Origin: Mesorhizobium sp. AR10
Lineage (GTDB): Bacteria; Pseudomonadota; Alphaproteobacteria; Rhizobiales; Rhizobiaceae
Direction: 5' to 3'
NCBI RefSeq assembly: GCF_024746795.1
Contig: NZ_CP080524.1
Span: forward strand, 806,001-870,000
Length of the DNA: 64,000 nucleotides
Positions within the stretch are counted from its first letter, which is position 1, and every line of letters starts with the position of its first letter. The notes under the pieces are model-generated. The model had not been told where the DNA came from and did no database searches. It saw only the letters and a list, made by a program, of their open reading frames with translations. This document shows, in pieces, positions 1-64,000 of this stretch. A program made the translations under genes and the position numbers.

Positions 1-1
1 G

Positions 2-67
2 ATGGCCGACCGTGAGGTCGAGCGAAACCGAAATGCCTTTTGCCTTGATCGTGATCGTATCCATCAT
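2..67 (-). CDS. Cut 5' end of an unidentified gene
   Basis: Reading leftwards from two adjacent ATG codons at 67 and 64, 22 codons stay open to the window edge and begin MMDTITIKAKG. The start faces the repeat-rich spacer to its right, as expected of a gene beginning here. Only the N-terminus is present, so I cannot name a family. It could also be a chance open frame, but the amino-acid composition is protein-like. Confidence 0.4.
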   Translation of the reverse strand, partial: MMDTITIKAKGISVSLDLTVGH

Positions 68-192
68 GCACCTGCCGAATCTGCCCGCGCCAGCAAAAGC
101 CGCTCCGCGCCGGTTGCGCAAGCGTGGCGGCCGGCATTTTGCATCAGAGTTGGTCTTCGGCGACTGCGCGGAGGGGAACCAATCCTCATTTG

Positions 193-376
193 TTGGCGCT
201 GCCCCTCATCCCCCTGCCGGGACCTTCTCCCCGTGAACGGGGAGAAGTAGGCTGGGCGCAACCCTGGCGTCCATCTTGCTCCGTTGGTGATTGGCGAAAC
301 CATCGATGACGGCGTCCTTCTCCCCGTCACTTATACGGGGAGAAGTGCCCGGCAGGGCGATGAGGGGCAGCGCCAA
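193..376. repeat. RIME-like intergenic mosaic palindrome
   Basis: The outer 29 bp (193-221 and 348-376) are inverted copies with one mismatch. Inside are two shorter palindromes built on CTTCTCCCCG/CGGGGAGAAG, at about 223-247 and 316-345. This architecture matches the rhizobial intergenic mosaic elements. The copy fills most of the spacer between the cut gene at the left edge and the 605-residue protein, so the rest of 68-438 holds no gene that I can see. Confidence 0.7.
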
Positions 377-438
377 CTCCCGTAGCACGACCACATCAAT
401 TGAATTCATTGCCCGTCTTAGACGCGGCAGCCAGGGCC

Positions 439-2256
439 CTACTGCCGCTTGTATTCGCGCACCGGCGACTGAGTGCCGTCGGTGTAGGTGACCTGGACCG
501 ACATCGACTTCACGCTGTCGGCGACCTTGAAATAGGGCAGGTAGTCGTAGGGGATGGCGTAGGGGTCCTTCTTGTCGCAAGGCGGCATCTTGATCTCCTT
601 GTCGAGCGCAGCACCATTCAGGCCGTAATGCACCTGCTTGATGGCGCAGCGGAACGACAGCATCTGCGAGAAATAGACGAGGCCATGATTGCCGCTGGCG
701 TCGAAGGCGATCCACGATGTCCAGAACTGGTCGAGGACCTGCTTGGCGCCTTGCTGAAGCGCTGCCTCGGGATCGAAGCTGATGTTGAACGGGCCGGTTT
801 CGCGTCCCCGGAGATCGAGATATTTGATCGCGATGGTGCCAGGCCCGGTGCTGTCGGGCAGTTCGAAGCTCGGATTGGGCATCGGCTTGCCGGTCTTCTG
901 GTCGTTCAGCGCCAGGAAACCAGTGTCGGTGAACGGCCCGCTGTCGCCCATGCGCCAGGAGATGGCGGTGGCGGGTTCGGGAAGCGAGATGGTCATCGAC
1001 CAACCCTGGTTCGACCGCATCGGCGTCAGCGTCGGCGCGAAACGCGTGGGATCGAGCACATCGCCAAGGGCCGCCAGCCGGCTGCGGCTGCGGTCCAGCC
1101 AATCGGCGAGCTGAGTCTGGTCGACGAAATATTTGAGCAGCCCGCCATCCTTTTCATAGGACATGAATTTGGTCAGCGCCGTCGCCTCGTTGCGCTTGTC
1201 GGACAGCGACTGCGAACCAAGGCGGTCTTCCGAAAATTCCTGCGACAACAGGAAATAGGCCGGCGGAAAATCGGGATGGGCCGCAATGAAGGCGTTGAGT
1301 TTTTCGAGGCGCTGGGTGTCGTCGAACTGCAGTGCGTGGACCAGCTTGATCGACAGCGCCTTGCCCTTGTCGGCCAGTGCCCCGAACACTTCGCGCGCAC
1401 CCGCCTTGCCGTCCTGCACGCGAAGCAGCGTGGCAAAGCGCGTGTAGGGGTCGACGGCGTCGACATCGAAACCGGCGAACGCCAGATAGGAGCGCCGCGC
1501 GTTGAGCATGTCGCCCGACAGTTCGTAGACGCGGGCATTGTGGTAGAATTCATCCGGCCGCTTGGGCTCGGCGATCGTCCCGCCCTGCGCGGCGAGCGCG
1601 GCAAAACCCTTGGCGATGGTATCGATCGAGACGGCGATCTGCTCGGTGGTCGCCTGCAGCTTTTCGGCCTGGGCCGCCTGCTGCTGCTGGCCGGCGGCCA
1701 GCGTATCGGTGGTCTGCTTGACCGCTTCGACTGTCTTTTGCGTCTGCGCCCCTTGCTCGGTCTGCTGCTGCTGGGTCGAAGCGATCTCCTCGGTCGCCTT
1801 GGCCACCGTGTCGGTCGTCTGCTTGACCGCCTCGACCGTCTGCTGCGTCTGCGTGACCGTCTGTTCGATCTTGGCCACCTTGGCCGAGACGATGCCCATC
1901 GACTGCTGCAACTGAGCGATGGCCGGCACCAGGCCGGCGATCAACCCGTTCTGCGAATTGGTCTGCTGTTGCAGGCCATAGACGCCGCCGGCGACGGCCG
2001 CGGCACTGGTGGCGAAAATCAACGCCGGCAGCGCCTTGGTCGCCAGCACCAGCCTGAGCACGATGGCGATGGCGATGATGAGCGCCGCCACCGAAGCGGC
2101 CAGCGCGATATAGGCGGCGAAGGGCGCCAGCGGATTGAGGATGTCGGAGGCCGCACCGCCGACAAAGGCGATGCTGCCGGCCCATTTGCCGGTGCGGCTG
2201 AGCGATGCCCTGATCAGCGACGGCGCCTGCGCGCCGAGTTCCATTCCACTCGTCAT
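439..2256 (-). CDS. Membrane-anchored coiled-coil protein, function unknown
   Basis: The protein has 605 residues. I start it at the ATG at 2256, preceded by a G-run, because the upstream extension runs into repeat DNA. Two hydrophobic segments lie at about residues 46-71 and 76-95. A long Gln/Thr-rich coiled coil follows (about 115-225) with two copies of a VEAVKQTTDT unit. The C-terminal 380 residues are soluble and end in an unrecognised domain that includes a TPR-like stretch around 230-330. It is probably an inner-membrane protein with a large cytoplasmic or periplasmic part. I do not recognise a named family, and no operon partner is visible. Confidence 0.75.
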   Translation of the reverse strand: MTSGMELGAQAPSLIRASLSRTGKWAGSIAFVGGAASDILNPLAPFAAYIALAASVAALIIAIAIVLRLVLATKALPALIFATSAAAVAGGVYGLQQQTNSQNGLIAGLVPAIAQLQQSMGIVSAKVAKIEQTVTQTQQTVEAVKQTTDTVAKATEEIASTQQQQTEQGAQTQKTVEAVKQTTDTLAAGQQQQAAQAEKLQATTEQIAVSIDTIAKGFAALAAQGGTIAEPKRPDEFYHNARVYELSGDMLNARRSYLAFAGFDVDAVDPYTRFATLLRVQDGKAGAREVFGALADKGKALSIKLVHALQFDDTQRLEKLNAFIAAHPDFPPAYFLLSQEFSEDRLGSQSLSDKRNEATALTKFMSYEKDGGLLKYFVDQTQLADWLDRSRSRLAALGDVLDPTRFAPTLTPMRSNQGWSMTISLPEPATAISWRMGDSGPFTDTGFLALNDQKTGKPMPNPSFELPDSTGPGTIAIKYLDLRGRETGPFNISFDPEAALQQGAKQVLDQFWTSWIAFDASGNHGLVYFSQMLSFRCAIKQVHYGLNGAALDKEIKMPPCDKKDPYAIPYDYLPYFKVADSVKSMSVQVTYTDGTQSPVREYKRQ

Positions 2257-2376
2257 AAAAAACCCCCAAGCCAAATGTCGCACCACTTTAACGGCAGCGC
2301 GACCCCGAAGGCAAAACAGAACAGGAAACGGGCGATTTCGGGGCGGGTGGGCAGACGGCCTACGGAAGAGACAAGA

Positions 2377-2534
2377 CCCCCCCTCATCCGGCCGCTTCGC
2401 GTCCACCTTCTCCCCGAGGGGAGAAGAGACGAGCACCGGCGTCGGCGACCTCCTCTCCCCTCGGGGAGAGGTCGGATTGCCCCGAATTGCCCCCTTTGCA
2501 ATTCGGTTGGCAATCCGGGTGAGGGGGTTCTGCC
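2377..2534. repeat. Second RIME-like mosaic palindrome
   Basis: The spacer between the coiled-coil protein and the carboxypeptidase carries imperfect terminal inverted repeats (CCCCCTCATCCGG and CCGGGTGAGGGGG). Internal palindromes of the form CTCCCCGAGGGGAG and CTCCCCTCGGGGAG lie between them. It is related in style, but not identical, to the element at 193-376. Confidence 0.6.
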
Positions 2535-2633
2535 GTGAACGGGTGAAGGGGATACAGCATTAACCAAATGGACGAAGCAATCGGGTTAGGCTAGGTTTCG
2601 GCCCTCTCAGCAACAGCCTGCTTCGGAACCGCC

Positions 2634-3584
2634 TTGCTCCGCTTCCCTTCCCTCGTCCAGAGATTTGTCGTGGCGTTGATGCTGCTGCTGTTTGTTGCCG
2701 GCTGCACCACCGCGCCGCCCGACGTTGTGCTGGCGGTGCCGGCGGCGCCGCAGAAATATGCGGCCATCGTCATCGACGCCAGGACCGGCAAGCAGCTGTT
2801 CGAGGTCAATTCGACGGCGCAGCGCTATCCGGCCTCGCTGACCAAGATGATGACGCTCTATCTGCTGTTCGAGGCGCTGGAGTCGGGCCGCGTCGGCAAG
2901 GACACGCAGATCCCGGTTTCGGCCCACGCCGCCGGGCAGCCGCCGACCAAACTGCGTTTCAGGCGCGGCGAGACGATCGATGTCGATTCGGCGATCCGGG
3001 CGATCGTCGTCAAATCGGCCAATGACGTGGCGGTGGCCGTCGCCGAATATCTCGGCGGCTCAGAAGAGGCGTTTGCCGGCGCCATGACCGCCAAAGCGCG
3101 CCAGATCGGCATGAGCAGCACCGTGTTCCGCAACGCATCGGGCCTGCCGGACGCCGACCAGCACACGAGCGCGCGCGACATGGCGGTGCTGGGCATGGCG
3201 CTGCGCGCCCGCTTCCCGCAGCAATTCCACTATTTCTCCGAAAGCGACTTCATGTTCCGCGGCCGGCTGGTACGCGGCCACAACGACATGCTGGGCCGGG
3301 TGCGCGGCGTCGACGGCATCAAGACCGGCTATATCAGGGCGTCGGGCTTCAACATCGTCACCTCCTATGACGCCGACGGCCGCCGGCTGGTGGTGGTGGT
3401 GATGGGCGCCGACAGCGCGCGCCAGCGCAACGACCATGTCGAGGCGCTGATCCAGCGGAGCCTGTCGCCGACGATGGCGGACACGAAGACGCGGCTGATG
3501 TACGCGGGGCAGCCGCAGACCGCTTCGCCGCTCCCCGGTTTGCCGCCGCCTGGTATGCCGTTGCCTGGTTTGCCGGAACCATAG
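2634..3584 (+). CDS. D-alanyl-D-alanine carboxypeptidase (lipoprotein)
   Basis: This is a penicillin-binding-protein-5-type serine peptidase (S11 family) that trims the terminal D-Ala from peptidoglycan stem peptides in the periplasm. The three active-site motifs are visible: S68-L-T-K71, the SAN triad in VVKSANDVAVA, and KTG in DGIKTGYIRASG. The start is a TTG at 2634. It gives a signal peptide with lipobox VAG-Cys24, so the mature protein should be lipid-anchored. The C-terminus is a short Pro-rich tail (PGLPPPGMPLPG) and lacks the long C-terminal domain and amphipathic anchor of enteric PBP5. A likely terminator lies 126 bp downstream. Confidence 0.88.
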   Translation: MLRFPSLVQRFVVALMLLLFVAGCTTAPPDVVLAVPAAPQKYAAIVIDARTGKQLFEVNSTAQRYPASLTKMMTLYLLFEALESGRVGKDTQIPVSAHAAGQPPTKLRFRRGETIDVDSAIRAIVVKSANDVAVAVAEYLGGSEEAFAGAMTAKARQIGMSSTVFRNASGLPDADQHTSARDMAVLGMALRARFPQQFHYFSESDFMFRGRLVRGHNDMLGRVRGVDGIKTGYIRASGFNIVTSYDADGRRLVVVVMGADSARQRNDHVEALIQRSLSPTMADTKTRLMYAGQPQTASPLPGLPPPGMPLPGLPEP

Positions 3585-3709
3585 CCAGTGCCTGCGCGGC
3601 GCTGATCCATCGCGGCCTTGCGCCGCCGGCGGACCATCCCGCCCCGGCGGCAGGGTGAGTTCGATTGCCCGGTGCTATAGATTTGGTCATGGTGCTGATT
3701 TGCGCCACC

Positions 3710-3732
3710 ACCCGCCGCCGAGGCGGGTTTTT
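3710..3732 (+). terminator. Intrinsic terminator
   Basis: A 7-bp perfect GC stem (ACCCGCC/GGCGGGT) with a 5-nt loop is followed by TTTT. It lies downstream of the carboxypeptidase gene. The rest of the 3585-3952 spacer shows no gene. Confidence 0.65.
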
Positions 3733-3952
3733 CGTTTCTCGTAGGCTTGTACGCCCTCTCGTGCCCCTTCGAGAGCGGCAAGGCTCCTGATCATGGAACC
3801 TCCAGGGAATCAGAAATCCGAAAGCGCGTTAATCCGGGTTTGCAGTCCTGCCGCAGGCCACTTGCCCGTTGAAGCCCGCGCCGGCTTCCGCTAAGAAGCC
3901 GTGGCTGGCCGGTTTACCGGCTGGTTCGTTTTCCGGATCACAGGTCCTGAAA

Positions 3953-4031
<79 letters not shown>

Positions 4032-4344
4032 AAAATCAATGGGTTATAGCTTGCACCGCCGTTCGGCATCTTGCCTAGCAAGCACTTAGCAACCACCATT
4101 TCATGCTTGACCATTTTGCCGGTTTTGATGCACAGTTGAATTGGCGCTGCCATTGGCAGAGGGCGAAAATCCGCGACATACCCGAAAAAATCATTGGCGT
4201 GGCTCTAAGCCACAGCTCGAGTGACTCCTTTTCGGCCATGCGAAATTTCACCGATCAATCCGGTGAGGTTATGGAGTTGCGCGCGGCGTCTTAGTTCAAG
4301 CCCGTCCAAACAGCCTCCTAGCCTCCCGAGAGCAAGGAGCGCGG

Positions 4345-4590
4345 ATGTCTACGTTTGAAGAAGAACAACCAAAAAGCGGGTACGGGCGCGACGTTTGCGC
4401 TCTTCTCACTCCCAAAGCCGCTGCCGATATTCTGACGATCAGCACCAAGACTCTAGCGAATTGGAGAGTCCAAGGTTCGGGTCCACAATTTGTGAAACTG
4501 GGATCGAGGGTCGCATATCCTGCCCCCGAATTCGCTCTCTTTATCAAGTCAAGAACCCGCTCGTCGACCTCTCAGAATCTGGGAGATTGA
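4345..4590 (+). CDS. AlpA/MerR-like helix-turn-helix protein (putative excisionase)
   Basis: An 81-residue protein with a winged-helix HTH of the AlpA/excisionase kind. LLTPKAAADILTISTKTLANWRVQG is followed by the typical wing PQFVKLGSRVAYPAPE. In satellite phages and islands such proteins serve as recombination directionality factors or activate the integrase or replication operon. It is the first gene inside attL and its stop lies 2 bp before the next start, so the two are co-transcribed. The HTH assignment is firm, while the excisionase role is inferred from position. Confidence 0.75.
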   Translation: MSTFEEEQPKSGYGRDVCALLTPKAAADILTISTKTLANWRVQGSGPQFVKLGSRVAYPAPEFALFIKSRTRSSTSQNLGD

Positions 4591-4592
4591 TC

Positions 4593-5132
4593 ATGTCCTC
4601 GTTTTTGGCCGAAAACGACAATGCTCCACTCGACCTACTCGACAAAGAACCCGAGGTGATCGATTTTTTGGTGCTGCGGCTCCGGGAGTCTCTGCCGGTA
4701 GTTTTTACCTTCCAGCAGACTCTTGACGACGTCAACGCAATGGTGACGAGCCTTCCGCTCGAAGAAAAATACAAGCCGCGATATGATGCCAATTTCATCC
4801 TTGCCTATGCCATGTGCTCCGAAGAGCCTGAAGTGGCTTGCTGCGGCAAAGGCTTGCTTGATTTTTATCAGCTCGTCCATCATGTGGCCGATCATCACGC
4901 GCTCACCGCAGCCAAGATTATTCATGTTGCCCTGCTGGCTTTGGGCGATGACCAGACGGTCTCCTTTGTCAGGATTTTCGATCCGCCGGGCGTTCCAACG
5001 GATGTCCTGTTGATCGCAAGCGAGCCTGCCTTCGACAAAAAATATAAGGTGCGTATTCGGATCATTACGAAGATCGACCCGGCGGGCTATCGGCCATCAA
5101 AAGGAAAGCGCGCCCGGGGAGCCAACAAGTGA
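4593..5132 (+). CDS. Unknown 179-residue protein of the element's left operon
   Basis: The start ATG at 4593 has a clear GGGAG 8 bp upstream and follows the AlpA-like gene by 2 bp. The protein is acidic in its N-terminal half and ends in a Lys/Arg-rich tail (PSKGKRARGANK). There is a CxxEEPEVACCGKG stretch with three cysteines near residue 80, then an alpha/beta-looking region. No signal peptide or membrane segment is visible. I recognise no family. Its place between the HTH gene and the Rep-like gene suggests a role in replication or control of the element. Confidence 0.7.
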   Translation: MSSFLAENDNAPLDLLDKEPEVIDFLVLRLRESLPVVFTFQQTLDDVNAMVTSLPLEEKYKPRYDANFILAYAMCSEEPEVACCGKGLLDFYQLVHHVADHHALTAAKIIHVALLALGDDQTVSFVRIFDPPGVPTDVLLIASEPAFDKKYKVRIRIITKIDPAGYRPSKGKRARGANK

Positions 5133-5241
5133 GGCGCCGTTCCGTCAAAACAGGAGGCACCGTCTCCTATCGCGTCAGGGAACTGAAATCTTTTCTGAGA
5201 GCCCGTGTTCGCACGAGCACTACCGCCTGCGGGGGTGTGTG

Positions 5242-6195
5242 ATGGCACCCCAAGCTCCTTGGCGCCCCCACCTTTCGAAGCGCATTTTTGATACCGAGTT
5301 TGAAATCCGCGATGCCTTGAAATCGATCATCACTGAGGCACAAGCAGCCGCTGAAGCTGCGGGCGTCCGCTACAAAGGCGATCCTTCGGCGGTGACATTC
5401 TCTGTCCGTGGCCTCGCGCAGCGGCAGTCTAACAACAAGTCGTTGGTTGAAGCGTCTGGGTTCGACGGCCTTGCCTTTGAACAGGCCGTCCATCGCGATT
5501 TCGACTCGCTTGATTGTGCTGCGCCGAGAAGCGCTGCATGCGTCTACGAGCAGTTCCGCGCTCGGTTGGCGGCGATTACCTCCATCGCTGACGTCATGGA
5601 CGGCGACCCTGATCTACATTCGATCACCATTGCCGATCTAAACCACCGCGTTCCAGCGGGGCAGTTGCTCGGCTTCTCGCCTCGGCGGCCTGCGGCCATC
5701 CTTGGAACGATACACCGCAATCTAAAAAGTCGGGGCGTGACATCCAAAGGCATTGCGGTTGTTGAAGTGTCTGCTGTCGACATCCACGGTGCGATGGTCT
5801 TCGAACCTCACCTCCATGCCATCTTCGCTGGTCCGACCTTGGACGAACTAAACATCGCAATCCCTAAAGCCCCCCACATAAAATCCAAAGTCCTGCCTGT
5901 TTTCCATTTGCGGGGTCACCTTCTCTATATGACGAAATTCAAGCCCGAGTTTCGTTCTTCGTACGAAGCCGAAAACGGCAGGCCAAGTCGGCGGCGCAAC
6001 AAGATGGCACCATCTGAACGCGCCGAATGGTTGTCATGGTTCGCCGACCACGGCATTCGGGAACTGGTGATCAGCCGTGGCCTGCGGCCGAAATTGATCG
6101 ACACGTTCCTGACTGCCGATATGGGCGAGTTGCTTGACCAACTAGGCGTTCGACGGCCTCAACGGGTTCCTGGAAGCGTTCTACGGCCCAGTTGA
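5242..6195 (+). CDS. HUH-type Rep-like endonuclease (putative replication initiator)
   Basis: A 317-residue protein with a probable HUH nuclease core: the metal-binding PHLHAIF motif at residues 189-195 (His190, His192), preceded by a strand with HSITIADL near 126-133, and a candidate catalytic tyrosine in LLYMTK (Tyr229, Lys232). This order (strand motif, HUH, YxxK) is that of rolling-circle Rep proteins and replitron-like enzymes, which nick one strand at an origin. ATG 5242 directly follows a possible GTG at 5239. The DUF927 helicase gene follows after 124 bp of iteron-like sequence. The HUH call rests on motifs alone; a structure prediction would settle it. Confidence 0.6.
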   Translation: MAPQAPWRPHLSKRIFDTEFEIRDALKSIITEAQAAAEAAGVRYKGDPSAVTFSVRGLAQRQSNNKSLVEASGFDGLAFEQAVHRDFDSLDCAAPRSAACVYEQFRARLAAITSIADVMDGDPDLHSITIADLNHRVPAGQLLGFSPRRPAAILGTIHRNLKSRGVTSKGIAVVEVSAVDIHGAMVFEPHLHAIFAGPTLDELNIAIPKAPHIKSKVLPVFHLRGHLLYMTKFKPEFRSSYEAENGRPSRRRNKMAPSERAEWLSWFADHGIRELVISRGLRPKLIDTFLTADMGELLDQLGVRRPQRVPGSVLRPS

Positions 6196-6267
6196 TGCTG
6201 CGAGCCTTAAAACTGCACGTCGACGAAATGGCCGAAAATACAAAAAAAATTATGACGGTAAAAAATT

Positions 6268-6299
6268 GGTGGGAAAGGTGGGAAACGATGAATTCCCAC
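6268..6299 (+). promoter_or_regulatory. Iteron-like repeats, candidate replication origin
   Basis: Two tandem copies of GGTGGGAAA (6268-6276, 6277-6285) are followed by an inverted partial copy TTCCCAC (6293-6299), which can pair with GTGGGAA at 6278-6284. An A-rich tract lies immediately upstream (6235-6265). The site sits between the Rep-like and helicase genes, where satellite and plasmid origins often lie. Confidence 0.45.
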
Positions 6300-6319
6300 T
6301 TTCGAAAGGGAGAATAAAT

Positions 6320-7945
6320 ATGTCGAACTTGTCCGAAGGAGCACCCGTCCCGGCCAATGAGCCCCCCGGGATCTTGGACGCTGTTAAGAGTCAAAACGGG
6401 CAGACCCACTACAAATTCGGCACGGCCTCCAGCGCCGTATGGTTCTCAACGAGCGACCTCATCGAAAACGACAAAAACGTTTTCTCCAGACTGGCGGCTG
6501 CCGGGATGACGTATCTTACGACGAGCAAGCGCAATTCCGTTAAAAAAATTGTGGAAGAGCACCTGCATTTCCGAGATGGATTGATAGCGTCCCGACCCGG
6601 CTGGCTGACCGATAATATCTATGTCTTTGGAGACGGGTCGATTTGCCGAGCGGATGGGGCGGCAACTGAGATCATCGTCACGTTCGATACCAATGAACGC
6701 CACACTCCCGTTGGCACCCTTGCAGAATGGAAAGCCCAATTATCCGCGATAGGCGGCAAAGAACCCATAACGCTTTTCCTGCAGGCGTATGCGCTGTTAG
6801 GGCCGCTTCTGAGGTTCGCGCCGTCCCATGTTCTGAACCCCTACATTGAATTGATAGGTGAGCCGGAGTCCGGGAAAACGACATTCGCCATGCTTGCCGC
6901 GTCCGTCCATGCTGGTGATCCCTCAAGTGGGATCGGCGGCGGTGTAACTTGGAATTTGTCAGAGGCGTCGTTCGACCAACTCCGCAAGCCGTACAACGAC
7001 TCAATGCTTTTTATCGACGAACAGAACGAAATGGATATCTCGCTGCAGATCAGTGGAAAAATGGCATTCAAGCAGGCTTCGAGCAGCGGAAGGCGCAAGT
7101 TCGACCACCCGCCAGCGGAAAGCCTCCGCATGGCACTTCTAAGCACGGGCAATGTTTCGACCCGTGACGGAATGAAGGGGCCGGACGGCGTTGCTCGCGC
7201 CGTGGCTAGTCGTACCTGTGAAGTATCCTTTCAGGGGCCGCTTATGCGTGAGGTTCCAGCGGGCTACCCTGACACTATGTCTGCCACCAACCACATTCGG
7301 GTAATCTGCAATCAACAGTATGGGACGGCTGGCCGCGCGTTCATTCAGGAGGTTGCAACTGCTGTCGCCCAAGATCCGGTCAGATTTCGCTCGCGCATTG
7401 TGAGTCTCATGACGGCCTTCAGGGCCAAGATCGGAAACGGAGCGCTGCCAAGTCGCATAGTGGATACATTCTCGATAACGTATGCGGCTGGTTTCATGGC
7501 GAAAAAATGGGGCATCTTACCGGACAACGACGCATCGGTCATGAATTCCTGCATATACGCGCTTCAACTTGTTCCTAAAGTCGGGAGTCCTCAAGCTGTC
7601 GTTCAGAACTCAGCGACCGAGGTCATAAAAGAGGTTTTGAGGGCAAAAGGACGATCCGTGTTCGATCTCGGCTCAAGTGCAGCTCCAAAGCATCGTGTGC
7701 CTTTTGAGACCGATTTTGGATACAGATGGACGTCCCAACATGGCGAAACATTCTACTACATCGAGACCAGCAAACTTCGTGAAATCAGCACAGACCTCTC
7801 CCGCGTACTGAAGGACTTGCGAGCGCAAGGTGCCTTAATCACAGAAAAAGGTAGGAACCCGAAGCTTTCTATAAAAGCGCCGCGTTACATCCCAGTCTCT
7901 GGAAGGCGCGTTTACTGCCTTAAGATTGGCGATCCTCTGCTCTAG
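6320..7945 (+). CDS. DUF927-type AAA+ helicase/ATPase
   Basis: A 541-residue protein started at ATG 6320, which has a GGGAG ribosome site 9 bp upstream. A Walker A GEPESGKTT lies at residues 180-188 and a Walker B MLFIDEQNE at 229-237, followed by a sensor-like LLSTGN. The N-terminal 170 residues match the pattern of DUF927 proteins, which accompany primases or Reps in phage satellites and islands and act as replicative helicases. The C-terminal part (about 410-541) resembles a winged-helix region. It follows the HUH Rep-like gene and the iteron-like repeats, so a joint role in replication of the excised element is a reasonable inference. Confidence 0.72.
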   Translation: MSNLSEGAPVPANEPPGILDAVKSQNGQTHYKFGTASSAVWFSTSDLIENDKNVFSRLAAAGMTYLTTSKRNSVKKIVEEHLHFRDGLIASRPGWLTDNIYVFGDGSICRADGAATEIIVTFDTNERHTPVGTLAEWKAQLSAIGGKEPITLFLQAYALLGPLLRFAPSHVLNPYIELIGEPESGKTTFAMLAASVHAGDPSSGIGGGVTWNLSEASFDQLRKPYNDSMLFIDEQNEMDISLQISGKMAFKQASSSGRRKFDHPPAESLRMALLSTGNVSTRDGMKGPDGVARAVASRTCEVSFQGPLMREVPAGYPDTMSATNHIRVICNQQYGTAGRAFIQEVATAVAQDPVRFRSRIVSLMTAFRAKIGNGALPSRIVDTFSITYAAGFMAKKWGILPDNDASVMNSCIYALQLVPKVGSPQAVVQNSATEVIKEVLRAKGRSVFDLGSSAAPKHRVPFETDFGYRWTSQHGETFYYIETSKLREISTDLSRVLKDLRAQGALITEKGRNPKLSIKAPRYIPVSGRRVYCLKIGDPLL

Positions 7946-8080
7946 ATCGCCCTTCGCCGCTCACGGAGAACGTGCTGGGCTAGCGGCTTTTCTGGAAACC
8001 TCGCATAGCTGGTCGTGGCGACGAGGATATCGTGTTTGACGCATGCGTACCTGATATCCACCACACCGAGGCTGTGCCAC

Positions 8081-8896
8081 ATGAAGATATCTCCCGACCA
8101 GCGTGACGCTTGGCTCAAGAACACCGCCGATAGTCCGTTTAACCTTTGGCTTGAACCGCAGGTTAAAGAGTCGGACGGTCAGCTCGACCTTGCCCGCTTG
8201 TACGATGTGGCTAAGCGCTATGGGATCGACCGGCAGGCTCGATATTCGCACCTCAACCCCGGTCAACAACGGATGATCATCGGCAACATGTTGCGGCGGG
8301 TTGTGCCTGCCGAAGAGTACGAAATGGGCGTGGCAGTTCCGCAGGTAGCCGTCCCTCTGGTCGGTGTGATTCAGATTGTTCAGCAGGCAGCCGTGCCGCT
8401 TCGGCCGGAAATAATTAGAACGGCAGGCGTCACTGAACTGCTGATCCTGCATAGCCAGATCATGGATGAGCTACGTGATCGTGAGATCGTGCGCACCGGC
8501 AATGCTCCTCTCGGGGACTATGCCGAGCTTCTTTTTGCAACGGCTTTTGGATGGTCGCTGCAAAGCAATTCTTCTAGCGGCCACGATGCGACGGATGCCG
8601 CGGGACTGCGATACCAGATCAAAAGCCGTCGCATCACGCCCAGGAATGCGTCCCGTCAGCTCAGCGCGATCCGGCGCCTTCCTGACAACACCTTTGATTT
8701 CCTGGCTGCCGTCCTGTTCGATGAAAGCTACCGGGTCACCAAGGCCATCGTGATCCCGCATGAGGTCGTGGTGCGCCGTGCCAAGCGCGTCGAACATACA
8801 AACAGTTGGCGATTTATGTTGGACGATAGGGTTTGGGCCGAGGAAGGTGCGCGGGACGTCACAGCCGCCCTGACGTCTGCAGCCAACACGATTTGA
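8081..8896 (+). CDS. Putative PD-(D/E)XK-like nuclease
   Basis: A 271-residue protein started at ATG 8081. The C-terminal half has the pattern of a restriction-endonuclease fold: Glu149 in GDYAELL, an acidic pair in SGHDATDAAG (Asp169/Asp172), and Q179-I-K181 in the following strand (RYQIKSRR), followed by a core helix/strand FDFLAAVLFD. The N-terminal 80 residues look like a small helical DNA-binding module. No methyltransferase partner is adjacent. It could be a stand-alone defence nuclease or a DNA-repair enzyme of the element. The fold call is by motif only. Confidence 0.5.
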   Translation: MKISPDQRDAWLKNTADSPFNLWLEPQVKESDGQLDLARLYDVAKRYGIDRQARYSHLNPGQQRMIIGNMLRRVVPAEEYEMGVAVPQVAVPLVGVIQIVQQAAVPLRPEIIRTAGVTELLILHSQIMDELRDREIVRTGNAPLGDYAELLFATAFGWSLQSNSSSGHDATDAAGLRYQIKSRRITPRNASRQLSAIRRLPDNTFDFLAAVLFDESYRVTKAIVIPHEVVVRRAKRVEHTNSWRFMLDDRVWAEEGARDVTAALTSAANTI

Positions 8897-8943
8897 CCGG
8901 CAGTTGGCTATCGCCGCCAAAGACGGCTGCTGTAATCGATCGG

Positions 8944-9594
8944 TCAGCTTATGCCGCTGTAGCCAGTCATCTGTCCGGCTGCGTCCAGATCGATAAATGC
9001 GCGTTTTCCGCGTCGCCCAACCGCCATGAAAACCAGACGATCCTTATGATGTTCGAGCAGTCGTAGGGCCTGCCCGGATGGATCGTAGTGAGTTATATCC
9101 TCACCGCCGGTTTCCTTAAATCCGATGTTGTCCAAGAACTGCTGGTTTGCCTTGGAGACCGCAAAGGTCCGCAGGCGGCTAGGCCGCTGCACTGCTCCCC
9201 ACATCATGCCTATCGCGGCAAAGGCTCCTGTGATGGCGGCACAGACCAGTGCGGTTGCATGGAGCCCCGCGTTTGGAAGGGTTTCATCGTAGGTCAGGTA
9301 TCCAAGCAAGCAAAAGGCGAGTCCGAACCCCACGAGGATCAGGCAAACGCTGCCAACAAAGGTTATAAGCAGGCCAGCAATAGGTCCTCGATCATGCCCC
9401 CTTACCAGTCCCCGTCCACCAACAACTGGAAGCGCAACAGCCCCAAACAAAGCTATGGCGACGATAATGACACCTTGGCTCCGCTTGGTCGTTTTCCAAA
9501 GGTCTCTGCCAATTGAGAGGCCGTAGCCTGCAACGGCTGCGCTGCCGACGCCTGCTGCCACGAGCGCTAATGTAGACCGCTTCGCCACTCTCAA
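8944..9594 (-). CDS. Four-helix membrane protein, function unknown
   Basis: A 216-residue protein with about four hydrophobic segments (roughly residues 8-28, 42-60, 73-100 and 110-132), followed by a soluble C-terminal domain of about 80 residues (HYDPSGQALRLLEHHKDRLVFMAV). It lies 12 bp downstream of the next gene on the same strand and so is the second gene of a two-gene operon. No family is recognised. The pair is a cargo candidate, for example an export- or immunity-type membrane pair, but nothing in the sequence proves a role. Confidence 0.65.
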   Translation of the reverse strand: MRVAKRSTLALVAAGVGSAAVAGYGLSIGRDLWKTTKRSQGVIIVAIALFGAVALPVVGGRGLVRGHDRGPIAGLLITFVGSVCLILVGFGLAFCLLGYLTYDETLPNAGLHATALVCAAITGAFAAIGMMWGAVQRPSRLRTFAVSKANQQFLDNIGFKETGGEDITHYDPSGQALRLLEHHKDRLVFMAVGRRGKRAFIDLDAAGQMTGYSGIS

Positions 9595-9606
9595 CCCCTC
9601 CCGACC

Positions 9607-10743
9607 TTAGCGTAGCCTTCGCAAGTTGCGGACAAACGCAAACACTGACCAGATCGCACCAAGCACCCACACAACAGCGTAGATCACAGCGCCGATGATT
9701 GCATAGACCAGCTTGCCTAAGTAGATGGAGCTCTTGCCAAGCAGGCGGATTATAGGTGACGAGCGCTTTCCTGCCTTCTTAGCCAACATTCCGTAACGGG
9801 ATAGATCGGTCGGATCGTCCGATTTCGAGAGCGCCTGGAAAGCAGCTCTCAGGCCACCGCCGTAAGCTACAGTCGAGACTCCACCTGTAAATTTCACCAC
9901 CTCTTCCAACTCTTCTGGTCGGAGAACCCCATCGAATTTTTTCCGAATAGCGTTGGAATCGATGCGGCCGATTTCACTGGCCGCAGCCCTTAGCCTTGAG
10001 AAATCCAGGTCCTCAATCTCCCTGACAGAGATCTTGTCTCGTAGGCGCAAGATCGAAGCGATGCTTGGCATTTTGAAAAGGGGCTCGGACGCCGAAAGCG
10101 GTTTTTTCAAAGCTTTCAGGTCCACCAAATTGCTAAATGCTTTTTTGAGGAAGCGGGCCATCGGTGCGGTTAGTTTTTTCGCCTTGTTGGCATTTTTTAC
10201 GACAGAGGCGCCAACGTCTAGAGTGCCAGTCCCCGGCAGCACTGTCAGAATGCCAACGACCGACGCTCCTAGCGTGATCGCGTCATAGTCTTCACCACTG
10301 GCCGCCTTTGTGCCTTCTACAGTTGCGTCCCTGATGTCGCCAAAGCCGAAGTAGTCCGCGAGGATTGCGCCGGGAAAGCTGCCGAAAGTCTCGACGTTGC
10401 CTGACAAGAAGCCGGAGACAAGATCATTCGCGTTCCGCCACCCGGCTCGAAGTAGTCCCTCCTTAGTTCGCGCGACCAGCTCGGGATCGAAGGTGTGGCC
10501 TTGCTCCTCCCCGATCTCCACTAGTTTGGATGCGTCGGAAAAATCCTTTTCAGCAATTGCCTCCTCAATCTTCGCTGCGATGTCATCGGTTGAGAGCCAA
10601 CGAAGCCTGAATTCTGCAATTGAAATTGGATCGTAGTAATTGAATGCAAGCTTGGCGGCTCCAAACATTGGTGAGGAAAAGAAGGCGATAGCGGTCGCAA
10701 TCAAACTACAGAGCGCAATCGCTCTTCGAACGCCAGCTGCCAT
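9607..10743 (-). CDS. Exported/membrane protein of unknown function
   Basis: A 378-residue protein with an N-terminal hydrophobic segment (about 8-30) that may be a signal anchor. A soluble Ala/Lys-rich middle contains a glycine-rich stretch (ITLGASVVGILTVLPGTGTLDVGASVV) resembling the membrane-associated region of some toxin or colicin-like proteins. Two close hydrophobic helices lie near the C-terminus (about 345-372). It leads an operon with the membrane protein downstream. I do not recognise the family. The glycine-rich hydrophobic hairpin in the middle is notable. Confidence 0.65.
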   Translation of the reverse strand: MAAGVRRAIALCSLIATAIAFFSSPMFGAAKLAFNYYDPISIAEFRLRWLSTDDIAAKIEEAIAEKDFSDASKLVEIGEEQGHTFDPELVARTKEGLLRAGWRNANDLVSGFLSGNVETFGSFPGAILADYFGFGDIRDATVEGTKAASGEDYDAITLGASVVGILTVLPGTGTLDVGASVVKNANKAKKLTAPMARFLKKAFSNLVDLKALKKPLSASEPLFKMPSIASILRLRDKISVREIEDLDFSRLRAAASEIGRIDSNAIRKKFDGVLRPEELEEVVKFTGGVSTVAYGGGLRAAFQALSKSDDPTDLSRYGMLAKKAGKRSSPIIRLLGKSSIYLGKLVYAIIGAVIYAVVWVLGAIWSVFAFVRNLRRLR

Positions 10744-10896
10744 GAATTCCCCCGCTCTTTCCCCAAGCCACTATGCAACAATGGCGGCCGAAAAGCATTG
10801 CTTACATCACCCCAGTCGCATGGCAATCTCTTGTCGCTCTAGCGTTGGCGGCGCGGATCATAGCTATGACAAAACGACCCCGTTTAGCGGAAAACC

Positions 10897-10925
10897 TTGA
10901 CAAGAGGCATTTATTCCTATATAAT
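10897..10925 (+). promoter_or_regulatory. Consensus sigma-70 promoter
   Basis: A perfect TTGACA (10897-10902) and perfect TATAAT (10920-10925) are separated by exactly 17 bp. The predicted transcript starts near 10932 and runs rightward towards the gene at 11108. Such a perfect promoter is rare in rhizobial DNA. The spacer 10744-11107 holds no other gene. Confidence 0.75.
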
Positions 10926-11068
10926 GCGGTTGTTCAGATGGGCGATTTTCGCCGCTGAACCGAGCAAAGGCGGGCAATGACTGTTTTGACGATAAGGCTG
11001 TGAGCCCGGCTTGTGCCGCCAACGACTTCGCGCCGACGCCACCGATTATCATCTGAAAAACTCAACCA

Positions 11069-11097
11069 AAAAGGGGCCAATCGGCTCCTTTTCTTTT
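11069..11097 (+). terminator. Terminator-like hairpin in the leader of the 11108 gene
   Basis: AAGGGGCC (11071-11078) pairs with GGCTCCTT (11083-11090) across an AATC tetraloop with one G-U pair, followed by TTCTTTT. The ribosome site GGAGG of the next gene starts right after it (11098). It therefore either ends a small RNA of about 160 nt started at the consensus promoter, or works as a regulated terminator for the downstream genes. Confidence 0.55.
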
Positions 11098-11107
11098 GGA
11101 GGCCTAA

Positions 11108-11716
11108 ATGACCAATGCCACAGTTTCCGCCGCTTCGTCGGCCGCCTTGCCTGCCTTGATCGTCCTAGGGCTCGATGATGGCGGCAAGGCCCATGCCTCC
11201 TGGTTCGCTGAAGCCGAAACTGATCTGGCCGAGAAGGCCGCGGGCATGATGGGGATGGCGGCACTTCGAGCTTCAACCGATGAGCTGCGCGATCTGGCTG
11301 GGAAGCTGCGTCAGGGCCGCGTGTTTGCCAGCGGCAAGGCATTCGTGCCGTTCGTTAAGGTGCCATTGTTCGACAAGATCGCCACCCACCTACCCAAATC
11401 GTACAGGTGGCCTGTCAGAGCTGCCAAGCCCGCAGCCGAAAAACCCAAGCCCGGCAAAAAGGCATCTGCCGTCGGTGCAAACCAATCAGGCGACGTGAAC
11501 GAAGGCCTGACCATTCCAGAAGGCTGGGACCAGATCATCTTCGGCAGTTTGGTGCTGGCTTGCGAGGATGCGAACGATGGCTGGTTCCCCGCCCATGTCA
11601 TCCAGGTTAGCGCCGATGGGCTGTTCACCCTCAAGTGGCGCGACTTCTCCGACTGGCCGGTGATCGTTCGGCGCACCCATCACCTCGCCCTGTTGCACCC
11701 CCGACATGCCGAATGA
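11108..11716 (+). CDS. Unknown protein with Tudor/SH3-like C-terminal domain
   Basis: A 202-residue cytoplasmic protein with GGAGG 6 bp before the ATG. The N-terminal half is Ala-rich and helical, the centre (about 105-130) is a Lys/Pro-rich linker, and the C-terminal 60 residues (GSLVLACEDANDGWFPAHVIQV... TLKWRDFSDWP) have the beta-barrel pattern of Tudor/Agenet-like domains found in many alphaproteobacterial unknowns. It is the first of a three-gene run with the DUF3768 gene and the exported protein. The domain comparison is by pattern only. Confidence 0.65.
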   Translation: MTNATVSAASSAALPALIVLGLDDGGKAHASWFAEAETDLAEKAAGMMGMAALRASTDELRDLAGKLRQGRVFASGKAFVPFVKVPLFDKIATHLPKSYRWPVRAAKPAAEKPKPGKKASAVGANQSGDVNEGLTIPEGWDQIIFGSLVLACEDANDGWFPAHVIQVSADGLFTLKWRDFSDWPVIVRRTHHLALLHPRHAE

Positions 11717-11772
11717 GGGCGGGTGGTTCTGTTCGTAACTGCTTGCCTGATCATCAACAGCCGGGATGTACG

Positions 11773-12102
11773 ATGACCGACAAAACACCAGAAATTCGAC
11801 GCCTTAATGATGCCTTCCGCCGCAGCTTCATTGGCGGCCATGTCGTCCTTACCAGCGGCGTAGCTGCCCTTGCCGATACCGAACGCCGGGCGCTGTTGCG
11901 CTCGGTTCGGGCCTTCGAAGCCTTTAACAGCGGCAACGATCCTCATGCAGAACACGATTTCGGCGCCATCGACCTAGAGGGCTCGAAGTTCTTCTGGAAG
12001 ATCGACTACTACGACGCAGAGATGCGAGGCGGGTCGCCCGACCCAACCAACGCGGAATTGACGCGTCGGGCGCTGACGATCATGCGCGCGGAGGAATATT
12101 GA
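11773..12102 (+). CDS. DUF3768 family protein
   Basis: A 109-residue protein that matches the DUF3768 signature almost throughout: RRLNDAFRRSFIGGHVVLTSG, HDFGAIDLEG, FWKIDYYD, GSPDPTNAELTRRALTIM. The family is small, cytoplasmic and common on rhizobial plasmids and islands; its function is unknown. The stop TGA overlaps the next ATG by one base (TGATG), indicating coupled translation. Confidence 0.88.
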   Translation: MTDKTPEIRRLNDAFRRSFIGGHVVLTSGVAALADTERRALLRSVRAFEAFNSGNDPHAEHDFGAIDLEGSKFFWKIDYYDAEMRGGSPDPTNAELTRRALTIMRAEEY

Positions 12103-12746
12103 TGGTCGGCTCAAACGGAGGGGCGACCTTCACCCGCCGAGCGGTTGTCCAGGCCCTGCCAGCGGCGGTATTGTTGCCGCTGGCCTCCTGCGGCGCCGAG
12201 GGGGCCGAACCCGGCATCGGCAACTTGGTCTTACCTGCTGAGCTGCTGGCTGGCCGCATCGCTCGGCTCGCGCGCGAATTGTCCGACGCCTTGAATCAAG
12301 TTGACGGCTGCAAATGGTTCGCCACGGTCTATCCCTCAAACTACGTCGAGGATCCGGTCAGGTGCGCCGACATCGCCGAGACCATGGAGGCCGCGGAAAC
12401 TGTGTCTCCCGATTTGGTTCACGCCATCGTGTCGCACTGTGCGGCGTATGCAGCGGTTGCCCGTGCCGCTCGGCAGACCGACGTAGTCGCGCTTGGCGAC
12501 GAGGCCAGTCTAGTCGACTGCCGACGATTGGAAGAGGCGAGCAAATCCGAGCGCGACTTGTTCATGGCGCTGTGCCGCTTTCCAGCCCGCAACGACCCCG
12601 AACGTCGTGACAAGGCGTCGTACCTGCTGGGATTCTGTGATGGAGACGAACTCGAAACCGAGCATGTGATCGCGCTGCTTGAGTCGATGACAGTCAGCAC
12701 CTGCAAAAGCCAAGTTTTCGAAAAACCGCCCCAGCTCAGCGCCTAA
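12102..12746 (+). CDS. Putative Tat-exported protein, unknown
   Basis: A 214-residue protein started at ATG 12102, coupled to the DUF3768 gene. The N-terminus TFTRRAVVQALPAAVLLPLASC contains a twin-arginine motif, a hydrophobic stretch and a cysteine that could be a lipobox, so the protein is probably exported by Tat and may be lipid-anchored. The mature part is helical with several cysteines (CKWF, VRCAD, HCAAY, DCRR, LCRF, FCDGD), suggesting disulfides. No family is recognised. The 147-bp spacer to the converging 962-residue gene is GC-rich and holds no gene. Confidence 0.6.
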   Translation: MVGSNGGATFTRRAVVQALPAAVLLPLASCGAEGAEPGIGNLVLPAELLAGRIARLARELSDALNQVDGCKWFATVYPSNYVEDPVRCADIAETMEAAETVSPDLVHAIVSHCAAYAAVARAARQTDVVALGDEASLVDCRRLEEASKSERDLFMALCRFPARNDPERRDKASYLLGFCDGDELETEHVIALLESMTVSTCKSQVFEKPPQLSA

Positions 12747-12893
12747 ATAGGTGTTTTTCAGGCCGTGCAGGGGCCGCCAGCGCGCGAAACCGCGCTGCGG
12801 GGTCGACGGGGCCCCCGCCTAGCTGACGCGCGGGCCACGCCAAGCCTAGCCGCAGCCACCGAAATATCATTCAATTTAAGCCTTTGGCAGGCC

Positions 12894-15782
12894 TTAGTTG
12901 ACCACCCATAAGCTCTTGAGCTCATGGCCAACCGCCCAATCGGACGAAGCGTCTTTCTCACATCTCGCCTCATATGGATCGCGCACCATCTTAAATTCGT
13001 TGTCGATCACGGCTCCGAAAACGAAACATTCGTCTTTGTATTCTCCACGTTCCGCACTCGCCATTTTAACGACCGTCTTGATGATGATCGCCTCGAGGTT
13101 TCGGCTCTTCCAGTTCACGGTCCCGTAGTTGTCGACTGACGAGGCAACGTCAGTTGCCTTCCATGCATCCTGGCCGAGTAGTTGGTTCCAACTTGTGAAC
13201 TCGGGGAACAGAGCGGCGATGTTTACCTCGGATGGCGATTGAGTTTTGGCCGCCCCATTAAGGATGGCTGTTTTCAAGCCGTCAGAGAACATGTTCAAAA
13301 GGGCAACGGCTGCTGGACCATTCTTTTGACGAAGAGCTGCTTCTTGCACTGACTTCGTCTTTTGCGCTTCCTGGACACGTTGGGCGGCAACGCGTTTTGC
13401 CTCTTCGGCTGCAACGCGCGCGGCTTGTTCAGACTTGACTTGGTCCTGCCGCGTAAGCTCGAACTTCGCTTGAGCCGCAGTGACGTCACTCTGTTCAAAC
13501 CAGATCGGGGCATATGCAAAATTGACGCTGTCCCGCGTCAAGGCTTCGGTTACGGCTTTGAGGGTCGTGCTTGAGCCATAGAGGATCCGGCATTTATCCC
13601 GGCGTACATCCTGGTAGGCAGTATCGACGTTCGATATTTGTGGATCAGCCTTCCGGATGGATGCAAAATCGGCCAGCTTGTCGATGGTAGCCATATGAAC
13701 TTGCGGCTCTCCGTCGATCACGCCGCAGATCCTGGTGGACTTGCTGTCCAACAGAATTCCGCCATACCCCAGCCGAGACCCCTTCTCGACATCAGCTGCA
13801 ATCTGGGCGGCGAGGGCCTTATCTTGGTCCATTCGCCGCTTAAGATCGGCGAAATGTATTTCCTCGAAGGGGCGCAGGGTCTTTGCCTCGATGGCCTCCA
13901 GGTACGCAACCGCGAAGCTCGGTTTGGCTTCAACGAATTTCTTCCGCTGAATAAACAAGAGATCGGCTTGTCTGATATCCGCTTGGCCGCACTCCCGGCT
14001 AACGTGGATAGCTTTCCCGCCTAGCGGGTCCAAAGCAACTTGGAGAACCTTTTCGAGCGCTGGGGTGCTGTCCACACCAAAGAGACAAATCCAGGCCTCG
14101 TTCTTGGTGAATGAAAATTCGCCTGAGAGGGTTTTCAAAAGCGATGGGGCTGCCGGACCTGCGTTGTAAAGGACAACGACATCATCAAGTGCGCCTCTGA
14201 GCAGAACTTTGTTCAATTCAGTAACGGTGAAGGCAGGATTGTTGTCTGCCTGCGGTTCGCCCTTATCTTCCCCCTGCGATCGGGCTTTTAAGGTCGCCAA
14301 CTCACTGGTGAGACCTTGGTTCACGATGAGCGCCCGAACGCTGTCTCGCGATTCAGTAAGGGCTTCCAAATCCGACGACGAGGTCAAGCCGTCAAGCGCC
14401 TTAACTTCACTGACAACCAACGGCAGCTTGCTGGAAGTGAGATGAGCTGCCATCCATGTCTTGAGGGCCTGCTGGTCGCCTTGAAGCTCGGCCAAGATAA
14501 GCGCTTTTTGCTTTTCGATGTCCTGGGACCGTTCCTTGTCCCTAGATGCGGAAAATTCGGCAAAACCTGGAACTGCCATCAGCAGATTAGTTAGGCGAAG
14601 CGTTGAGTCGTTTAGCGCGTCGGCCGAATTTGTTTGAACTTGAGCGTTGAGAGCGGCCGCCTTGTCAGCGATCTCGACCACATTGGTCGTCTGCGGATTC
14701 AGCTTTAGAAACGTTTCTGCGTCTGACAGCAGGATCGTTGCAGCTGTTTTTGACGCTTTCAGCCTTCGAGCCTCGAACTTGTCAAACGAGGCCTTGTCAG
14801 CGAAGCCCTTTTGGCTTGCGTTCCTAAATTCCACGGGGTCTGTGAACCCGGAGGCGCGAAATGCCACGAGTTCACTTTTGGATTGAATTCCAAATTGTTG
14901 CGCCGCACGAAAATCGTCGGCGGACGTGAAGCCAGTAGCCTGCGCCCTTTGATATTCATCGCGGCTTCTGAAACCTCCCAATACAGCAGCATCAAATTCC
15001 CTTTGGGTGCTGAAACCCAAGCTCTTAGCCTGCAAAAACATGCTGGCCGAAGGAAATCCACCAGCCATTGCGTCTCGGTACGAGGCGGCATCGGTGAAGC
15101 CAAGTGACTGTGCGAGGTTCCGTTCTTGGTCGTTCCTAAAGCCATCACCTGCGCCTCGTTCGATCTCAGCGAGGCTGTATTCTGTGAGCAGATCGCCTGC
15201 AGGAATTCCAAAGCCTGCCGTGTAAGTCTTGAAGGACGTGACAGTCGACGGGCCGATCAAACCGTCAATTGGACCGTTATAGAACGAGAGCCGCGTCATC
15301 GCAGCCTGGAGGCGTTGGACCACTTTGAGATATGCCGGTTGCACCATGAAATCGAAAGATTCGCCTCTCTGAAATGACAGCCAAGCAACACGATCTAGGC
15401 TCTCCCCGCGGGACAAAAATGCGTCCTGCGGGATTATGTGCAACTCCTTTAGCGTCTTCAGGTTGGGTTTGGCCTTATCGATTTTCAACGTGCCCGCGAT
15501 GATGGCAAAGTGGCCGTTGCGGCTTTGCGCTACGACCGTAGGCCCCAGAGTCGGAGCAAACGATTGCGCTAAGGCGATAGCTTCGTCCTCGGTAGGTCGA
15601 CTTGATACAACCAACCAAAGCGCGTCTGATTGCGGCGTACGCAGCGAGGCCGGAAGAACACCTGCGCGGGTATGATAGTCCGTAAAAATCCAAACTGGAA
15701 AAGTATTGGAGGGATTTGCCGCGGCCTCTAAACAAGAAGCTGACAAAAGGGCTACAACGAAGCCCATCGAAATCATACGCAT
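12894..15782 (-). CDS. Large exported repeat protein with peptidoglycan-binding-like domain
   Basis: A 962-residue protein with a signal peptide (cleavage near residue 22). Next comes a SPOR-like alpha/beta segment (about 52-100), then a peptidoglycan-binding-like helical unit (LQAAMTRLSFYNGPIDGLIGPSTVTSF, about 158-184). Eight perfectly spaced 14-residue repeats follow (227-338, consensus xGFxSxxxFxxAxx). A coiled-coil middle (about 340-500) leads to a long region with paired cysteines (ICLFGVD, RECGQ, RICGV, DKCRILYG), an Ala/Glu/Lys-rich coiled coil near 770-810, and a C-terminal domain containing ECFVFG. It probably acts in the periplasm at the cell wall. The family is not recognised. Confidence 0.7.
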   Translation of the reverse strand: MRMISMGFVVALLSASCLEAAANPSNTFPVWIFTDYHTRAGVLPASLRTPQSDALWLVVSSRPTEDEAIALAQSFAPTLGPTVVAQSRNGHFAIIAGTLKIDKAKPNLKTLKELHIIPQDAFLSRGESLDRVAWLSFQRGESFDFMVQPAYLKVVQRLQAAMTRLSFYNGPIDGLIGPSTVTSFKTYTAGFGIPAGDLLTEYSLAEIERGAGDGFRNDQERNLAQSLGFTDAASYRDAMAGGFPSASMFLQAKSLGFSTQREFDAAVLGGFRSRDEYQRAQATGFTSADDFRAAQQFGIQSKSELVAFRASGFTDPVEFRNASQKGFADKASFDKFEARRLKASKTAATILLSDAETFLKLNPQTTNVVEIADKAAALNAQVQTNSADALNDSTLRLTNLLMAVPGFAEFSASRDKERSQDIEKQKALILAELQGDQQALKTWMAAHLTSSKLPLVVSEVKALDGLTSSSDLEALTESRDSVRALIVNQGLTSELATLKARSQGEDKGEPQADNNPAFTVTELNKVLLRGALDDVVVLYNAGPAAPSLLKTLSGEFSFTKNEAWICLFGVDSTPALEKVLQVALDPLGGKAIHVSRECGQADIRQADLLFIQRKKFVEAKPSFAVAYLEAIEAKTLRPFEEIHFADLKRRMDQDKALAAQIAADVEKGSRLGYGGILLDSKSTRICGVIDGEPQVHMATIDKLADFASIRKADPQISNVDTAYQDVRRDKCRILYGSSTTLKAVTEALTRDSVNFAYAPIWFEQSDVTAAQAKFELTRQDQVKSEQAARVAAEEAKRVAAQRVQEAQKTKSVQEAALRQKNGPAAVALLNMFSDGLKTAILNGAAKTQSPSEVNIAALFPEFTSWNQLLGQDAWKATDVASSVDNYGTVNWKSRNLEAIIIKTVVKMASAERGEYKDECFVFGAVIDNEFKMVRDPYEARCEKDASSDWAVGHELKSLWVVN
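14769..15104 (-). repeat. Coding repeat: eight 14-residue GF units
   Basis: Residues 227-338 of the 962-residue protein consist of eight contiguous units of exactly 14 residues. Unit openings are LGFTDAASY, GGFPSASMF, LGFSTQREF, GGFRSRDEY, TGFTSADDF, FGIQSKSEL, SGFTDPVEF and KGFADKASF. Position 3 is aromatic (Ile once) and position 9 is aromatic or Leu; the DNA itself is diverged. Confidence 0.85.
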
Positions 15783-16016
15783 TTATTTTCCGCCTACCCA
15801 AACCCGAAATCTATAATGGGCTGCGGGGCCAGCTTGCGCAAGCATGTCTGTGAGGATCTTTGCAGTATGTCGAAGGACGGTAAATGACAAGAGTGCCGCC
15901 GCCAGTTCCGCCGCTCCGGTGATAACGGCCACGGTAGGTGCATTACGTACAACGCTCAGTCCTGCGACGAGCAATAGCGTTTTACGAACTTGCCCGATAG
16001 GAACGTCGGAGTTCAA
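15783..16016 (-). CDS. Doubtful small membrane protein
   Basis: An open frame of 77 residues (possible TTG start at 16016) whose stop TAA directly touches the ATG of the 962-residue gene. It would encode a hydrophobic protein (VAVITGAAELAAALLSFTVL) with a basic C-terminus. No ribosome site is visible before the TTG. The abutting position fits translational coupling, but the frame could be fortuitous; the opposite strand is also open across part of this spacer. Confidence 0.3.
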   Translation of the reverse strand: MNSDVPIGQVRKTLLLVAGLSVVRNAPTVAVITGAAELAAALLSFTVLRHTAKILTDMLAQAGPAAHYRFRVWVGGK

Positions 16017-16032
16017 TTTGGAAAACTCGCAA

Positions 16033-16488
16033 ATGCAGAATGATGCAGAAACAATGACTGCCGACCTGTTGGGCCTGACCGCAGACATTGTCGCCGCCTA
16101 TGTTCAGAACAACGCGACGCCGGTGGCCGGTCTCCCGGATTTGATCGCCAGCGTCAATTCTGCTCTGTCAGGCTTAGTCGAGCCGGTTGCCCCGCCGCCA
16201 GCAGCGCTCACTCCAGCGGTCAATCCGAAGAAGTCGGTGTTTCCCGACTACATCGTGAGTCTGGAAGACGGGCGCAAGTTCAAGTCTATGAAGCGCCACC
16301 TTGGTTTGCTGGGCATGACACCCGATGAGTACAGAGCCAAGTGGGGTCTCGCGAGGGATTATCCTATGGTGGCGCCGAGCTACGCGGCTCAACGGTCCGT
16401 CCTTGCGAAATCCATTGGCCTCGGCCGCAAGGCGACCACGAAGTCCGCGCCGAAGAAAGCGCCAGCTAAGCGGAAAACTAAGGCCTAG
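16033..16488 (+). CDS. MucR/Ros-family regulator lacking the zinc ligands
   Basis: A 151-residue protein started at ATG 16033. The MucR architecture is complete: an N-terminal oligomerisation helix (LLGLTADIVAAYVQNN), a Pro/Ala linker, then PDYIVSLEDGRKFKSMKRHL and MTPDEYRAKWGL...DYPMVAPSYA, ending in a Lys/Ala-rich tail. In Ros the finger begins CLxC; here both cysteines are replaced (Ser, Asp) and the second histidine is missing. Zinc-free Ros homologues that still bind DNA are known in Mesorhizobium. It probably silences or controls AT-rich genes of the element. Confidence 0.85.
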   Translation: MQNDAETMTADLLGLTADIVAAYVQNNATPVAGLPDLIASVNSALSGLVEPVAPPPAALTPAVNPKKSVFPDYIVSLEDGRKFKSMKRHLGLLGMTPDEYRAKWGLARDYPMVAPSYAAQRSVLAKSIGLGRKATTKSAPKKAPAKRKTKA

Positions 16489-16559
16489 GCATCCGTCGCT
16501 ATCTGCAACTTCTAGACTTCCGCTCCTAACGGACGCATTCTCCTTCCTGGGAGAGGGCG

Positions 16560-16916
16560 ATGGGCAAAGCAGTTCATCCCAAATGGACAGGACGGCGAAG
16601 GCCATGGTGGCGCTCGCTTCTCGCCGCTCGCCTTATGCTGGTTCTAGCACTGCTTGGGATTACCTCCGTCGCCAATGTTGCGACCGGCGATCAGCGCCAG
16701 CGGGTCCATTCCTCCGGAGGTTCATCGAGCAAGGTGGTCTTTCGCAAGGCAGGCTGCGACATCAAGGGGAACATTAACGAGCGCGGCGAGCATATCTATC
16801 ACATGCCCGGCCAAGAGTATTATCTGGCCACGCGCGTGAATCCCGTGCGAGGCGAGCGCTGGTTCTGCTCGCAATGGGAAGCATGGTGGGCCGGTTGGCG
16901 GAAGGCCAAGGTGTGA
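16560..16916 (+). CDS. Small secreted/anchored protein with a 'GNI-H-G-Y' domain
   Basis: A 118-residue protein with a strong ribosome site (GGGAGAGGG) before the ATG. A basic N-terminus precedes one hydrophobic segment (about 20-42), and the C-terminal 55 residues read CDIKGNINERGEHIYHMPGQ...YYLATRV....GERWFCSQWEAWWAGWRKA. This cysteine-flanked module is shared by many rhizobial proteins, including the C-terminal part of ExoI-like nucleases and 'sunset'-type domains. It should face the periplasm. Only the stand-alone module is present, with no nuclease domain. Confidence 0.7.
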   Translation: MGKAVHPKWTGRRRPWWRSLLAARLMLVLALLGITSVANVATGDQRQRVHSSGGSSSKVVFRKAGCDIKGNINERGEHIYHMPGQEYYLATRVNPVRGERWFCSQWEAWWAGWRKAKV

Positions 16917-16971
16917 CCGTGGCGACCGCCTTGGACCCGTTCATTGCCCTTAATAGCCGCGAATAGCCCTC

Positions 16972-17217
16972 ATGGCTCTTCACTGGTTCAACCCTCCGGT
17001 CTACGTAAGGACCGACCGTCCCGGGCTCAGCTATGGGGTCAGCCATGTCGAGGGCGCGGCCGAGCAGCTCCTGAAATGGACCAAGAAGGGACCTAAGTGG
17101 GACTATGCGGTGCGCGTCTGCATGGCTGCTCTGGCCGACGAGATGCCAACTCAAGAAGCCCGTAAGGCATTCGAGGCGGCCGCCAAGGAGGAGAAGATGT
17201 TCCTCCCTTCTGAATAG
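16972..17217 (+). CDS. DUF982 family protein
   Basis: An 81-residue cytoplasmic protein that opens MALHWFNPPVYVRTDRPG and continues with VSHVEGAAEQLLKW and the AVRVCMAALADE...ARKAFEAAAKEE helix, the standard DUF982 pattern. These proteins are abundant on rhizobial plasmids and islands and have no known function. It lies 55 bp after the small secreted protein gene on the same strand. Confidence 0.85.
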   Translation: MALHWFNPPVYVRTDRPGLSYGVSHVEGAAEQLLKWTKKGPKWDYAVRVCMAALADEMPTQEARKAFEAAAKEEKMFLPSE

Positions 17218-17353
17218 GGGGGTGAACCGGCGATCCGTCACTCCATGTCGGGCACATCGCCGCCAACAAAGAACGTCGTCGGCTCGCCGTATTCGCCAAG
17301 CGCCGGGTTTCCAAGCGCTTGGCCCGCCGGGGCCTGCGGCCCGCAGCATGGCT

Positions 17354-17800
17354 TCAACCGGGCAGGTAGAGGTTCATGGATGCCGCCAACTCGGCGCTTG
17401 GAATTCTGCCGTCCTGAATGAATTGCAGCGCGTCATCAATTACCGCACCCGCCAAATAGAACGCGTTGTCCCCGGCTTCTTCATCGCGCATCGTGGATGC
17501 CAGTATGTGCATAGCCACGATACCCATCGCCATTTCCTTTGTCTTGTCGCCCGCGCGATCCGACAGATTGATGAGTTCCGCAGACAGCCGCTCCTTGTCC
17601 GCGTCGGTCTTGCAGTCAGCCAAATGTTCTTCGGCGATATTCACAATGTTTCCAACGGCAGCCGCAAAGGATGCCCACCATTGCGAACTTGCCGCGTCGC
17701 CTTCTGTGAACATAGCTATGGCGCTGCAACCACCCATCGTAAGTTGCAAGACGCCTTCGGCCTCTTTTCTCCGTCGCGCCTTCTTTCCAAATCCAAACAT
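17354..17800 (-). CDS. Unknown 148-residue helical protein
   Basis: The protein begins MFGFGKKARRRKEAEGVLQ, a basic amphipathic start, and continues as an all-helical cytoplasmic protein with an acidic centre (AEEHLADCKTDADKERLSAELINLSDRAGD). No signal peptide, membrane segment or known motif is seen. It is transcribed towards the DUF982 gene (convergent). I do not recognise a family. Confidence 0.6.
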   Translation of the reverse strand: MFGFGKKARRRKEAEGVLQLTMGGCSAIAMFTEGDAASSQWWASFAAAVGNIVNIAEEHLADCKTDADKERLSAELINLSDRAGDKTKEMAMGIVAMHILASTMRDEEAGDNAFYLAGAVIDDALQFIQDGRIPSAELAASMNLYLPG

Positions 17801-18378
17801 TGTTCTGTTGTCCGTCTATGCTGCCTGTTTTATTTTCTGTTGTTGCTTGCTTGTGCGAAGTCATGTCGGGTCACACCGCGAACCAAACATTGGTCATGGT
17901 GCACAATTCCACAAGGTTGCGCAGGGAGGGTCTTGAATTGTCCGGGGTGTCGCCTAAACGGGGCACCGGATCAAATCAGGCAACACAACTGCTCGGTTTG
18001 ATCAAGAGCCGGGCGGGGGCTGCAACCTCTACCCGGCTTGCTCCCTGTGGCATGTTCTATTGCGGCCTGCAATAGTAACGATACTGGCCGTCGGCTACGC
18101 GCCTTTTGGGTTGGCGAACGCGAGATTCTGATCTCTGTCGGGCTCCTAAGCGCCTGGAACGCTGAGGGGCGGTGCGAGATCGAACGCGCCTTGATGCAAT
18201 GGATCAAGCTCAGCACACGCTATGAATGAGCGTCTCGAAAGGGCGGAGGCGCGACCTCAGTCTTACGTTCTGGGAGATCAGGAAGTGGCGCAACCTGCTC
18301 GTCCAACTGATGAGCCGAACGGCAACTTTCCACCCATTTACTGACGGTTCACTGAAGCAGTCCCTGTTGCCATCTTGG
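17801..18378. other. Non-coding or decayed stretch of the element
   Basis: About 580 bp without a convincing gene. Short open frames occur, for example one ending in WIKLSTRYE near 18229, but none has both a ribosome site and protein-like composition over its length. Its position next to the truncated SRAP gene suggests degraded DNA. Confidence 0.5.
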
Positions 18379-18771
18379 CTAGAACAGCGAGCCCTGCACG
18401 GGCGCCGTTGGAACCTTGATCTGCGTCGCGGGCTTCTCAACGATCACAAGTGCATCATCTGCGGCCGTGCGCTGTAGCCACTTCGCCTCCGACCACGGTG
18501 CGGTAAGCCACGTCTCGGTTTCATCTTGTGTGGTCAAGATCACCGGCATCGCCTTCTCGTGGATCGGCTTGATGAGGGCGTTGGACGCGGTTGTTAGAAA
18601 TCCGTAGACCTCGTGATCGCCGGGACCGTCCTTCACCTTGCGAACCCCATGCCAAGGCGTCCAGAGGCCAGCAAAAAAGAAGAGCGGGCGGTCCTCGTTC
18701 AACGCGAACCAGTAATTCCGCTGGATGCCGGTGTCGGGGTCCTTATCATTGGGCGTAGGGCTGGGCGGCAA
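18379..18771 (-). pseudogene. Truncated SRAP (YedK/HMCES-type) gene
   Basis: The frame encodes the C-terminal half of an SOS-response-associated peptidase: NYWFALNEDRPLFFFAGLW, then YGFLTTASNALIKPIHEKAMPVIL and WLTAPWSEAKWLQRTA. In intact family members the catalytic Cys2, which crosslinks abasic sites, and about 100 further N-terminal residues precede this; here they are absent. The frame runs directly into the 3' end of the secreted-protein gene at 18773. It is therefore a 5'-truncated remnant, unlikely to be active. Confidence 0.8.
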
Positions 18772-18772
18772 G

Positions 18773-19585
18773 TTACTTCCATTTCCCCGCCCACGTTGCC
18801 AGTTCGGCCCGAGCCTTTTCCGGCCAATCCTGCAGAGGTGGCCGGACTTCTATCTTCTTTTGATCCGGTTTCCAGGCCGCGTAGATGCGATGTTCTTTTG
18901 CGGACACGAAAACCATTGCCTCCTGAAGGCCGCACATATGCCGGGTGCAAGCAGTTCCGACATAGTCGTCGCCGACGAATTTCCCGGAGCCTGTCCCATC
19001 GAGTATTTCGCGGTACGCCTTGAGGTCGGTGCCGAGCAGGTCACTGATCGCGTTGCTTACTTCGCCGTAAGAGAAAAGTTCCGACGGATGTTTGACGGTG
19101 CGCTCCCGCAAGGTCGCAATGCCCTTAGCCATGTCTGGTTGCATTTCGACGGACGCCCGTTCCGTAAGCCCGGCGGAGGGCGTCCACACCCACATCTTGC
19201 CGACGCTTCCGGCACCTGCGGTTGTGGAAAAAGTAATCGCAGTGTCTTCAACCTTGCGGGTTACCAAGGCGCAGTCGGCGCCCTCGATCGGCCCGTCGAT
19301 GCGAGCATTGCTGTTGGGTGGAAACGAAACAACGAAGGGCGATCCTTCGCACGAGGCGCCGCCAGATAAACTGTTGCCGACCAATGTGGGAATTCCGTCC
19401 ACCATGGCGATTTCGTCGATGGTGAGCCTGCCGTCCGCAATGGTCGGTTTTCCGTCGAGATGCATCGTCTCCTCAGTCTTGCCGTAAATTTCGACCGAAT
19501 GACCGAATAGAATGGCGCTGAAATCATCTGCCATTGCTGGCCCGGCTATCACCAACGATGCTACCGCAGCGAGATACTTTTTCAC
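18773..19585 (-). CDS. Secreted protein of unknown function
   Basis: A 270-residue protein with a classic Sec signal peptide (MKKYLAAVASLVIAGPAMA, cleavage after residue 19). The mature protein has scattered cysteines (ASCEGSP, GADCALV, TACTRHMCG) and a C-terminal stretch resembling an inhibitor-type stress protein (FVSAKEHRIYAAWKPD). No enzyme motif is seen. It is likely periplasmic. The spacer 19586-19848 shows no convincing gene. Confidence 0.65.
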   Translation of the reverse strand: MKKYLAAVASLVIAGPAMADDFSAILFGHSVEIYGKTEETMHLDGKPTIADGRLTIDEIAMVDGIPTLVGNSLSGGASCEGSPFVVSFPPNSNARIDGPIEGADCALVTRKVEDTAITFSTTAGAGSVGKMWVWTPSAGLTERASVEMQPDMAKGIATLRERTVKHPSELFSYGEVSNAISDLLGTDLKAYREILDGTGSGKFVGDDYVGTACTRHMCGLQEAMVFVSAKEHRIYAAWKPDQKKIEVRPPLQDWPEKARAELATWAGKWK

Positions 19586-19848
19586 TTCGTTTGTGCCCTT
19601 CCTCGTGTGTCTCTCGACGAGACGCTTGCTCGCGAAACTCGGCTACATCCCTAGAAAAATCCCACGGTCTGCGAAAAAGCAAACGCGGCTTCTAGCGCGC
19701 CCTCCGGTGTACTGCGGATCACCGGGCCGAACTGTCTGAGATAGATATCAATGGACGGCGCGAGGTTGCCTAAGATGACCCGCAAGGCTCGGTCCATTGG
19801 CGGATAGCCTCTTGTGACGTGGTGATGCTGTAGAGGCTGCACATTCAG

Positions 19849-20292
19849 CTAGAATTGCGGGATTGGCTTGTCTCTGCAACCGAACTTGCCGCGAGTCGCC
19901 GCGTCCTTGATGTTCTCGTTGTAGAAGGCGCCTTTTGACCCATCTGCCAACAGGGCGGACACGGTGTCCTGGTCGATCTGGCAGTAGTGATACCAGACCT
20001 GCTTTAGCCGGATGAGCATATAGGCGTGTTCAGCGTTGTAACAGACGCGCTTGACGACACTGCTATCTAGCTCCGCGGTGCACTGGAATTTGGCTAAGTC
20101 CACCGGTCCGCGATACTTCACGTCTACGGTTTCCGCGAACACCGAGCCCAAGGCCATCACGAGTGCGATCGCCGCAAGGCTACAGACGACCAGCACTGCC
20201 AGCATGTTGGTTCTCAGCCGAACGTGCAAAGGCAGCGCTAGCAATGCTGCCCTCTCGGCTTCGTCGCGCATCCGCTGTGCTCGCTCCCCCAC
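19849..20292 (-). CDS. KTSC-domain membrane-anchored protein
   Basis: A 147-residue protein with a single transmembrane helix (about 28-52) and a C-terminal KTSC-type domain: SSVVKRVCYNAEHAYMLIRL, YHYCQID, then LLADGSKGAFYNENI and GKFGCRD. In this family the Ser-Ser start, a central strand with tyrosine and the GxxYNxxI end are conserved. Function is unknown, but KTSC domains often sit in mobile DNA. Orientation suggests the KTSC part is periplasmic. Confidence 0.75.
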   Translation of the reverse strand: MGERAQRMRDEAERAALLALPLHVRLRTNMLAVLVVCSLAAIALVMALGSVFAETVDVKYRGPVDLAKFQCTAELDSSVVKRVCYNAEHAYMLIRLKQVWYHYCQIDQDTVSALLADGSKGAFYNENIKDAATRGKFGCRDKPIPQF

Positions 20293-20499
20293 GCCTCACC
20301 CCCCATGCCACAACGCAGCCTGACACAGGACACACCCGGTCGCAAACTGCAATACAGTCCCAGTCCAACGGCCTGTACACTCTAATCGGGAAGATAGAAA
20401 TGCCATTCAGACTCTATCGGTCAATCTTTAAGATTGTTGTTAAAGAGATATTTCTCTCCGGAAACTACTCCATGGGGAAGAATCCGGGAGGCACCGTTC

Positions 20500-20925
20500 A
20501 TGGCCATTGCTACGCGTATGCAGAATCCCATGACTATGACCACGCACATGGGCTACGAGGGATTTTCGTGGACCTGTTTTTTCTTTGGTCCGTTTCCAGC
20601 ATTAATTCGAGGTGACCTCCTCGGCTTTATCGCAATGGTCGCCTCCGCGCTCATGACATTCGGCCTTTCTGGCTTCGTCTGGATTTTCGTTTACAACCGC
20701 TGGCACTTCAACCGGCTACTCGCAAGGGGTTATGAGCCTGCGGGATACAGCGTCCACTTTGCCCCTACGATGACGGTGAATCTGCAAACCGGACTCCCCG
20801 AAGACCGAGCTTATGAACCCCCGCCAGTTGAGTTCGCTCCTCGTGAACCGGCGTTGTCCGCCCACGTTCGGGCCCAACCTCCAAAGGCCACCCCAAAAAC
20901 GTTTGGACGCCGCGCCGGGACATGA
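20500..20925 (+). CDS. DUF2628-like small membrane protein
   Basis: A 141-residue protein started at ATG 20500 with GGGAGG upstream. The core (YEGFSWTCFFFGPFPALIRGDLLGFIAMVASALMTFGLSGFVWIFVYNRWHFNRLLARGY) has two transmembrane helices and the GFSWxxFFFGxFPALxRxD motif of a widespread inner-membrane family near DUF2628. The C-terminal 60 residues are Pro-rich and soluble. It is commonly found on phage-like elements and its function is unknown. Confidence 0.7.
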   Translation: MAIATRMQNPMTMTTHMGYEGFSWTCFFFGPFPALIRGDLLGFIAMVASALMTFGLSGFVWIFVYNRWHFNRLLARGYEPAGYSVHFAPTMTVNLQTGLPEDRAYEPPPVEFAPREPALSAHVRAQPPKATPKTFGRRAGT

Positions 20926-21009
20926 GCATCTAGCGCGGGCTGAGCTGGCGACGGCCGTGTCTCGAGCAAGTACGCCATACCCATATTCCGCAAGAGTAGT
21001 TTCACGTCT

Positions 21010-21761
21010 CTACTTGGACTTTAAAGCGTCGATCTTCTTGCGAAAGGCGCTCGATGTAAACCCATAGGCTTCGTCATTGATGCGCTTGAACTCCGCATCC
21101 GTGATCTTGCTTCCATCAACAATCTGCGACACGCGGGGCTTTTCGAGCTTTGGCAGAGTGCCCCCTAGCGCCGTCGCGCAGTCGCCAGCCGTATTGTTTC
21201 GCGCAATCTCCAAATACTCTTTGGTCGCGAAATTGAGACTTAGCTGGTTCGTGCGGCAGGCGGTATTTTCATAGGGAACCGCGTCAATCTGATTGCCGTC
21301 CCAGCGCGTAATCCTATACGTCTCATTCGCGACCTGCCCGACACTGTAGGATTGCGTCCAAGAGTTTTCATCCGGGAGCGTGAGGGCGATCTGGCGATAG
21401 TCGCACGTTCCTCTTACACGGTCGCACGTGATGGCAACATTGTTGATCGGGTATGCGATCCTCTCATCTAGGATTTGGAGTGTGCCTTTGACCGAAGCCC
21501 AATCCTCGTTCATGACCCCACCGAAATCGAAGAGAAGAAGCTCACGTAGGTCATGTTGGTGCGCGCTGATCGGTAGCCAAGCGTGTGGATTTGCCACACG
21601 GTCAATTCGCCCGTTGGTTTTTCGCCTAGGTCGGCCTGGAAGGCTTTCTTGGCGTTTTCGTAGTCAGCCAAGCCGTCATACATCAGCGCGTTCAACTGCG
21701 CTTGTATCACCAAGTCACCGCCTTTCGACGTGGCTAAATTGGCAGCGCCGGTATACATCAT
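21010..21761 (-). pseudogene. Frameshifted, 5'-truncated gene of unknown function
   Basis: Two overlapping frames continue each other. The first (from 21761) reads MYTGAANLATSKGGDLVIQ ... VWQIHTLGYRSARTNMTYVSFF, then hits a stop. The second takes over near 21540 with FDFGGVMNEDWASVKGTLQIL and runs to 21010. The switch lies in a CTTCTTCTCTTC slippage tract. The upstream end starts in an ATGA overlap with the truncated methyltransferase and shows no signal peptide, so the original 5' end is probably lost. The intact product is unknown; several Cys (TCDRVRGTCDY) suggest an exported protein. Confidence 0.6.
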
Positions 21762-22450
21762 GGGGACAGACTTTGAGAGTTCTTCCTTCGGAGGAGCGCC
21801 TCACGTGAGTGGGTAGGAAGCGGGAAATGCCATCTGACGCCAAGGTCCTCCCGAAATCCTACAAAGAACACGCGTTCGCGCCTTTGTGGAATGCCATAAT
21901 TCGCCGCGTTTACGACCTGAGTGACCACGCGGTAGTTTAAGCCTGCCTTGCTGCCGCTTGTGTGGTGCTGTTCCAGGCGCGTCAGATGGTCACCCCATTC
22001 CTCGGCTCGGCGAGATTTGATTTCGGGGTGCTCCAGCTGGAGGCGAATGTATTCGAAATAGTTGCGAAATGTCGGCCGCGTTAGTCCCTTGACGTTCTCG
22101 AAGATGAAGGCTTGTGGCCTCGCCTCGCGCACGGCGCGGATAGCCTGTGGGAACATATCTCGCGCGTCGTCATAAGCACCGTGCTTGCCCCCCATTGAGA
22201 AAGGCTGACAGGGCGGTCCACCGGAAACGAGGCGCACCCTACCCTCATACGGCCTGAAATCGACCTGCCGAACGTCGCCCTCGGTGACCTTCCATTTCTT
22301 GACGGCCGCGATACCGCGGCTCTTATTTTCGCGAATAGTGTCACAACAATAGGAGTCCCATTCGACCACATTTACCGGATCGAAGCCTGCGTAGTGCAGT
22401 CCAATTCCAAGTCCACCAGCACCCGCGAAGAGTTCAATTGACTTCATCAT
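21758..22450 (-). CDS. C-terminally truncated C5 DNA methyltransferase
   Basis: A 230-residue protein with C5-methyltransferase motifs I (FAGAGGLGIG), IV with the catalytic Cys (GGPPCQPFS), VI (ENVKG) and VIII (QRRERVF). After PTHSREALL the sequence leaves the family and stops, so the target-recognition domain and motifs IX and X are missing; intact enzymes are at least 100 residues longer. It is probably inactive. It overlaps the end of vsr by 17 bp, the usual dcm-vsr arrangement, and its stop overlaps the next start (ATGA). Confidence 0.85.
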   Translation of the reverse strand: MMKSIELFAGAGGLGIGLHYAGFDPVNVVEWDSYCCDTIRENKSRGIAAVKKWKVTEGDVRQVDFRPYEGRVRLVSGGPPCQPFSMGGKHGAYDDARDMFPQAIRAVREARPQAFIFENVKGLTRPTFRNYFEYIRLQLEHPEIKSRRAEEWGDHLTRLEQHHTSGSKAGLNYRVVTQVVNAANYGIPQRRERVFFVGFREDLGVRWHFPLPTHSREALLRRKNSQSLSP

Positions 22451-22859
22451 GCAAGAATGCCTCGATGTTTCTTTGGAGCGAAGCCCGGTCTTTTATCTCG
22501 CATTCCCAAATCACCAAAATTTCCCATCCCAGTTCGTTGAGCGCTTTCTCGTTCCTGATATCGCGCTCGGCATTGGCCTTCAGCTTTGGTATCCAAAAAT
22601 CCTCCCGCGACTTTGGCAGTCGCGACAATTTGCAAGACGAATCGGGATGACGATGCCAGAAGCAACCATGCACGAAAATCACCTTTCGTCGCGCAGGAAA
22701 GACAAGGTCTGGACAGCCTGGCAGATCTGCACAATGAAGTCGGTAGCGGTGACCCAAAGAATGGACAAGCTGCCGCACGACCATTTCTGGCTTAGTGTTC
22801 TTGCCGCCGATGCGTGACATTCGTTCCGAACGCTCGGCCCTGGTGAGTGTGTCAGCCAT
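22434..22859 (-). CDS. vsr: Very-short-patch mismatch endonuclease Vsr
   Basis: A 141-residue protein with the complete Vsr pattern: MSRIGGKNTKPEMVVRQ, the active-site GCPDLVFPARRKVIFVHGCFWHRH (Asp, His and Cys/His zinc ligands), and LGWEILVIWECE. Vsr nicks 5' of T:G mismatches created by deamination of 5-methylcytosine, so it normally partners a C5 methyltransferase. Here the partner is truncated. It lies 51 bp after the RelA/SpoT-domain gene on the same strand. Full length and intact. Confidence 0.93.
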   Translation of the reverse strand: MADTLTRAERSERMSRIGGKNTKPEMVVRQLVHSLGHRYRLHCADLPGCPDLVFPARRKVIFVHGCFWHRHPDSSCKLSRLPKSREDFWIPKLKANAERDIRNEKALNELGWEILVIWECEIKDRASLQRNIEAFLHDEVN

Positions 22860-22910
22860 GCGCCGCTGCTCCCTGTGGGTGCGTAGTCGCAGTCGCCCGA
22901 ATTGCGGAAA

Positions 22911-24323
22911 TCATGGCCGAGTGCTCGGGTCCTTCGCCTCGGCGAGAGCTTCCCGAACGCGCTGCTCTGGGTGGTTTTGTAACTCGAAGAACACCGAATC
23001 CAGGGCGATCTTTGCTTCCGCCAACTTCTTGCGCGACGGTATCTCGATCCCGTGCACTAAATTGTTTCTAAGGCGTCGAATTCCGACGATGGTTTCAATC
23101 GTTCCTGGTGAAAGTTCCATCGACTTAGCGCCCTTGAGAGGATCGATATATCCGCCCTTTTTGGAATTGACGTCGGCTCCCAAAATACGAAACGTCCTTT
23201 CGAGCGTAATCCAGGCCGAGAGAAAATCTCCCATGTTGTCAGTTCGCGCGGCGGACTCTGGGGTCTGCTGCGGTGAAACTTCCGTGGCCGTGAGGCTGGA
23301 CTGTAGCGTTCCATAAGCTGAATAGAGCTCGGGATGGAGCGCGAGCAGCGCATCCGCCAGCTTGTCTGAAAGTGGTGCCGCACTTGCTGCGGCCACGGTG
23401 GCGGCCTCGGGAAGTAGTGTCATCACCTTTTCCGGGCTGTTCAGATCAGCGCGCTTCAACAATTCCCAAACGATGTCGACCCGACCAATTGGTGGCTTAG
23501 CGCCATCGAGCAGATTTCCCTGCATCCATTTGTGGATAAACGCCGCCAGTTCGTAGTGATTGTCGAACGGCGCGCCTTGCGCGTTGGTCAATCTGCGTTC
23601 AACAGCCTTTTGTAGCCGTTCAAGCGCGATCTCTCCGGCAATCACCATTCCGTTCAATTCATCAAGGATGGCATGTTCGTCCTCGGAAGGCGTGCCACTT
23701 TCGGGCTTATAAACCAGATCATGCTCGACCTCCGCCCACGCATGCATGAGAACGGAGCCCACCTGGATTTCGATAGGGGCGGCGGCGTACGACTTCTCAC
23801 CTTCTTCCAATCCTATTTCGTGCATCAAGACCCGATAGTGGTCGGCGTGGTATCCGTCGAAACGCTTTGCGTTATTGCGCGGCTTCGTCCTTTCGGGGAA
23901 GTTCTTCGCCTTGAGCAAATCGAAATTGTCGTTCAGGATCGCCTTGACCTTCTCACGGTCCGCCGGGAAATAAAGCGCTATCCGCACGCCAGCTAGATCG
24001 GGTATGTCTGCTCGAATTTCCTCGCTGCTTGCGTAATTTTTTTCCTTGTTTCTTTGCAGAAGCTTGGCCTGAAGTTTATTCGGTCGCTTCGCGCGGTGAC
24101 TAACGATCGCGCGAATCCCTTGCGTTGCCAGGAGTTGTTCGCACCTGAGGCTGCAAATCCCCGACGCCGACTGGTAAAAATCGTACTCTCGCGTATAAGC
24201 ACTGATAAAATCCGAGATTACTTGTGACACTGGGTAGCCCTCCCGGGCAAACCTTAACGAAATACGGCCAATCCGTTCAAGAAAATTTGGCTCCGGCCGC
24301 CTGGTCTGGGCTGTCGCGCTCAT
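22911..24323 (-). CDS. RelA/SpoT-domain protein with C-terminal HEPN-like motif
   Basis: A 470-residue protein started at ATG 24323, which lies inside the integrase 3' end (47-bp overlap). The nucleotidyltransferase-type synthetase domain spans about 70-210: HRAKRPNKLQAKLLQR, DLAGVR (109-114), FDGYHADHYRV and PIEIQVGSVLMHAWAEVEHDLVYK (183-206). The Arg after EIQ in (p)ppGpp synthetases is Gly here. No hydrolase HD domain is present. The C-terminal half is helical and ends with RRLRNNLVHG (Arg419-x4-His424), a spacing typical of HEPN domains. It could be an alarmone synthetase, a toxic small synthetase (toxSAS) or a tRNA-modifying toxin. Its position in a defence-like cassette favours defence. 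Confidence 0.75.
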   Translation of the reverse strand: MSATAQTRRPEPNFLERIGRISLRFAREGYPVSQVISDFISAYTREYDFYQSASGICSLRCEQLLATQGIRAIVSHRAKRPNKLQAKLLQRNKEKNYASSEEIRADIPDLAGVRIALYFPADREKVKAILNDNFDLLKAKNFPERTKPRNNAKRFDGYHADHYRVLMHEIGLEEGEKSYAAAPIEIQVGSVLMHAWAEVEHDLVYKPESGTPSEDEHAILDELNGMVIAGEIALERLQKAVERRLTNAQGAPFDNHYELAAFIHKWMQGNLLDGAKPPIGRVDIVWELLKRADLNSPEKVMTLLPEAATVAAASAAPLSDKLADALLALHPELYSAYGTLQSSLTATEVSPQQTPESAARTDNMGDFLSAWITLERTFRILGADVNSKKGGYIDPLKGAKSMELSPGTIETIVGIRRLRNNLVHGIEIPSRKKLAEAKIALDSVFFELQNHPEQRVREALAEAKDPSTRP

Positions 24324-25764
24324 AAGTGCCGGAGATCCTTTGCTGGACCGACAGCCCGGTAGTGGGCGATAACGGGCTCGAACCGACGACATCTTCGATG
24401 TAAACGGAAAGCCTCGCCAAGGCCCAGGCGCTGCCTTTGATGACCAACTGTTGATTGGTCGAAAAGTGAGCAATCATTTTGATGTCTGGGCCGACCTCAG
24501 CGTCAGAGTCGATTGGCACCTCTTCCACTTTGCCACCTGTCGCATTAACTGCTTTTGCAAGCAGCACACCGATTTCCTCGGCTGCCGCGCTTACGGGATC
24601 AGCCGCAAGATGAGCGTATCGCAAGGTAGTAGCGTGGTCGTTATGGCCAAGAAGCGCTCCTATAATTATGAGCGGGGTACCACTTGCTACTCCTACGCTT
24701 GCATAGGAATGCCTCAGATCATGTAGCCGCACCTCGGAGAGGCCAATGCGTCTCCGCAAAGATGACCATATCCGAGGGGCGCCGACGTAATGGCCGTCAC
24801 CCTTGGCCGCCTCAAACACAAACCCCTTGCCTGACGAAGCCTCCTTGAGTGTCGTCAAAATTACTAAGGCAGCGTGGTTCAGCGGGATGATTTTCTGGCC
24901 GGTTTTGGAATCATCCAGCCGCAACCTGCTGCCCGTCAGATCGACCTCTGGCCACCGCAAACGTTCGATCTCGCCTCGCCGCGCGCCGGTGAACACGAGG
25001 AGCCTTATGATGGCAATAGCCTTTGGATTAACGCCGTGCAGCTCGGCACGTCGGAGCTCGGCCCCAAGGGTGCCAAGCTCGGCAGCTGTCAGGAATCGTT
25101 CGTTCCTTTTATCTGGATAGCGCTTGACGCCCTTAACCGGATTGTTGGTCAAAAGGCCAAGTTCCACGGAGTAGGTGAGAATGCCGCCGAGCAGGCCGAC
25201 CGTTCTGGTCGCGGTGCCCTTCCCGCCACGAACGATAGCGCGACCACGTTTCTTCGTCTTGACGTCGGTAGCCGTCGCTCCTTCCGCGACATTTTTGATG
25301 AACTTCTTGATGTCTGCCTGAGTGACGCTAGTGAGTTTGAGCTTCCCAATGAGCGGCTTGATGTGGCGTTCAATGCGACCCTTGTCGGTCGAGAGAGTGC
25401 TCTCCTTCTTGGTCCCAGTCCCATTTTGAAGGTACTTGTCGCAAAGCTCCGAGATAGTGAGCATCTGGCGATCCAATTGCTTAGCTTTCGCAGGGTCAGA
25501 CCCTTGCGTGACGCGAGCAAGAACCGCTTTAGCCTCGGAGCGCGCCATATCCGGTGTCCAAGGGGAGCCGTGCTTACCAATTGTCACACGCTTGGTGACG
25601 CCAGATCGGCCGCCGCCCGTACGATACTGAACGAGATATACCCTTGACCCTGCCGGGGTCACTTTCAGCCCAAACCCTTTCAACGCGGCGTCCCAGAATA
25701 TTTGGTCGCAGTCGGTAGGCGCGATGGCTTCCACCGTCGTTTTGGTGATTTTGATTTTAGCCAT
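24277..25764 (-). CDS. int: Tyrosine recombinase (island integrase)
   Basis: A 495-residue protein. An N-terminal arm-binding domain of the P4/DUF4102 kind (about 1-95, GLKVTPAGSRVYLVQYRT) is followed by a SAM-like core-binding domain (about 100-215). The catalytic domain contains Arg262 (TGARRGEI), His348-x2-Arg351 (HDLRHSYAS), His374 (LGHNDH) and Tyr383 (LRYAHL). An unusual tail of about 110 residues follows the tyrosine. The gene lies 170 bp inside attR and reads into the element. It should catalyse integration at tRNA-Arg(CCG) and, with a directionality factor, excision. Confidence 0.93.
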   Translation of the reverse strand: MAKIKITKTTVEAIAPTDCDQIFWDAALKGFGLKVTPAGSRVYLVQYRTGGGRSGVTKRVTIGKHGSPWTPDMARSEAKAVLARVTQGSDPAKAKQLDRQMLTISELCDKYLQNGTGTKKESTLSTDKGRIERHIKPLIGKLKLTSVTQADIKKFIKNVAEGATATDVKTKKRGRAIVRGGKGTATRTVGLLGGILTYSVELGLLTNNPVKGVKRYPDKRNERFLTAAELGTLGAELRRAELHGVNPKAIAIIRLLVFTGARRGEIERLRWPEVDLTGSRLRLDDSKTGQKIIPLNHAALVILTTLKEASSGKGFVFEAAKGDGHYVGAPRIWSSLRRRIGLSEVRLHDLRHSYASVGVASGTPLIIIGALLGHNDHATTLRYAHLAADPVSAAAEEIGVLLAKAVNATGGKVEEVPIDSDAEVGPDIKMIAHFSTNQQLVIKGSAWALARLSVYIEDVVGSSPLSPTTGLSVQQRISGTYERDSPDQAAGAKFS

Positions 25765-25934
25765 TCGCCCGCCTGTCGACCCCGCCTAGCAATCACCCAG
25801 TAAGCACCGCGACAGGATTTGGCAAGGCCTCGCGCGCGCGTGAGGGATATTGGCAGGCCAAATTGTGCAACTTAATCAGATGGTTGAGTGATACAGCGGG
25901 AACGTCCGGGAAATGGCGGGTAATAGTAAGTGGA

Positions 25935-25984
25935 GCCCTCCGAAGGCAGAGGTCACAGGTTCGAATCCTGTCGGGTGCGCCAAC
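25935..25984 (+). repeat. attR (50-bp direct repeat)
   Basis: A perfect copy of tRNA-Arg positions from the anticodon stem through CCA plus two bases, matching 3982-4031. It marks the right end of the element; no other tRNA half is present. The 170 bp between it and the integrase start hold no gene and should contain the int promoter and arm sites. Confidence 0.92.
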
Positions 25985-26003
25985 TAACCGGGCATCCCGC
26001 CTG

Positions 26004-26213
26004 TTACCTGCGACGCATCGTCGACGAAGCGAGATAGCCCAGCGCAAGCGTCATAACGGCGACCGCGATCCCGGCGCTGATCACGCCTGCCGGCGTTATC
26101 CTGGCACTGCCTTGCAAGGTAACATGCTTACCCAAGCGCAGATCGAAAACCGACTTGATTTCCTCAGGATGTGAGGGGACCTCGGGCGAAGGTTCTTCCT
26201 GGACAACTGACAT
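26004..26213 (-). CDS. Small single-pass membrane protein
   Basis: A 69-residue protein started at ATG 26213, chosen for the strong GGAGG 5 bp upstream. An acidic N-terminus (SVVQEEPSPEVPSHPEE) is followed by a beta-like stretch and one C-terminal transmembrane helix (VISAGIAVAVMTLALGYLA) ending in RRR. This is the first gene of the chromosome beyond attR. No family is recognised. Confidence 0.65.
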   Translation of the reverse strand: MSVVQEEPSPEVPSHPEEIKSVFDLRLGKHVTLQGSARITPAGVISAGIAVAVMTLALGYLASSTMRRR

Positions 26214-26345
26214 TTGTGCCTCCGGTTCGAATGTGCCGCCGCGCGCACAGCGGCCGGCGATTAGCACGCTGACATTTTGTGCCACGGCCGAACGTGCATT
26301 CAGTGGTGAGCCTTAGGAATTGATAGGCGCCAAAATAGCATAGCG

Positions 26346-26552
26346 GTGCCCAGTTTCATCGGCGCACCATTTGGCAACCTACGATTTCTTCGATCCACTG
26401 CGCCACGCTCGCAGCCGCCTGTCAGGATCGTGCTTCCCATCGATCCGGAGAAAGAACCTGAATGGGCATATCGGGCTTGGGCCACGCATCTTGCCCGCGC
26501 ACGTTGGATGACCACCAACGGCTATCTGCTGGCTGGCGGTGCGCCGCACTAA
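26346..26552 (+). CDS. Doubtful small protein
   Basis: A GTG-started frame of 68 residues. Its C-terminal 40 residues look protein-like (VLPIDPEKEPEWAYRAWATHLARARW), while the N-terminal part is Pro/Arg-rich and may be spurious. No clear ribosome site is visible. A shorter protein may be the real product. Confidence 0.3.
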   Translation: MPSFIGAPFGNLRFLRSTAPRSQPPVRIVLPIDPEKEPEWAYRAWATHLARARWMTTNGYLLAGGAPH

Positions 26553-26580
26553 CAGTCCGGCGCGTCCTCCACGCCTCCGT

Positions 26581-26763
26581 CTAGGCTCTGAGCGACCGCC
26601 GTCTCGTCATGGCGAGGCCCTTCTCCAAAGCCTCTTGCAGACTGGCAGTGTAATGCGCTGTGTCTTCCAGCCCGCTGAAGAAGTTTATACGGTGGACTTG
26701 CCCCTTCTTGCTCATGACAATTCCAGCTGCCCGCAGCGTTTCCTGAACCGACTTGTATGTCAT
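26581..26763 (-). CDS. Small conserved-looking protein
   Basis: A 60-residue protein started at ATG 26763 with GGAGGAA 8 bp upstream. The sequence MTYKSVQETLRAAGIVMSKK continues with HRINFFSGLEDTAHYTASLQEALEKGLAM and resembles small rhizobial proteins with alternating helix and strand. No membrane segment or known motif is seen. Function is unknown. Confidence 0.65.
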   Translation of the reverse strand: MTYKSVQETLRAAGIVMSKKGQVHRINFFSGLEDTAHYTASLQEALEKGLAMTRRRSLRA

Positions 26764-27003
26764 TCTCGTATTCCTCCCCAACAAGCGGCCTGACGGCCAG
26801 CTTCTCGTTCCACTCGAAGTGCCGTTCTGCGACGGCTCGATAAGGACCCTAGACAGAATTGCCTCTGTCTAGCCGGGGGGCGGTGTATTCAGCATCGCTT
26901 ATGCAACCGAGGCGGTCAAGCTCCATTCTGCACCCCTGCAACCAAAGCCCGTCTGCCTCGTTATTTTTTACCAGGATGGCTCCTGGCTACTCCAGACCAA
27001 TTC

Positions 27004-27033
27004 GCCCGCTGGCTCGCGCCGGCGGGCTCTTTT
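27004..27033 (+). terminator. Strong intrinsic terminator without a gene upstream
   Basis: A 10-bp stem GCCCGCTGGC/GCCGGCGGGC (one T-G pair) with a TCGC tetraloop is followed by TCTTTT. No coding gene ends upstream on this strand, so it may close a small RNA transcribed from about 26800-27000. Confidence 0.65.
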
Positions 27034-27487
27034 GTTGGGTGGCGCATTGCTACTGAGCGCCTCATCCGCCAGCCGGCGGGGCGCGGCCCAAGGGGCGCGC
27101 AGTTCACCATCAAGTGGAACATTAGCGGTCTCTCACAGTTTCGGTTTGGCGTCAGATACTGCTGCTTAGTGTCCGGCGTAGACCGATGGAAACATCGGCC
27201 GGCCCGCGTCATTGGTCCCTCCGTGGCGCGGGCTTTTGAAGCTGACACATCGAGTGGCGGCGCTGTGCCGTTCGGCCTTCGCACCAGCTCGATCGAAACC
27301 GTGACGGCACGCGCGCGGATGCGAGGCGCTGTTCCATCAAATTCTAACGACTGGGAAAGCGCACTGGAAAGCACGTGCGGTAACGGTTGGTTCAACCATT
27401 GCTGGTATTATGAATGAGTGTGGTAGCGGCTCCGACAAGGGGGTAGGGGCTGATTTGCCGGAGCCGCCTGCGCAGTCCGGTTGGGGT

Positions 27488-27524
27488 TTGACCGCGCCGT
27501 CCTATTCTGGGACAGCGCGGTCAA
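27488..27524. repeat. Long perfect hairpin
   Basis: TTGACCGCGC (27488-27497) and GCGCGGTCAA (27515-27524) form a 10-bp perfect stem. The loop contains a second short stem GTCC/GGAC. No T-tract follows. It could be part of a structured RNA or a protein-binding palindrome. Confidence 0.5.
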
Positions 27525-27645
27525 CGATTCGTTAAAATGTCCCGGAACTACTAATTAAGCTGTAGCTAATTGACTCGCGGGATTGCGAGTGGGGTCGTGC
27601 GTTTGCCAATGGACTGAACGCTGCAAGCCGATGCCCTAGATAGGT

Positions 27646-27744
27646 TCACTGACCTAGTATTATCCCTGAAGCGACAATCTGAGCGGTCGACTCCGTGAGC
27701 TTCTCACGCTTCACGAGCTTGGGCTTTTCGTAGGGCTTTTTCAT
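27646..27744 (-). CDS. RiPP-precursor-like peptide with YxxPxL leader motif
   Basis: A 32-residue peptide beginning MKKPYEKPKLVKREKL and ending SGIILGQ, with GGAAA 8 bp before the ATG. The Tyr-x-x-Pro-x-Leu box near the N-terminus is the motif by which RiPP recognition elements bind lasso-peptide-type leaders, and short peptides of exactly this start are frequent in rhizobia as putative RiPP precursors. No maturation enzyme (RRE, protease, cyclase, radical SAM) is present in the window, so any modifying machinery would have to be elsewhere. The reading frame is confirmed codon by codon. Confidence 0.65.
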   Translation of the reverse strand: MKKPYEKPKLVKREKLTESTAQIVASGIILGQ

Positions 27745-27919
27745 TTGGGCGTTTCCAAAATCCGCTTGGTCGAGACATAAAACGCCCATCTACAGATTTG
27801 GTTCGACTAGGCACCCAACCAACCCTTGCCAGCGCTATCCAGGGATCGGTCCGCCCCCTGTGATCGCGAAGCTATAGCGGCAGGTGTCCGGCCGAATTCT
27901 GCGCCCTAAATAGCGGACT

Positions 27920-28087
27920 ATGGAAACGATCTATGGCCTGCTCATCATCGCCGCGGTCATTGCAATGATCTATCTGGCCGGTAGCTGGAACACGTCGGAT
28001 GCCGACCACTATATGGGCTTCGAGAATCTGCGACCTCCCCGCAAGCGGAAAGCCCCGGACGGGGACGAGGATGCGAAAAAGGAATGA
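27920..28087 (+). CDS. Small single-pass membrane protein (55 aa)
   Basis: The frame starts METIYGLLIIAAVIAMIYLA, a transmembrane helix at the very N-terminus. A soluble tail (GSWNTSDADHYMGFENLRPP, then a Lys/Asp/Glu-rich end) follows. Composition and codon use look real and the stop is at 28085-28087. No family is recognised. Confidence 0.6.
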   Translation: METIYGLLIIAAVIAMIYLAGSWNTSDADHYMGFENLRPPRKRKAPDGDEDAKKE

Positions 28088-28108
28088 GGGCGCCGCGTGG
28101 CGCACCAA

Positions 28109-28318
28109 TTAACCGCGCGGTCTGGCTTTCGGTCCTGGCGAGCTTTCCGCCGGGTGTGCGAACAATCTGACGGATCGCCGATCTTTCAGCCAAAGGGACT
28201 TCTTTTTTCTTGCCAGCAGTTCAGCCCGATCGCAGTCATCAGTGGTCGCCTGGCTATGCGTCGCAGCAATCGCGTAGTCGGCTCTGTTGGTTCGATAGTC
28301 TTCCTTATGCACAGACAT
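28109..28318 (-). CDS. Small basic protein, unknown
   Basis: A 69-residue frame started at ATG 28318, with GGGAGGAAACG directly upstream as a good ribosome site. It begins MSVHKEDYRTNRADYAIAATHSQ and has a Lys/Arg-rich second half (LLARKKKSLWLKDRRSVRL). It is convergent with the 55-residue membrane protein gene. No motif is recognised. The 280-bp spacer to the kinase gene (28319-28597) shows no other gene. Confidence 0.5.
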   Translation of the reverse strand: MSVHKEDYRTNRADYAIAATHSQATTDDCDRAELLARKKKSLWLKDRRSVRLFAHPAESSPGPKARPRG

Positions 28319-28597
28319 CGTTTCCTCCCGGTCGCGCGGGCGTTCCCTCCTTTGACCCGGCGGAGGCACTAACTGCCTGTGCATCGTGCAAGTCTACCAA
28401 TTGGGGATTGTGGAACGACACTTCGGAACGTGCAAAGCGATGCATCTGGGTGAAACATTTCAAAGTGGCCGCCCGGCGATCGGCTCGTGAGCCCATAGTC
28501 AGGCTTGCCGGTCATCGGTCATGTCGGGCTAGGCGGACAAAGGTGCGCTTCATTTCGACTGACGGTGCCTTGGCCTCGCATCGCCGACACTCATCGC

Positions 28598-30148
28598 CTA
28601 CGCCGCCATCACTCCCCTTAACCACCCCGTAATGGCCTCAAAATCAACCGGCTTCGTCGTATCCACCTCAAACAGCGGCCCGCGCCGCAGCGGCTCGGCG
28701 CGTTTGGCGAGTTCGATCAGCTCGGGGATGTAGGCGGCACCGGGATGGCCGGGGAGACGCTCGTCGAGGCGGGCGCGGTAGCGCTCGGCCAGGACCTCGC
28801 CGGGGGCATGGCACCAGATTTCGGCGGTCTGCTCGATACCCGCCCTTTGCAAATGCTCCTCCAGCAGTTCGCGCGGCTGGAAGCCGAACCAGGCATCGAC
28901 GACAAAAATGCTGCCCGCCGGGGCCTCGCCGACGACCGACCAGATGGCCTGGTAGCTGGCGCGGCCGAGGGTGCGGTTGAATTCGCGGTCGCCGCCGCCG
29001 AGCGCTTCGAGGAACGGGTTCTTGATCGTATCCAGCGCCAGCGATGGCCAGCCCATGCGCTCGGCAATGCCGCGCGAGACCGTGCTTTTGCCGCTGGCGG
29101 GAATGCCGTTGACGAGCACGGCGCGTCGGGCGTGCGCAAGCCGGACCGAAGGCGTGGAGACGGCCGGGACGACGCGCAGCATCGATTTCGACGACCGGCT
29201 GGACGTCGCAGGTGTCACAGAAGCCGTGGATCGTGCGCCCATGCCCGGTGCCTCCATGATCGTGCGCTCCTTGATCTTGCCTTGCGCCGCCAGCGCCTGC
29301 AGGCCGGCGCCGATGACGCCGGCGTCGTCGCCGAGCTGCGCCGGTTCCACCGGGCATTGGTACCAGGGCGCCAGAGCCGGGGCACGGGCAAGCGCCCTGT
29401 GCGCCGCGTGGCCAAGACCGCCGCCGAGCAGCACCAGATCGGGGGCGAACATGGCGACCGCCGTATCTATTGCCGCCCTGAGCGGCCTGGCCCAGGCTTC
29501 CAAAATGCCACGCGCGATCGCGTCTCCGCCGGCGTCGCGGGCAAAGAGCTGATCGACCGAGACGTCCGGACCGAGGCCGGCGCGGGCGATGTGGCGGCCA
29601 AGTGCGGTGCCGGAGCTGGTGGTTTCGACGCAGCCGCGCCGGCCGCAGACGCAGGCTTCGCCATTCAGGTCGACGCAGATATGGCCGAGCTGCCCGGCCG
29701 TCGCCCTGCCGCGCACGATGCGCCTGTTTTCAGCGACCGCGCCGCCAATGCCGGTGCCGATGGTGAACATGACGATGTTGTCGTGGCCGGCGCCCCGGGC
29801 CATTTCGGCTGTCAGCGCCATGTTGCAGTCATTGTCGATGACGACGGGCTTGCCCGTCATGCATTCCAGCCGCTGCGCAAGTGCTACCGAGGCGAGGTCG
29901 ACATAGCCGCCGGAGAGCACCGTGCCGCGCCGCGCATCGACCCGGCCGGGAACGCCGATGCCAATGCTTGCCACTTCTGACGTATCGAGTTGGCGCACCA
30001 TGTCGGCGATGCGGCCGAGCACGAGCTCCGGGTCGGGCGCACTTTTCTCGGACATGCGCTTGAGGATTTCGCCCGTGGCCGAAATGCGGGCGGCACGCAG
30101 ATTGGTGCCGCCGATATCGATTCCTATGGCCATCGATTTCTGTCGCAT
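28598..30148 (-). CDS. ROK-family sugar kinase fused to a P-loop kinase
   Basis: A 516-residue protein started at ATG 30148. Residues about 5-310 are a ROK kinase: the ATP site DIGGTN, phosphate loop GTGIGGA, and zinc site CVCGRRGC. After a Ser/Thr-rich linker, residues 340-516 form a separate AAA_33/zeta-toxin-like kinase with P-loop GIPASGKST (348-356). ROK proteins are normally about 300 residues, so this is a two-kinase fusion. It is the distal gene of an operon after a LacD-type aldolase, fitting successive phosphorylation and cleavage of a sugar imported by the ABC system at 32635. Confidence 0.85.
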   Translation of the reverse strand: MRQKSMAIGIDIGGTNLRAARISATGEILKRMSEKSAPDPELVLGRIADMVRQLDTSEVASIGIGVPGRVDARRGTVLSGGYVDLASVALAQRLECMTGKPVVIDNDCNMALTAEMARGAGHDNIVMFTIGTGIGGAVAENRRIVRGRATAGQLGHICVDLNGEACVCGRRGCVETTSSGTALGRHIARAGLGPDVSVDQLFARDAGGDAIARGILEAWARPLRAAIDTAVAMFAPDLVLLGGGLGHAAHRALARAPALAPWYQCPVEPAQLGDDAGVIGAGLQALAAQGKIKERTIMEAPGMGARSTASVTPATSSRSSKSMLRVVPAVSTPSVRLAHARRAVLVNGIPASGKSTVSRGIAERMGWPSLALDTIKNPFLEALGGGDREFNRTLGRASYQAIWSVVGEAPAGSIFVVDAWFGFQPRELLEEHLQRAGIEQTAEIWCHAPGEVLAERYRARLDERLPGHPGAAYIPELIELAKRAEPLRRGPLFEVDTTKPVDFEAITGWLRGVMAA

Positions 30149-30257
30149 GACGTCCCGTGCGTGAGTGGGCTCCGGTTCACTGGAACCGGGAAGCCGCTCT
30201 TGGCTATTGTTTGCAGGATTTTGTGCGGACGCCAAATGATCCCGCTGCGGAAGCGCT

Positions 30258-31163
30258 CTAGGCCGCCTTTTGCCGGTAATTGCCAATCACCGCCTGAAGC
30301 TCGCGCAATCTCGATACGGCGATCGTCTTGAGCTTTTCGCGCTGGATGTCACGGTCCAGCGAGATGCAGTCCTTCCACAGCGAGCGGCCAGCGATGACGC
30401 CTGAGGCGCCGTTCTTCATTGCGATCTCGACCTGGCCGAGGAACGTCGCGTGGTTGACGCCGGCGGACAGCACCGCCCAAGGCACCTCGCCGGCCATGCT
30501 GGTGATCCTGGCGCAGGCTTCCGGCGTTCCGGGATAGGGAAGCTTGAGCACCTTGGCCCCGCATTCCAGCGAGATCCTTGTGCCCCCCTCGACCAGCGAG
30601 GGGATCTTGGCCGTATAGTCCTCAAGGCTTTCGCCTTCGAGCTGATAGGTCAGGAACTCGACGACGAGCAGCAGGTCTTCCTTGCCGAAGTCGGCGATGC
30701 ATTGGCGCAGAATGGCGATGTTGTGCTCATTCGCCTCTGGCTTGTCGGCCCTGAGATAGACCATGATCTTGCCGCCGGTGCCGCCGAGCTCGCGCACGCG
30801 CCGCGCATCGATGCCAGGAACGAGGCGCGACAGGCGGTAACCGTCGGGCGAGACGTCGAAGCCGGAGGCGTCGAGGCCGATGAGCAGCGCCGTATCGCGG
30901 TTCAGCACCCCCTCGTCGACCACCCGCGGCACCGCGCAGAGCGGGTCGAGCAGCACGCAGGATGCTTGGCTGGCAAGGTAGCGGGTGATGTCGGCCTTGG
31001 TGTCGCCCAGCATGTCGTTGGTGATTTTTGCCTGTTCTTCGGGGTCCGACGCCAGCAAGGTGCGCATGCCGCCGCGCTGGTCACAGGCGATGGCCATCAT
31101 CGCCCCGTCCTTGCCGCATATCTGCTGGTAGCCACGCAACTCCGCAGTGGTCATCTTTGTCAT
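30258..31163 (-). CDS. LacD/YihT-type class I aldolase
   Basis: A 301-residue protein started at ATG 31163. It has the sequence pattern of tagatose-1,6-bisphosphate aldolases and sulfofructosephosphate aldolases: MMAIACDQRGGMRTLL near the start, VYLRADKP, GAKVLKLPYPG with the Schiff-base lysine, and the end GASGVIAGRSLWKDC. It should cleave a ketose (bis)phosphate to dihydroxyacetone phosphate and an aldehyde phosphate. The exact substrate cannot be read from the sequence. It forms an operon with the ROK fusion kinase, divergent from the SorC regulator. Confidence 0.82.
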   Translation of the reverse strand: MTKMTTAELRGYQQICGKDGAMMAIACDQRGGMRTLLASDPEEQAKITNDMLGDTKADITRYLASQASCVLLDPLCAVPRVVDEGVLNRDTALLIGLDASGFDVSPDGYRLSRLVPGIDARRVRELGGTGGKIMVYLRADKPEANEHNIAILRQCIADFGKEDLLLVVEFLTYQLEGESLEDYTAKIPSLVEGGTRISLECGAKVLKLPYPGTPEACARITSMAGEVPWAVLSAGVNHATFLGQVEIAMKNGASGVIAGRSLWKDCISLDRDIQREKLKTIAVSRLRELQAVIGNYRQKAA

Positions 31164-31300
31164 GGTGTTTTGTCCGCTGTTGGCGCCCGGGCGCAATTCC
31201 GTGGAACAAGAAATCCGGCCTGGCCGGCAATCCTGCCGTGGAACGAAGCCACGTTGCAGGTCTGCCGGATTTGCGCGATAACTCGATCAGTCGACGGACC

Positions 31301-31319
31301 TGTAACACATTGCTGAAAG
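31301..31319 (+). promoter_or_regulatory. Candidate SorC operator, left copy
   Basis: TGTAACACATTGCTGAAAG, located between the divergent aldolase operon and the SorC-family gene. An inverted copy with one mismatch lies at 32417-32435, upstream of the ABC operon. Confidence 0.6.
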
Positions 31320-31371
31320 GAATTGCAAGCTGTCTGTCCCTCCTGCAAACGATGCCGCCGCATCGCGGACG

Positions 31372-32277
31372 ATGCTGCATACGGTTGCCAAGATGCATTA
31401 CGAGGCGGAGATGTCGCAGGTCGATATCGCGCGGCGGCTCGGTGTCTCGACCGCGACCATATCGCGCCTGCTGCAGCGCGCGCGGGCAGAGGGCATCGTG
31501 CGGATCGAGGTTCTCGACCTGGCAACGCCCGAGGTCATCACTACGCAGTTGGTCGAAGGGCTCGGGCTGCGCAATGCCGCGGTCATCGAGACGCCGGCCG
31601 CCGGGGCGCTGACGGCGCTGGCCGCGCCGCTCGGCGCCTTGCTCAGGCAAGCGGACCTTTCGGCCGGCTCGGTGGTCGCCATCGGCTGGGGACGCGCCAT
31701 CCGCGAGGTGATCCGCGCCGGCCTGCCGCGCATTCCCGGCGTGCTGACCGTCGCTGCCACCGGCGGCATGCAGCAGCAGGCGGCGCATTTCCAGATCAAC
31801 GAGTTCGTGCGGCTGGCCGCCGAGGAGTTCGGCGGAACGCCGCATTTCATCCATGCGCCCTATCTGCCCTCCAGCGAATTGCGCGATGTCTTCCTTGGCG
31901 ACGCGGCCATTGCCGACAGCGTCGCGCTCTGGGACCGGACCGATGTGGCGATCGTCGGCATTGGCCTTCCCCATGCCATCAATCCGCCCGAGGCAAGTGC
32001 GGCGACGCTCAGCGAGCAGGCGCTGTTTCACGCGGCTGGAGACGTCCTTCGCCATTACTTCGACGCCGACGGCACCCTTATCCCATGGGAAGGCGAGAGC
32101 CGGATGATCGCCATGTCGCCGGCCCAGCTTCGCGCCATCCCGTTGGTGATCGGCGTTGCCGCCTCGCCGGAGAAGGCGAGCGCCATCATCGGCGCCGTCC
32201 GCGCCAGGCTTATCAATGCGCTGATAACGGACACGAAGACGGCGCAAGCCATCCTCGAGGCGCTCTTGCCTCGGTAG
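31372..32277 (+). CDS. SorC/DeoR-family sugar-sensing regulator
   Basis: A 301-residue protein with an N-terminal HTH (MSQVDIARRLGVSTATISRLLQRARAEGIVRI) and a C-terminal sugar-binding domain of the SorC/NagB fold (VVAIGWGRAIREVIRAG, TVAATGGMQQQ, DVAIVGIG). Regulators of this family respond to phosphorylated sugars. It stands between the aldolase/ROK kinase operon and the ABC importer, and a duplicated 19-bp motif flanks it on both sides. It therefore probably controls both operons, with the kinase or aldolase substrate as effector. Confidence 0.88.
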   Translation: MLHTVAKMHYEAEMSQVDIARRLGVSTATISRLLQRARAEGIVRIEVLDLATPEVITTQLVEGLGLRNAAVIETPAAGALTALAAPLGALLRQADLSAGSVVAIGWGRAIREVIRAGLPRIPGVLTVAATGGMQQQAAHFQINEFVRLAAEEFGGTPHFIHAPYLPSSELRDVFLGDAAIADSVALWDRTDVAIVGIGLPHAINPPEASAATLSEQALFHAAGDVLRHYFDADGTLIPWEGESRMIAMSPAQLRAIPLVIGVAASPEKASAIIGAVRARLINALITDTKTAQAILEALLPR

Positions 32278-32416
32278 AGGCGGATCCCCCGTCGTGAATC
32301 ACCAGTTGTGTCGTCAACGGGTTAGGGCAATAGTCAGCTCGCGGGGCTCTGCGGAGCAGACAGATGTCGTCCGGTTTGAAAAGCCATTCGGTCCGGGAAA
32401 TACCCGATTGCAATAT

Positions 32417-32435
32417 CTTTCAGCAAAGTGTTACA
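32417..32435 (-). promoter_or_regulatory. Candidate SorC operator, right copy
   Basis: CTTTCAGCAAAGTGTTACA reads on the minus strand as TGTAACACTTTGCTGAAAG, 18 of 19 bases identical to 31301-31319. It lies 200 bp upstream of the ABC substrate-binding gene, inside the 357-bp spacer 32278-32634, which holds no gene. Confidence 0.6.
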
Positions 32436-32521
32436 ACCTTGCAGCCAGGCACGCATGCGCGCCGGGCAGCGCGGTTCTCTGGGCCTTGCCGAGGCAAGGA
32501 AACGGAACTGCTGATATCAGG

Positions 32522-32539
32522 CCGGTCGGTTTCGACCGG
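32522..32539. promoter_or_regulatory. Palindrome upstream of the ABC operon
   Basis: CCGGTCG-GTTT-CGACCGG, a 7-bp perfect inverted repeat 96 bp before the substrate-binding gene. It could be a leader hairpin or a second regulator site. No T-tract follows. Confidence 0.4.
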
Positions 32540-32634
32540 TTGACCTAACGACTTGGGGGCGCCTGGGAGGAGCTGCCGGTAACAGCAAACAGGCGAAATC
32601 CGTTCAAATCTGCCAACATCATGTGGAGGATGTC

Positions 32635-33615
32635 ATGAAGAAGATCGTTGCCGCGCTCGCGGCTCTCGCCATCGGCGCAACGGCGCTGATCGGGCCCGCA
32701 TCGGCGCAGGACAAGAAGTACACCATTGCGCTCATTCCGGGCCTGACCACCGATGGTTTTTACATCACCATGCGCAAGGGTGCCCAGGCGGCAGCCGATG
32801 CGCTCGGTGTGACCCTGGTGTTCCAGGGCGCCCCGGATTTCAATCCGGTAACGCAGGTTCCCGTGCTTGACGCGGTCATTGCCAAGAAGCCGGACGCCAT
32901 CCTGATCGCGCCGACCGACAAGGTTCAGTTGGTCGAGCCGCTGCGTAAGGCCCACGATGCCGGCATTCCGGTGATCACCGTCGACACCTTCATCGGCAGC
33001 GGCGTCTACCAGACCGGCGCCGGCGATGCGGATTTCCCGCTCTCCTATATCGCCTCCGACAACATTCTGGGTGGCGAGATTGCCGCGCGGGCACTGGCCA
33101 CGGCCATTGGCGACAAGGGCAAGGTCTACGTTTCAAACGTGAAGCCTGGCATTTCGACCACCGACCAGCGTGAAGAGGGCTTCAAGAAGGAGATGGCGGC
33201 CAATCATCCCGGCATCACCGTTCTCGAAACCCAGTTCAACGACAACGACGCCAACAAGGCCGCCTCGCAGCTGCAGGCCGTGTTCGCGCGCAATCCCGAT
33301 CTCGTTGGCGTGTTCGGCGCAAACCTGTTCTCCGCGCTCGGCGCCGCTAATGGCGTCCAGCAAGCCGGGCAGACCGGCACCGTCAAGGTCGTGGCGTTCG
33401 ACGCTCCTACCAGCATCGTCGACAACATCAACACCGGCCTGGTCGACGTTGCGATTGCCCAGCATCCCGCCGAGATCGGCTACTTTGGCGTCGTTTCAGC
33501 CTATGCCCATCTGACCGGCAATTCGATCCCGGTTTCGATCGGCACCGGCTTCACGATAATGGACAAGTCCAACATCGCGGATCCGAACATCTCGAAGTAT
33601 CTTTATTCCGAATAA
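32635..33615 (+). CDS. Sugar ABC transporter, substrate-binding protein (RbsB family)
   Basis: A 326-residue periplasmic protein with signal peptide MKKIVAALAALAIGATALIGPASA. The type I periplasmic-binding fold shows in YTIALIPGLTTDGFYITMRKGAQAAADALG, ILIAPTDKVQLVEPLRKAHDAGIPVITVDTF and ASDNILGGEIAA. GGAGG lies 8 bp before the ATG. It is the first gene of a binding protein-permease-ATPase operon next to the aldolase/ROK kinase locus, so its ligand is probably the sugar metabolised there. The ligand is unknown. Confidence 0.92.
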   Translation: MKKIVAALAALAIGATALIGPASAQDKKYTIALIPGLTTDGFYITMRKGAQAAADALGVTLVFQGAPDFNPVTQVPVLDAVIAKKPDAILIAPTDKVQLVEPLRKAHDAGIPVITVDTFIGSGVYQTGAGDADFPLSYIASDNILGGEIAARALATAIGDKGKVYVSNVKPGISTTDQREEGFKKEMAANHPGITVLETQFNDNDANKAASQLQAVFARNPDLVGVFGANLFSALGAANGVQQAGQTGTVKVVAFDAPTSIVDNINTGLVDVAIAQHPAEIGYFGVVSAYAHLTGNSIPVSIGTGFTIMDKSNIADPNISKYLYSE

Positions 33616-33706
33616 GTCCAGTCAGCCAGGTCTCCTTCCGCCGCGCCGGGAGGGGACCTGCGCCCTGGACCCCAGCTTTAGGCGGCGCCGCGGATCGGAA
33701 CCATTC

Positions 33707-34765
33707 ATGACTTCAACATCCCCAACCCAGGGCGAAACGCATGTCGCTCCCCAGGCGGATCACGGTGATCCGGCCAGGACCTGGATCGGGCGCATCGCCG
33801 ATGGGCGCGCCTGGCTGTTCCTCGCCGGCCTGATCATCTGTTTCGAGGTCTGGTCGCGGCTCTCCTTCGGCGCGACCTTCGTGCTCAACCCGTTCAACGT
33901 GCAGTCCATAGCGATCTTTGCGGTGGCGCCGTTGCTGCTTGCAACCGGACAGACCTTCGTCATCATTTCGGGAGGCATCGACCTCTCGCTGGGCTTCATC
34001 ATGGGCCTTGCGGCCGTCGTTGCCGCCCACGCTACCAACATGGCGGGAGCCACAATCCCGCTGCCACTGGCAATGCTGGCCGGTATTCTGGCTGCCGTGC
34101 TTGTCGCCGGCGTGCCCGGCGTCATCAACGGCCTTTTGATCTCCCGGCTGAGAATCCCGCCCTTCATCGGCACGCTCGGCATGTTCGGCGTGGCGCGCGG
34201 CGCTGCCTATCTGCTTGCCGGCGGCACGACGGTGCCGGTCCAGAATTCCTGGTTCGCGCTACTCGGCAACGGCAAGTTCCACGGCGTGCCCTATCTTGTC
34301 ATGATCACCGCAATCTTCGTCGTGGTGATGCACTACATCCTGAGCCAGACCCGGTTCGGCCAGCACAACTACGCCATCGGCGCCAATGTGCAGGCGGCGC
34401 GCCGGGCCGGCATCGACATCAGGGGACACATACTGCGTCTCTATGTGCTTTCGGCGATGTGCGCCGGCCTTGGTGGCGCGCTCTACGCGGCGCGCTTCAC
34501 CGCGGGCGCTGCACAGGCCGGCGAACCCTTGCTGCTCGACAGCGTCGCAGCCGTGGTGATCGGCGGCGCCAGCCTGTTCGGCGGCTCCGGCACCATCTTC
34601 GGGACGGTCGCCGGCGCACTGGTGATCGCGGTCATTCAATACGGGCTGGTTTTCGTCAATGTCGAGCCGTTCTGGCAGTTCATCGCCGTCGGCCTCGTCA
34701 TCATCATCTCCGTCCTTATCGACCAGGCGCAGCGCCGGTTCAGTGGAGCTCGCCAGGATGAATGA
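33707..34765 (+). CDS. Sugar ABC transporter permease (RbsC family)
   Basis: A 352-residue inner-membrane protein with eight or more hydrophobic helices and the BPD_transp_2 signature (TFVIISGGIDLSLGFIMGLAAV, GVINGLLISRLRIPPFIGTLGM, AVVIGGASLFGGSGTIFGTVAGALV). An N-terminal soluble extension of about 40 residues precedes the first helix. The ATPase start lies 8 bp inside its 3' end, so the two subunits are translationally coupled. Confidence 0.92.
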   Translation: MTSTSPTQGETHVAPQADHGDPARTWIGRIADGRAWLFLAGLIICFEVWSRLSFGATFVLNPFNVQSIAIFAVAPLLLATGQTFVIISGGIDLSLGFIMGLAAVVAAHATNMAGATIPLPLAMLAGILAAVLVAGVPGVINGLLISRLRIPPFIGTLGMFGVARGAAYLLAGGTTVPVQNSWFALLGNGKFHGVPYLVMITAIFVVVMHYILSQTRFGQHNYAIGANVQAARRAGIDIRGHILRLYVLSAMCAGLGGALYAARFTAGAAQAGEPLLLDSVAAVVIGGASLFGGSGTIFGTVAGALVIAVIQYGLVFVNVEPFWQFIAVGLVIIISVLIDQAQRRFSGARQDE

Positions 34766-35507
34766 ACAAACCACGCCGCTTCTCGAAGTCCGCCACCTTT
34801 CCAAGCATTTTGGTGCGGTCCAGGCGCTCAACGATTTCTCCATGGCGGTGCGGCCAGGCGAAGTGGTGGCGCTGGCCGGCGACAACGGCGCCGGCAAGAC
34901 GACGCTGATCAAGGCGATATCGGGCGTGTTTCAGCCGACGGGCGGCGAGATCCTGCTGAGAGGTCAGCCGGTGACCTTTGCGACGCCGCAGGAGGCGCGC
35001 GAAAAAGGCATCGAGACCATCTACCAGGACCTGGCGCTGGCCGACAACCTGTCCATCGGCGCCAACATCTTCCTGGGCCGAGAACCCATGCGCAAAGCCT
35101 TTGGCTTCCTGCCGGTGCTCGACCGCAAGGCCATGGCCGTCGCCGCCAAGCAGACCATGGGGCGGCTCGATTTCCATGTCAGCCGTCTCGATGCCCCGGT
35201 CAGCAATTTCTCTGGCGGCCAGCGGCAGGCTGTCGCCATCGGCCGGGCCGTCTACTGGGACGCGCAGATTCTGATCATGGACGAACCGACCGCCGCACTC
35301 GGCGTGCCGGAGCAGCGCAAGGTCATTTCGCTCATCCACCAGCTAAAGGCGCAAGGGCGCGGCGTGATCTTCATCTCTCACAATTTGCAGGATATCTTTG
35401 CCGTTTCCGACCGCATCGTCGTGCTGCGGCGCGGTGTCCAGGCCGGCGAACGCAAGATCTCGGAAACCAACCATGACGAAGTCGTCAAGCTGATGGTTGG
35501 CGGATAG
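34758..35507 (+). CDS. Sugar ABC transporter ATPase, single-domain
   Basis: A 249-residue protein with Walker A GDNGAGKTT, Q-loop YQDLALADN, signature NFSGGQRQAVAIGRA, Walker B ILIMDEPTAALG and switch His (ISHNLQD). It is half the length of RbsA-type ATPases, having one nucleotide-binding domain, and so must act as a homodimer. ATG 34758 overlaps the permease gene. Its closest partner in the window by design is the ATPase at 57562. Confidence 0.92.
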   Translation: MNEQTTPLLEVRHLSKHFGAVQALNDFSMAVRPGEVVALAGDNGAGKTTLIKAISGVFQPTGGEILLRGQPVTFATPQEAREKGIETIYQDLALADNLSIGANIFLGREPMRKAFGFLPVLDRKAMAVAAKQTMGRLDFHVSRLDAPVSNFSGGQRQAVAIGRAVYWDAQILIMDEPTAALGVPEQRKVISLIHQLKAQGRGVIFISHNLQDIFAVSDRIVVLRRGVQAGERKISETNHDEVVKLMVGG

Positions 35508-35642
35508 CCGCGAACTGGAGGCGGCGATGGAGGCCATTTCGCAGCAGCAAAACATAGCCCATTGATTATGAAATTCGGACAGTCAGATGGGAGAGTCGGG
35601 CTCGCGGCTCCCGGTCTCGGATGATGGTGAGGGAATCCGAAG

Positions 35643-36518
35643 TCAGCGCGGACTGGACGATCCGGCCCAGACAGCGCGACGGAGGAATTGCGAAAGGCTT
35701 TCCGGCTTCTGGCCGACAAGTTCAGCGAAGTCGTTCGAAACGCGGCCGTATCGCCCTTCATCAATCGACGCACACAAGCTCGAAAAGGCATCAGGCCAGG
35801 GGTCGTCCAGATGCGCCCGGGCCCAGGCCAGATAGTCGCTGATGCTGGCGTCGGAATATCGTATTGGCAGACCCGCGACTTCGCCAAATGCAGCGACAAT
35901 CGCCTCCAGCGTGAGTGCCTGATGTCCAGTGATGACATAGAGGGGGCGGCGCATTCCGGGCTGAGACGCGATTGCAACGATGGCGGTCGCGACATCGTCG
36001 CGCGAGATCGGCGCCACGAGTCCCTGGCCGGCAGCCAGAAGAACTTCTCCGGACTTGGCGCCTGGTTTCAGCCAATGCTCAAGGACGAAATCCGAATACA
36101 GGCCACATCGCACGATGGTCGAGGCTATGCCGCTGGCAGCCAACCGACGTTCGGCATCCCGGTAAACGGGAGCGAAGTAGAACGGTGACCCTGGCTCAAC
36201 ATCGACAATGCTGGTGAAGACGATGCGCGCGATGCCTGCGGCCGCAGCTGCGTCCATGGCGTTGGCGTGATGGCGCATGACTGCGCTCGCATCGCCATCG
36301 CTCGAAATCAGGACCAAATCATCGATGTCCGCAAATGCCTCTTTCAGAGCCGAGGCATCGTCGTAGTCCGCAATGCGCAACGCGATTCCAGCTGGCAGGC
36401 GCCTGCTTGCGACCTGGACGTCACGGACCATTGCGACCACGTCGTGGCCGAGTGACGCCAGTTTGCAGACGACGGCGCGCCCAACATGGCCGGTGGCTCC
36501 TGTAACGAGGATTATCAT
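35643..36518 (-). CDS. NmrA/QorB-like NAD(P)-binding reductase
   Basis: A 291-residue protein started at ATG 36518 (GGAG upstream). The atypical short-chain dehydrogenase nucleotide motif ILVTGATGHVGRAVV starts the protein. An IVFTSIVDV strand and VRCGLYSDFVLEHWL match NmrA/quinone-oxidoreductase-2-like proteins, which bind NAD(P) to sense redox state or reduce quinones. The C-terminal domain (YVITGHQALTLEAIVAAFGEVAG) is typical. It is divergent from the broken arsR. Substrate is unknown. Confidence 0.8.
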   Translation of the reverse strand: MIILVTGATGHVGRAVVCKLASLGHDVVAMVRDVQVASRRLPAGIALRIADYDDASALKEAFADIDDLVLISSDGDASAVMRHHANAMDAAAAAGIARIVFTSIVDVEPGSPFYFAPVYRDAERRLAASGIASTIVRCGLYSDFVLEHWLKPGAKSGEVLLAAGQGLVAPISRDDVATAIVAIASQPGMRRPLYVITGHQALTLEAIVAAFGEVAGLPIRYSDASISDYLAWARAHLDDPWPDAFSSLCASIDEGRYGRVSNDFAELVGQKPESLSQFLRRAVWAGSSSPR

Positions 36519-36598
36519 TCCGCTCCACGTTCCTGCTTGACTCACATATATCTCTACGGTTATACGTCAATCAATAGCCAGAGAGTTATCGATCCCGG

Positions 36599-36815
36599 AT
36601 GCCGAACGCTTACGATGTGCACTCACCGATCCAACGCGGAGGGCGATCTTCGAGCGCCTGTGCCGCCAGGGAGAACAGACCGAGGAGGCCCTGACAGCTC
36701 AGTCTGGGGTCTCGCAACCGGCCGTGTCAAAGCATCTCGGACAAGCCAGATGGCCGGGTTCTGGCAGAGCCGGTTCGACGATCTCGATAATCTGCTCAAA
36801 AGAGTGGACCAATGA
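36599..36815 (+). pseudogene. Broken ArsR-family regulator gene
   Basis: Three pieces of one ArsR repressor lie in three frames. MPNAYDV starts at 36599, ALTDPTRRAIFERLCRQGEQ...GVSQPAVSKHLG follows one frame away from about 36619, and SQMAGFWQSRFDDLDNLLKRVDQ ends at 36815 in the third. The second wing and beta-hairpin (about 35-40 residues) normally lying between HLG and SQMAGFW are deleted. The final stop still overlaps the next ATG (ATGA). The regulator that once controlled the following SRPBCC gene is therefore lost. Confidence 0.85.
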
Positions 36816-37237
36816 TCAACACCCCGACCGAAGCGCGTTCCGTCGTTGTCGAACGTGAGATGACTTATCCGCCGGAGAAGATCTGGCGCGCACTGACCCA
36901 ACCGCACCTGATCGAGGAGTGGCTCATGAAGAATGATTTCAAGCCAATCGTAGACCACCGTTTCAATCTTCGAAAAGACCCTCAACCTGACGTGAGCATC
37001 GTTGTCGACTGTCAGGTAACGGCCGTCGAGCCGAACAAGACGCTGTCCTATACTTGGGAGGGCTATGGCCTCGAGAGTGTCGTTACCTGGACCCTCACCC
37101 CGACGAGCACGGGCACCCATTTGCGCATGGAGCAGTCGGGCTTCCGCCCGGATCAGGAGCGGGCCTACCGGGGCGCCAGGAGCGGGTGGCAGCAGTTCTT
37201 TGCGGCGCTGGAGCAGGTCCTGGCGCGGGCAGATTGA
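36812..37237 (+). CDS. SRPBCC/AHSA1-family protein
   Basis: A 141-residue START-like lipid or ligand-binding fold protein: VVEREMTYPPEKIWRALTQPHLIEEWLM, FKPIVDHRFNLR, LSYTWEGYG..SVVTWTL and a long C-terminal helix GWQQFFAALEQVL. Such genes are habitually paired with an ArsR repressor, whose gene here is broken. Function is probably binding or modifying a small hydrophobic molecule; a precise role is not known. Confidence 0.88.
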   Translation: MINTPTEARSVVVEREMTYPPEKIWRALTQPHLIEEWLMKNDFKPIVDHRFNLRKDPQPDVSIVVDCQVTAVEPNKTLSYTWEGYGLESVVTWTLTPTSTGTHLRMEQSGFRPDQERAYRGARSGWQQFFAALEQVLARAD

Positions 37238-37318
37238 AGTCTGCCGGCACAATTCAAAGCCGCGCCCCTTTTCACAAAGCGGGCCACATCCCAACCACGA
37301 CTAAGGAGAGGCGTACCG

Positions 37319-37711
37319 ATGAAGATCAAGTTGACCAAAGTGTATGTGGACGACCAGGAAAAAGCTCTGCGTTTCTACACCAACATGCTGGATCTCACCA
37401 AGAAGGCGGACTTCAGCAACGGGCCGTTTCGCTGGCTGACCGTGGCCTCACCCGATGGGCCCGACGGAACCGAGCTGCAGCTGGCTTTGAACGACAATCC
37501 CGCGGCCAAGACCTACCAGCTAGCCATGTTCCAGCAGGGCCAGCCGGCGGTCATGTTCTTCACCGACGACGTCAAGGGCGACTACGAGCGCATCAAGGCG
37601 CGCGGTGCAGGGTTCGCCATGCCGCCGACCGAGATGACCGGCTCGACCATCGCCCAGCTGAACGACACCTGCGGCAACCTCATCCAGATCACCCAACTGG
37701 CGCGCTGGTAG
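37319..37711 (+). CDS. VOC-family (glyoxalase-like) protein
   Basis: A 130-residue protein with two beta-alpha-beta-beta-beta modules: KVYVDDQEKALRFYTNMLDL, then WLTVASPDGPDGTELQLAL, AVMFFTDDVKGDYERIKARGA and DTCGNLIQITQ. The vicinal-oxygen-chelate fold covers glyoxalases, dioxygenases and resistance proteins; substrate cannot be assigned. GGAGAGG lies 6 bp before the ATG. It is probably co-transcribed with the SRPBCC gene. Confidence 0.88.
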   Translation: MKIKLTKVYVDDQEKALRFYTNMLDLTKKADFSNGPFRWLTVASPDGPDGTELQLALNDNPAAKTYQLAMFQQGQPAVMFFTDDVKGDYERIKARGAGFAMPPTEMTGSTIAQLNDTCGNLIQITQLARW

Positions 37712-37744
37712 GCGGGCCTTGTTCGTCTTTCAGAGGAGATTGCA

Positions 37745-37966
37745 TTGAACTGGAACATTTGGATCCGGCAGAGTCACCGTTGGTTGTCCATCGTCTTTAC
37801 GGTGACCGTCATCGCCAACTTCGTCGCCATGGCATTGGGGGAGCCTCCAGCCTGGGTGGTCTACTCGCCGCTCTTGCCGCTCTTCCTGCTGCTGTTCACG
37901 GGGCTCTACATGTTCGTACTGCCCTATGCCACGAAGTGGCGTAGCGAGCGCCGCGCCGGCGCGTGA
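37745..37966 (+). CDS. Small two-helix membrane protein
   Basis: A 73-residue protein from a TTG start (37745) with AGGAGA 6 bp upstream. It begins NWNIWIRQSHRWLSIVFTVTVIANFVAM, followed by a second helix (YSPLLPLFLLLFTGLYMFV). The IRQSHRWLSI start resembles the first helix of PepSY/cytochrome-b561-type proteins. It belongs to the SRPBCC-VOC operon. Function is unknown. Confidence 0.7.
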   Translation: MNWNIWIRQSHRWLSIVFTVTVIANFVAMALGEPPAWVVYSPLLPLFLLLFTGLYMFVLPYATKWRSERRAGA

Positions 37967-38017
37967 ACGCAATGGCTGGCAAGACGCCCAAGGAGGTCGA
38001 CGGCGAGGCTGCGGTGC

Positions 38018-39130
38018 TCATGAAGCCACGACGCCCACCGATTCCCGCTCCACAAGCGGGCATTCGAGCTTCGTGATCGGATAGCGCCCTCTGCCCGGAG
38101 GTGCGGGAACCTCCAGCTGCTCGATCGCCCATTGGCCCATCGCCATATGCGGCAGGATCGACGTCGTCAGCGGCGGGAAGAGGTGGCGGGCGATCTCCTC
38201 GTCGTCGTAGCCGACGACGGAAATGTCCTGCGGGATGTGCAGGCCGGCCTCCTTCAGCGCCTCGTAGCAGCCGATCGCGGTGCGGTCGTTCTGGCAGAAG
38301 ATGGCGGTCGGCCGATCGCCGAGCGCCAGCAGTTTGACGGTCGCGGCATAGCCGGCGCTCGCCGACCAGTCGCCTTCGACGACCAGCTCCGAATCGAAAG
38401 GGATGTCGGCCGTCGCCAAGGCCCGGCGGTAGCCTTTCAGCCGGTCCTGCGCCGCCTGCATCCACGGCTCGCCGGTGATGGTGGCGATGCGGCGGTGGCC
38501 ATGGCTGATCAGGTGGCGGGTGGAACTCTGGCCGCCGGCGATTTCGGAGGGCACCACGGCGGGGAACGCATAGTCGGCGGTGTAGCAATTGAGCAGGATG
38601 ACCGGGATATCGAGGCCGTAGAGGTAGTCGGGCGCCGATATCTCCCGGGTGAAGATCGTCATGTAGATCAGCGCCGAAATGCCCCGCTTGGTGAGCGCCG
38701 CAATGGCGCGCGGCTCCATGACGGAATCGCCGAGCGTCTGGGCGACCAGCAGGACATTGCCGGCATTCCACGACGCCTGGCGCGCACCCTCGATGGCGAC
38801 GACCGCCTCGGGGCTGGTCGCCAGTTGATCGACGGCGAAGCCGATCACCCCGTCCAGTCCTTCGAACGAGGCGACGGGCGCGCGAAGCGCTGAGAAGGCC
38901 GGCGGCGCATAGCCGAGACCGCGCGCGGCCTCGATCACGCGCTCGCGGGTCTGCTGCGAGAGCCTGACGCCTGGCGTATTGTTGAGGACGAATGAAACCG
39001 TGGCCTGCGAGCAGCCGGCGGCCCTGGCGATGTCGGTCATGGTGACACGACCCTTGGGATTTTTCCCGGACGGCTTGCGGCGCCGGGAGACCTCAAGAGA
39101 GGGATCGCGTAATTCCGTCGGTTCGCTCAT
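38018..39130 (-). CDS. LacI-family transcriptional regulator
   Basis: A 370-residue protein with an N-terminal extension of about 28 basic residues, then the LacI HTH (VTMTDIARAAGCSQATVSFVLNNTPGVRLSQQTRERVIEAARGLGY). A periplasmic-binding-like effector domain follows (GVIGFAVDQLA, IPVILLNCY, HGHRRIATITGEP, PTAIFCQNDRTAIGCYEAL, ISVVGYDDEEIARHLFPPLTT). It is divergent from the ABC importer at 39733 and most likely represses it, with the imported sugar as inducer. Confidence 0.9.
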   Translation of the reverse strand: MSEPTELRDPSLEVSRRRKPSGKNPKGRVTMTDIARAAGCSQATVSFVLNNTPGVRLSQQTRERVIEAARGLGYAPPAFSALRAPVASFEGLDGVIGFAVDQLATSPEAVVAIEGARQASWNAGNVLLVAQTLGDSVMEPRAIAALTKRGISALIYMTIFTREISAPDYLYGLDIPVILLNCYTADYAFPAVVPSEIAGGQSSTRHLISHGHRRIATITGEPWMQAAQDRLKGYRRALATADIPFDSELVVEGDWSASAGYAATVKLLALGDRPTAIFCQNDRTAIGCYEALKEAGLHIPQDISVVGYDDEEIARHLFPPLTTSILPHMAMGQWAIEQLEVPAPPGRGRYPITKLECPLVERESVGVVAS

Positions 39131-39732
39131 CTACCCTCGTTCCCCATCCAGAGCCTGTCTAGCCAGAGGCAGCCGGCAGAGCAAGATAACCGGTACCTGA
39201 ATTTATAAACCAAACCGACAATTTATGATTATTATCACCTTAGCCTGCAGAGCCATCGCCGCGCAGGCGCGGATGAACCGGGCGTTGCGCAAGCGGCAAG
39301 AAACAAAGCATTGAGGTATCTCATCTTTTCGTCTCTTCGACACCAATCCTGGCCATGAAACGCCTCTCCACTTCACGAAGTGAACGGCTCGCCGGGCAAT
39401 TTCCAACTCAAGAACTAATACTATTTACTAATATCGGTAAGCGTCCTAATGTCAATTTGTCATGTTTGGCTCGCGATCGAGCGGCATGACGGGAAGCATG
39501 CATGTGGCGCGATATCGGGCGGCTCCGGCCGGCTGAGCCGTGTCGCATAATCACGGAAATGTCAGACAAATCGGACTATTTACGAGAAGCAAATGAGTCT
39601 CTAATGTCCACGTCGCGGCTGGAATGGCGCCGTTCTTTCGCTGACTTAGAACCGCCTTGAGGAGGAGGCGTCCAAGCCGCAAGCGACAATTTCTGATCAG
39701 CGAAAATGTCTAAGCCAAACGGGAGGATGAAC
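39131..39732. promoter_or_regulatory. Regulatory spacer between LacI gene and ABC operon
   Basis: This 602-bp AT-rich spacer holds no gene. It contains a TTCAC-GAA-GTGAA inverted repeat (39372-39384) and two AT-rich segments near 39200-39240 and 39410-39440 that could hold the divergent promoters and a LacI operator. GGGAGG at 39721-39726 is the ribosome site of the binding-protein gene. Confidence 0.45.
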
Positions 39733-40695
39733 ATGAAATCTGTTTTACGAAATGCGTCCGTAGCCGCTGCTGCCCTGCTGCTCGGTCTGTCCGCGACGGC
39801 GATCGCGCGCGCCGACGACAAGCCGACGCTGGCCTTCGTCGTCAATGGCGCTTCCGATTTCTGGAAGGCGGCCGAGGCGGGCGTCAAGAAAGCGCAAGCC
39901 GAACTGCCCAACTACAATCTGGAGCTCAAATACCCCGAACAGTCGTCGGTCGCCATCCAGCAGCGGCTGATGGACGATCTGGTGACGGCCGGCGTCAAGG
40001 CGATCATGGTTTCGGCCGTCGACCCGAAGACCTCGACCGACGGGCTGAACAAGATCGCTTCTGAGACGGCGCTGTTCACCACCGACAGCGACGCGCCGCA
40101 GACCAAGCGTGTCGCCTATATCGGCTCGTCCAATGTCGACGCCGGCAAGCAGGCGGCCGAGATCGCCAAGAAAGCGATGCCCAATGGCGGCAAGTGCCTC
40201 GGCTTCGTCGGCCTGCTCGGTGCCGACAACGCCAAGGAACGCATCGAGGGCATGAAGGCCGGACTCGAAGGCACCAAGATCGAGCTCGTAGACGTACGTG
40301 GCGACGACATCGACCAGGCCCGCGCCAAGAAGAACGTCGAGGACGCGCTGGTCGCCAGCCCCGACGTGACCTGCATGGTCGGCTTCTATTCCTACAACAC
40401 GCCGCGCATCTATGAAGCGCTGCGCGACGCCGGCAAGCTCGGCCAGATCACCGTCGTCGGCTTCGACGACGATCCGATCACGCTTGGCGGCGTCAAGGAA
40501 GGCACCGTCGCCGCGACTGTCGTGCAGCAGCCGTTCGAATGGGCCTACCAGGGCATGAAGCTGATGGCCGCCTATCTCGGCGGCGACAAGTCGGGCGTTC
40601 CGGCCGACGGGCTGATCATCATCCCGACCAAGATCATCGGCAAGGATGATGTCGACGCCTACGCCGCGAGCCTTGCGGCGATGTCGGGCAAGTAA
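39733..40695 (+). CDS. Sugar ABC transporter, substrate-binding protein (RbsB family)
   Basis: A 320-residue protein; ATG 39733 is chosen for its 6-bp spacing from GGGAGG. The signal peptide ends near ATAIARA. The mature fold shows LAFVVNGASDFWKAAEAGVKKAQAELPNYNLEL, VSAVDPKTSTDGLNKIA and ITVVGFDDDPITLGGVKEGTVAATVVQQPFEWAYQGMKL, typical of ribose/allose-type binding proteins. It is followed by a double-domain ATPase and a permease. The ligand is not identifiable from sequence alone. Confidence 0.9.
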   Translation: MKSVLRNASVAAAALLLGLSATAIARADDKPTLAFVVNGASDFWKAAEAGVKKAQAELPNYNLELKYPEQSSVAIQQRLMDDLVTAGVKAIMVSAVDPKTSTDGLNKIASETALFTTDSDAPQTKRVAYIGSSNVDAGKQAAEIAKKAMPNGGKCLGFVGLLGADNAKERIEGMKAGLEGTKIELVDVRGDDIDQARAKKNVEDALVASPDVTCMVGFYSYNTPRIYEALRDAGKLGQITVVGFDDDPITLGGVKEGTVAATVVQQPFEWAYQGMKLMAAYLGGDKSGVPADGLIIIPTKIIGKDDVDAYAASLAAMSGK

Positions 40696-40795
40696 GACGA
40701 GCTGCGCCGGCTCAGGGTTGCCTTGAGCCGGCGTTCGTATTGACGGGCCTCGCAAGGCCCGTCAGTCTGTAGCGCACCGGCTGCTGTCAGGCATG

Positions 40796-42340
40796 ATGAA
40801 TTATTCCGACACATCCATCGTCGCGTCCGCGGTTGCTCCATTCCTAAGCTTGGACGGCGTGCGCAAGACCTATCCCGGCGTTGTCGCGCTGGACGGATTT
40901 TCGATGGAGGTCAGGCCCGGCGAGGTCATCGGCCTCGTCGGTGAAAACGGCGCCGGCAAATCGACGCTGATGAAGATCCTCGGCGGCGTGACCAGGCCGG
41001 ACACCGGCACGATCACCGTTGACGGTGTCGCGCATGACGGGCTGAGCGTCGAAGCCAGCCTCGGTTCGGGCATCGCCTTCGTGCACCAGGAACTCAACCT
41101 GTTCGAAAACCTCGACGTTGCCGCCAACATCTTCTTCGGCCGCGAGCCGTTGCGTGGCGGTCCGCTCAAGCTGGTTGACCGCGCCAGGCTGCGTACGATG
41201 GTGGCGCCATTGCTCAAGCGGGTGGGTGCGAACTTTTCGGCCGACACACCGGTTTCGGCGCTGTCGCTCGCCCAGCAGCAGATGGTCGAGATCGCCAAGG
41301 CGCTGTCGATCAAGGCGCGGCTGGTGATCCTCGACGAGCCGACGTCGAGCCTGCCGCTTGCCGAAACCGACAAGCTGCTCGATGTCATCGCCGCGCTGAA
41401 GGCGGACGGCATCAGCGTCATCTTCATCTCGCACCGTCTGCATGAAGTCGAACGGGTCGCCGATCGTGTCGTCGTGCTGCGCGATGGCATGCTTGCCGGC
41501 ACGCTGCAGAAAAATTCGATCAACCACGACCAGATGGTCAAGCTGATGATCGGCCGCATGCTGAAGGAGCGGGAGAAGGCCGCAGAGTCAGGGCGGGCGC
41601 CAGGCGCCGTGGCGCTGTCGGCTAAGGCCATTCGCACCAGTGCCTATCCCGACCGGCCGGTCGACCTCGACGTCCGGCGTGGCGAAATCCTCGGTCTCGC
41701 CGGTCTTGTCGGCTCCGGCCGGACCGAGTTGGCGCGTGTGCTTTTCGGCATCGACAAGAGCTTTGGCGGCGTACTCCAGCTTGTCGGAAAAGAGCTGGTT
41801 CTCGGCTCGGCTGCCGATGCGGTGGCCAGCGGGATCTTTCTGGTGCCCGAAGACCGCAAGCTGACCGGCATCCTGCTCGACCTGTCGATTGCACAGAATA
41901 TTTCGCTGCCCAACCTCCCGGCGCATGCTCGCCGCTCTTTGGTCTCCGCCAGCGCCGAAGCTGTCACCGCCGAAAAGCAGAAGACCAATCTCGGCATCAG
42001 GGCGCCTTCGGTGGCGACACGCACCGGCACGCTGTCCGGCGGCAACCAGCAAAAGGTGGTGCTGGGCAAGTGGCTGGCGATGAACCCGAAGGTGATGATC
42101 CTCGACGAGCCGACGCGCGGCATCGACATCGGCGCCAAGGCCGAAATCTACGGGCTGATGCGGGCGCTGGCCGATGCCGGCGTCGCGGTGCTGATGATCT
42201 CTAGCGACATGGAAGAGGTGATCGGCGTTTCGGACCGCATCGCCGTCATGCATGAGGGCCAGATCTCCGGCATTCTCGAGAAGGAACACTTCAGCCAGGA
42301 AAACGTGTTGTTGCTGGCGGTGGGCAAGAAGCCGAAATAG
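40796..42340 (+). CDS. Sugar ABC transporter ATPase (RbsA-type, two domains)
   Basis: A 514-residue protein with two nucleotide-binding domains. The first has Walker A GENGAGKST, signature-like SLAQQQMVEIAKALS and Walker B LVILDEPTSSLP. The second has a degenerate Walker A (GLVGSGRTEL), signature LSGGNQQKVVLGKWL and Walker B VMILDEPTRGID. This asymmetry is normal for the RbsA family. Start is ATG 40796 or the adjacent ATG 40793. It lies in the operon between the binding protein and permease. Confidence 0.93.
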   Translation: MNYSDTSIVASAVAPFLSLDGVRKTYPGVVALDGFSMEVRPGEVIGLVGENGAGKSTLMKILGGVTRPDTGTITVDGVAHDGLSVEASLGSGIAFVHQELNLFENLDVAANIFFGREPLRGGPLKLVDRARLRTMVAPLLKRVGANFSADTPVSALSLAQQQMVEIAKALSIKARLVILDEPTSSLPLAETDKLLDVIAALKADGISVIFISHRLHEVERVADRVVVLRDGMLAGTLQKNSINHDQMVKLMIGRMLKEREKAAESGRAPGAVALSAKAIRTSAYPDRPVDLDVRRGEILGLAGLVGSGRTELARVLFGIDKSFGGVLQLVGKELVLGSAADAVASGIFLVPEDRKLTGILLDLSIAQNISLPNLPAHARRSLVSASAEAVTAEKQKTNLGIRAPSVATRTGTLSGGNQQKVVLGKWLAMNPKVMILDEPTRGIDIGAKAEIYGLMRALADAGVAVLMISSDMEEVIGVSDRIAVMHEGQISGILEKEHFSQENVLLLAVGKKPK

Positions 42341-42419
42341 CTTTGTTCTGCCGCAGGTTCTGAGCGCAAAACCGCGGAACACTTTTTGCGGAACCTGCCT
42401 AGGCGTTGGGGAGACGACG

Positions 42420-43415
42420 ATGAGCAAGAAAGATCTTGGCCTGCTGATCCTGATCCTGGTGGTGGGCGCGGTGGTGGCGATCATCAACCCGCGTTTCCTG
42501 TTGCCGATCAACCTTGCCAATACATCTAACCTGATCGGCCTGTTCGGCATCCTGTCGATCGGCCAGGCCTTCGTCATCATCACCGGCGGCATCGAATTGT
42601 CGGTCGGCTCGGTGATTGCGCTGCTCGGTACGCTGTTCATTGACTTCATCGCCACGCGTGGCATGGGGTGGCCGGTGGCCCTGCCGCTGATCCTGGTGTT
42701 TGGCGGCATCATCGGGCTGGCACATGGCTGGCTGATCACGCGGCTGAAGCTGCAGCCCTTCGTCGTCACGCTGTGCGGCCTGCTGATCTATCGCGGCGTA
42801 GCGCGCTTCTACACCGCCGACGGCACCGCCGGCTTTGCCTTCGGCCAGAATTTTCCTGAACTTGAGTTCCTGACCGCCGGACGGTCCTTCGGCGTGCCGA
42901 ACAGCTTCATTGCGCTGATCGTCATCGCTATCGTGATGTGGGTGGTGCTGCACCGTTCGGTGTTCGGCCGCTATCTCTACGCCATCGGCAAGAACGAGGA
43001 AGCAGCACGCTATTCCGGCATACGCACCGACCGCATGGTGATGGCGGCCTATGTGATCTGCGGCGTGCTGACGGCGCTGTCGGCGATCTATTTCGCTATG
43101 TACACGCGCTCGATCTCGCCGGCCAGCCACGGCCAGTTCTACGAACTCTACGCCATTGCGGCGGCCGTGCTCGGCGGCTTCTCGCTGCGCGGCGGCGAAG
43201 GCTCGCTGATCGGCGTGATCCTCGGAACCGTCCTGCTGCAGGAGTTGCAGAACCTCGTCAACCTGCTCGGCATCCCCTCCTCGCTCAACTTCGCTGTCAT
43301 GGGCGGGGTGATCCTGATCGGCGTGCTGGTCGACCAGCAATGGGGCGTGTTCCGGGCGCGGCGGCAGATGATGGACGCCACCCGCAAGGGCGCGGCAGGC
43401 GCTCCGGCAGAATAA
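42420..43415 (+). CDS. Sugar ABC transporter permease (RbsC family)
   Basis: A 331-residue membrane protein starting MSKKDLGLLILILVVG. Family motifs are QAFVIITGGIELSVGSVIALLG, LITRLKLQPFVVTLCGLLIYRG, AIGKNEEAARYSGI and AAAVLGGFSLRGGEGSLIGVILGTVLL. It closes the second ABC operon. The downstream phn genes are convergent, 21 bp away. Confidence 0.93.
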   Translation: MSKKDLGLLILILVVGAVVAIINPRFLLPINLANTSNLIGLFGILSIGQAFVIITGGIELSVGSVIALLGTLFIDFIATRGMGWPVALPLILVFGGIIGLAHGWLITRLKLQPFVVTLCGLLIYRGVARFYTADGTAGFAFGQNFPELEFLTAGRSFGVPNSFIALIVIAIVMWVVLHRSVFGRYLYAIGKNEEAARYSGIRTDRMVMAAYVICGVLTALSAIYFAMYTRSISPASHGQFYELYAIAAAVLGGFSLRGGEGSLIGVILGTVLLQELQNLVNLLGIPSSLNFAVMGGVILIGVLVDQQWGVFRARRQMMDATRKGAAGAPAE

Positions 43416-43436
43416 CCCGGAGGCTCGCAGCAGGGT

Positions 43437-44066
43437 TTAAATCAACCCTGACATATCGGAAAAGGCCATGGCCTTGCGCAGCACATCGGCGAAACGCTCG
43501 CCGGCCGCTTCGCGCGGACCGCTGTTGTCGATCGAGGTGACGCCCGGCCCGGACAGGGCGACGTTGGCGCTGCGCGCCAGGCGGGCCAGCACTTCGCCGC
43601 GCGATTCGCGGCCGCGCATCGCCAGCCGCTCGGCGAGAATTTCCGGCGTGGCGGTGATCTCGACAACAGCCAGATTGGCGTAGCGGTCGCGTAGCGCCGG
43701 GATGATCGCGCGGGAAACATTCGCGACCGCAACACGCCCGTTGGCGACCGACCAGTCGACATCGGCCGGGATGCCGTAGCGCAAACCGTGCGCTTCCCAC
43801 GAAATGGCGAAGGCGCCGTCGGCTTCGGCCTCGACGAAAGCCGCGTCGGCCAGCGTGTCGTGGTCCTCGCTCGAAGCGTCGCTCGGCCGGGTGATGACCC
43901 GGCGCACGAACTCCAGCCGGGTCTCCTCAGTGAAAAGGGTGCGGGCATAGCCGATCACCGTGTCCTTGCCGGCACCGCTCGGTCCGACCACGGCGACAAA
44001 GACACCGTCGCGGATCGGAAACGTCTCGGCCGACAATTCACGCTCGATCAACGCTGACACCATCAT
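43437..44066 (-). CDS. phnN: Ribose 1,5-bisphosphate phosphokinase PhnN
   Basis: A 209-residue P-loop kinase with Walker A VVGPSGAGKDTVI, a guanylate-kinase-like lid (RRVITRPSDASSEDHDTL) and ISWEAHGLRYGIPADVD. It converts ribose 1,5-bisphosphate to PRPP, the last step of the C-P lyase pathway. The start ATG overlaps the phnM stop (ATGA), so translation is coupled. No C-P lyase core genes (phnGHIJKL) are present in this window. Confidence 0.9.
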   Translation of the reverse strand: MMVSALIERELSAETFPIRDGVFVAVVGPSGAGKDTVIGYARTLFTEETRLEFVRRVITRPSDASSEDHDTLADAAFVEAEADGAFAISWEAHGLRYGIPADVDWSVANGRVAVANVSRAIIPALRDRYANLAVVEITATPEILAERLAMRGRESRGEVLARLARSANVALSGPGVTSIDNSGPREAAGERFADVLRKAMAFSDMSGLI

Positions 44067-45202
44067 GCGACCCGGCGTCCCTGCCGCCACACCGTGCGCA
44101 CGACCGGCACGTGGTCGTCGACACGGACGCGAACCAGATCGGCGCGCCGGCCCTGTTCGATGACACCGCGATCGCTGAGGCCGACCGCTTCGGCCGGGTT
44201 CTTCGACACCATGGCCACAGCCTGCGGCAGCGAAATGCCGTCGACCACGTCGCCGAGGAAGAAGGCCGACTGGATCAGGCTGAAGGGAATGTAGTCGGAC
44301 GACAGGATGTCGAGCAGGCCGTCACCGGCCAGCGTGCGGGCCGACACATTGCCCGAATGCGAGGAACCGCGCATGACGTTGGGCGCGCCCATCAGCACGC
44401 CGAGCCCCGCCTCCTTCGAGGCCCTGGCGGCCTCCTGGGTGGTCGGGAATTCGGCGACACGCACACCCTGCTCGATCGCTTCATCGACATGGCCTGTGGT
44501 GGCGTCGTCGTGGCTGGCCAGCACGATGCCGCGCTGATGGCAGGCGGCGGCGATCACTGCCCGGTTGGAGGCCGAGTTCATCGCCGACTCCGCCATCCGC
44601 TTTTCGCAGAATATCTTGAAGTCGCGATCGGTCAGCTTCAGTTTGCGCTGGTAGTAGTAGGCATAGGTTTCGAGGTTGACGAACTGGCGCTGGCCGGGCG
44701 CATGGTCCATCAGCGACGCCATCTTAACCCGTTCATCGTTGTCGAAATGCACAAAGGCGGCAAGGCAGTCCGGCGCCGAAACCTCGCAGCGCAGGTGGAT
44801 GAAGTGGTCGGCCCGCAGCCGGTCCTGCTGGACGCTGTCCTCGATCGCATCGGCCAGCTTGCGCATGTCGTCGGACGTCATGTCGGCGTCCTCGTCCATG
44901 CCGACGCGCAAGGCATCGAGCACGGTGGTGATGCCGGCGGTCGCCACCTGCGCGTCATGGGCCAGTACCGCGGCGATCGGATTCCAGCGCACCTTGGGCC
45001 GCGGCGCGTAGTGGCCTTCGAGATGATCGGTGTGCAACTCGACCAGACCGGGGATGATGAAGTCGCCACCCATGTCCTCGCCGAGGCGGCCGGTACCGGC
45101 CTCGATGCCGGCGATCACGCCGTCGCGCAGCACAAGCGAACCCTCGACGATCTCGTCGGCAAGGACGATGCGGGCGTTGTTGAGAACAGTCTCGGCAGTC
45201 AT
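44063..45202 (-). CDS. phnM: PhnM, alpha-D-ribose 1-methylphosphonate 5-triphosphate diphosphatase
   Basis: A 379-residue amidohydrolase-fold enzyme started at ATG 45202. The metal motif is degenerate as usual for PhnM (LVELHTDHLEGHYAPRPKVRW), and HDDAT, EFPTTQEAA and GAPNVMRGSSHSGN are family markers. It removes pyrophosphate from the phosphonate-ribose triphosphate before C-P cleavage. Gene order is DUF1045-phnM-phnN. Confidence 0.92.
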   Translation of the reverse strand: MTAETVLNNARIVLADEIVEGSLVLRDGVIAGIEAGTGRLGEDMGGDFIIPGLVELHTDHLEGHYAPRPKVRWNPIAAVLAHDAQVATAGITTVLDALRVGMDEDADMTSDDMRKLADAIEDSVQQDRLRADHFIHLRCEVSAPDCLAAFVHFDNDERVKMASLMDHAPGQRQFVNLETYAYYYQRKLKLTDRDFKIFCEKRMAESAMNSASNRAVIAAACHQRGIVLASHDDATTGHVDEAIEQGVRVAEFPTTQEAARASKEAGLGVLMGAPNVMRGSSHSGNVSARTLAGDGLLDILSSDYIPFSLIQSAFFLGDVVDGISLPQAVAMVSKNPAEAVGLSDRGVIEQGRRADLVRVRVDDHVPVVRTVWRQGRRVA

Positions 45203-45240
45203 CTCGGGCGGTCCTTGGTTGTCAGGCAGTTCTTGATTAT

Positions 45241-45948
45241 TCAGGCGGTTTTTCTGGCCGGGCGATGCCCGAGCGCGTGATGGGAAAGCACCATGAACGG
45301 GGCGCCAGGTTCGGTTTCGACAAACAAGGTCAGCGCGTCCACCGGCACCGGCTGTTGCAGCACCTGCGCAAACAGGCTGTCGATTGCTAAGCGCAGACGA
45401 GGGCTTTCCTGTGTCCCCGCCCGGCCCGAAAGCGTCATGTGGAACCGGAAAGTCTCGAAGACGTAGGGGTAGCCCCACTGGCAGAGATTGCGGAATTCGG
45501 CCGGCTTCAGCGAATCGGGGCTGCGCCGCTCGATTTCCGATTCGGTCAGCGGCGCACGAAAACGGTCGAAGCCGATCACGACATCATCGGCGAAGCGATT
45601 GAGCGCCGGCAACGGTGCTTCCGGCACCAGCGCGAAGAAACTGTCGATCTGGCTGACGACCAGGCGTGGGATCGTCACCATCGGCGTCGCCTCGGCAAAG
45701 GCGTCGAGTGCGGTGCGAAGCGAGGTTTCGGTCTCGTTCGCGGCCAGCCGGAAGGGTGCCTTCAGCGTCGCATGAAAACCATAGCGCCGCGCCGAAGCGG
45801 TGTGGAAGGCGACTTCCGCCGCCGACAGGTCGGCGACTGCCTCGACCGGCCGGGTGACGGCACCGAACGGGTCGCGGCCGAGCCAGTTGGCGGCGATCCG
45901 CGCCAGCGGTTCGTCCTGCCGGGGGGTGAAATAGATGGCGTAGCGCAT
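45241..45948 (-). CDS. DUF1045 2H-phosphodiesterase-like protein of phn loci
   Basis: A 235-residue protein started at ATG 45948. Two H-x-T-L motifs (GFHATLKAPF and FHMTLSGR) mark the 2H phosphoesterase fold. DUF1045 members are typically encoded beside phnM/phnN and may act on cyclic ribose phosphates formed in the C-P lyase pathway, a role inferred from context and fold. It is the first gene of the small phn operon, 38 bp before phnM. Confidence 0.85.
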   Translation of the reverse strand: MRYAIYFTPRQDEPLARIAANWLGRDPFGAVTRPVEAVADLSAAEVAFHTASARRYGFHATLKAPFRLAANETETSLRTALDAFAEATPMVTIPRLVVSQIDSFFALVPEAPLPALNRFADDVVIGFDRFRAPLTESEIERRSPDSLKPAEFRNLCQWGYPYVFETFRFHMTLSGRAGTQESPRLRLAIDSLFAQVLQQPVPVDALTLFVETEPGAPFMVLSHHALGHRPARKTA

Positions 45949-46091
45949 GAGAAGTCCTTCGTCAGCTTCGCTGCCATAGGCGATTTCCATGACGGATTGA
46001 CGAAGCCTTGCAGCGTTTCCGATAACAAAACGACGCAATGAGGTCATTAGCCGACGATTTTTTCGTCTTGGACCAGCCGGGGAAAGACCGA

Positions 46092-46904
46092 TCAGGCCTT
46101 CATCAGCCATTCGTGCTCGGGCGCGTTGTGGAATTTCCACGTCCGCTTCGGCCCGGCCATGACGTTGAGATAGTAGAGGTCATAGCCGTGGCAGGCCGCA
46201 CAAGGATGGTAGCCCTCGGGCACCAGCACGACATCGCCGTCCTCGATCGCCATCGCCTCGTCCAGTGCGCGCTCGCCATTCTTGTCGGCATCGGTGTAGA
46301 CGCGCTGGAAGGCAAAACCCTGCGGCGGGTTGAGACGGTGATAGTAGGTCTCCTCGAGATAGGATTCGGCCGGCAGATTGTCCTGGTCGTGCTTGTGCGG
46401 CGGATAGCTCGACGTGTGGCCACCGGGCGTGATGACCTCGACCACCAGCAGCGAGTCGGCCGGTTTTCCCTCCGGCAGGATATTGGTGACATGGCGGGTG
46501 TTGGTGCCCTTGCCGCGAACCTCCTGGCCAAGATCGTCCGGCGCGATGACACGGACCGGCAGGCCGCCGCCAAGGCCGGGCGCCGAGCAGACGGCGAGTT
46601 CCAGTTCGGTATCGGCGGTGACCGCCCAGTCCGAGCCTTGGGGCACATAGACAGACCACGGCTTGCCTTCGAAGGGCGACATGCGCTCGCCGAGCAGGCC
46701 GAGCTCCTTGCCGCCGGCTGCCGCCTTGCCCTTGCCGGTGACGAACACCAGGCAGATTTCACGATCCACCGTTTGCCCGGAGGCACTCTCGCCGGGCCTC
46801 AACCGGTGCAGATCGAAACCGACATAGGTCCAGCCGGCGCTTTTCGGCGTCACATGGGCGACGCGGCCATGGCCCTTCTCGGCTTTAACGAGCAGTTTCG
46901 ACAT
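46092..46904 (-). CDS. iolB: 5-deoxy-glucuronate isomerase IolB
   Basis: A 270-residue double-cupin protein started at ATG 46904. Family markers are GHTSSYPPHKHD (metal-binding histidines), EETYYHRLNPPQGFAFQRVYT and VPEGYHPCAACHGYDLYYLNVMAG. It converts 5-deoxy-glucuronate to 5-dehydro-2-deoxy-gluconate in myo-inositol catabolism. It is the last gene of the iolC-iolD-iolE-DUF3329-iolB series on this strand. Confidence 0.95.
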   Translation of the reverse strand: MSKLLVKAEKGHGRVAHVTPKSAGWTYVGFDLHRLRPGESASGQTVDREICLVFVTGKGKAAAGGKELGLLGERMSPFEGKPWSVYVPQGSDWAVTADTELELAVCSAPGLGGGLPVRVIAPDDLGQEVRGKGTNTRHVTNILPEGKPADSLLVVEVITPGGHTSSYPPHKHDQDNLPAESYLEETYYHRLNPPQGFAFQRVYTDADKNGERALDEAMAIEDGDVVLVPEGYHPCAACHGYDLYYLNVMAGPKRTWKFHNAPEHEWLMKA

Positions 46905-46908
46905 GGAG

Positions 46909-47121
46909 TTATTCCTTCGGTTCGGCGTCAACCTTGTTCTGGTCGGCCGGCTTGTAGAGGTAGAAGAACTGCCAGACGGCGTAACCGGCGAAACCAAGGG
47001 CGAGAACGCCCCAGAATGGCGTGCCGGTGGCAAATTCGATCACGGACCAGACCAGGCAGACCGCGACTATGGCAACGCGCCGCCACAAGGGCCGGAAGAA
47101 CGGGTGCTCATAGTCTTTCAT
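46909..47121 (-). CDS. DUF3329-like small membrane protein
   Basis: A 70-residue protein with two hydrophobic helices (VAIVAVCLVWSVIEF and FWGVLALGFAGYAVWQFFYLY) and the start MKDYEHPFFRPLWRRV, a pattern I associate with DUF3329 proteins in rhizobial iol loci. It lies between iolE and iolB with 4 bp to iolB, so it is part of the operon. Function is unknown. Confidence 0.75.
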   Translation of the reverse strand: MKDYEHPFFRPLWRRVAIVAVCLVWSVIEFATGTPFWGVLALGFAGYAVWQFFYLYKPADQNKVDAEPKE

Positions 47122-47185
47122 TGGGCCAATCCGCGCTTCAACAACTGGTCATCAGATAGGCTGTCCGTCGCCGGGAATCCAGCGC

Positions 47186-48103
47186 TCATGCATTGGGGAA
47201 GCCCTGTGTTTCCACCGTGTAGCCGGCAGCCGTCATCACCCGCATAAGCTCCTTGTAGCCGACCTGCGCCATCTTGAGCGGCGGATTCTTCTTCGGATCC
47301 TGCTCGGCCTCGACCACGAACCAGCCTTCATAGCCATGATCGGCAAACTTCTTCACGATGGCGCCGAAATCCAGCGAGCCATCTCCCGGCACGGTGAAGG
47401 CACCAAGGGCGACGGCATCGAGGAAGGATTGCTTGCTGCGATCGAGCTTGTCGATCACCGCCATGCGCACATCCTTCACATGGACATGCGAGATACGCCG
47501 GTGGTGATTGTCGATGGCGCGCAGCACGTCACCGCCGGCAAAGGCCAGGTGACCGGCATCGAGCAGCAATGGAATGCCTTCGCCCGAATGGCGTATGAAG
47601 GCATCGAGCTCCGGCTCGGTTTCGACCACGGCCGCCATATGATGGTGGTAAGAGAGCGGCATGCCTTGTTCTGCGCACCATTCGCCGAACTCGGTCAGGC
47701 GCTTGGCGTACGCCTTCATCTCGTCGTCCGAAAGTTTTGGCTTGGTCGCGAGCGGCTTCGAGCGGTCGCCCTGGATGGAGCGGCCGACCTCGCCATAGAC
47801 GATGCAAGGCGCATTCACCGCCTTGAACAGGTCGATCATCGACTGGATGCGATCCTTGTTCTTGCCCATGTCTTCATCGACCAGCGTGCCGGAGAACCAG
47901 CCGCCGCAAAGGGTGACGTCGGCCTCTCTCAGGATCGGCAGCATGATTTTTGGATCATTGGGAAAACGCCGGCCCATTTCCATGCCGGTGAAGCCGGCCG
48001 AACGCGACTGACGCAAACACTCCTCCAGCGACACGTCATCGCTGAGTTCCGCAAGATCGTCGTTCCACCACGCAATGGGGGACATGCCCAGTTTGGCTTT
48101 CAA
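47186..48103 (-). CDS. iolE: Myo-inosose-2 dehydratase IolE
   Basis: A 305-residue xylose-isomerase-like TIM barrel: MSPIAWWNDDLAELSDD, GFTGMEMGRRFP, the metal-site stretch LSYHHHMAAVVE, LLLDAGHLAFAGGDV, RISHVHVKDVR and GWFVVEAEQDP. It dehydrates scyllo-inosose to the diketone. The start is a TTG (48103) with GGAG 8 bp upstream, a weak start that may tune expression. It follows iolD by 82 bp. Confidence 0.95.
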   Translation of the reverse strand: MKAKLGMSPIAWWNDDLAELSDDVSLEECLRQSRSAGFTGMEMGRRFPNDPKIMLPILREADVTLCGGWFSGTLVDEDMGKNKDRIQSMIDLFKAVNAPCIVYGEVGRSIQGDRSKPLATKPKLSDDEMKAYAKRLTEFGEWCAEQGMPLSYHHHMAAVVETEPELDAFIRHSGEGIPLLLDAGHLAFAGGDVLRAIDNHHRRISHVHVKDVRMAVIDKLDRSKQSFLDAVALGAFTVPGDGSLDFGAIVKKFADHGYEGWFVVEAEQDPKKNPPLKMAQVGYKELMRVMTAAGYTVETQGFPNA

Positions 48104-48184
48104 GTCGTCACTCCAGTTTCAGACCACCGGACCAGGGTTCGCCCCGATGCCGGCTATTTTCCTAATTTCGTGGCAGCGCAGGCA

Positions 48185-50035
48185 TCAATCGCCAATGGTC
48201 TGCATTTGCCGCTTTTCCTCATAGGCCTTGCGCGCCGCATTCACCTGATTGCGCGCACTGACCTCCGGCACGGCAACATCCCACCATGTGCCGCCGGCGT
48301 CGGTCGAAACCAGCGGGTCGGTGTCGATGACCAACACCGTGGTGCGGGTATTCTTCTTGGCCTGCGCCAGCGCATTTTCCAGGCCGGCGATCGACGGCAC
48401 TTTTTCGGCAATGGCACCAAGGCTCGCCGCATGTGCTGCGAAGTCGATATCCGGCAGAACCTCGTGACGCGAGTCCTTCAGGAGATTGTTGAAGTTGGCG
48501 CCGCCGGTCGCCATCTGCAGCCGGTTGATGCAGCCATAGCCTCTGTTGTCGAGCAGCACGATGGTCAGCTTGAGGCCGAGCATCACCGAGGTCGCGATCT
48601 CGGAATTTAGCATCAGATAGGAGCCGTCGCCGATCATGACGACGACCTCTTGCTCGGGCTTGGCCATCTTGGCGCCGAGCCCACCGGCGATCTCGTAACC
48701 CATGGTCGAGAAGCCATATTCGGCGTGGTAGGAGCCGGGCGCACCGGCCTGCCAGAGCTTGTGCAATTCGCCGGGCAGACCGCCGGCGGCATGCAACAAT
48801 GTCACGCCGGAGCCCATGGCGCGCTGCACGGCGCCGATCACCTGCGCATCTGACGGATAGGCGGCGTTGGTCGACGCCGTCACCTTGGAGGCATCGGCCT
48901 GCCAGTCCTTCTTGCCCTTGGCCGCATTGTCGGTCCAGGCGGACGGCGACTTCCAGCCTTTCAACGCCGCGCCAAGTTCGGCCAGCCCCTCGGCTGCGTC
49001 GGCGACCAGCGGCAGCGCCCGGTGCTTGCCGGCATCGAATGGCTGGATGTTGAGCCCGATGATGGTCTTGCCGGAGTTCTTGAACAGCGACCACGAGCCG
49101 GTGGTGAAATCCTGCAGCCTGGTGCCGACCGCCAGCACCACGTCGGCCTCCTCGGCCAGCCGGTTAGCAGCCGACGTGCCGGTGACGCCGACTGCCGCCA
49201 TGTTGAGCGGATGATCGTCCGGCAGCGAGGATTTGCCACCTTGCGTCTCGCAGACCGGAATACCGGCGCCTTGCACCAGCTTGGCCAGTTCGCCGGAGGC
49301 CTGCGAATAGAGCACGCCGCCGCCGGCGATCACCAGCGGTTTTTTCGCACCCTTGAGTGCCGCCACTGCAGCCATCAATTCGCTGCGGTCCGGACGGATA
49401 CGGCGCTGGTTCCAGACGCGTTCGGCAAAGAAGCTCTCGGGATAATCATAGGCCTCGGCCTGCACATCCTGGCAGAGCGACAATGTCACCGGCCCGCATT
49501 CGGCCGGATCGGTCAGCACCTGCATGGTCCGCGCCAGCGCCGGGATGATCTGCTCCGGCCGGGTGATGCGGTCGAAATAGCGCGACACCGGACGGAAGCA
49601 GTCATTGACCGTCGCCGTGCCATCGGAAAAATCCTCGGCCTGCTGCAGCACCGGATCGGGGATGCGGTTGGCGAAGACATCGCCGGGCAGAAACAGGACG
49701 GGCAGCCGGTTTACATGAGCCAGTGCCGCCGCCGTCACCATGTTGAGCGCGCCGGGGCCGATCGAACTGGTCGCGGCCATGAAGCGGCGGCGGAAATTGG
49801 CCTTGCCATAGGCGATCGCAGCATGCGCCATCGCCTGTTCATTGTGGGCGCGGAAGGTCGGCAATTCATCGCGCACCTGATAGAGCGCCTCACCGATGCC
49901 GGCGACATTGCCATGGCCGAAGATCGCCCAGACACCGCCGAAAATCGGCACTTTTGTGCCATCGATCTCGGTCATCTGCTTGCTGAGAAAGCGGGTCAGT
50001 GCCTGCGCCATCGTCAGGCGGATTGTCTTGGTCAT
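48185..50035 (-). CDS. iolD: Trihydroxycyclohexane-1,2-dione hydrolase IolD
   Basis: A 616-residue thiamine-diphosphate enzyme started at ATG 50035 with GGAGGAAAC upstream. It has the acetolactate-synthase-like three-domain fold, with the TPP-binding GDGSYLMLNSEIATSVMLGLKLTIVLLDNRGYGCIN near the C-terminus and the N-terminal TKVPIFGGVWAIFGHGNVAG. It opens the ring of the diketo intermediate to 5-deoxy-glucuronate. Full length, 34 bp after iolC. Confidence 0.95.
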   Translation of the reverse strand: MTKTIRLTMAQALTRFLSKQMTEIDGTKVPIFGGVWAIFGHGNVAGIGEALYQVRDELPTFRAHNEQAMAHAAIAYGKANFRRRFMAATSSIGPGALNMVTAAALAHVNRLPVLFLPGDVFANRIPDPVLQQAEDFSDGTATVNDCFRPVSRYFDRITRPEQIIPALARTMQVLTDPAECGPVTLSLCQDVQAEAYDYPESFFAERVWNQRRIRPDRSELMAAVAALKGAKKPLVIAGGGVLYSQASGELAKLVQGAGIPVCETQGGKSSLPDDHPLNMAAVGVTGTSAANRLAEEADVVLAVGTRLQDFTTGSWSLFKNSGKTIIGLNIQPFDAGKHRALPLVADAAEGLAELGAALKGWKSPSAWTDNAAKGKKDWQADASKVTASTNAAYPSDAQVIGAVQRAMGSGVTLLHAAGGLPGELHKLWQAGAPGSYHAEYGFSTMGYEIAGGLGAKMAKPEQEVVVMIGDGSYLMLNSEIATSVMLGLKLTIVLLDNRGYGCINRLQMATGGANFNNLLKDSRHEVLPDIDFAAHAASLGAIAEKVPSIAGLENALAQAKKNTRTTVLVIDTDPLVSTDAGGTWWDVAVPEVSARNQVNAARKAYEEKRQMQTIGD

Positions 50036-50069
50036 TTTGTTTCCTCCGCAGTCCTTATGCCGCGCCTTC

Positions 50070-52004
50070 TTATGCTGCTTTGCGGCCGCGCGCGGCAAGC
50101 CATGCCTCGGTCAACTTCTCGAAGCGCGACGCCATATCGGCCACCGCCTCATCGTCCGACATCTTGCCCGCCAACCATTGTTCGGCGGCGTTGATGAAGA
50201 TGGTGCGACCGACGGCGAAACCCTTGACGATGGGCGCCTTGGCGGTGGCGGCAAAGGCCGCTTCCAGCTTGTCCTGCGGCGCTTCCAGGCCGAGTAGCAC
50301 GACGCCGCGGCACCACGGATCGTGCTTCAGGATCACCGCCTCGATCATTGCCCAGGCGCCGGCCGAGGCCTGCGGTTCGAGCTTCCACCAGTCGGGCTTG
50401 ATGCCGAGCGCATAGAGTTCCTCCAGCGCGCACGGGATCGTCGTGTCGTCGAGCTTGCCGTGCTTGCCGGCGATGATCTCGATGAGAAGTTCCCTGCCTA
50501 CTTTCCGCGCGGCCTCGAACAGGGCGCGCAGCTTCTGCTGCTGCTCTTCCTTCAGCGCCGCCGGATCGTCGGGATGGTAGAAGCACAGGCATTTGATGCA
50601 GTGGTCGACCGGCCATTCGACCAGTTGCGAGCCGATGTCCTGCGAGAACTCAAAGCGCAGCGGCCGCGAGCCCGGCAGTTCGACCGGCCGGCCAAGCCAG
50701 GCGAAGGAATGGCGGGCGAATTCGAACATCGCGTCGCGGCCGTATTTTTCGTCGAGCAGCATGCCGTAGCCGGCGCGACCGGCGGCAACCTTCGCCGCCG
50801 CCTTGACCGTCAGCACCTTGAAATCCTGGATGCGCGAGGGATCGGCGCCGGCTTTGGCGGCGACATCGTCTAGCTGGATGCGGTGGTCGCAGGCCAGCGC
50901 CATCAGCGAGGGAATATCGCGGCGGCGCGTGGTCGCCCAATGGATGTGGTTGATCGCTTCATCCTTGCGCAGCGCCAGATGCTTGCTGCCGTTCTTCAGG
51001 AAGAACTGCAACTCCTCGAAGGTCGGGTATTCCGGCGCGCAGAGCAGGCGCGACACGGCGAAGGCGCCGCAGGCATTGGCCCAGGTTGCCGCGGTGGCAA
51101 GGCTTTCCTCGCCGAGCCAGCCGCGCAGAAAGCCGGACATGAAGGCGTCGCCGGCGCCGAGCACATTGTAGACTTCGATCGGAAAGCCCTTGCCGACGAT
51201 GCCGTCCTCGAGATCGTCGCTGATCGGTCCGTCATAGACGATGCAGCCCATGGCGCCGCGCTTCAAGACGATGGTGGCCTTGGACAGCGAGCGGATGGTC
51301 TTCAGCGCGCTCAGGCAATCATCGGCGCCGGAGGCGATCATGATCTCTTCTTCAGTGCCGACGATGAGGTCGCAATCGGGCAGAACCGTCTTCAGCTGGG
51401 CGGAAACCCGGTCGGATTTGACATAGCGTTCGAAGCCTTCGGCATGACCGGCAAGGCCCCACAGGTTAGGGCGGTAGTCGATGTCGAACACCACCTTGCC
51501 GCCCTTGGCCTTGATGGCGCGGATCGCCTTGCGCTGGGCGGCATCGCTGTTGGGCCGCGAAAAATGCGTGCCGGTGACGACAATGGCGCGGGCCGAGGCG
51601 ATGAAGGCTTCGTCGATATCCTCTTCGGAAAGCGCCATGTCAGCGCAGTCGCTGCGGTAGAAGATCATCGGCGAGACGCCTTCTTCCTCGACCGACAGCA
51701 GCACCAGCGCCGTCAGCCGGTCCGGGTCGGTCTTGAGACCGTCGACCGAAACGCCCTCGCGTCTGAGCTGTTCGCGGATGAAGCGGCCCATCTGCTCATT
51801 GCCGACGCGGGTGAGCAGCGCCGAGCGCAGGCCGAGCCTGGCCGTGCCGACCGAAATGTTGGCCGGACAGCCGCCGACCGACTTGGCAAAGGAGGTGATG
51901 TCCTCGAGCCGCGAGCCGATCTGCTGGCCATAGAGGTCGACGGAGGCACGGCCGATGGTGATGACGTCGAGCGGCGCATGCTTTGCTTCCACGGCTTCGC
52001 CCAT
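50070..52004 (-). CDS. iolC: IolC kinase fused to DUF2090 aldolase-like domain
   Basis: A 644-residue protein. Residues 1-330 are a PfkB kinase (DVITIGRASVDLYGQQ, GGCPANISVGTARLG, catalytic GAGDAFMSGFLRG) that phosphorylates 5-dehydro-2-deoxy-gluconate. Residues about 350-644 form a DUF2090 barrel (MALACDHRIQLDD, GYGMLLDEKYG, WWKLEP, KGFAVGRTIFINAAEQWL), resembling class I aldolases and so possibly doing the IolJ step. The two-domain form is usual in rhizobia. GGGAGG precedes the ATG. First gene of the iolCDE operon. Confidence 0.93.
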   Translation of the reverse strand: MGEAVEAKHAPLDVITIGRASVDLYGQQIGSRLEDITSFAKSVGGCPANISVGTARLGLRSALLTRVGNEQMGRFIREQLRREGVSVDGLKTDPDRLTALVLLSVEEEGVSPMIFYRSDCADMALSEEDIDEAFIASARAIVVTGTHFSRPNSDAAQRKAIRAIKAKGGKVVFDIDYRPNLWGLAGHAEGFERYVKSDRVSAQLKTVLPDCDLIVGTEEEIMIASGADDCLSALKTIRSLSKATIVLKRGAMGCIVYDGPISDDLEDGIVGKGFPIEVYNVLGAGDAFMSGFLRGWLGEESLATAATWANACGAFAVSRLLCAPEYPTFEELQFFLKNGSKHLALRKDEAINHIHWATTRRRDIPSLMALACDHRIQLDDVAAKAGADPSRIQDFKVLTVKAAAKVAAGRAGYGMLLDEKYGRDAMFEFARHSFAWLGRPVELPGSRPLRFEFSQDIGSQLVEWPVDHCIKCLCFYHPDDPAALKEEQQQKLRALFEAARKVGRELLIEIIAGKHGKLDDTTIPCALEELYALGIKPDWWKLEPQASAGAWAMIEAVILKHDPWCRGVVLLGLEAPQDKLEAAFAATAKAPIVKGFAVGRTIFINAAEQWLAGKMSDDEAVADMASRFEKLTEAWLAARGRKAA

Positions 52005-52101
52005 TCGAACCTCCCATCGGCCTTGTTGTCTTTGATAACACGCGCGAGCGGCAGCGTGGCGGCAGCAATATGAAATAATAATTCCAATCCATAGTCAATA
52101 T

Positions 52102-52115
52102 GGAATGAGCATTCC
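52102..52115. promoter_or_regulatory. Candidate IolR operator (GGAA-N6-TTCC)
   Basis: GGAATGAGCATTCC, 98 bp upstream of iolC in the 139-bp spacer to iolR. From memory, GGAA-N6-TTCC is the motif reported for the RpiR-type IolR of Sinorhizobium meliloti. It lies in AT-rich DNA suited to a promoter. Confidence 0.6.
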
Positions 52116-52143
52116 TTTGCTGAAAAGTGCAGACAGGGAGCGT

Positions 52144-53010
52144 CTAGGCCTTGCGCTTGCGGCCGGTGTCGCGCCGCTTCTCGCCAACGGCGACGGTCAG
52201 CGCCATGGCCAGCGCCATCGTCGCCGACAGCGAGCGGAAGCCGGCGAAGTCCGCCTCGGCGACTTCGAACCAGACCTTGGCGAACTGGGCGAGCGGCGAA
52301 AAGGCGCTGTCGGTGATCGCCACGATCGGCACGCCCTGCTCCGAAATGACGCGCGCCTCCTCGATGGTTGCCGGCGCATAGGGCGAGAAACTGATGGCGA
52401 TGACGGCATCCCTGGATGAGGCAAAGCCGATCATCTCGGCGTTCAGGCCGGCGGCGGATTCGATCAGCTGGTTGCGGATCTTGAGCTTGCCCAGCGCATA
52501 GGCGATGTAGGAGGCGACAGGATAGGAGCGGCGCTTGGCCAGCACATAGATGGTTTCCGCCTTTGCCAGCAGAGCGATCGCCTCTTCGAAATGCGGTTCG
52601 TTGAGTGTGCGCGAAATGTCGTTGAGTGACGTGCTGGCCGCAGCGACGAAACCGTCGAAGATCGCCCGGTGGCCGGCGCCTTCCTCGGCCTTGGCGCGCA
52701 GCGCCAGCAGCCTTTCGTCATAGGACGAATTGCGCTCACGCAGCCGTTCGCGAAACACCGACTGCAGGCTGGTGAAGCCGTCGAAGCCGAGCTGCTGGGC
52801 AAAGCGGATCAAGGTCGAAGGCTGAACACCGGCCGAGGCGGCGATGCTGGCGGCGGTGCCGAAGGCGATGTCGTCGGGATTGTCGAGCGCATAGGCGGCG
52901 ATCTGGGCGATGCGCTTGGGCAGGCTTTCGCGCCGCTCCAGGATCGTCGCGCGCAGCGTCTCGAAATCGCGAGGTACCCGTTCGTCCATCGTCGCTTTGT
53001 CCAAGCTCAT
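52144..53010 (-). CDS. iolR: RpiR-family regulator IolR
   Basis: A 288-residue protein with the RpiR HTH (LPKRIAQIAAYALDNPDDIAFGTAASIAASAGVQPSTLIRFAQQLGFDGF) and a SIS sugar-phosphate domain (IYVLAKRRSYPVASYIAYAL, DAVIAISFSPYAPATIEEAR, IVAITDSAFSPLAQ). By position directly upstream of iolC it is the repressor of inositol catabolism, presumably sensing a phosphorylated intermediate. It is divergent from the Gfo/Idh gene. Confidence 0.88.
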   Translation of the reverse strand: MSLDKATMDERVPRDFETLRATILERRESLPKRIAQIAAYALDNPDDIAFGTAASIAASAGVQPSTLIRFAQQLGFDGFTSLQSVFRERLRERNSSYDERLLALRAKAEEGAGHRAIFDGFVAAASTSLNDISRTLNEPHFEEAIALLAKAETIYVLAKRRSYPVASYIAYALGKLKIRNQLIESAAGLNAEMIGFASSRDAVIAISFSPYAPATIEEARVISEQGVPIVAITDSAFSPLAQFAKVWFEVAEADFAGFRSLSATMALAMALTVAVGEKRRDTGRKRKA

Positions 53011-53146
53011 CTGTCGGGTTCCCTCTCTGCCCCATCATAGCGAGCCTGTGCAAGAACACCATAATAAATGAGGCAAGCGTTCCATTTTCGGAAAAAATGG
53101 ACTAATTCATCCACGCAAGACTTTTCAGCCAGCGGAGACAAGGAAA

Positions 53147-54256
53147 ATGGTCGGAGTCGGTCTTATCGGCACGGGCTTCATGGGCAAATGCCATGCCATT
53201 GCATGGAGTGCCGTCGGTGCCGTCTTCCCTGACGTGGCCAAGCCACGGCTCGTCCATCTTGGCGAGGTCAATGAGGAACTTGCCAAGCGCAAGGCGGGCG
53301 AGTTCGGCTTCGCCAAGGCGTCCGGCGACTGGCGCGCCGTCGTCAATGATCCCGAGGTGGATATCGTCTCGCTGACCACGCCCAACCAGTTCCATCCGGA
53401 AATGGCCATCGCCATCCTCGAAGCCGGCAAACATCTATGGTGCGAGAAACCGATGGCGCCGGGCTTCGGCGAGGCCGAAGCCATGGCGGCGGCAGCGAAA
53501 AAATCCGGCAAGGTGGCGGCGCTCGGCTACAACTACATCCAGAACCCGGCGATCCGCCACATTGGCGCGCTGCTCGACGAGAAGATCATCGGCGAGGTTA
53601 ACCTGCTGCGTATCGAGATGGACGAGGACTTCATGGCCGACCCGGAGGCGCTGTTCTTCTGGAAGCATGAGGCGGCGTCCGGCTATGGCGCGCTCGACGA
53701 TTTCGCCGTGCATCCGCTGTCGCTGATTTCGGTGCTGTTCGGCCGCGTCGGCCGCGTCATGTGCGACATGGCCAAACCCTGTGCCGATCGCAAGGTTGCG
53801 ACAGGCGAGCGCCGCGCGGTCGAGACCTACGACATCGCCAGCGTGCTGATGCATCTCGAAAACGGCATTGCCGGCACGCTGCTGGTCAACCGTTCGGCCT
53901 GGGGCCGCAAGGGCCGCATCGCCATCCAGATTTTTGGCTCGAAAGGCTCGATCCTGTACGACCAGGAGCGGATGAACGAGTTCCAGCTCTATCTCACCTC
54001 AGACCGCCCGACCGAGCAGGGATATCGCACCATCCTGGTGGCGCCACACCACAAGCCTTACGATTCCTTCCTGCCAGCACCCGGCCATGGCCTTGGCTTC
54101 AACGACCTCAAGATCATCGAATGCCGGGAGTTGCTGACGCGGCTCGCCGGCAAGCCGGCGCGCATCATCGACTTCGACGAAGGACTGGAGATCGAGCGCA
54201 CCGTGCATGCGATGGCGCGCTCGTTCGAGGAACAACGCTGGGTCTCGGTGCGCTAG
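53147..54256 (+). CDS. Gfo/Idh/MocA-family oxidoreductase
   Basis: A 369-residue NAD(P)-dependent dehydrogenase: Rossmann start VGVGLIGTGFMGKCHAIAW, the EKP catalytic motif in LWCEKPMAPGF, and the C-terminal sheet domain with GALDDFAVHPLSLIS and GSKGSILYDQERMNEFQLY. In this setting it may oxidise scyllo-inositol, another inositol isomer or rhizopine-derived inosamine (MocA-type). Which one cannot be told from sequence alone. It is divergent from iolR across a spacer with a TTCC-N6-GGAA palindrome (53080-53093). Confidence 0.88.
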   Translation: MVGVGLIGTGFMGKCHAIAWSAVGAVFPDVAKPRLVHLGEVNEELAKRKAGEFGFAKASGDWRAVVNDPEVDIVSLTTPNQFHPEMAIAILEAGKHLWCEKPMAPGFGEAEAMAAAAKKSGKVAALGYNYIQNPAIRHIGALLDEKIIGEVNLLRIEMDEDFMADPEALFFWKHEAASGYGALDDFAVHPLSLISVLFGRVGRVMCDMAKPCADRKVATGERRAVETYDIASVLMHLENGIAGTLLVNRSAWGRKGRIAIQIFGSKGSILYDQERMNEFQLYLTSDRPTEQGYRTILVAPHHKPYDSFLPAPGHGLGFNDLKIIECRELLTRLAGKPARIIDFDEGLEIERTVHAMARSFEEQRWVSVR

Positions 54257-54266
54257 CTCCTCCGCG

Positions 54267-55358
54267 TCAGGCCGCTCCCTGCCGGCTCTCCACCATGGCG
54301 CGGCGCGCAGACCGGCGCCACTCGACCGCGCCGGCAAGACCGTGCAGCACCGTCTCGGTGGTTGCCCAGTCGATGCAGCCATCGGTGATGCTCTGGCCAT
54401 AGACGAGCGGCTTGCCTGCAACAACGTCCTGCCGGCCGGCGACGAGATTGCTCTCGATCATGACGCCGATGATGCGTTCGTCGCCCGCTGCCACTTGGCT
54501 CGCCACGTCGGCCGCCACCTTCGGCTGGTTCTCGGGCTTCTTGCTGGAGTTGGCGTGGCTGACATCAATCATCAGCCTGGGCGCAACACCTATCCGGGCG
54601 AGTTCCGCCGAGGCGACAGCAACGCTGGCCGCATCATAGTTCGGCTGAACGCCGCCGCGCAGGATGACGTGGCAATCCTCATTGCCGGTGGTCGTCGCGA
54701 TGCCGCTGCGCCCGCCCTTGGTCACCGCCATGAAGTGATGCGGCTGGGCGGCCGATTTCACCGCCTCGGCGGCGATCCTGAGATTGCCGTCGGTGCCGTT
54801 CTTGAAGCCAACCGGACAAGAGAGGCCCGATGCCAGTTCGCGGTGGATCTGGCTCTCGGTCGTGCGCGCGCCGATGGCACCCCAGGCAACGAGGTCGGCG
54901 ATGTATTGCGGCGTGGTCATGTCGAGGAATTCGGTTGCCGCCGGCAGGCCGAGATTGTTGACGGCGGACAGCACATTGCGCGCCATCCGCAGCCCCTTGT
55001 CGATGTTGAAGCTGCCGTCGAGGTCGGGATCGTTGATCAGGCCCTTCCAGCCGACCGTCGTGCGCGGCTTCTCGAAATAGACCCGCATGACGATCTCCAG
55101 CCGGTCGGACAGGGTTTCGCGCAGCGCCGCCAGACGGCTGGCATAGTCAACGGCCGCGACCGGATCGTGGATCGAACACGGGCCGACGATGACGAGCAGT
55201 CGATCGTCGGTGCCATTCAAGATAGCGTGGATTGCGTTGCGTGACGCGCTGACGGTGCGCGTCGCCGTCAGCGTGCGCGGTATCTCCCGCATCACTTGGT
55301 CCGGCGTACTCAGTTCTCGGATTTCCTTGACCCGAAGATCATCTGTGGTGGTCAACAC
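54267..55358 (-). CDS. aroG: DAHP synthase, class I (AroG type)
   Basis: A 363-residue enzyme condensing phosphoenolpyruvate and erythrose 4-phosphate, the first step of aromatic amino-acid synthesis. Markers are LLVIVGPCSIHDPVAAVDYA, RVYFEKPRTTVGWKGLINDP, GARTTESQIHRELASGLSCPVGFKNGTDGN and MIDVSHANSSK. I start it at GTG 55358, with AGGAG 9 bp upstream. A leader peptide and terminator upstream form an attenuator. It is an unrelated housekeeping gene within the inositol region. Confidence 0.92.
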   Translation of the reverse strand: MLTTTDDLRVKEIRELSTPDQVMREIPRTLTATRTVSASRNAIHAILNGTDDRLLVIVGPCSIHDPVAAVDYASRLAALRETLSDRLEIVMRVYFEKPRTTVGWKGLINDPDLDGSFNIDKGLRMARNVLSAVNNLGLPAATEFLDMTTPQYIADLVAWGAIGARTTESQIHRELASGLSCPVGFKNGTDGNLRIAAEAVKSAAQPHHFMAVTKGGRSGIATTTGNEDCHVILRGGVQPNYDAASVAVASAELARIGVAPRLMIDVSHANSSKKPENQPKVAADVASQVAAGDERIIGVMIESNLVAGRQDVVAGKPLVYGQSITDGCIDWATTETVLHGLAGAVEWRRSARRAMVESRQGAA

Positions 55359-55398
55359 GGCTTTCTGCTCCTGATTGGGAGACCTGCCGGCTGAAAAC

Positions 55399-55424
55399 AA
55401 AAAAAGCCGCCAGGTCTGGCGGCT
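55399..55424 (-). terminator. Attenuator terminator upstream of aroG
   Basis: On the minus strand AGCCGCCA-GACC-TGGCGGCT is followed by seven T residues. The 5' arm can alternatively pair with CTGGCGGC inside the leader-peptide coding sequence (55471-55478), giving an antiterminator, while that segment can also pair with ACCGCCA at 55502-55508. This gives the classic 1:2, 2:3, 3:4 alternatives. Confidence 0.85.
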
Positions 55425-55448
55425 GTTCGGATTTTGATGCTGCAATCT

Positions 55449-55529
55449 TCAGATCGAGCGCAATCCTCCCGCCGCCAGCGAGCTCCTAAAGTACCAATAC
55501 GTGGCGGTCAGGTTGATCATGAGGTTCAT
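55449..55529 (-). CDS. Aromatic leader peptide of the aroG attenuator
   Basis: A 26-codon open frame with consecutive Tyr-Trp-Tyr-Phe at codons 11-14, ending in TGA at 55449-55451. A ribosome stalled at these codons for lack of charged tRNA-Tyr, -Trp or -Phe would cover segment 1 (codons 7-10), let segment 2 (codons 18-20) pair with segment 3 and prevent the terminator. Thus aroG should be transcribed when any aromatic amino acid is scarce. A second ATG at codon 4 could be the true start, since a GTGACA-N17-TATATG promoter-like element overlaps the first ATG. Confidence 0.82.
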   Translation of the reverse strand: MNLMINLTATYWYFRSSLAAGGLRSI

Positions 55530-55568
55530 ATAGCCCAAGCGGAGGCGTTTGTCACGCCTCTGATGATG

Positions 55569-56363
55569 CTACTCCGGAGACGCCCCCGCAACACTCTGGT
55601 CATAGTCAACCAGCGACCCGGTCATGACGCCCGACTGCGGGCTGACCATGTAGCTGATCAGCCGCGCCAGCTGGTCCGGCTTGACCAACTGGCCCATCGG
55701 CTGCGCCGCTTCCGCCGTTGCCAGCCAGTCGTCAGGTGCGTCGTGCCATTTCTTCTGAACGATGTCTTCGCCCTCGGTATCCATCCAGCCGGGCAGTACG
55801 GCATTGCAGCGGATGCGGTTGAAGCGATAGGCGTTGGCGACATTCTTGGTCAGCGTCATCAGAGCGCCCTTGCTGGTCGAATACGGCGTCAGGAAGGACT
55901 GGCCGGCATGCGCCGACATCGACAGAACGTTGACGATCGAGCCCGGCGCCTTGCGTTCGAGCAGATGCGCGACCAGGCCCTGCATCAGGAAGAACGGTCC
56001 GCGCACATTGGTCGCGAAGATCGTGTCGAAAAGCTCTTCGCTGGTCTCGACCAGAGAGCCGCGCGCGGAGGTCGCGGCGGCGTTGACCAGCGCATTGACG
56101 GTGCCGAAATGGGCGATCGCGGTTTCGACGGCGCGCTTGCAGTCGGCCACCTTTGAAACGTCGGCGCTGATGAAAATGGCATCGACGCCGGATCTCTTCA
56201 GAGCGGCTAACGCCTTGTCGCCTTTCTCCTGCGAGCGGCCGATCAGCGCCAGCGCGCGGCAACCCTCATCGGCCAGCGCCTCGGCAACGGCAAAGCCGAT
56301 GCCTTGCGCGCCGCCGGTGACGATGGCGCGTGTCTCAGAATTGCGACCGGCTGAACCGCTCAT
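55569..56363 (-). CDS. Short-chain dehydrogenase/reductase
   Basis: A 264-residue classical SDR: cofactor motif VTGGAQGIGFAVAEAL, LVNAAATS in place of NNAG, catalytic Ser in VLSMSAHAG and the YxxxK pair in TPYSTSKGAL. GGAG lies upstream of the ATG. It is probably co-transcribed with iolG 12 bp upstream and may oxidise an inositol or polyol. The exact substrate is not evident. Confidence 0.88.
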   Translation of the reverse strand: MSGSAGRNSETRAIVTGGAQGIGFAVAEALADEGCRALALIGRSQEKGDKALAALKRSGVDAIFISADVSKVADCKRAVETAIAHFGTVNALVNAAATSARGSLVETSEELFDTIFATNVRGPFFLMQGLVAHLLERKAPGSIVNVLSMSAHAGQSFLTPYSTSKGALMTLTKNVANAYRFNRIRCNAVLPGWMDTEGEDIVQKKWHDAPDDWLATAEAAQPMGQLVKPDQLARLISYMVSPQSGVMTGSLVDYDQSVAGASPE

Positions 56364-56375
56364 CGCTCTTGCTCC

Positions 56376-57378
56376 TTACTTTGCCGTGTCGAGACGAACG
56401 GTCTTGCCGGAGGTCGCCGATTTCAGCGCCGCATCCGCCAGCCGCAGTGCAATCAGCCCGTCCTGGCCGCTCGGCGCCGCCTTCTTGCCGGTCGTAGCCG
56501 CCATGATGAACGCGGCGATCTCGTTGGCGTAGGCGTCGAGGTAGCGGGTCATGAAGAAGTCGTGCAGCGGCGGGCGCGTATAGCCCTTTTCGTTGGCCAA
56601 TTCGATCGACACCGGCCGCTGGTTCTCGGCGGCGATCATGCCTTTCGAACCATGCACTTCGATGCGCTGGTCGTAGCCATAGGTGGCGCGGCGCGAATTG
56701 GAGATGATGCACTGCTTTCCCGAAGCAGTTTCGAGGATGACGCTGACGCTGTCGAAGTCGCCTGCCGCGCCGATCTTCTTGTCGACCAGCACCGAGGCAT
56801 GGGCGCTGACCGCCACCGGCTCCTCGCCGAGCAGGAAGCGCGCCATGTCAAAATCATGGATGGTCATGTCGCGGAAGATGCCGCCCGAACGCTTGATGTA
56901 GTCGATGGGCGGCGCACCCGGATCGCGCGAGGTGATGGTGACCATTTCGACCGTGCCGATGGCGCCGTCGTCGATCGCCTTGCGCACGGCGGCGAAATGC
57001 GGATCGAAGCGGCGGTTGAAGCCAACCATCAGGGTGGCTTTTGCCTTGTCGACCACGGCCAGGCATTTTTCCACGCGCTTGGCTTTCAGGTCGATCGGCT
57101 TTTCGCAAAAGATCGCCTTGCCGGCCTTGGCGAAGCGTTCGATCAGGTCGGCATGGGTATCGGTCGGCGTGCAGATGACGACGGCGTCAATATCCCCGGA
57201 TTTTTCGATGGCGTCGATGGTGCGCACCTCGGCGCCATAGGCCGACGCCAGTTCCGTCGCCGCCTTCTCGAAGGCGTCGGCCACGGCAACCAAATTTGGC
57301 CTGCGGATTGGAGCCGACGGCACGGGCGTGGACCTTGCCGATACGGCCGGCACCAAGGAGAGCGAAACGAACAGTCAT
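56376..57378 (-). pseudogene. iolG: iolG (myo-inositol 2-dehydrogenase) with 1-nt frameshift
   Basis: The N-terminus MTVRFALLGAGRIGKVHARA from 57378 has the Gfo/Idh Rossmann motif. After PQAK the frame shifts, and NLVAVADAFEKAATELASAYGAE continues in another frame to 56376 with ICTPTDTHADLIERF, AIFCEKPIDL and GGIFRDMTIHDFDMARF. Removing one T from the AAATTT run (57292-57297) gives an uninterrupted 333-residue IolG. Myo-inositol 2-dehydrogenase is the entry enzyme of the pathway, so this is either a real inactivation or a sequencing error. Confidence 0.88.
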
Positions 57379-57513
57379 GGGGTATTTCCTCTAGGGATGG
57401 TTTGAGAGAATTGTGTCCGCACCTTTCCTGTTGGGGAAAGGTGGCAGGGTTATTTCCGAGCGCGGCAGATCGTCCCGAAGCCGGGTGACCCGCCTGCTCT
57501 ATGTTTCTTGCTT

Positions 57514-57562
57514 GAGCATGATCTTGCCCGAAAACCGGATTCCACTTTTCGGGATCATGCTC
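57514..57562. repeat. Rhizobial GAGCATGATC inverted repeat
   Basis: GAGCATGATC (57514-57523) and GATCATGCTC (57553-57562) enclose a segment with CCGAAAACCGG and TTTTCGGG. This repeat type is common between genes in Mesorhizobium and relatives. It lies at the 3' end of the ABC ATPase gene and may act as a transcript end or mRNA stabiliser. Confidence 0.65.
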
Positions 57563-58329
57563 TAGGCCGCAAGTTCCGCCTCTCCAGTCTTGGCGCCGGT
57601 GATGTAGGAGACGATGTCGTTTCCGTCGGTATCCTGCTTGCGCAGATTGGCGACGATGCGGCCGCGCCGGAAGACGACGATGCGGTCGACCAGGTCGAAT
57701 ACCTGGCGCATGTTGTGGCTGATCAGGATCAGCGGCTCGCCATTTTCCTTCAGCGTGCGGATGATGTTTTCGACCTGCGCCGTCTCCTGCACGCCGAGTG
57801 CGGCCGTCGGCTCGTCCATGATGATCAGCTTGGAGGCGAAGGTCGCGGTCCTGGCGATCGCCACGCATTGGCGCTGGCCGCCAGACATGTGGCGGATGGT
57901 GTTGGACAGGTTGGGAATCTTGACCGCCGTGCGGACCAAAGCTGCCTCGGTCGCCTTGCGCATGAACTTGCGATCGAGGATCGAGAACGGCCCGAGATTG
58001 AACAGCACCTTTTCGCGGCCGAGAAACAGGTTCGACGGCACGTCGAGATCGTCGGCAAGCGCCAGGTTCTGGAACACGGTCTCGATGCCGGCCTCGCGCG
58101 CTTCGATCGGGCCGGCGAAGTTCACTTCCTTGCCGTCAAACCAGACCTTGCCGTCCGTGCGCTGCTCGACGCCGGTGATCTGGCGCACGAAGGTCGATTT
58201 GCCGGCGCCATTGTCGCCCATGATGGCGACATGCTCGCCCTTGTGCAGTTCGAAGTTCGCACCTTCGAGCGCATGCACGCCGCCATAGCGCTTGGTCAGG
58301 TTTTCGGTCTTCAGGATGATGTCCGACAT
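57562..58329 (-). CDS. Inositol-type ABC transporter ATPase, single-domain
   Basis: A 255-residue protein started at ATG 58329. Walker A is GDNGAGKST, Q-loop FQNLALADD, signature HMSGGQRQCVAIARTA, Walker B LIIMDEPTAALG and switch His LISHNMRQ. It has one nucleotide-binding domain, like the ATPase at 34758 and unlike RbsA. It is the third gene of the binding protein-permease-ATPase series (60463 to 57562), 2 bp after the permease. Inositol or rhizopine import is inferred from the surrounding genes. Confidence 0.9.
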   Translation of the reverse strand: MSDIILKTENLTKRYGGVHALEGANFELHKGEHVAIMGDNGAGKSTFVRQITGVEQRTDGKVWFDGKEVNFAGPIEAREAGIETVFQNLALADDLDVPSNLFLGREKVLFNLGPFSILDRKFMRKATEAALVRTAVKIPNLSNTIRHMSGGQRQCVAIARTATFASKLIIMDEPTAALGVQETAQVENIIRTLKENGEPLILISHNMRQVFDLVDRIVVFRRGRIVANLRKQDTDGNDIVSYITGAKTGEAELAA

Positions 58330-58331
58330 GG

Positions 58332-59408
58332 TCAAACTCCTATCGCTCGCCTGCGCTGGCGCCATTGGTCGAGAACGACCGCGCCGACGATGATCACGCC
58401 CTTGACCATCTCCTGGTAGTAGGCGTCGAGGCGCAGGAAGGTGAAACCGGAGATGATGACACCGAAGATCAGCGAGCCGATCACCGTGCCGATGATCGAG
58501 CCGCGGCCGCCCGACAGCGAGACGCCGCCGATCACCGCCATGGCGATCGCATCGAGTTCGTACATCACGCCCATGCCGGCCTGGGCGGTGAGGTTCTTGG
58601 AGCTCAGCACCACGGCGGCGAGCGAGGCGAGGATGCCGGCGATTGTGTAGACGAGGATCTTGTGGTTGGCGATCTTGATGCCGGACATGCGCGCGGCGTC
58701 CTCATTGGAGCCGATCGCATAACAGTGCTTGCCGTACTTGGTGTATGTCAGGATCAGCTGAAACAGCACCGCCAGCGACAGGAAGATGATGACCGGCATC
58801 AGGCCTTTGCCGATGGCGGCAAAACCCTCGGTGGGAAATGAGATCGGCTGTCCCTTGGACCACCATTTGGCGATGCCGCGCGCGGTGACCATCATGCCGA
58901 GCGTGGCGATGAACGGCGGAATGCGCGTGTAGGCGATCAACGAGCCGTTGACCAGCCCGGCCAGCAGGCCGCAGCTGATCGCGACCAGCACCGGCACGAT
59001 CACCGGCAGGTCGGTCCAGCCCTGGGCGAGGAACATCGCCTTGGGGTTCGGGTTGCCATTCACCGTCGCCACCTGGGCGAAACTCATGGCGATCATCGCC
59101 GTGGCGCCGACGATCGAACCCGAGGACAGGTCGATGCCGCCGCAAATGATCACCTGCGTCACGCCGATGGCGATGATGCCGACGATCGACACCTGCAGGA
59201 TGATGATCTGCAGACGCGCCTCGTTGAAGATCGCATCGACGTTGTCGCGGGTGTTGAACAGGAAACTGTCGCCGAGGAAGACCCGACCAATCAGTTCGAA
59301 AGCACCGACGAGGATGATGAGCGCCAGGAAAACGTTGAATTCGGCAGGCCAATCGCGCTTCTTGGCATCATAGCTGAGTCCGCCGACGCCATGAGATGTC
59401 TGTGCCAC
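58332..59408 (-). CDS. Inositol-type ABC transporter permease
   Basis: A 358-residue membrane protein. I choose the GTG at 59408, because GGAGGAAAAAAAC lies directly upstream. Family motifs include IAIGVTQVIICGGIDLSSGSIVGATAM, LIAYTRIPPFIATLGMMVTARG, YAIGSNEDAARMSGI and AVIGGVSLSGGRGSIIGTVIG. An N-terminal soluble stretch of about 25 residues precedes the first helix. It is co-transcribed with the flanking ABC genes. Confidence 0.9.
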   Translation of the reverse strand: MAQTSHGVGGLSYDAKKRDWPAEFNVFLALIILVGAFELIGRVFLGDSFLFNTRDNVDAIFNEARLQIIILQVSIVGIIAIGVTQVIICGGIDLSSGSIVGATAMIAMSFAQVATVNGNPNPKAMFLAQGWTDLPVIVPVLVAISCGLLAGLVNGSLIAYTRIPPFIATLGMMVTARGIAKWWSKGQPISFPTEGFAAIGKGLMPVIIFLSLAVLFQLILTYTKYGKHCYAIGSNEDAARMSGIKIANHKILVYTIAGILASLAAVVLSSKNLTAQAGMGVMYELDAIAMAVIGGVSLSGGRGSIIGTVIGSLIFGVIISGFTFLRLDAYYQEMVKGVIIVGAVVLDQWRQRRRAIGV

Positions 59409-59521
59409 GTTTTTTTCCTCCGTCGGCCGCATTCATCCGCCCGCCCGCTGGGGCGGGTGGAAAGGAGGGGCGACGCTGTTGTTCTGGTTAGATGCGCCGC
59501 CCCTTTGTCAAAGCGCCTGCC

Positions 59522-60463
59522 TCAGTTCTTCTTCAGGAACTTGTCGATGTTTGCCGGTGTGACCAGCTGGAAGGGAATGTAGACCTTCTGGTCGACCTTC
59601 TCGCCCTTGGCCAGCTTGAGCGCGGCGTCGAGAGCACCGGCGCCCTGGCCGGCCGCGTCCTGGAACACGGTCGCGTCAAGGTCGCCCGCCTGCATCGCGG
59701 CAAGCGCATCCTGGGTGGCATCGACGCCGCCGACGACAACCGACTTCATGTCGATGTTGGCGGCTTTCATTGCCTGGATGGCGCCGATGGCGCTTTCGTC
59801 ATTGTTGGCGATCACGCCATCGAACGGCTTGCCGGTCGACAGCCAGTTGGTCATCAGATTCTGGGCCTCGTCGCGGTTCCAGTTCGACGTCTGCTTGTCG
59901 ATGATCTTGATGAAGCTGCATTCCGGCGTGGCGATCACGTCGTCAATGTCCTTGGTGCGCATCACCGCGGCCTGGTTCGACAGCTCGCCCATGATCACAT
60001 AGACATTGGCTTCCTTCTTGCCGGCTTCCGTGAACAGGCGGCAGACTTCCTTGGTTTCGAGCGTGCCGGAATCGGCCTCGTTCGAAGCGACGAAAGCCTG
60101 GTTGTCGGGAAGCGTGTCGACATTGACCGGCTCGCGGTTGACATAGACCAGCGGAACCTTGGCCGCAGCGGCTGCGTCCGACATCGCCTGGGTGGCCGAG
60201 GTGTCGACCGGGTTGACGATGATCGCATCGACGCCCGAGGCGACGAAGTTCTTGATCTGGTCGAGTTGCTTGGCGACGTCGTTCTGCGCGTCCTCCACCT
60301 GCAGTTCAACGCCGTCCATGCCCTTGGCCTGCTCGATCATGCCGTTGCGCAGCACGGTCAGGAAGTTGTCGTCGAACTTGGCCATCGACACGCCGACCTT
60401 GGCAGCGAGTGCCGACGAACTCATCAGCGCCGCAAAGGCGACGCCCAAAAGCAGTTTCTTCAT
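59522..60463 (-). CDS. Inositol/rhizopine-type ABC substrate-binding protein
   Basis: A 313-residue periplasmic protein started at ATG 60463 with GGAGGAG upstream. The signal peptide MKKLLLGVAFAALMSSSALA precedes KVGVSMAKFDDNFLTVLRNGM, IVNPVDTSATQAMSDAAAAAKVPLVYVNREPV, FDGVIANNDESAIGAIQAMK and VVVGGVDATQDALAAMQAGDLDATVFQDA. The sequence resembles inositol-binding (IbpA) and rhizopine-binding (MocB) proteins. First gene of the operon; a GATAG-N3-CTATC site lies 320 bp upstream. Confidence 0.88.
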   Translation of the reverse strand: MKKLLLGVAFAALMSSSALAAKVGVSMAKFDDNFLTVLRNGMIEQAKGMDGVELQVEDAQNDVAKQLDQIKNFVASGVDAIIVNPVDTSATQAMSDAAAAAKVPLVYVNREPVNVDTLPDNQAFVASNEADSGTLETKEVCRLFTEAGKKEANVYVIMGELSNQAAVMRTKDIDDVIATPECSFIKIIDKQTSNWNRDEAQNLMTNWLSTGKPFDGVIANNDESAIGAIQAMKAANIDMKSVVVGGVDATQDALAAMQAGDLDATVFQDAAGQGAGALDAALKLAKGEKVDQKVYIPFQLVTPANIDKFLKKN

Positions 60464-60782
60464 TTTAGTTCTCCTCCACACGTTGGTGTCCGGCTGCACC
60501 GATTTACCCGGAATCCCCGATCTCCCAGGGAATCTCTCCCGAATGCCATTTCTGTTCCGGATGGCTTTTTATCTGCGATTTGGAACGCCAAGCCTGCTGT
60601 TTGAAACAGATGTTCCGGAACGAAAGAACCAAAATACCCGGTTGGTGAAATATTTATTCCATTTCGCGTCAAGGCGTCAAGGGAAATTCCGAAACCGGAT
60701 GGCGGATTTTCGGTCGCCACGCCGCAATTTCGCGTCGCATCCATGCCGACAGTCCCAGAGGTCGGGCCTGAAGGCCATTCCT

Positions 60783-60795
60783 GATAGATTCTATC
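60783..60795. promoter_or_regulatory. LacI operator candidate GATAG-N3-CTATC (promoter-side copy)
   Basis: GATAGATTCTATC lies in the 387-bp spacer between the binding-protein gene and the end of the LacI gene. The same GATAG-N3-CTATC pattern occurs at 61932-61944 upstream of the LacI gene. No gene is present in 60464-60850. Confidence 0.6.
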
Positions 60796-60850
60796 ATCGC
60801 ACGGCGGCTCGCCGAGCCTCGCGTCCGGTCTATCAAGTATGGACAAAGCT

Positions 60851-61882
60851 CTAGATGTTTTCCGGCAGATAGATGTCGAAGGGGAGAAAGGTCTGGCCTG
60901 GCGCGTTGGCGGCACCGGTCTCGATGGCATGCGCCATCAGCCTGACAAGCTCGCGGCAAAGTGCGGCAAGCGGCGTCGAGATCACCATGGTCAGGATGTT
61001 GTCGGCAAGCGCAGCGCGAGATTCGGCATTGATCTCGTTGCAGACGACCACCGGCATGTTTGCTGGCCTCGCTGCCCGCAGCGCCGACACCGCGCCTTCC
61101 ATGCCGCCGCCCGCGACGTAGCATCCGGCAAGATCCGGATAGCGCGCCAGAAGATCGATCATCGCATCGTGGGTCACCTGGTTGGCTTCCAGGTTGACCA
61201 GCGTTTCCATCACCGTGAATTCCGGCGCATGTTCGCGAAAGAACGATCTGAAGCCGATCTCGCGCAACTCGTGGCCGTGGAAGCGATGGCTGCCGACGAA
61301 TAGCGCGACCTTGCCGGGCTTCCTCGCTGCCCTGGCGATCATCCAGGCCGCGGTGCGACCGACCTTGCGGTTGTCGAGGCCGACATAGCCCTCCCGGATG
61401 CCGGCGGCAAAGTCGGACAACAGGGAGAAGACTGGTTGCCCCCTCGACTTCAGCGCCTCCACGGCGGCTGTCAGCGTCGGATGGTCCGGGCCGACAAGGG
61501 CGATGGCCCTGGATTTCGCTGCCAGCTTGCGCATCTGGGCGGCGATCTCGTCGGGGGCCAGAGAACTGGCGAAGTCGATGGTTGCGACGCCGCGGAAGCG
61601 CTGCGATTGCGAGACCGCCATTTCGAGTTCCCGCGCGAAATCGCTGTAGAAAACATCATTGCCCCTCAGGAGCAGAAAGCCGAGCCGGTATTCCGGCAAT
61701 TCCTGGCGCATGCGCTGCTTGATCAGCCCGGCGGCATGATAGCCGATGCCGGTCGCAGCCTCATAGACGCGGCGCGCCGTTTCCTCGCGCACCGGCAGCC
61801 GGTTGTTCAGCACCCGGTCGACCGTGGCGACGCTGACGCCGGAGACGCGCGCCAGATCGGTGATGGTTGGCCGCTTTACCAT
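60851..61882 (-). CDS. LacI-family regulator of the inositol/rhizopine transporter
   Basis: A 343-residue protein with the HTH RPTITDLARVSGVSVATVDRVLNNRLPVREETARRVYEAA and a binding domain of the periplasmic type (YRLGFLLLRGNDVFYSDFARELEMAV, KVALFVGSHRFHGHELREIGF, MPVVVCNEINAESRAAL). It stands between the ABC operon and the divergent mocD-like operon. A paired palindrome on both sides suggests that it represses both, with inositol or rhizopine as likely effector. Confidence 0.9.
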   Translation of the reverse strand: MVKRPTITDLARVSGVSVATVDRVLNNRLPVREETARRVYEAATGIGYHAAGLIKQRMRQELPEYRLGFLLLRGNDVFYSDFARELEMAVSQSQRFRGVATIDFASSLAPDEIAAQMRKLAAKSRAIALVGPDHPTLTAAVEALKSRGQPVFSLLSDFAAGIREGYVGLDNRKVGRTAAWMIARAARKPGKVALFVGSHRFHGHELREIGFRSFFREHAPEFTVMETLVNLEANQVTHDAMIDLLARYPDLAGCYVAGGGMEGAVSALRAARPANMPVVVCNEINAESRAALADNILTMVISTPLAALCRELVRLMAHAIETGAANAPGQTFLPFDIYLPENI

Positions 61883-61931
61883 GAATCCTCCACTGCTTGC
61901 GGACTCAGGTTACCTCATTCTGATATGAAAT

Positions 61932-61944
61932 GATAGAAACTATC
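61932..61944. promoter_or_regulatory. LacI operator candidate GATAG-N3-CTATC (second copy)
   Basis: GATAGAAACTATC lies 50 bp upstream of the LacI gene and about 110 bp before the divergent desaturase gene. A further half-site ACTATC follows at about 61960. The placement suits joint control of both directions. Confidence 0.62.
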
Positions 61945-62055
61945 TTTGTGATATTGAGACTATCATGGCTTGGCGCTATTTTGAATTCCGACGCCAGCCA
62001 TTGCGCCCGAGCTTCCGTTGTGGGCTGATCGCAAGGCGCTGATGGAGGAACCTCA

Positions 62056-63159
62056 ATGACGGCGATGATGGACGCAGCACCGTCCCGGCGCGACTACAGC
62101 CTGATCGGCCGTGACGCCAAGCTCGCCGTCGAGACCGGACTTTCGGCGGCCGAGTGGTATCACACCGATATTCCGCGCAAGCAGATGAAGGAATTGATGC
62201 AGCGCTCGGACCAGCCGGCGATCCGCGACACCATCATCTGGCTCGCCGCCCTGATCCTGAGTGCTGCCGGCGGCGCCTGGCTCTGGGGCACATGGTGGTG
62301 CGTGCCGTTCTTCTTCGTCTACGGCACCCTCTACGGCTCCTCGACCGATTCACGCTGGCACGAATGCGGCCATGGCACCGCCTTCAGGACGCAGTGGATG
62401 AACGACGTGATCTATCAGATCGCCTGCTTCATGATCATGCGCAATCCGGTGACTTGGCGCTGGAGCCATACACGCCACCACACCGACACCATCATCGTCG
62501 GCCGCGATCCGGAAATCTCGGTCATGAGGCCGCCGGATCTGCTGCGCGTCGTCCTTGCCTTCGTCGGTGTTCTCGACGCCTGGCATGCGATGAGCGACAT
62601 GGTTCGCAACGCCGCCGGCATCATCAGCCCGGCGGAAAAGACCTTCATTCCCGAGCAGGAGCAGCCGAAGGCGATCCGCATTGCCCGCATCTGGACGGCG
62701 ATCTATGCCGCGACCATCGCGCTGGCGCTCTACACGGGCTCGTTCCTGCCTTTGATGCTGGTCGGCCTGCCTCGGCTCTACGGCGCCTGGCACCATGTGC
62801 TGACCGGCATCCTGCAGCATGGCGGCCTTGCCGACAATGTCGTCGACCATCGCCTCAACAGCCGCACGGTGTTGATGAACCCGGTCAGCCGCTTCATCTA
62901 CTGGAACATGAACTACCATGTGGAGCATCACATGTTCCCCATGGTGCCCTACCACGCTTTGCCGAAACTGCATGAGCTGATCAAGCACGATCTGCCGGCG
63001 CCGACACCGTCGATCTTGGCCGGCTATCGCGAGATGATACCTGCCTTCCTGCGCCAACTGCGCAATGAGGACTATTTCCTCAAGCGTGAACTGCCGCCGA
63101 CGGCGCGGCCCTATCGCGAAGACTTGCACGACGACAGCGCCGTCGCGGCGGCGGAATGA
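62056..63159 (+). CDS. mocD: MocD-like fatty-acid-desaturase-family oxygenase
   Basis: A 367-residue di-iron membrane enzyme with the three histidine boxes: HECGH (preceded by SSTDSRW), HTRHH and HVEHH. Hydrophobic helices lie near residues 60-95 and 205-245. GGAGG precedes the ATG. It is followed by a Rieske-type ferredoxin and a ferredoxin reductase, the mocD-mocE-mocF order known from rhizopine catabolism in Rhizobium leguminosarum, where this trio demethylates 3-O-methyl-scyllo-inosamine. The rhizopine role is inferred from this order and the inositol context. Confidence 0.82.
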   Translation: MTAMMDAAPSRRDYSLIGRDAKLAVETGLSAAEWYHTDIPRKQMKELMQRSDQPAIRDTIIWLAALILSAAGGAWLWGTWWCVPFFFVYGTLYGSSTDSRWHECGHGTAFRTQWMNDVIYQIACFMIMRNPVTWRWSHTRHHTDTIIVGRDPEISVMRPPDLLRVVLAFVGVLDAWHAMSDMVRNAAGIISPAEKTFIPEQEQPKAIRIARIWTAIYAATIALALYTGSFLPLMLVGLPRLYGAWHHVLTGILQHGGLADNVVDHRLNSRTVLMNPVSRFIYWNMNYHVEHHMFPMVPYHALPKLHELIKHDLPAPTPSILAGYREMIPAFLRQLRNEDYFLKRELPPTARPYREDLHDDSAVAAAE

Positions 63160-63201
63160 TTTTTGCCCATCGGGCACCAAGCAGACCTTCCGGGAGGATC
63201 A

Positions 63202-63516
63202 ATGAGCGACTGGGTCGAAGCCTGTGCAGCCGGAGACATCGACGAAGAGGACGTGATGCGGTTCGACCATGGCGGCCGCACCTTCGCCATCTATCGCAGC
63301 CCCGACGACGACTATTTCGCGACCGACGGTCTGTGCACGCATGAGAAGGTGCATCTGGCCGACGGGCTGGTGATGGATGACATCATCGAATGCCCGAAGC
63401 ACAATGGCCGCTTCAACTACAAGACGGGCGACGCCAGGGGCGCGCCGGTCTGCGTCAATCTCAGGACATATCCGGTCAAGGTCGACGCCGGCAAGGTCCT
63501 GATCCAGATCGGGTGA
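63202..63516 (+). CDS. mocE: MocE-like Rieske [2Fe-2S] ferredoxin
   Basis: A 104-residue protein started at ATG 63202 (GGGAGG upstream). The Rieske ligands are visible as C-T-H in DGLCTHEKVHL and C-x2-H in IECPKHNGRF, giving the Cys-x-His...Cys-x2-His cluster site. It should carry electrons from the following reductase to the MocD-like oxygenase. It starts 42 bp after mocD. Confidence 0.88.
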   Translation: MSDWVEACAAGDIDEEDVMRFDHGGRTFAIYRSPDDDYFATDGLCTHEKVHLADGLVMDDIIECPKHNGRFNYKTGDARGAPVCVNLRTYPVKVDAGKVLIQIG

Positions 63517-63521
63517 CGGTG

Positions 63522-64000
63522 ATGACGGAAGGGATGATCATCATCGGCGCCGGTGAATGCGGCGGAAGGGCGGCCCTTGCGCTGCGCGACCTCGGCTATG
63601 ACGGGCCGGTAACGCTGGTCGGCGACGAGCCGCATCTGCCCTACGAGCGACCGCCGCTGTCGAAGGACGCGATGGTGAGCGAAGCGCCTGAGATCAAGGC
63701 GATCGCCACTGACGAGACATTTGCCGCGCGATCAATCCGACATATCCATTCGGTCCAGGCCGTGGCGATCGATCGTGCCGTACATACTGTGCGGCTGTCG
63801 GACGGCGCGGTCCTGCCTTACGACAAGCTCTTGCTGGCAACCGGTTCGATCCCACGCAAGCTGCCGATGCTGGGCCTTGGCGGACGCTGCGTCTATCTCA
63901 GAACCTTCAACGACGCGCTGGCCATTCGCGCGCATCTGCGCGCCGGCAACCGTATCGCCATTGTCGGCGGCGGCTTCATCGGCCTCGAGCTCGCCGCCGC
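63522..64000 (+). CDS. mocF: MocF-like ferredoxin reductase (cut by window end)
   Basis: An FAD-dependent reductase open to the window edge, with about 160 residues visible. The N-terminus MIIIGAGECGGRAALALRDLGY is the FAD-binding Rossmann motif. PYERPPLSKDAM, LLLATGSIPRKLP and the second dinucleotide motif IAIVGGGFIGLELAA (NADH side) match rubredoxin/ferredoxin reductases of oxygenase systems. Start is ATG 63522 or 63534. It would pass electrons from NAD(P)H to the Rieske protein. Confidence 0.85.
   Translation, partial: MTEGMIIIGAGECGGRAALALRDLGYDGPVTLVGDEPHLPYERPPLSKDAMVSEAPEIKAIATDETFAARSIRHIHSVQAVAIDRAVHTVRLSDGAVLPYDKLLLATGSIPRKLPMLGLGGRCVYLRTFNDALAIRAHLRAGNRIAIVGGGFIGLELAA

Follow-up and report, generated by a model that had tools for sequence, protein, structure and literature searches.

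Attenuation control of DAHP synthase genes has precedents. In Corynebacterium glutamicum, the aroF operon for DAHP synthase is preceded by a leader, aroR, that carries Phe-Tyr-Phe and, according to the available sections of PMC11802643, responds to Phe and not to Tyr. The aroR leader resembles the aroG leader studied here in that a short peptide with aromatic codons precedes a DAHP synthase gene and stalling raises transcription, as it would in aroG, but it belongs to another phylum, has a Phe-Tyr-Phe run, and is compared with our leader by description alone. The trpL attenuator of Sinorhizobium meliloti, which is stated to be leaderless in the excerpt of PMC10117765, has a rhizobial host and a leaderless ORF of the kind predicted for aroG; its target, however, is trpE, and this comparison too is by description alone. 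In Acholeplasma, a uORFC-13-1 motif with at least one Phe codon is predicted to act by attenuation in front of aroF, and the same source mentions an attenuation hypothesis for E. coli aroF (PMC8632094, in part). An aroF element has also been predicted in Shewanella (PMC2659441, in part). The Acholeplasma and Shewanella elements are like the aroG leader in their predicted attenuation of DAHP synthase, but they come from other lineages and are predictions only. Predicted attenuators of operons with tyrA are listed in the accessible portion of PMC1173090.

The earlier note had called the arrangement, one leader by which a DAHP synthase gene responds to Tyr, Trp and Phe alike, little described. 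Since attenuation control of DAHP synthase has precedents, this was partly wrong. No description of the proteobacterial aroG leader was recognised in the literature searched, an earlier prediction being possible (Vitreschak 2004, Panina 2001, Neshat 2014). The attenuator survey PMC2965389 contains no mention of aroG, aroF, DAHP, aromatic, phenylalanine or Rhizob, and the excerpts of PMC12125101 and PMC4448311 hold nothing on an aroG leader. At gathering thresholds, Rfam returned a tRNA alone on the window (the whole 64,000-nucleotide stretch of Mesorhizobium sp. AR10 DNA that was analysed) and no match for the leader. A looser search of 11 related loci, up to E 1, gave two matches, neither of which reached gathering. 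The Phe_leader model (RF01859) stayed under its gathering cut-off, the best of the 11 related loci (L013) scoring 30.5 bits against 55. Because DAHP synthase precedents exist, no Rfam family matched at gathering and no description was found, the aroG leader is an addition to the known DAHP synthase attenuators, notable for its spread and its mixed codons.

The leader region lies on the minus strand, as do all features of the window given with coordinates below, between an SDR gene that ends at 55569 and aroG (54267..55358), which starts with GTG at 55358 and encodes a type I DAHP synthase of 363 aa (TIGR00034, PF00793). The best named AroG matches are from Mesorhizobium, at 96, 93 and 90% identity. 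A probable ribosome binding site of aroG, AGGAG (55368..55372), was recognised by eye. Since the oxidoreductase gene 3' of aroG is convergent, aroG looks monocistronic. The regulatory codons TAT TGG TAC TTT (55488..55499) of the leader ORF encode Tyr-Trp-Tyr-Phe, and these four consecutive aromatic codons, like the four pairing segments, read as the earlier note had given them. Segment 1 (ACCGCCA, 55502..55508) is a possible partner of segment 2 (CTGGCGGC, 55471..55478), which makes up the core of the antiterminator 5' arm. The second part of that arm is GGATT (55462..55466), with AATCC (55429..55433) as its partner. Segment 3 (AGCCGCCAG, 55416..55424) is common to antiterminator and terminator, and segment 4 (CTGGCGGCT, 55405..55413) is the terminator 3' arm. 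The intrinsic terminator, described earlier as an 8-bp stem and tetraloop followed by seven Ts, is present just before aroG: AGCCGCCA-GACC-TGGCGGCT (55424-55405) forms 8 pairs around a tetraloop, the seven-T run (55399..55405) starts with the last stem base, and the hairpin with its T run (55424-55399) reads AGCCGCCAGACCTGGCGGCT. A leader ORF, a terminator and a pathway gene, here that of a type I DAHP synthase, are among the features of a ribosome-mediated transcription attenuator, as is an antiterminator exclusive with the terminator; the latter is seen here as covariation across 54 sequences, with some measures within the range of shuffles.

The window holds a single ORF of 12-40 codons with at least four aromatic residues in five, counted on both strands, and this ORF is the aroG leader with its terminator. 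When the window was shuffled 20 times with its dinucleotides kept, aromatic ORFs of this kind numbered 0.65 on average, and those with a terminator, as called by a rule devised for the present analysis, 0.0. A chance ORF is ruled out by these shuffles and by the conservation across genus and order described below. Folded as a whole, the leader is more stable than shuffled sequence by a small margin (z -1.95; 6 of 200 shuffles equalled or bettered it), which is weak evidence on its own.

Counted from the ATG at 55529, as had been done in the earlier note, the leader has 26 codons (MNLMINLTATYWYFRSSLAAGGLRSI) and the aromatic codons are numbers 11-14. This first ATG sits inside the TATATG of a candidate -10 box (CTATATG, 55527..55533). 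Among 110 loci inspected in the genus, the second ATG (55520) was found in all 110, and an ATG no more than 12 nt upstream of it in 92 but not in the other 18. Because the first ATG overlaps the -10 box and is missing in 18 of 110 loci, where the second is in every one, we judge the first unlikely as a start. The ORF itself is real; its translation most likely begins at the second ATG, which gives a leader of 23 codons (MINLTATYWYFRSSLAAGGLRSI, 55449..55520) with its stop codon at 55451-55449.

The candidate -35 box (GTGACA, 55550..55555) is separated by a 17-nt spacer from TATATG (55532-55527). A TATATG is found no more than 16 nt ahead of the start codon in 92 of the 110 genus loci, the rest having variants such as CTATAGG. 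The distance from the first base of TGACA to the leader ATG is 34 nt in 98 loci and 35-36 nt in 8; in the other 4 no TGACA was seen. A promoter scan against the E. coli sigma-70 consensus was without a match. Since the 17-nt spacer sets the expected transcription start (+1) on the A of ATG 55520, the leader mRNA is likely to be leaderless. The promoter spacing thus fits the earlier suggestion that a promoter overlapping the first ATG may produce a leaderless mRNA.

We hold with high confidence that the locus is a ribosome-mediated transcription attenuator of aroG with mixed aromatic codons. RNA polymerase would start at or next to ATG 55520, and translation would begin with transcription. With ample charged Tyr, Trp and Phe tRNA, the ribosome would pass the aromatic codons and cover or clear segment 2. 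With segment 2 covered, the 3:4 terminator would form and transcription would stop before aroG. If charged tRNA for one of the aromatic amino acids runs low, the ribosome would stall on codons 8-11 of the 23-codon leader and leave segment 2 free to pair with segment 3 through the core CUGGCGGC:GCCGCCAG, lengthened by GGAUU:AAUCC. This pairing would block the terminator, and aroG would be transcribed. Shortage of any one of the three aromatic amino acids should suffice, since the attenuation model implies it.

The gene aroG is carried by 136 of 146 genomes of the genus (E 1e-50) and is absent in 10, which rules out a rare recent acquisition for the genus. Upstream regions were inspected for 110 of the 136 aroG-bearing genomes: that of the window, 29 others, and 80 out of a further 106. 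An aromatic leader ORF with a terminator was found at all 110 loci, which represent 85 distinct sequences. The aromatic core reads YWYF in 69, FWYF in 40 and YRYF in one. An alignment of the leader across Mesorhizobium aroG loci, which had been proposed as a check on the aromatic codons, found them kept throughout: Tyr and Phe codons occur in all 110 leaders and Trp in 109, the exception being a change to Arg. Segment 1 keeps CCGCC in 106 of the 110 loci while its Thr changes to Ser.

An AroG search yielded 80 named loci, 57 of which have a terminator-like hairpin upstream according to a first script. Under looser rules 59 of the 80 were counted, and these with the window make up a set of 60 leaders. 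All 60 have both Tyr and Phe; 43 also have Trp and 17 are without it. The cores differ between lineages, with FYWYF-Y as an example from Bradyrhizobium, Y-YWYF in Devosia, FYFYFFWY in Burkholderia and relatives, YFYF in the Massilia group and FYFWYY in Xanthomonadaceae; relatives of the leader occur in beta- and gammaproteobacteria. Three counted loci (L021, L024 and L053) have only three aromatic residues in six. The other 21 named loci were left out of the 60-leader statistics. Four of them (L019, L038, L040 and L065) have an aromatic ORF that failed the start or terminator filter, and 17 have no ORF with at least four aromatic residues in six, some of these having weaker or unrelated ORFs. 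Nine of the 17 belong to Enterobacterales or Vibrionales, groups whose DAHP synthase genes are reported to be regulated by TyrR and TrpR (PMC5343134, in part), and one (L041) has only 52 nt of upstream sequence.

For the analysis of RNA pairing we used an alignment (A1) of 54 leaders, a subset chosen to be diverse: besides the leader of the window it contains those of 47 of the 59 named loci counted above and of 6 genus loci. The terminator pairing 3:4 was paired in 96.5% of cells, with 32 cells changed on both sides, both values lying beyond all 500 shuffles; the number of pairs with both partners changed, 3, was not clearly beyond shuffles (42 of 500), and its 8 further pair types (89 of 500) were within their range. 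The antiterminator core 2:3 was paired in 86.8% of cells with 18 cells changed on both sides, again both beyond 500 shuffles; both partners had changed in 4 of its pairs (2 of 500), and there were 9 further pair types (100 of 500, within shuffles). When GGAUU:AAUCC was included, the extended antiterminator was 75.6% paired, both partners having changed in 57 cells and in 9 pairs (the latter in 2 of 500 shuffles), and had 23 further pair types (205 of 500, not beyond shuffles); the GGAUU:AAUCC helix alone was paired in 57.8% of cells. Sliding the partners against each other lowered the paired share for terminator, antiterminator core and extended antiterminator alike. Relatedness alone can lift sequences above such shuffles. 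That segment 3 keeps its partners in each of two mutually exclusive pairings would, however, be hard to explain without a real structure. In the window, the antiterminator fragment folds with -29.2 kcal/mol and the shorter terminator with -14.5 kcal/mol; the antiterminator was the stronger of the two in 7 of 8 leaders folded and the weaker in L013.

The compensatory changes expected for the four segments are therefore supported by covariation for the terminator and the antiterminator, and a conserved 1:2 hairpin is not. Segments 1 and 2 are paired in 58.2% of cells of A1, a share reached or exceeded by 489 of 500 shuffles, and a slide of +3 gives a better value (62.3%). The individual 1:2 duplex was better than shuffles at 0.05 in 15 of 48 leaders (mean z -0.96), the window (z -3.03) being among them. 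This arm may be used locally without defining the leader family; where it is missing, a ribosome covering segment 2 would serve instead.

Codon choice in the leaders departs from that of the genes they precede. Phe is encoded by TTT in 159 of 197 leader cases versus 55 of 371 cases in the aroG genes of the same loci, and Tyr by TAT in 73 of 149 versus 129 of 366. A distance of 11 nt separates the end of the last aromatic codon from GGCGG in 32 of the 60 leaders. Codon choice has been argued to set attenuator sensitivity (PMC1183508, in part); keeping the aromatic run unpaired would be an equally good reason for the codons chosen.

We built a covariance model, R1, from the 54 leaders of A1. One of these, from a Candidatus Burkholderia symbiont (L042:1814-1946), was kept although its leader ORF, once past the aromatic run, departs from the usual frame and continues across the terminator, possibly a case of leader decay. 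In the AR10 genome, R1 had a single match at E up to 1, namely the window's leader at 98.7 bits. Among 297 genomes of the order, R1 matched in 43. A type I aroG is present in 39 of the 297 (E 1e-60), and the leader lies directly upstream of it in 39 of 39, as compared by eye from coordinates and with some genera already represented in R1; the remaining four matches lie before tyrS.

Among 398 genomes of the phylum, R1 matched in 52. Of these matches, 45 lie directly before an AroG match, two (L249 and L251) before a DAHP synthase recognised by eye, two before pheA (L252 and L254) and two before pheS (L253 and L255), and for one (L250) the downstream gene was not assigned. The genes downstream of L252 and L253 were identified by family test and those downstream of L254 and L255 by eye. 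The known Phe attenuators of these genes are pheL-pheA and pheM-pheST. They are like the aroG leader in having a Phe-rich leader and a terminator and in matching R1, if weakly, but they have other targets and mostly Phe codons, and score 34.9-41.5 bits versus 98.7 for the window. Their recovery by R1 suggests a common design or descent. AroG-family proteins (one to three matches) occur in 225 of the 398 genomes versus a leader match in 52, and most carriers at the scale of the phylum are therefore without a leader match; many of these carriers come from one heavily sampled family (f81), and the strict search filters lose weak matches. On these comparisons, some lineages commonly have the leader, and in others it is either missing or goes unrecognised.

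A Tyr-rich leader ORF (FVYFYYV) with a terminator stands directly upstream of tyrS at four loci (L222, L223, L224 and L225) of one Hyphomicrobiales family. These leaders, such as MIKTAATFVYFYYVTSIPAAA, are likely to be tyrS attenuators; that of L222 is at about 232-350. The identity of tyrS was established by family test for L222 and by eye for L223, L224 and L225. A pattern for this stretch was found in 19 of the 61 genomes that represent the family and in 2 of 7 genera, those beyond the four loci being pattern matches only. The AR10 genome also encodes a type II DAHP synthase (L111, G000:C2:3861677-3862987), and the 600 nt inspected upstream of it contain no aromatic leader ORF. The pair of type I and type II enzymes may separate basal from regulated flux. 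In the type I protein of the window (54267-55358), the residue aligned to position 211 of E. coli AroG, where E. coli has Ser, is Ala. The alphaproteobacterial loci and several from Xanthomonadales likewise have Ala at this position, L029 has Gly, and the others listed have Ser; nothing on its meaning for feedback was found in the available part of PMC9529685.

The same-strand SDR gene ends only 49 nt before the leader ATG, and the hairpin might be a mere terminator of that gene, with the ORF in between due to chance. We regard this reading as extremely improbable: promoter-like boxes between the SDR stop and the ATG are kept in the genus, the aromatic leader stays with aroG in all 39 aroG-bearing genomes of the order sample, and shuffled sequence yields no aromatic ORF with a terminator. 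A more substantial alternative, which we rate as possible though on balance doubtful, accepts the attenuator and holds that one amino acid, for example Phe, counts in practice, the other aromatic codons being passengers or minor contributors. It draws on the C. glutamicum AroR case, where a Phe-Tyr-Phe leader serves an operon that responds to Phe alone of the two (PMC11802643, in part), and on the loss of Trp from one of the 110 genus leaders (YRYF) and its lack in 17 of the 60 wider ones. If Trp were a passenger, however, its retention in 109 of 110 genus loci, alongside Tyr and Phe in 110, would have to be accounted for.

In Sinorhizobium meliloti, rnTrpL and peTrpL are described as acting in trans. 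That the terminated RNA of the aroG leader, some 120 nt long, or the peptide encoded in it might do likewise, besides attenuation in cis, we consider unlikely. The layout is that of trpL, a small ORF, predicted here to be leaderless, with a terminator (PMC10117765, in part), and the last ten leader codons are almost invariant in the 110 genus loci. These codons are equally invariant at synonymous sites, however, for which the antiterminator and its inner hairpin would account; a constraint on the RNA therefore suffices for the leader tail, and conservation at the level of the peptide need not be invoked. We attach similarly little probability to the broader proposal that alpha-, beta- and gammaproteobacterial members of the family form an OR gate for the three aromatic amino acids at the entry of the shikimate pathway and in addition release a terminated leaderless transcript or 23-residue peptide that works in trans, as rnTrpL/peTrpL does.

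As a ribosome-mediated attenuator, the aroG leader would bring to several proteobacterial lineages a control of DAHP synthase by attenuation that is known from an actinobacterium. DAHP synthase genes of E. coli are under TyrR and TrpR, as given in the available text of PMC5343134; here, aroG is probably controlled by an RNA switch. The aroG leader offers a clear test of whether one leader reads three amino acid pools at the start of the pathway.
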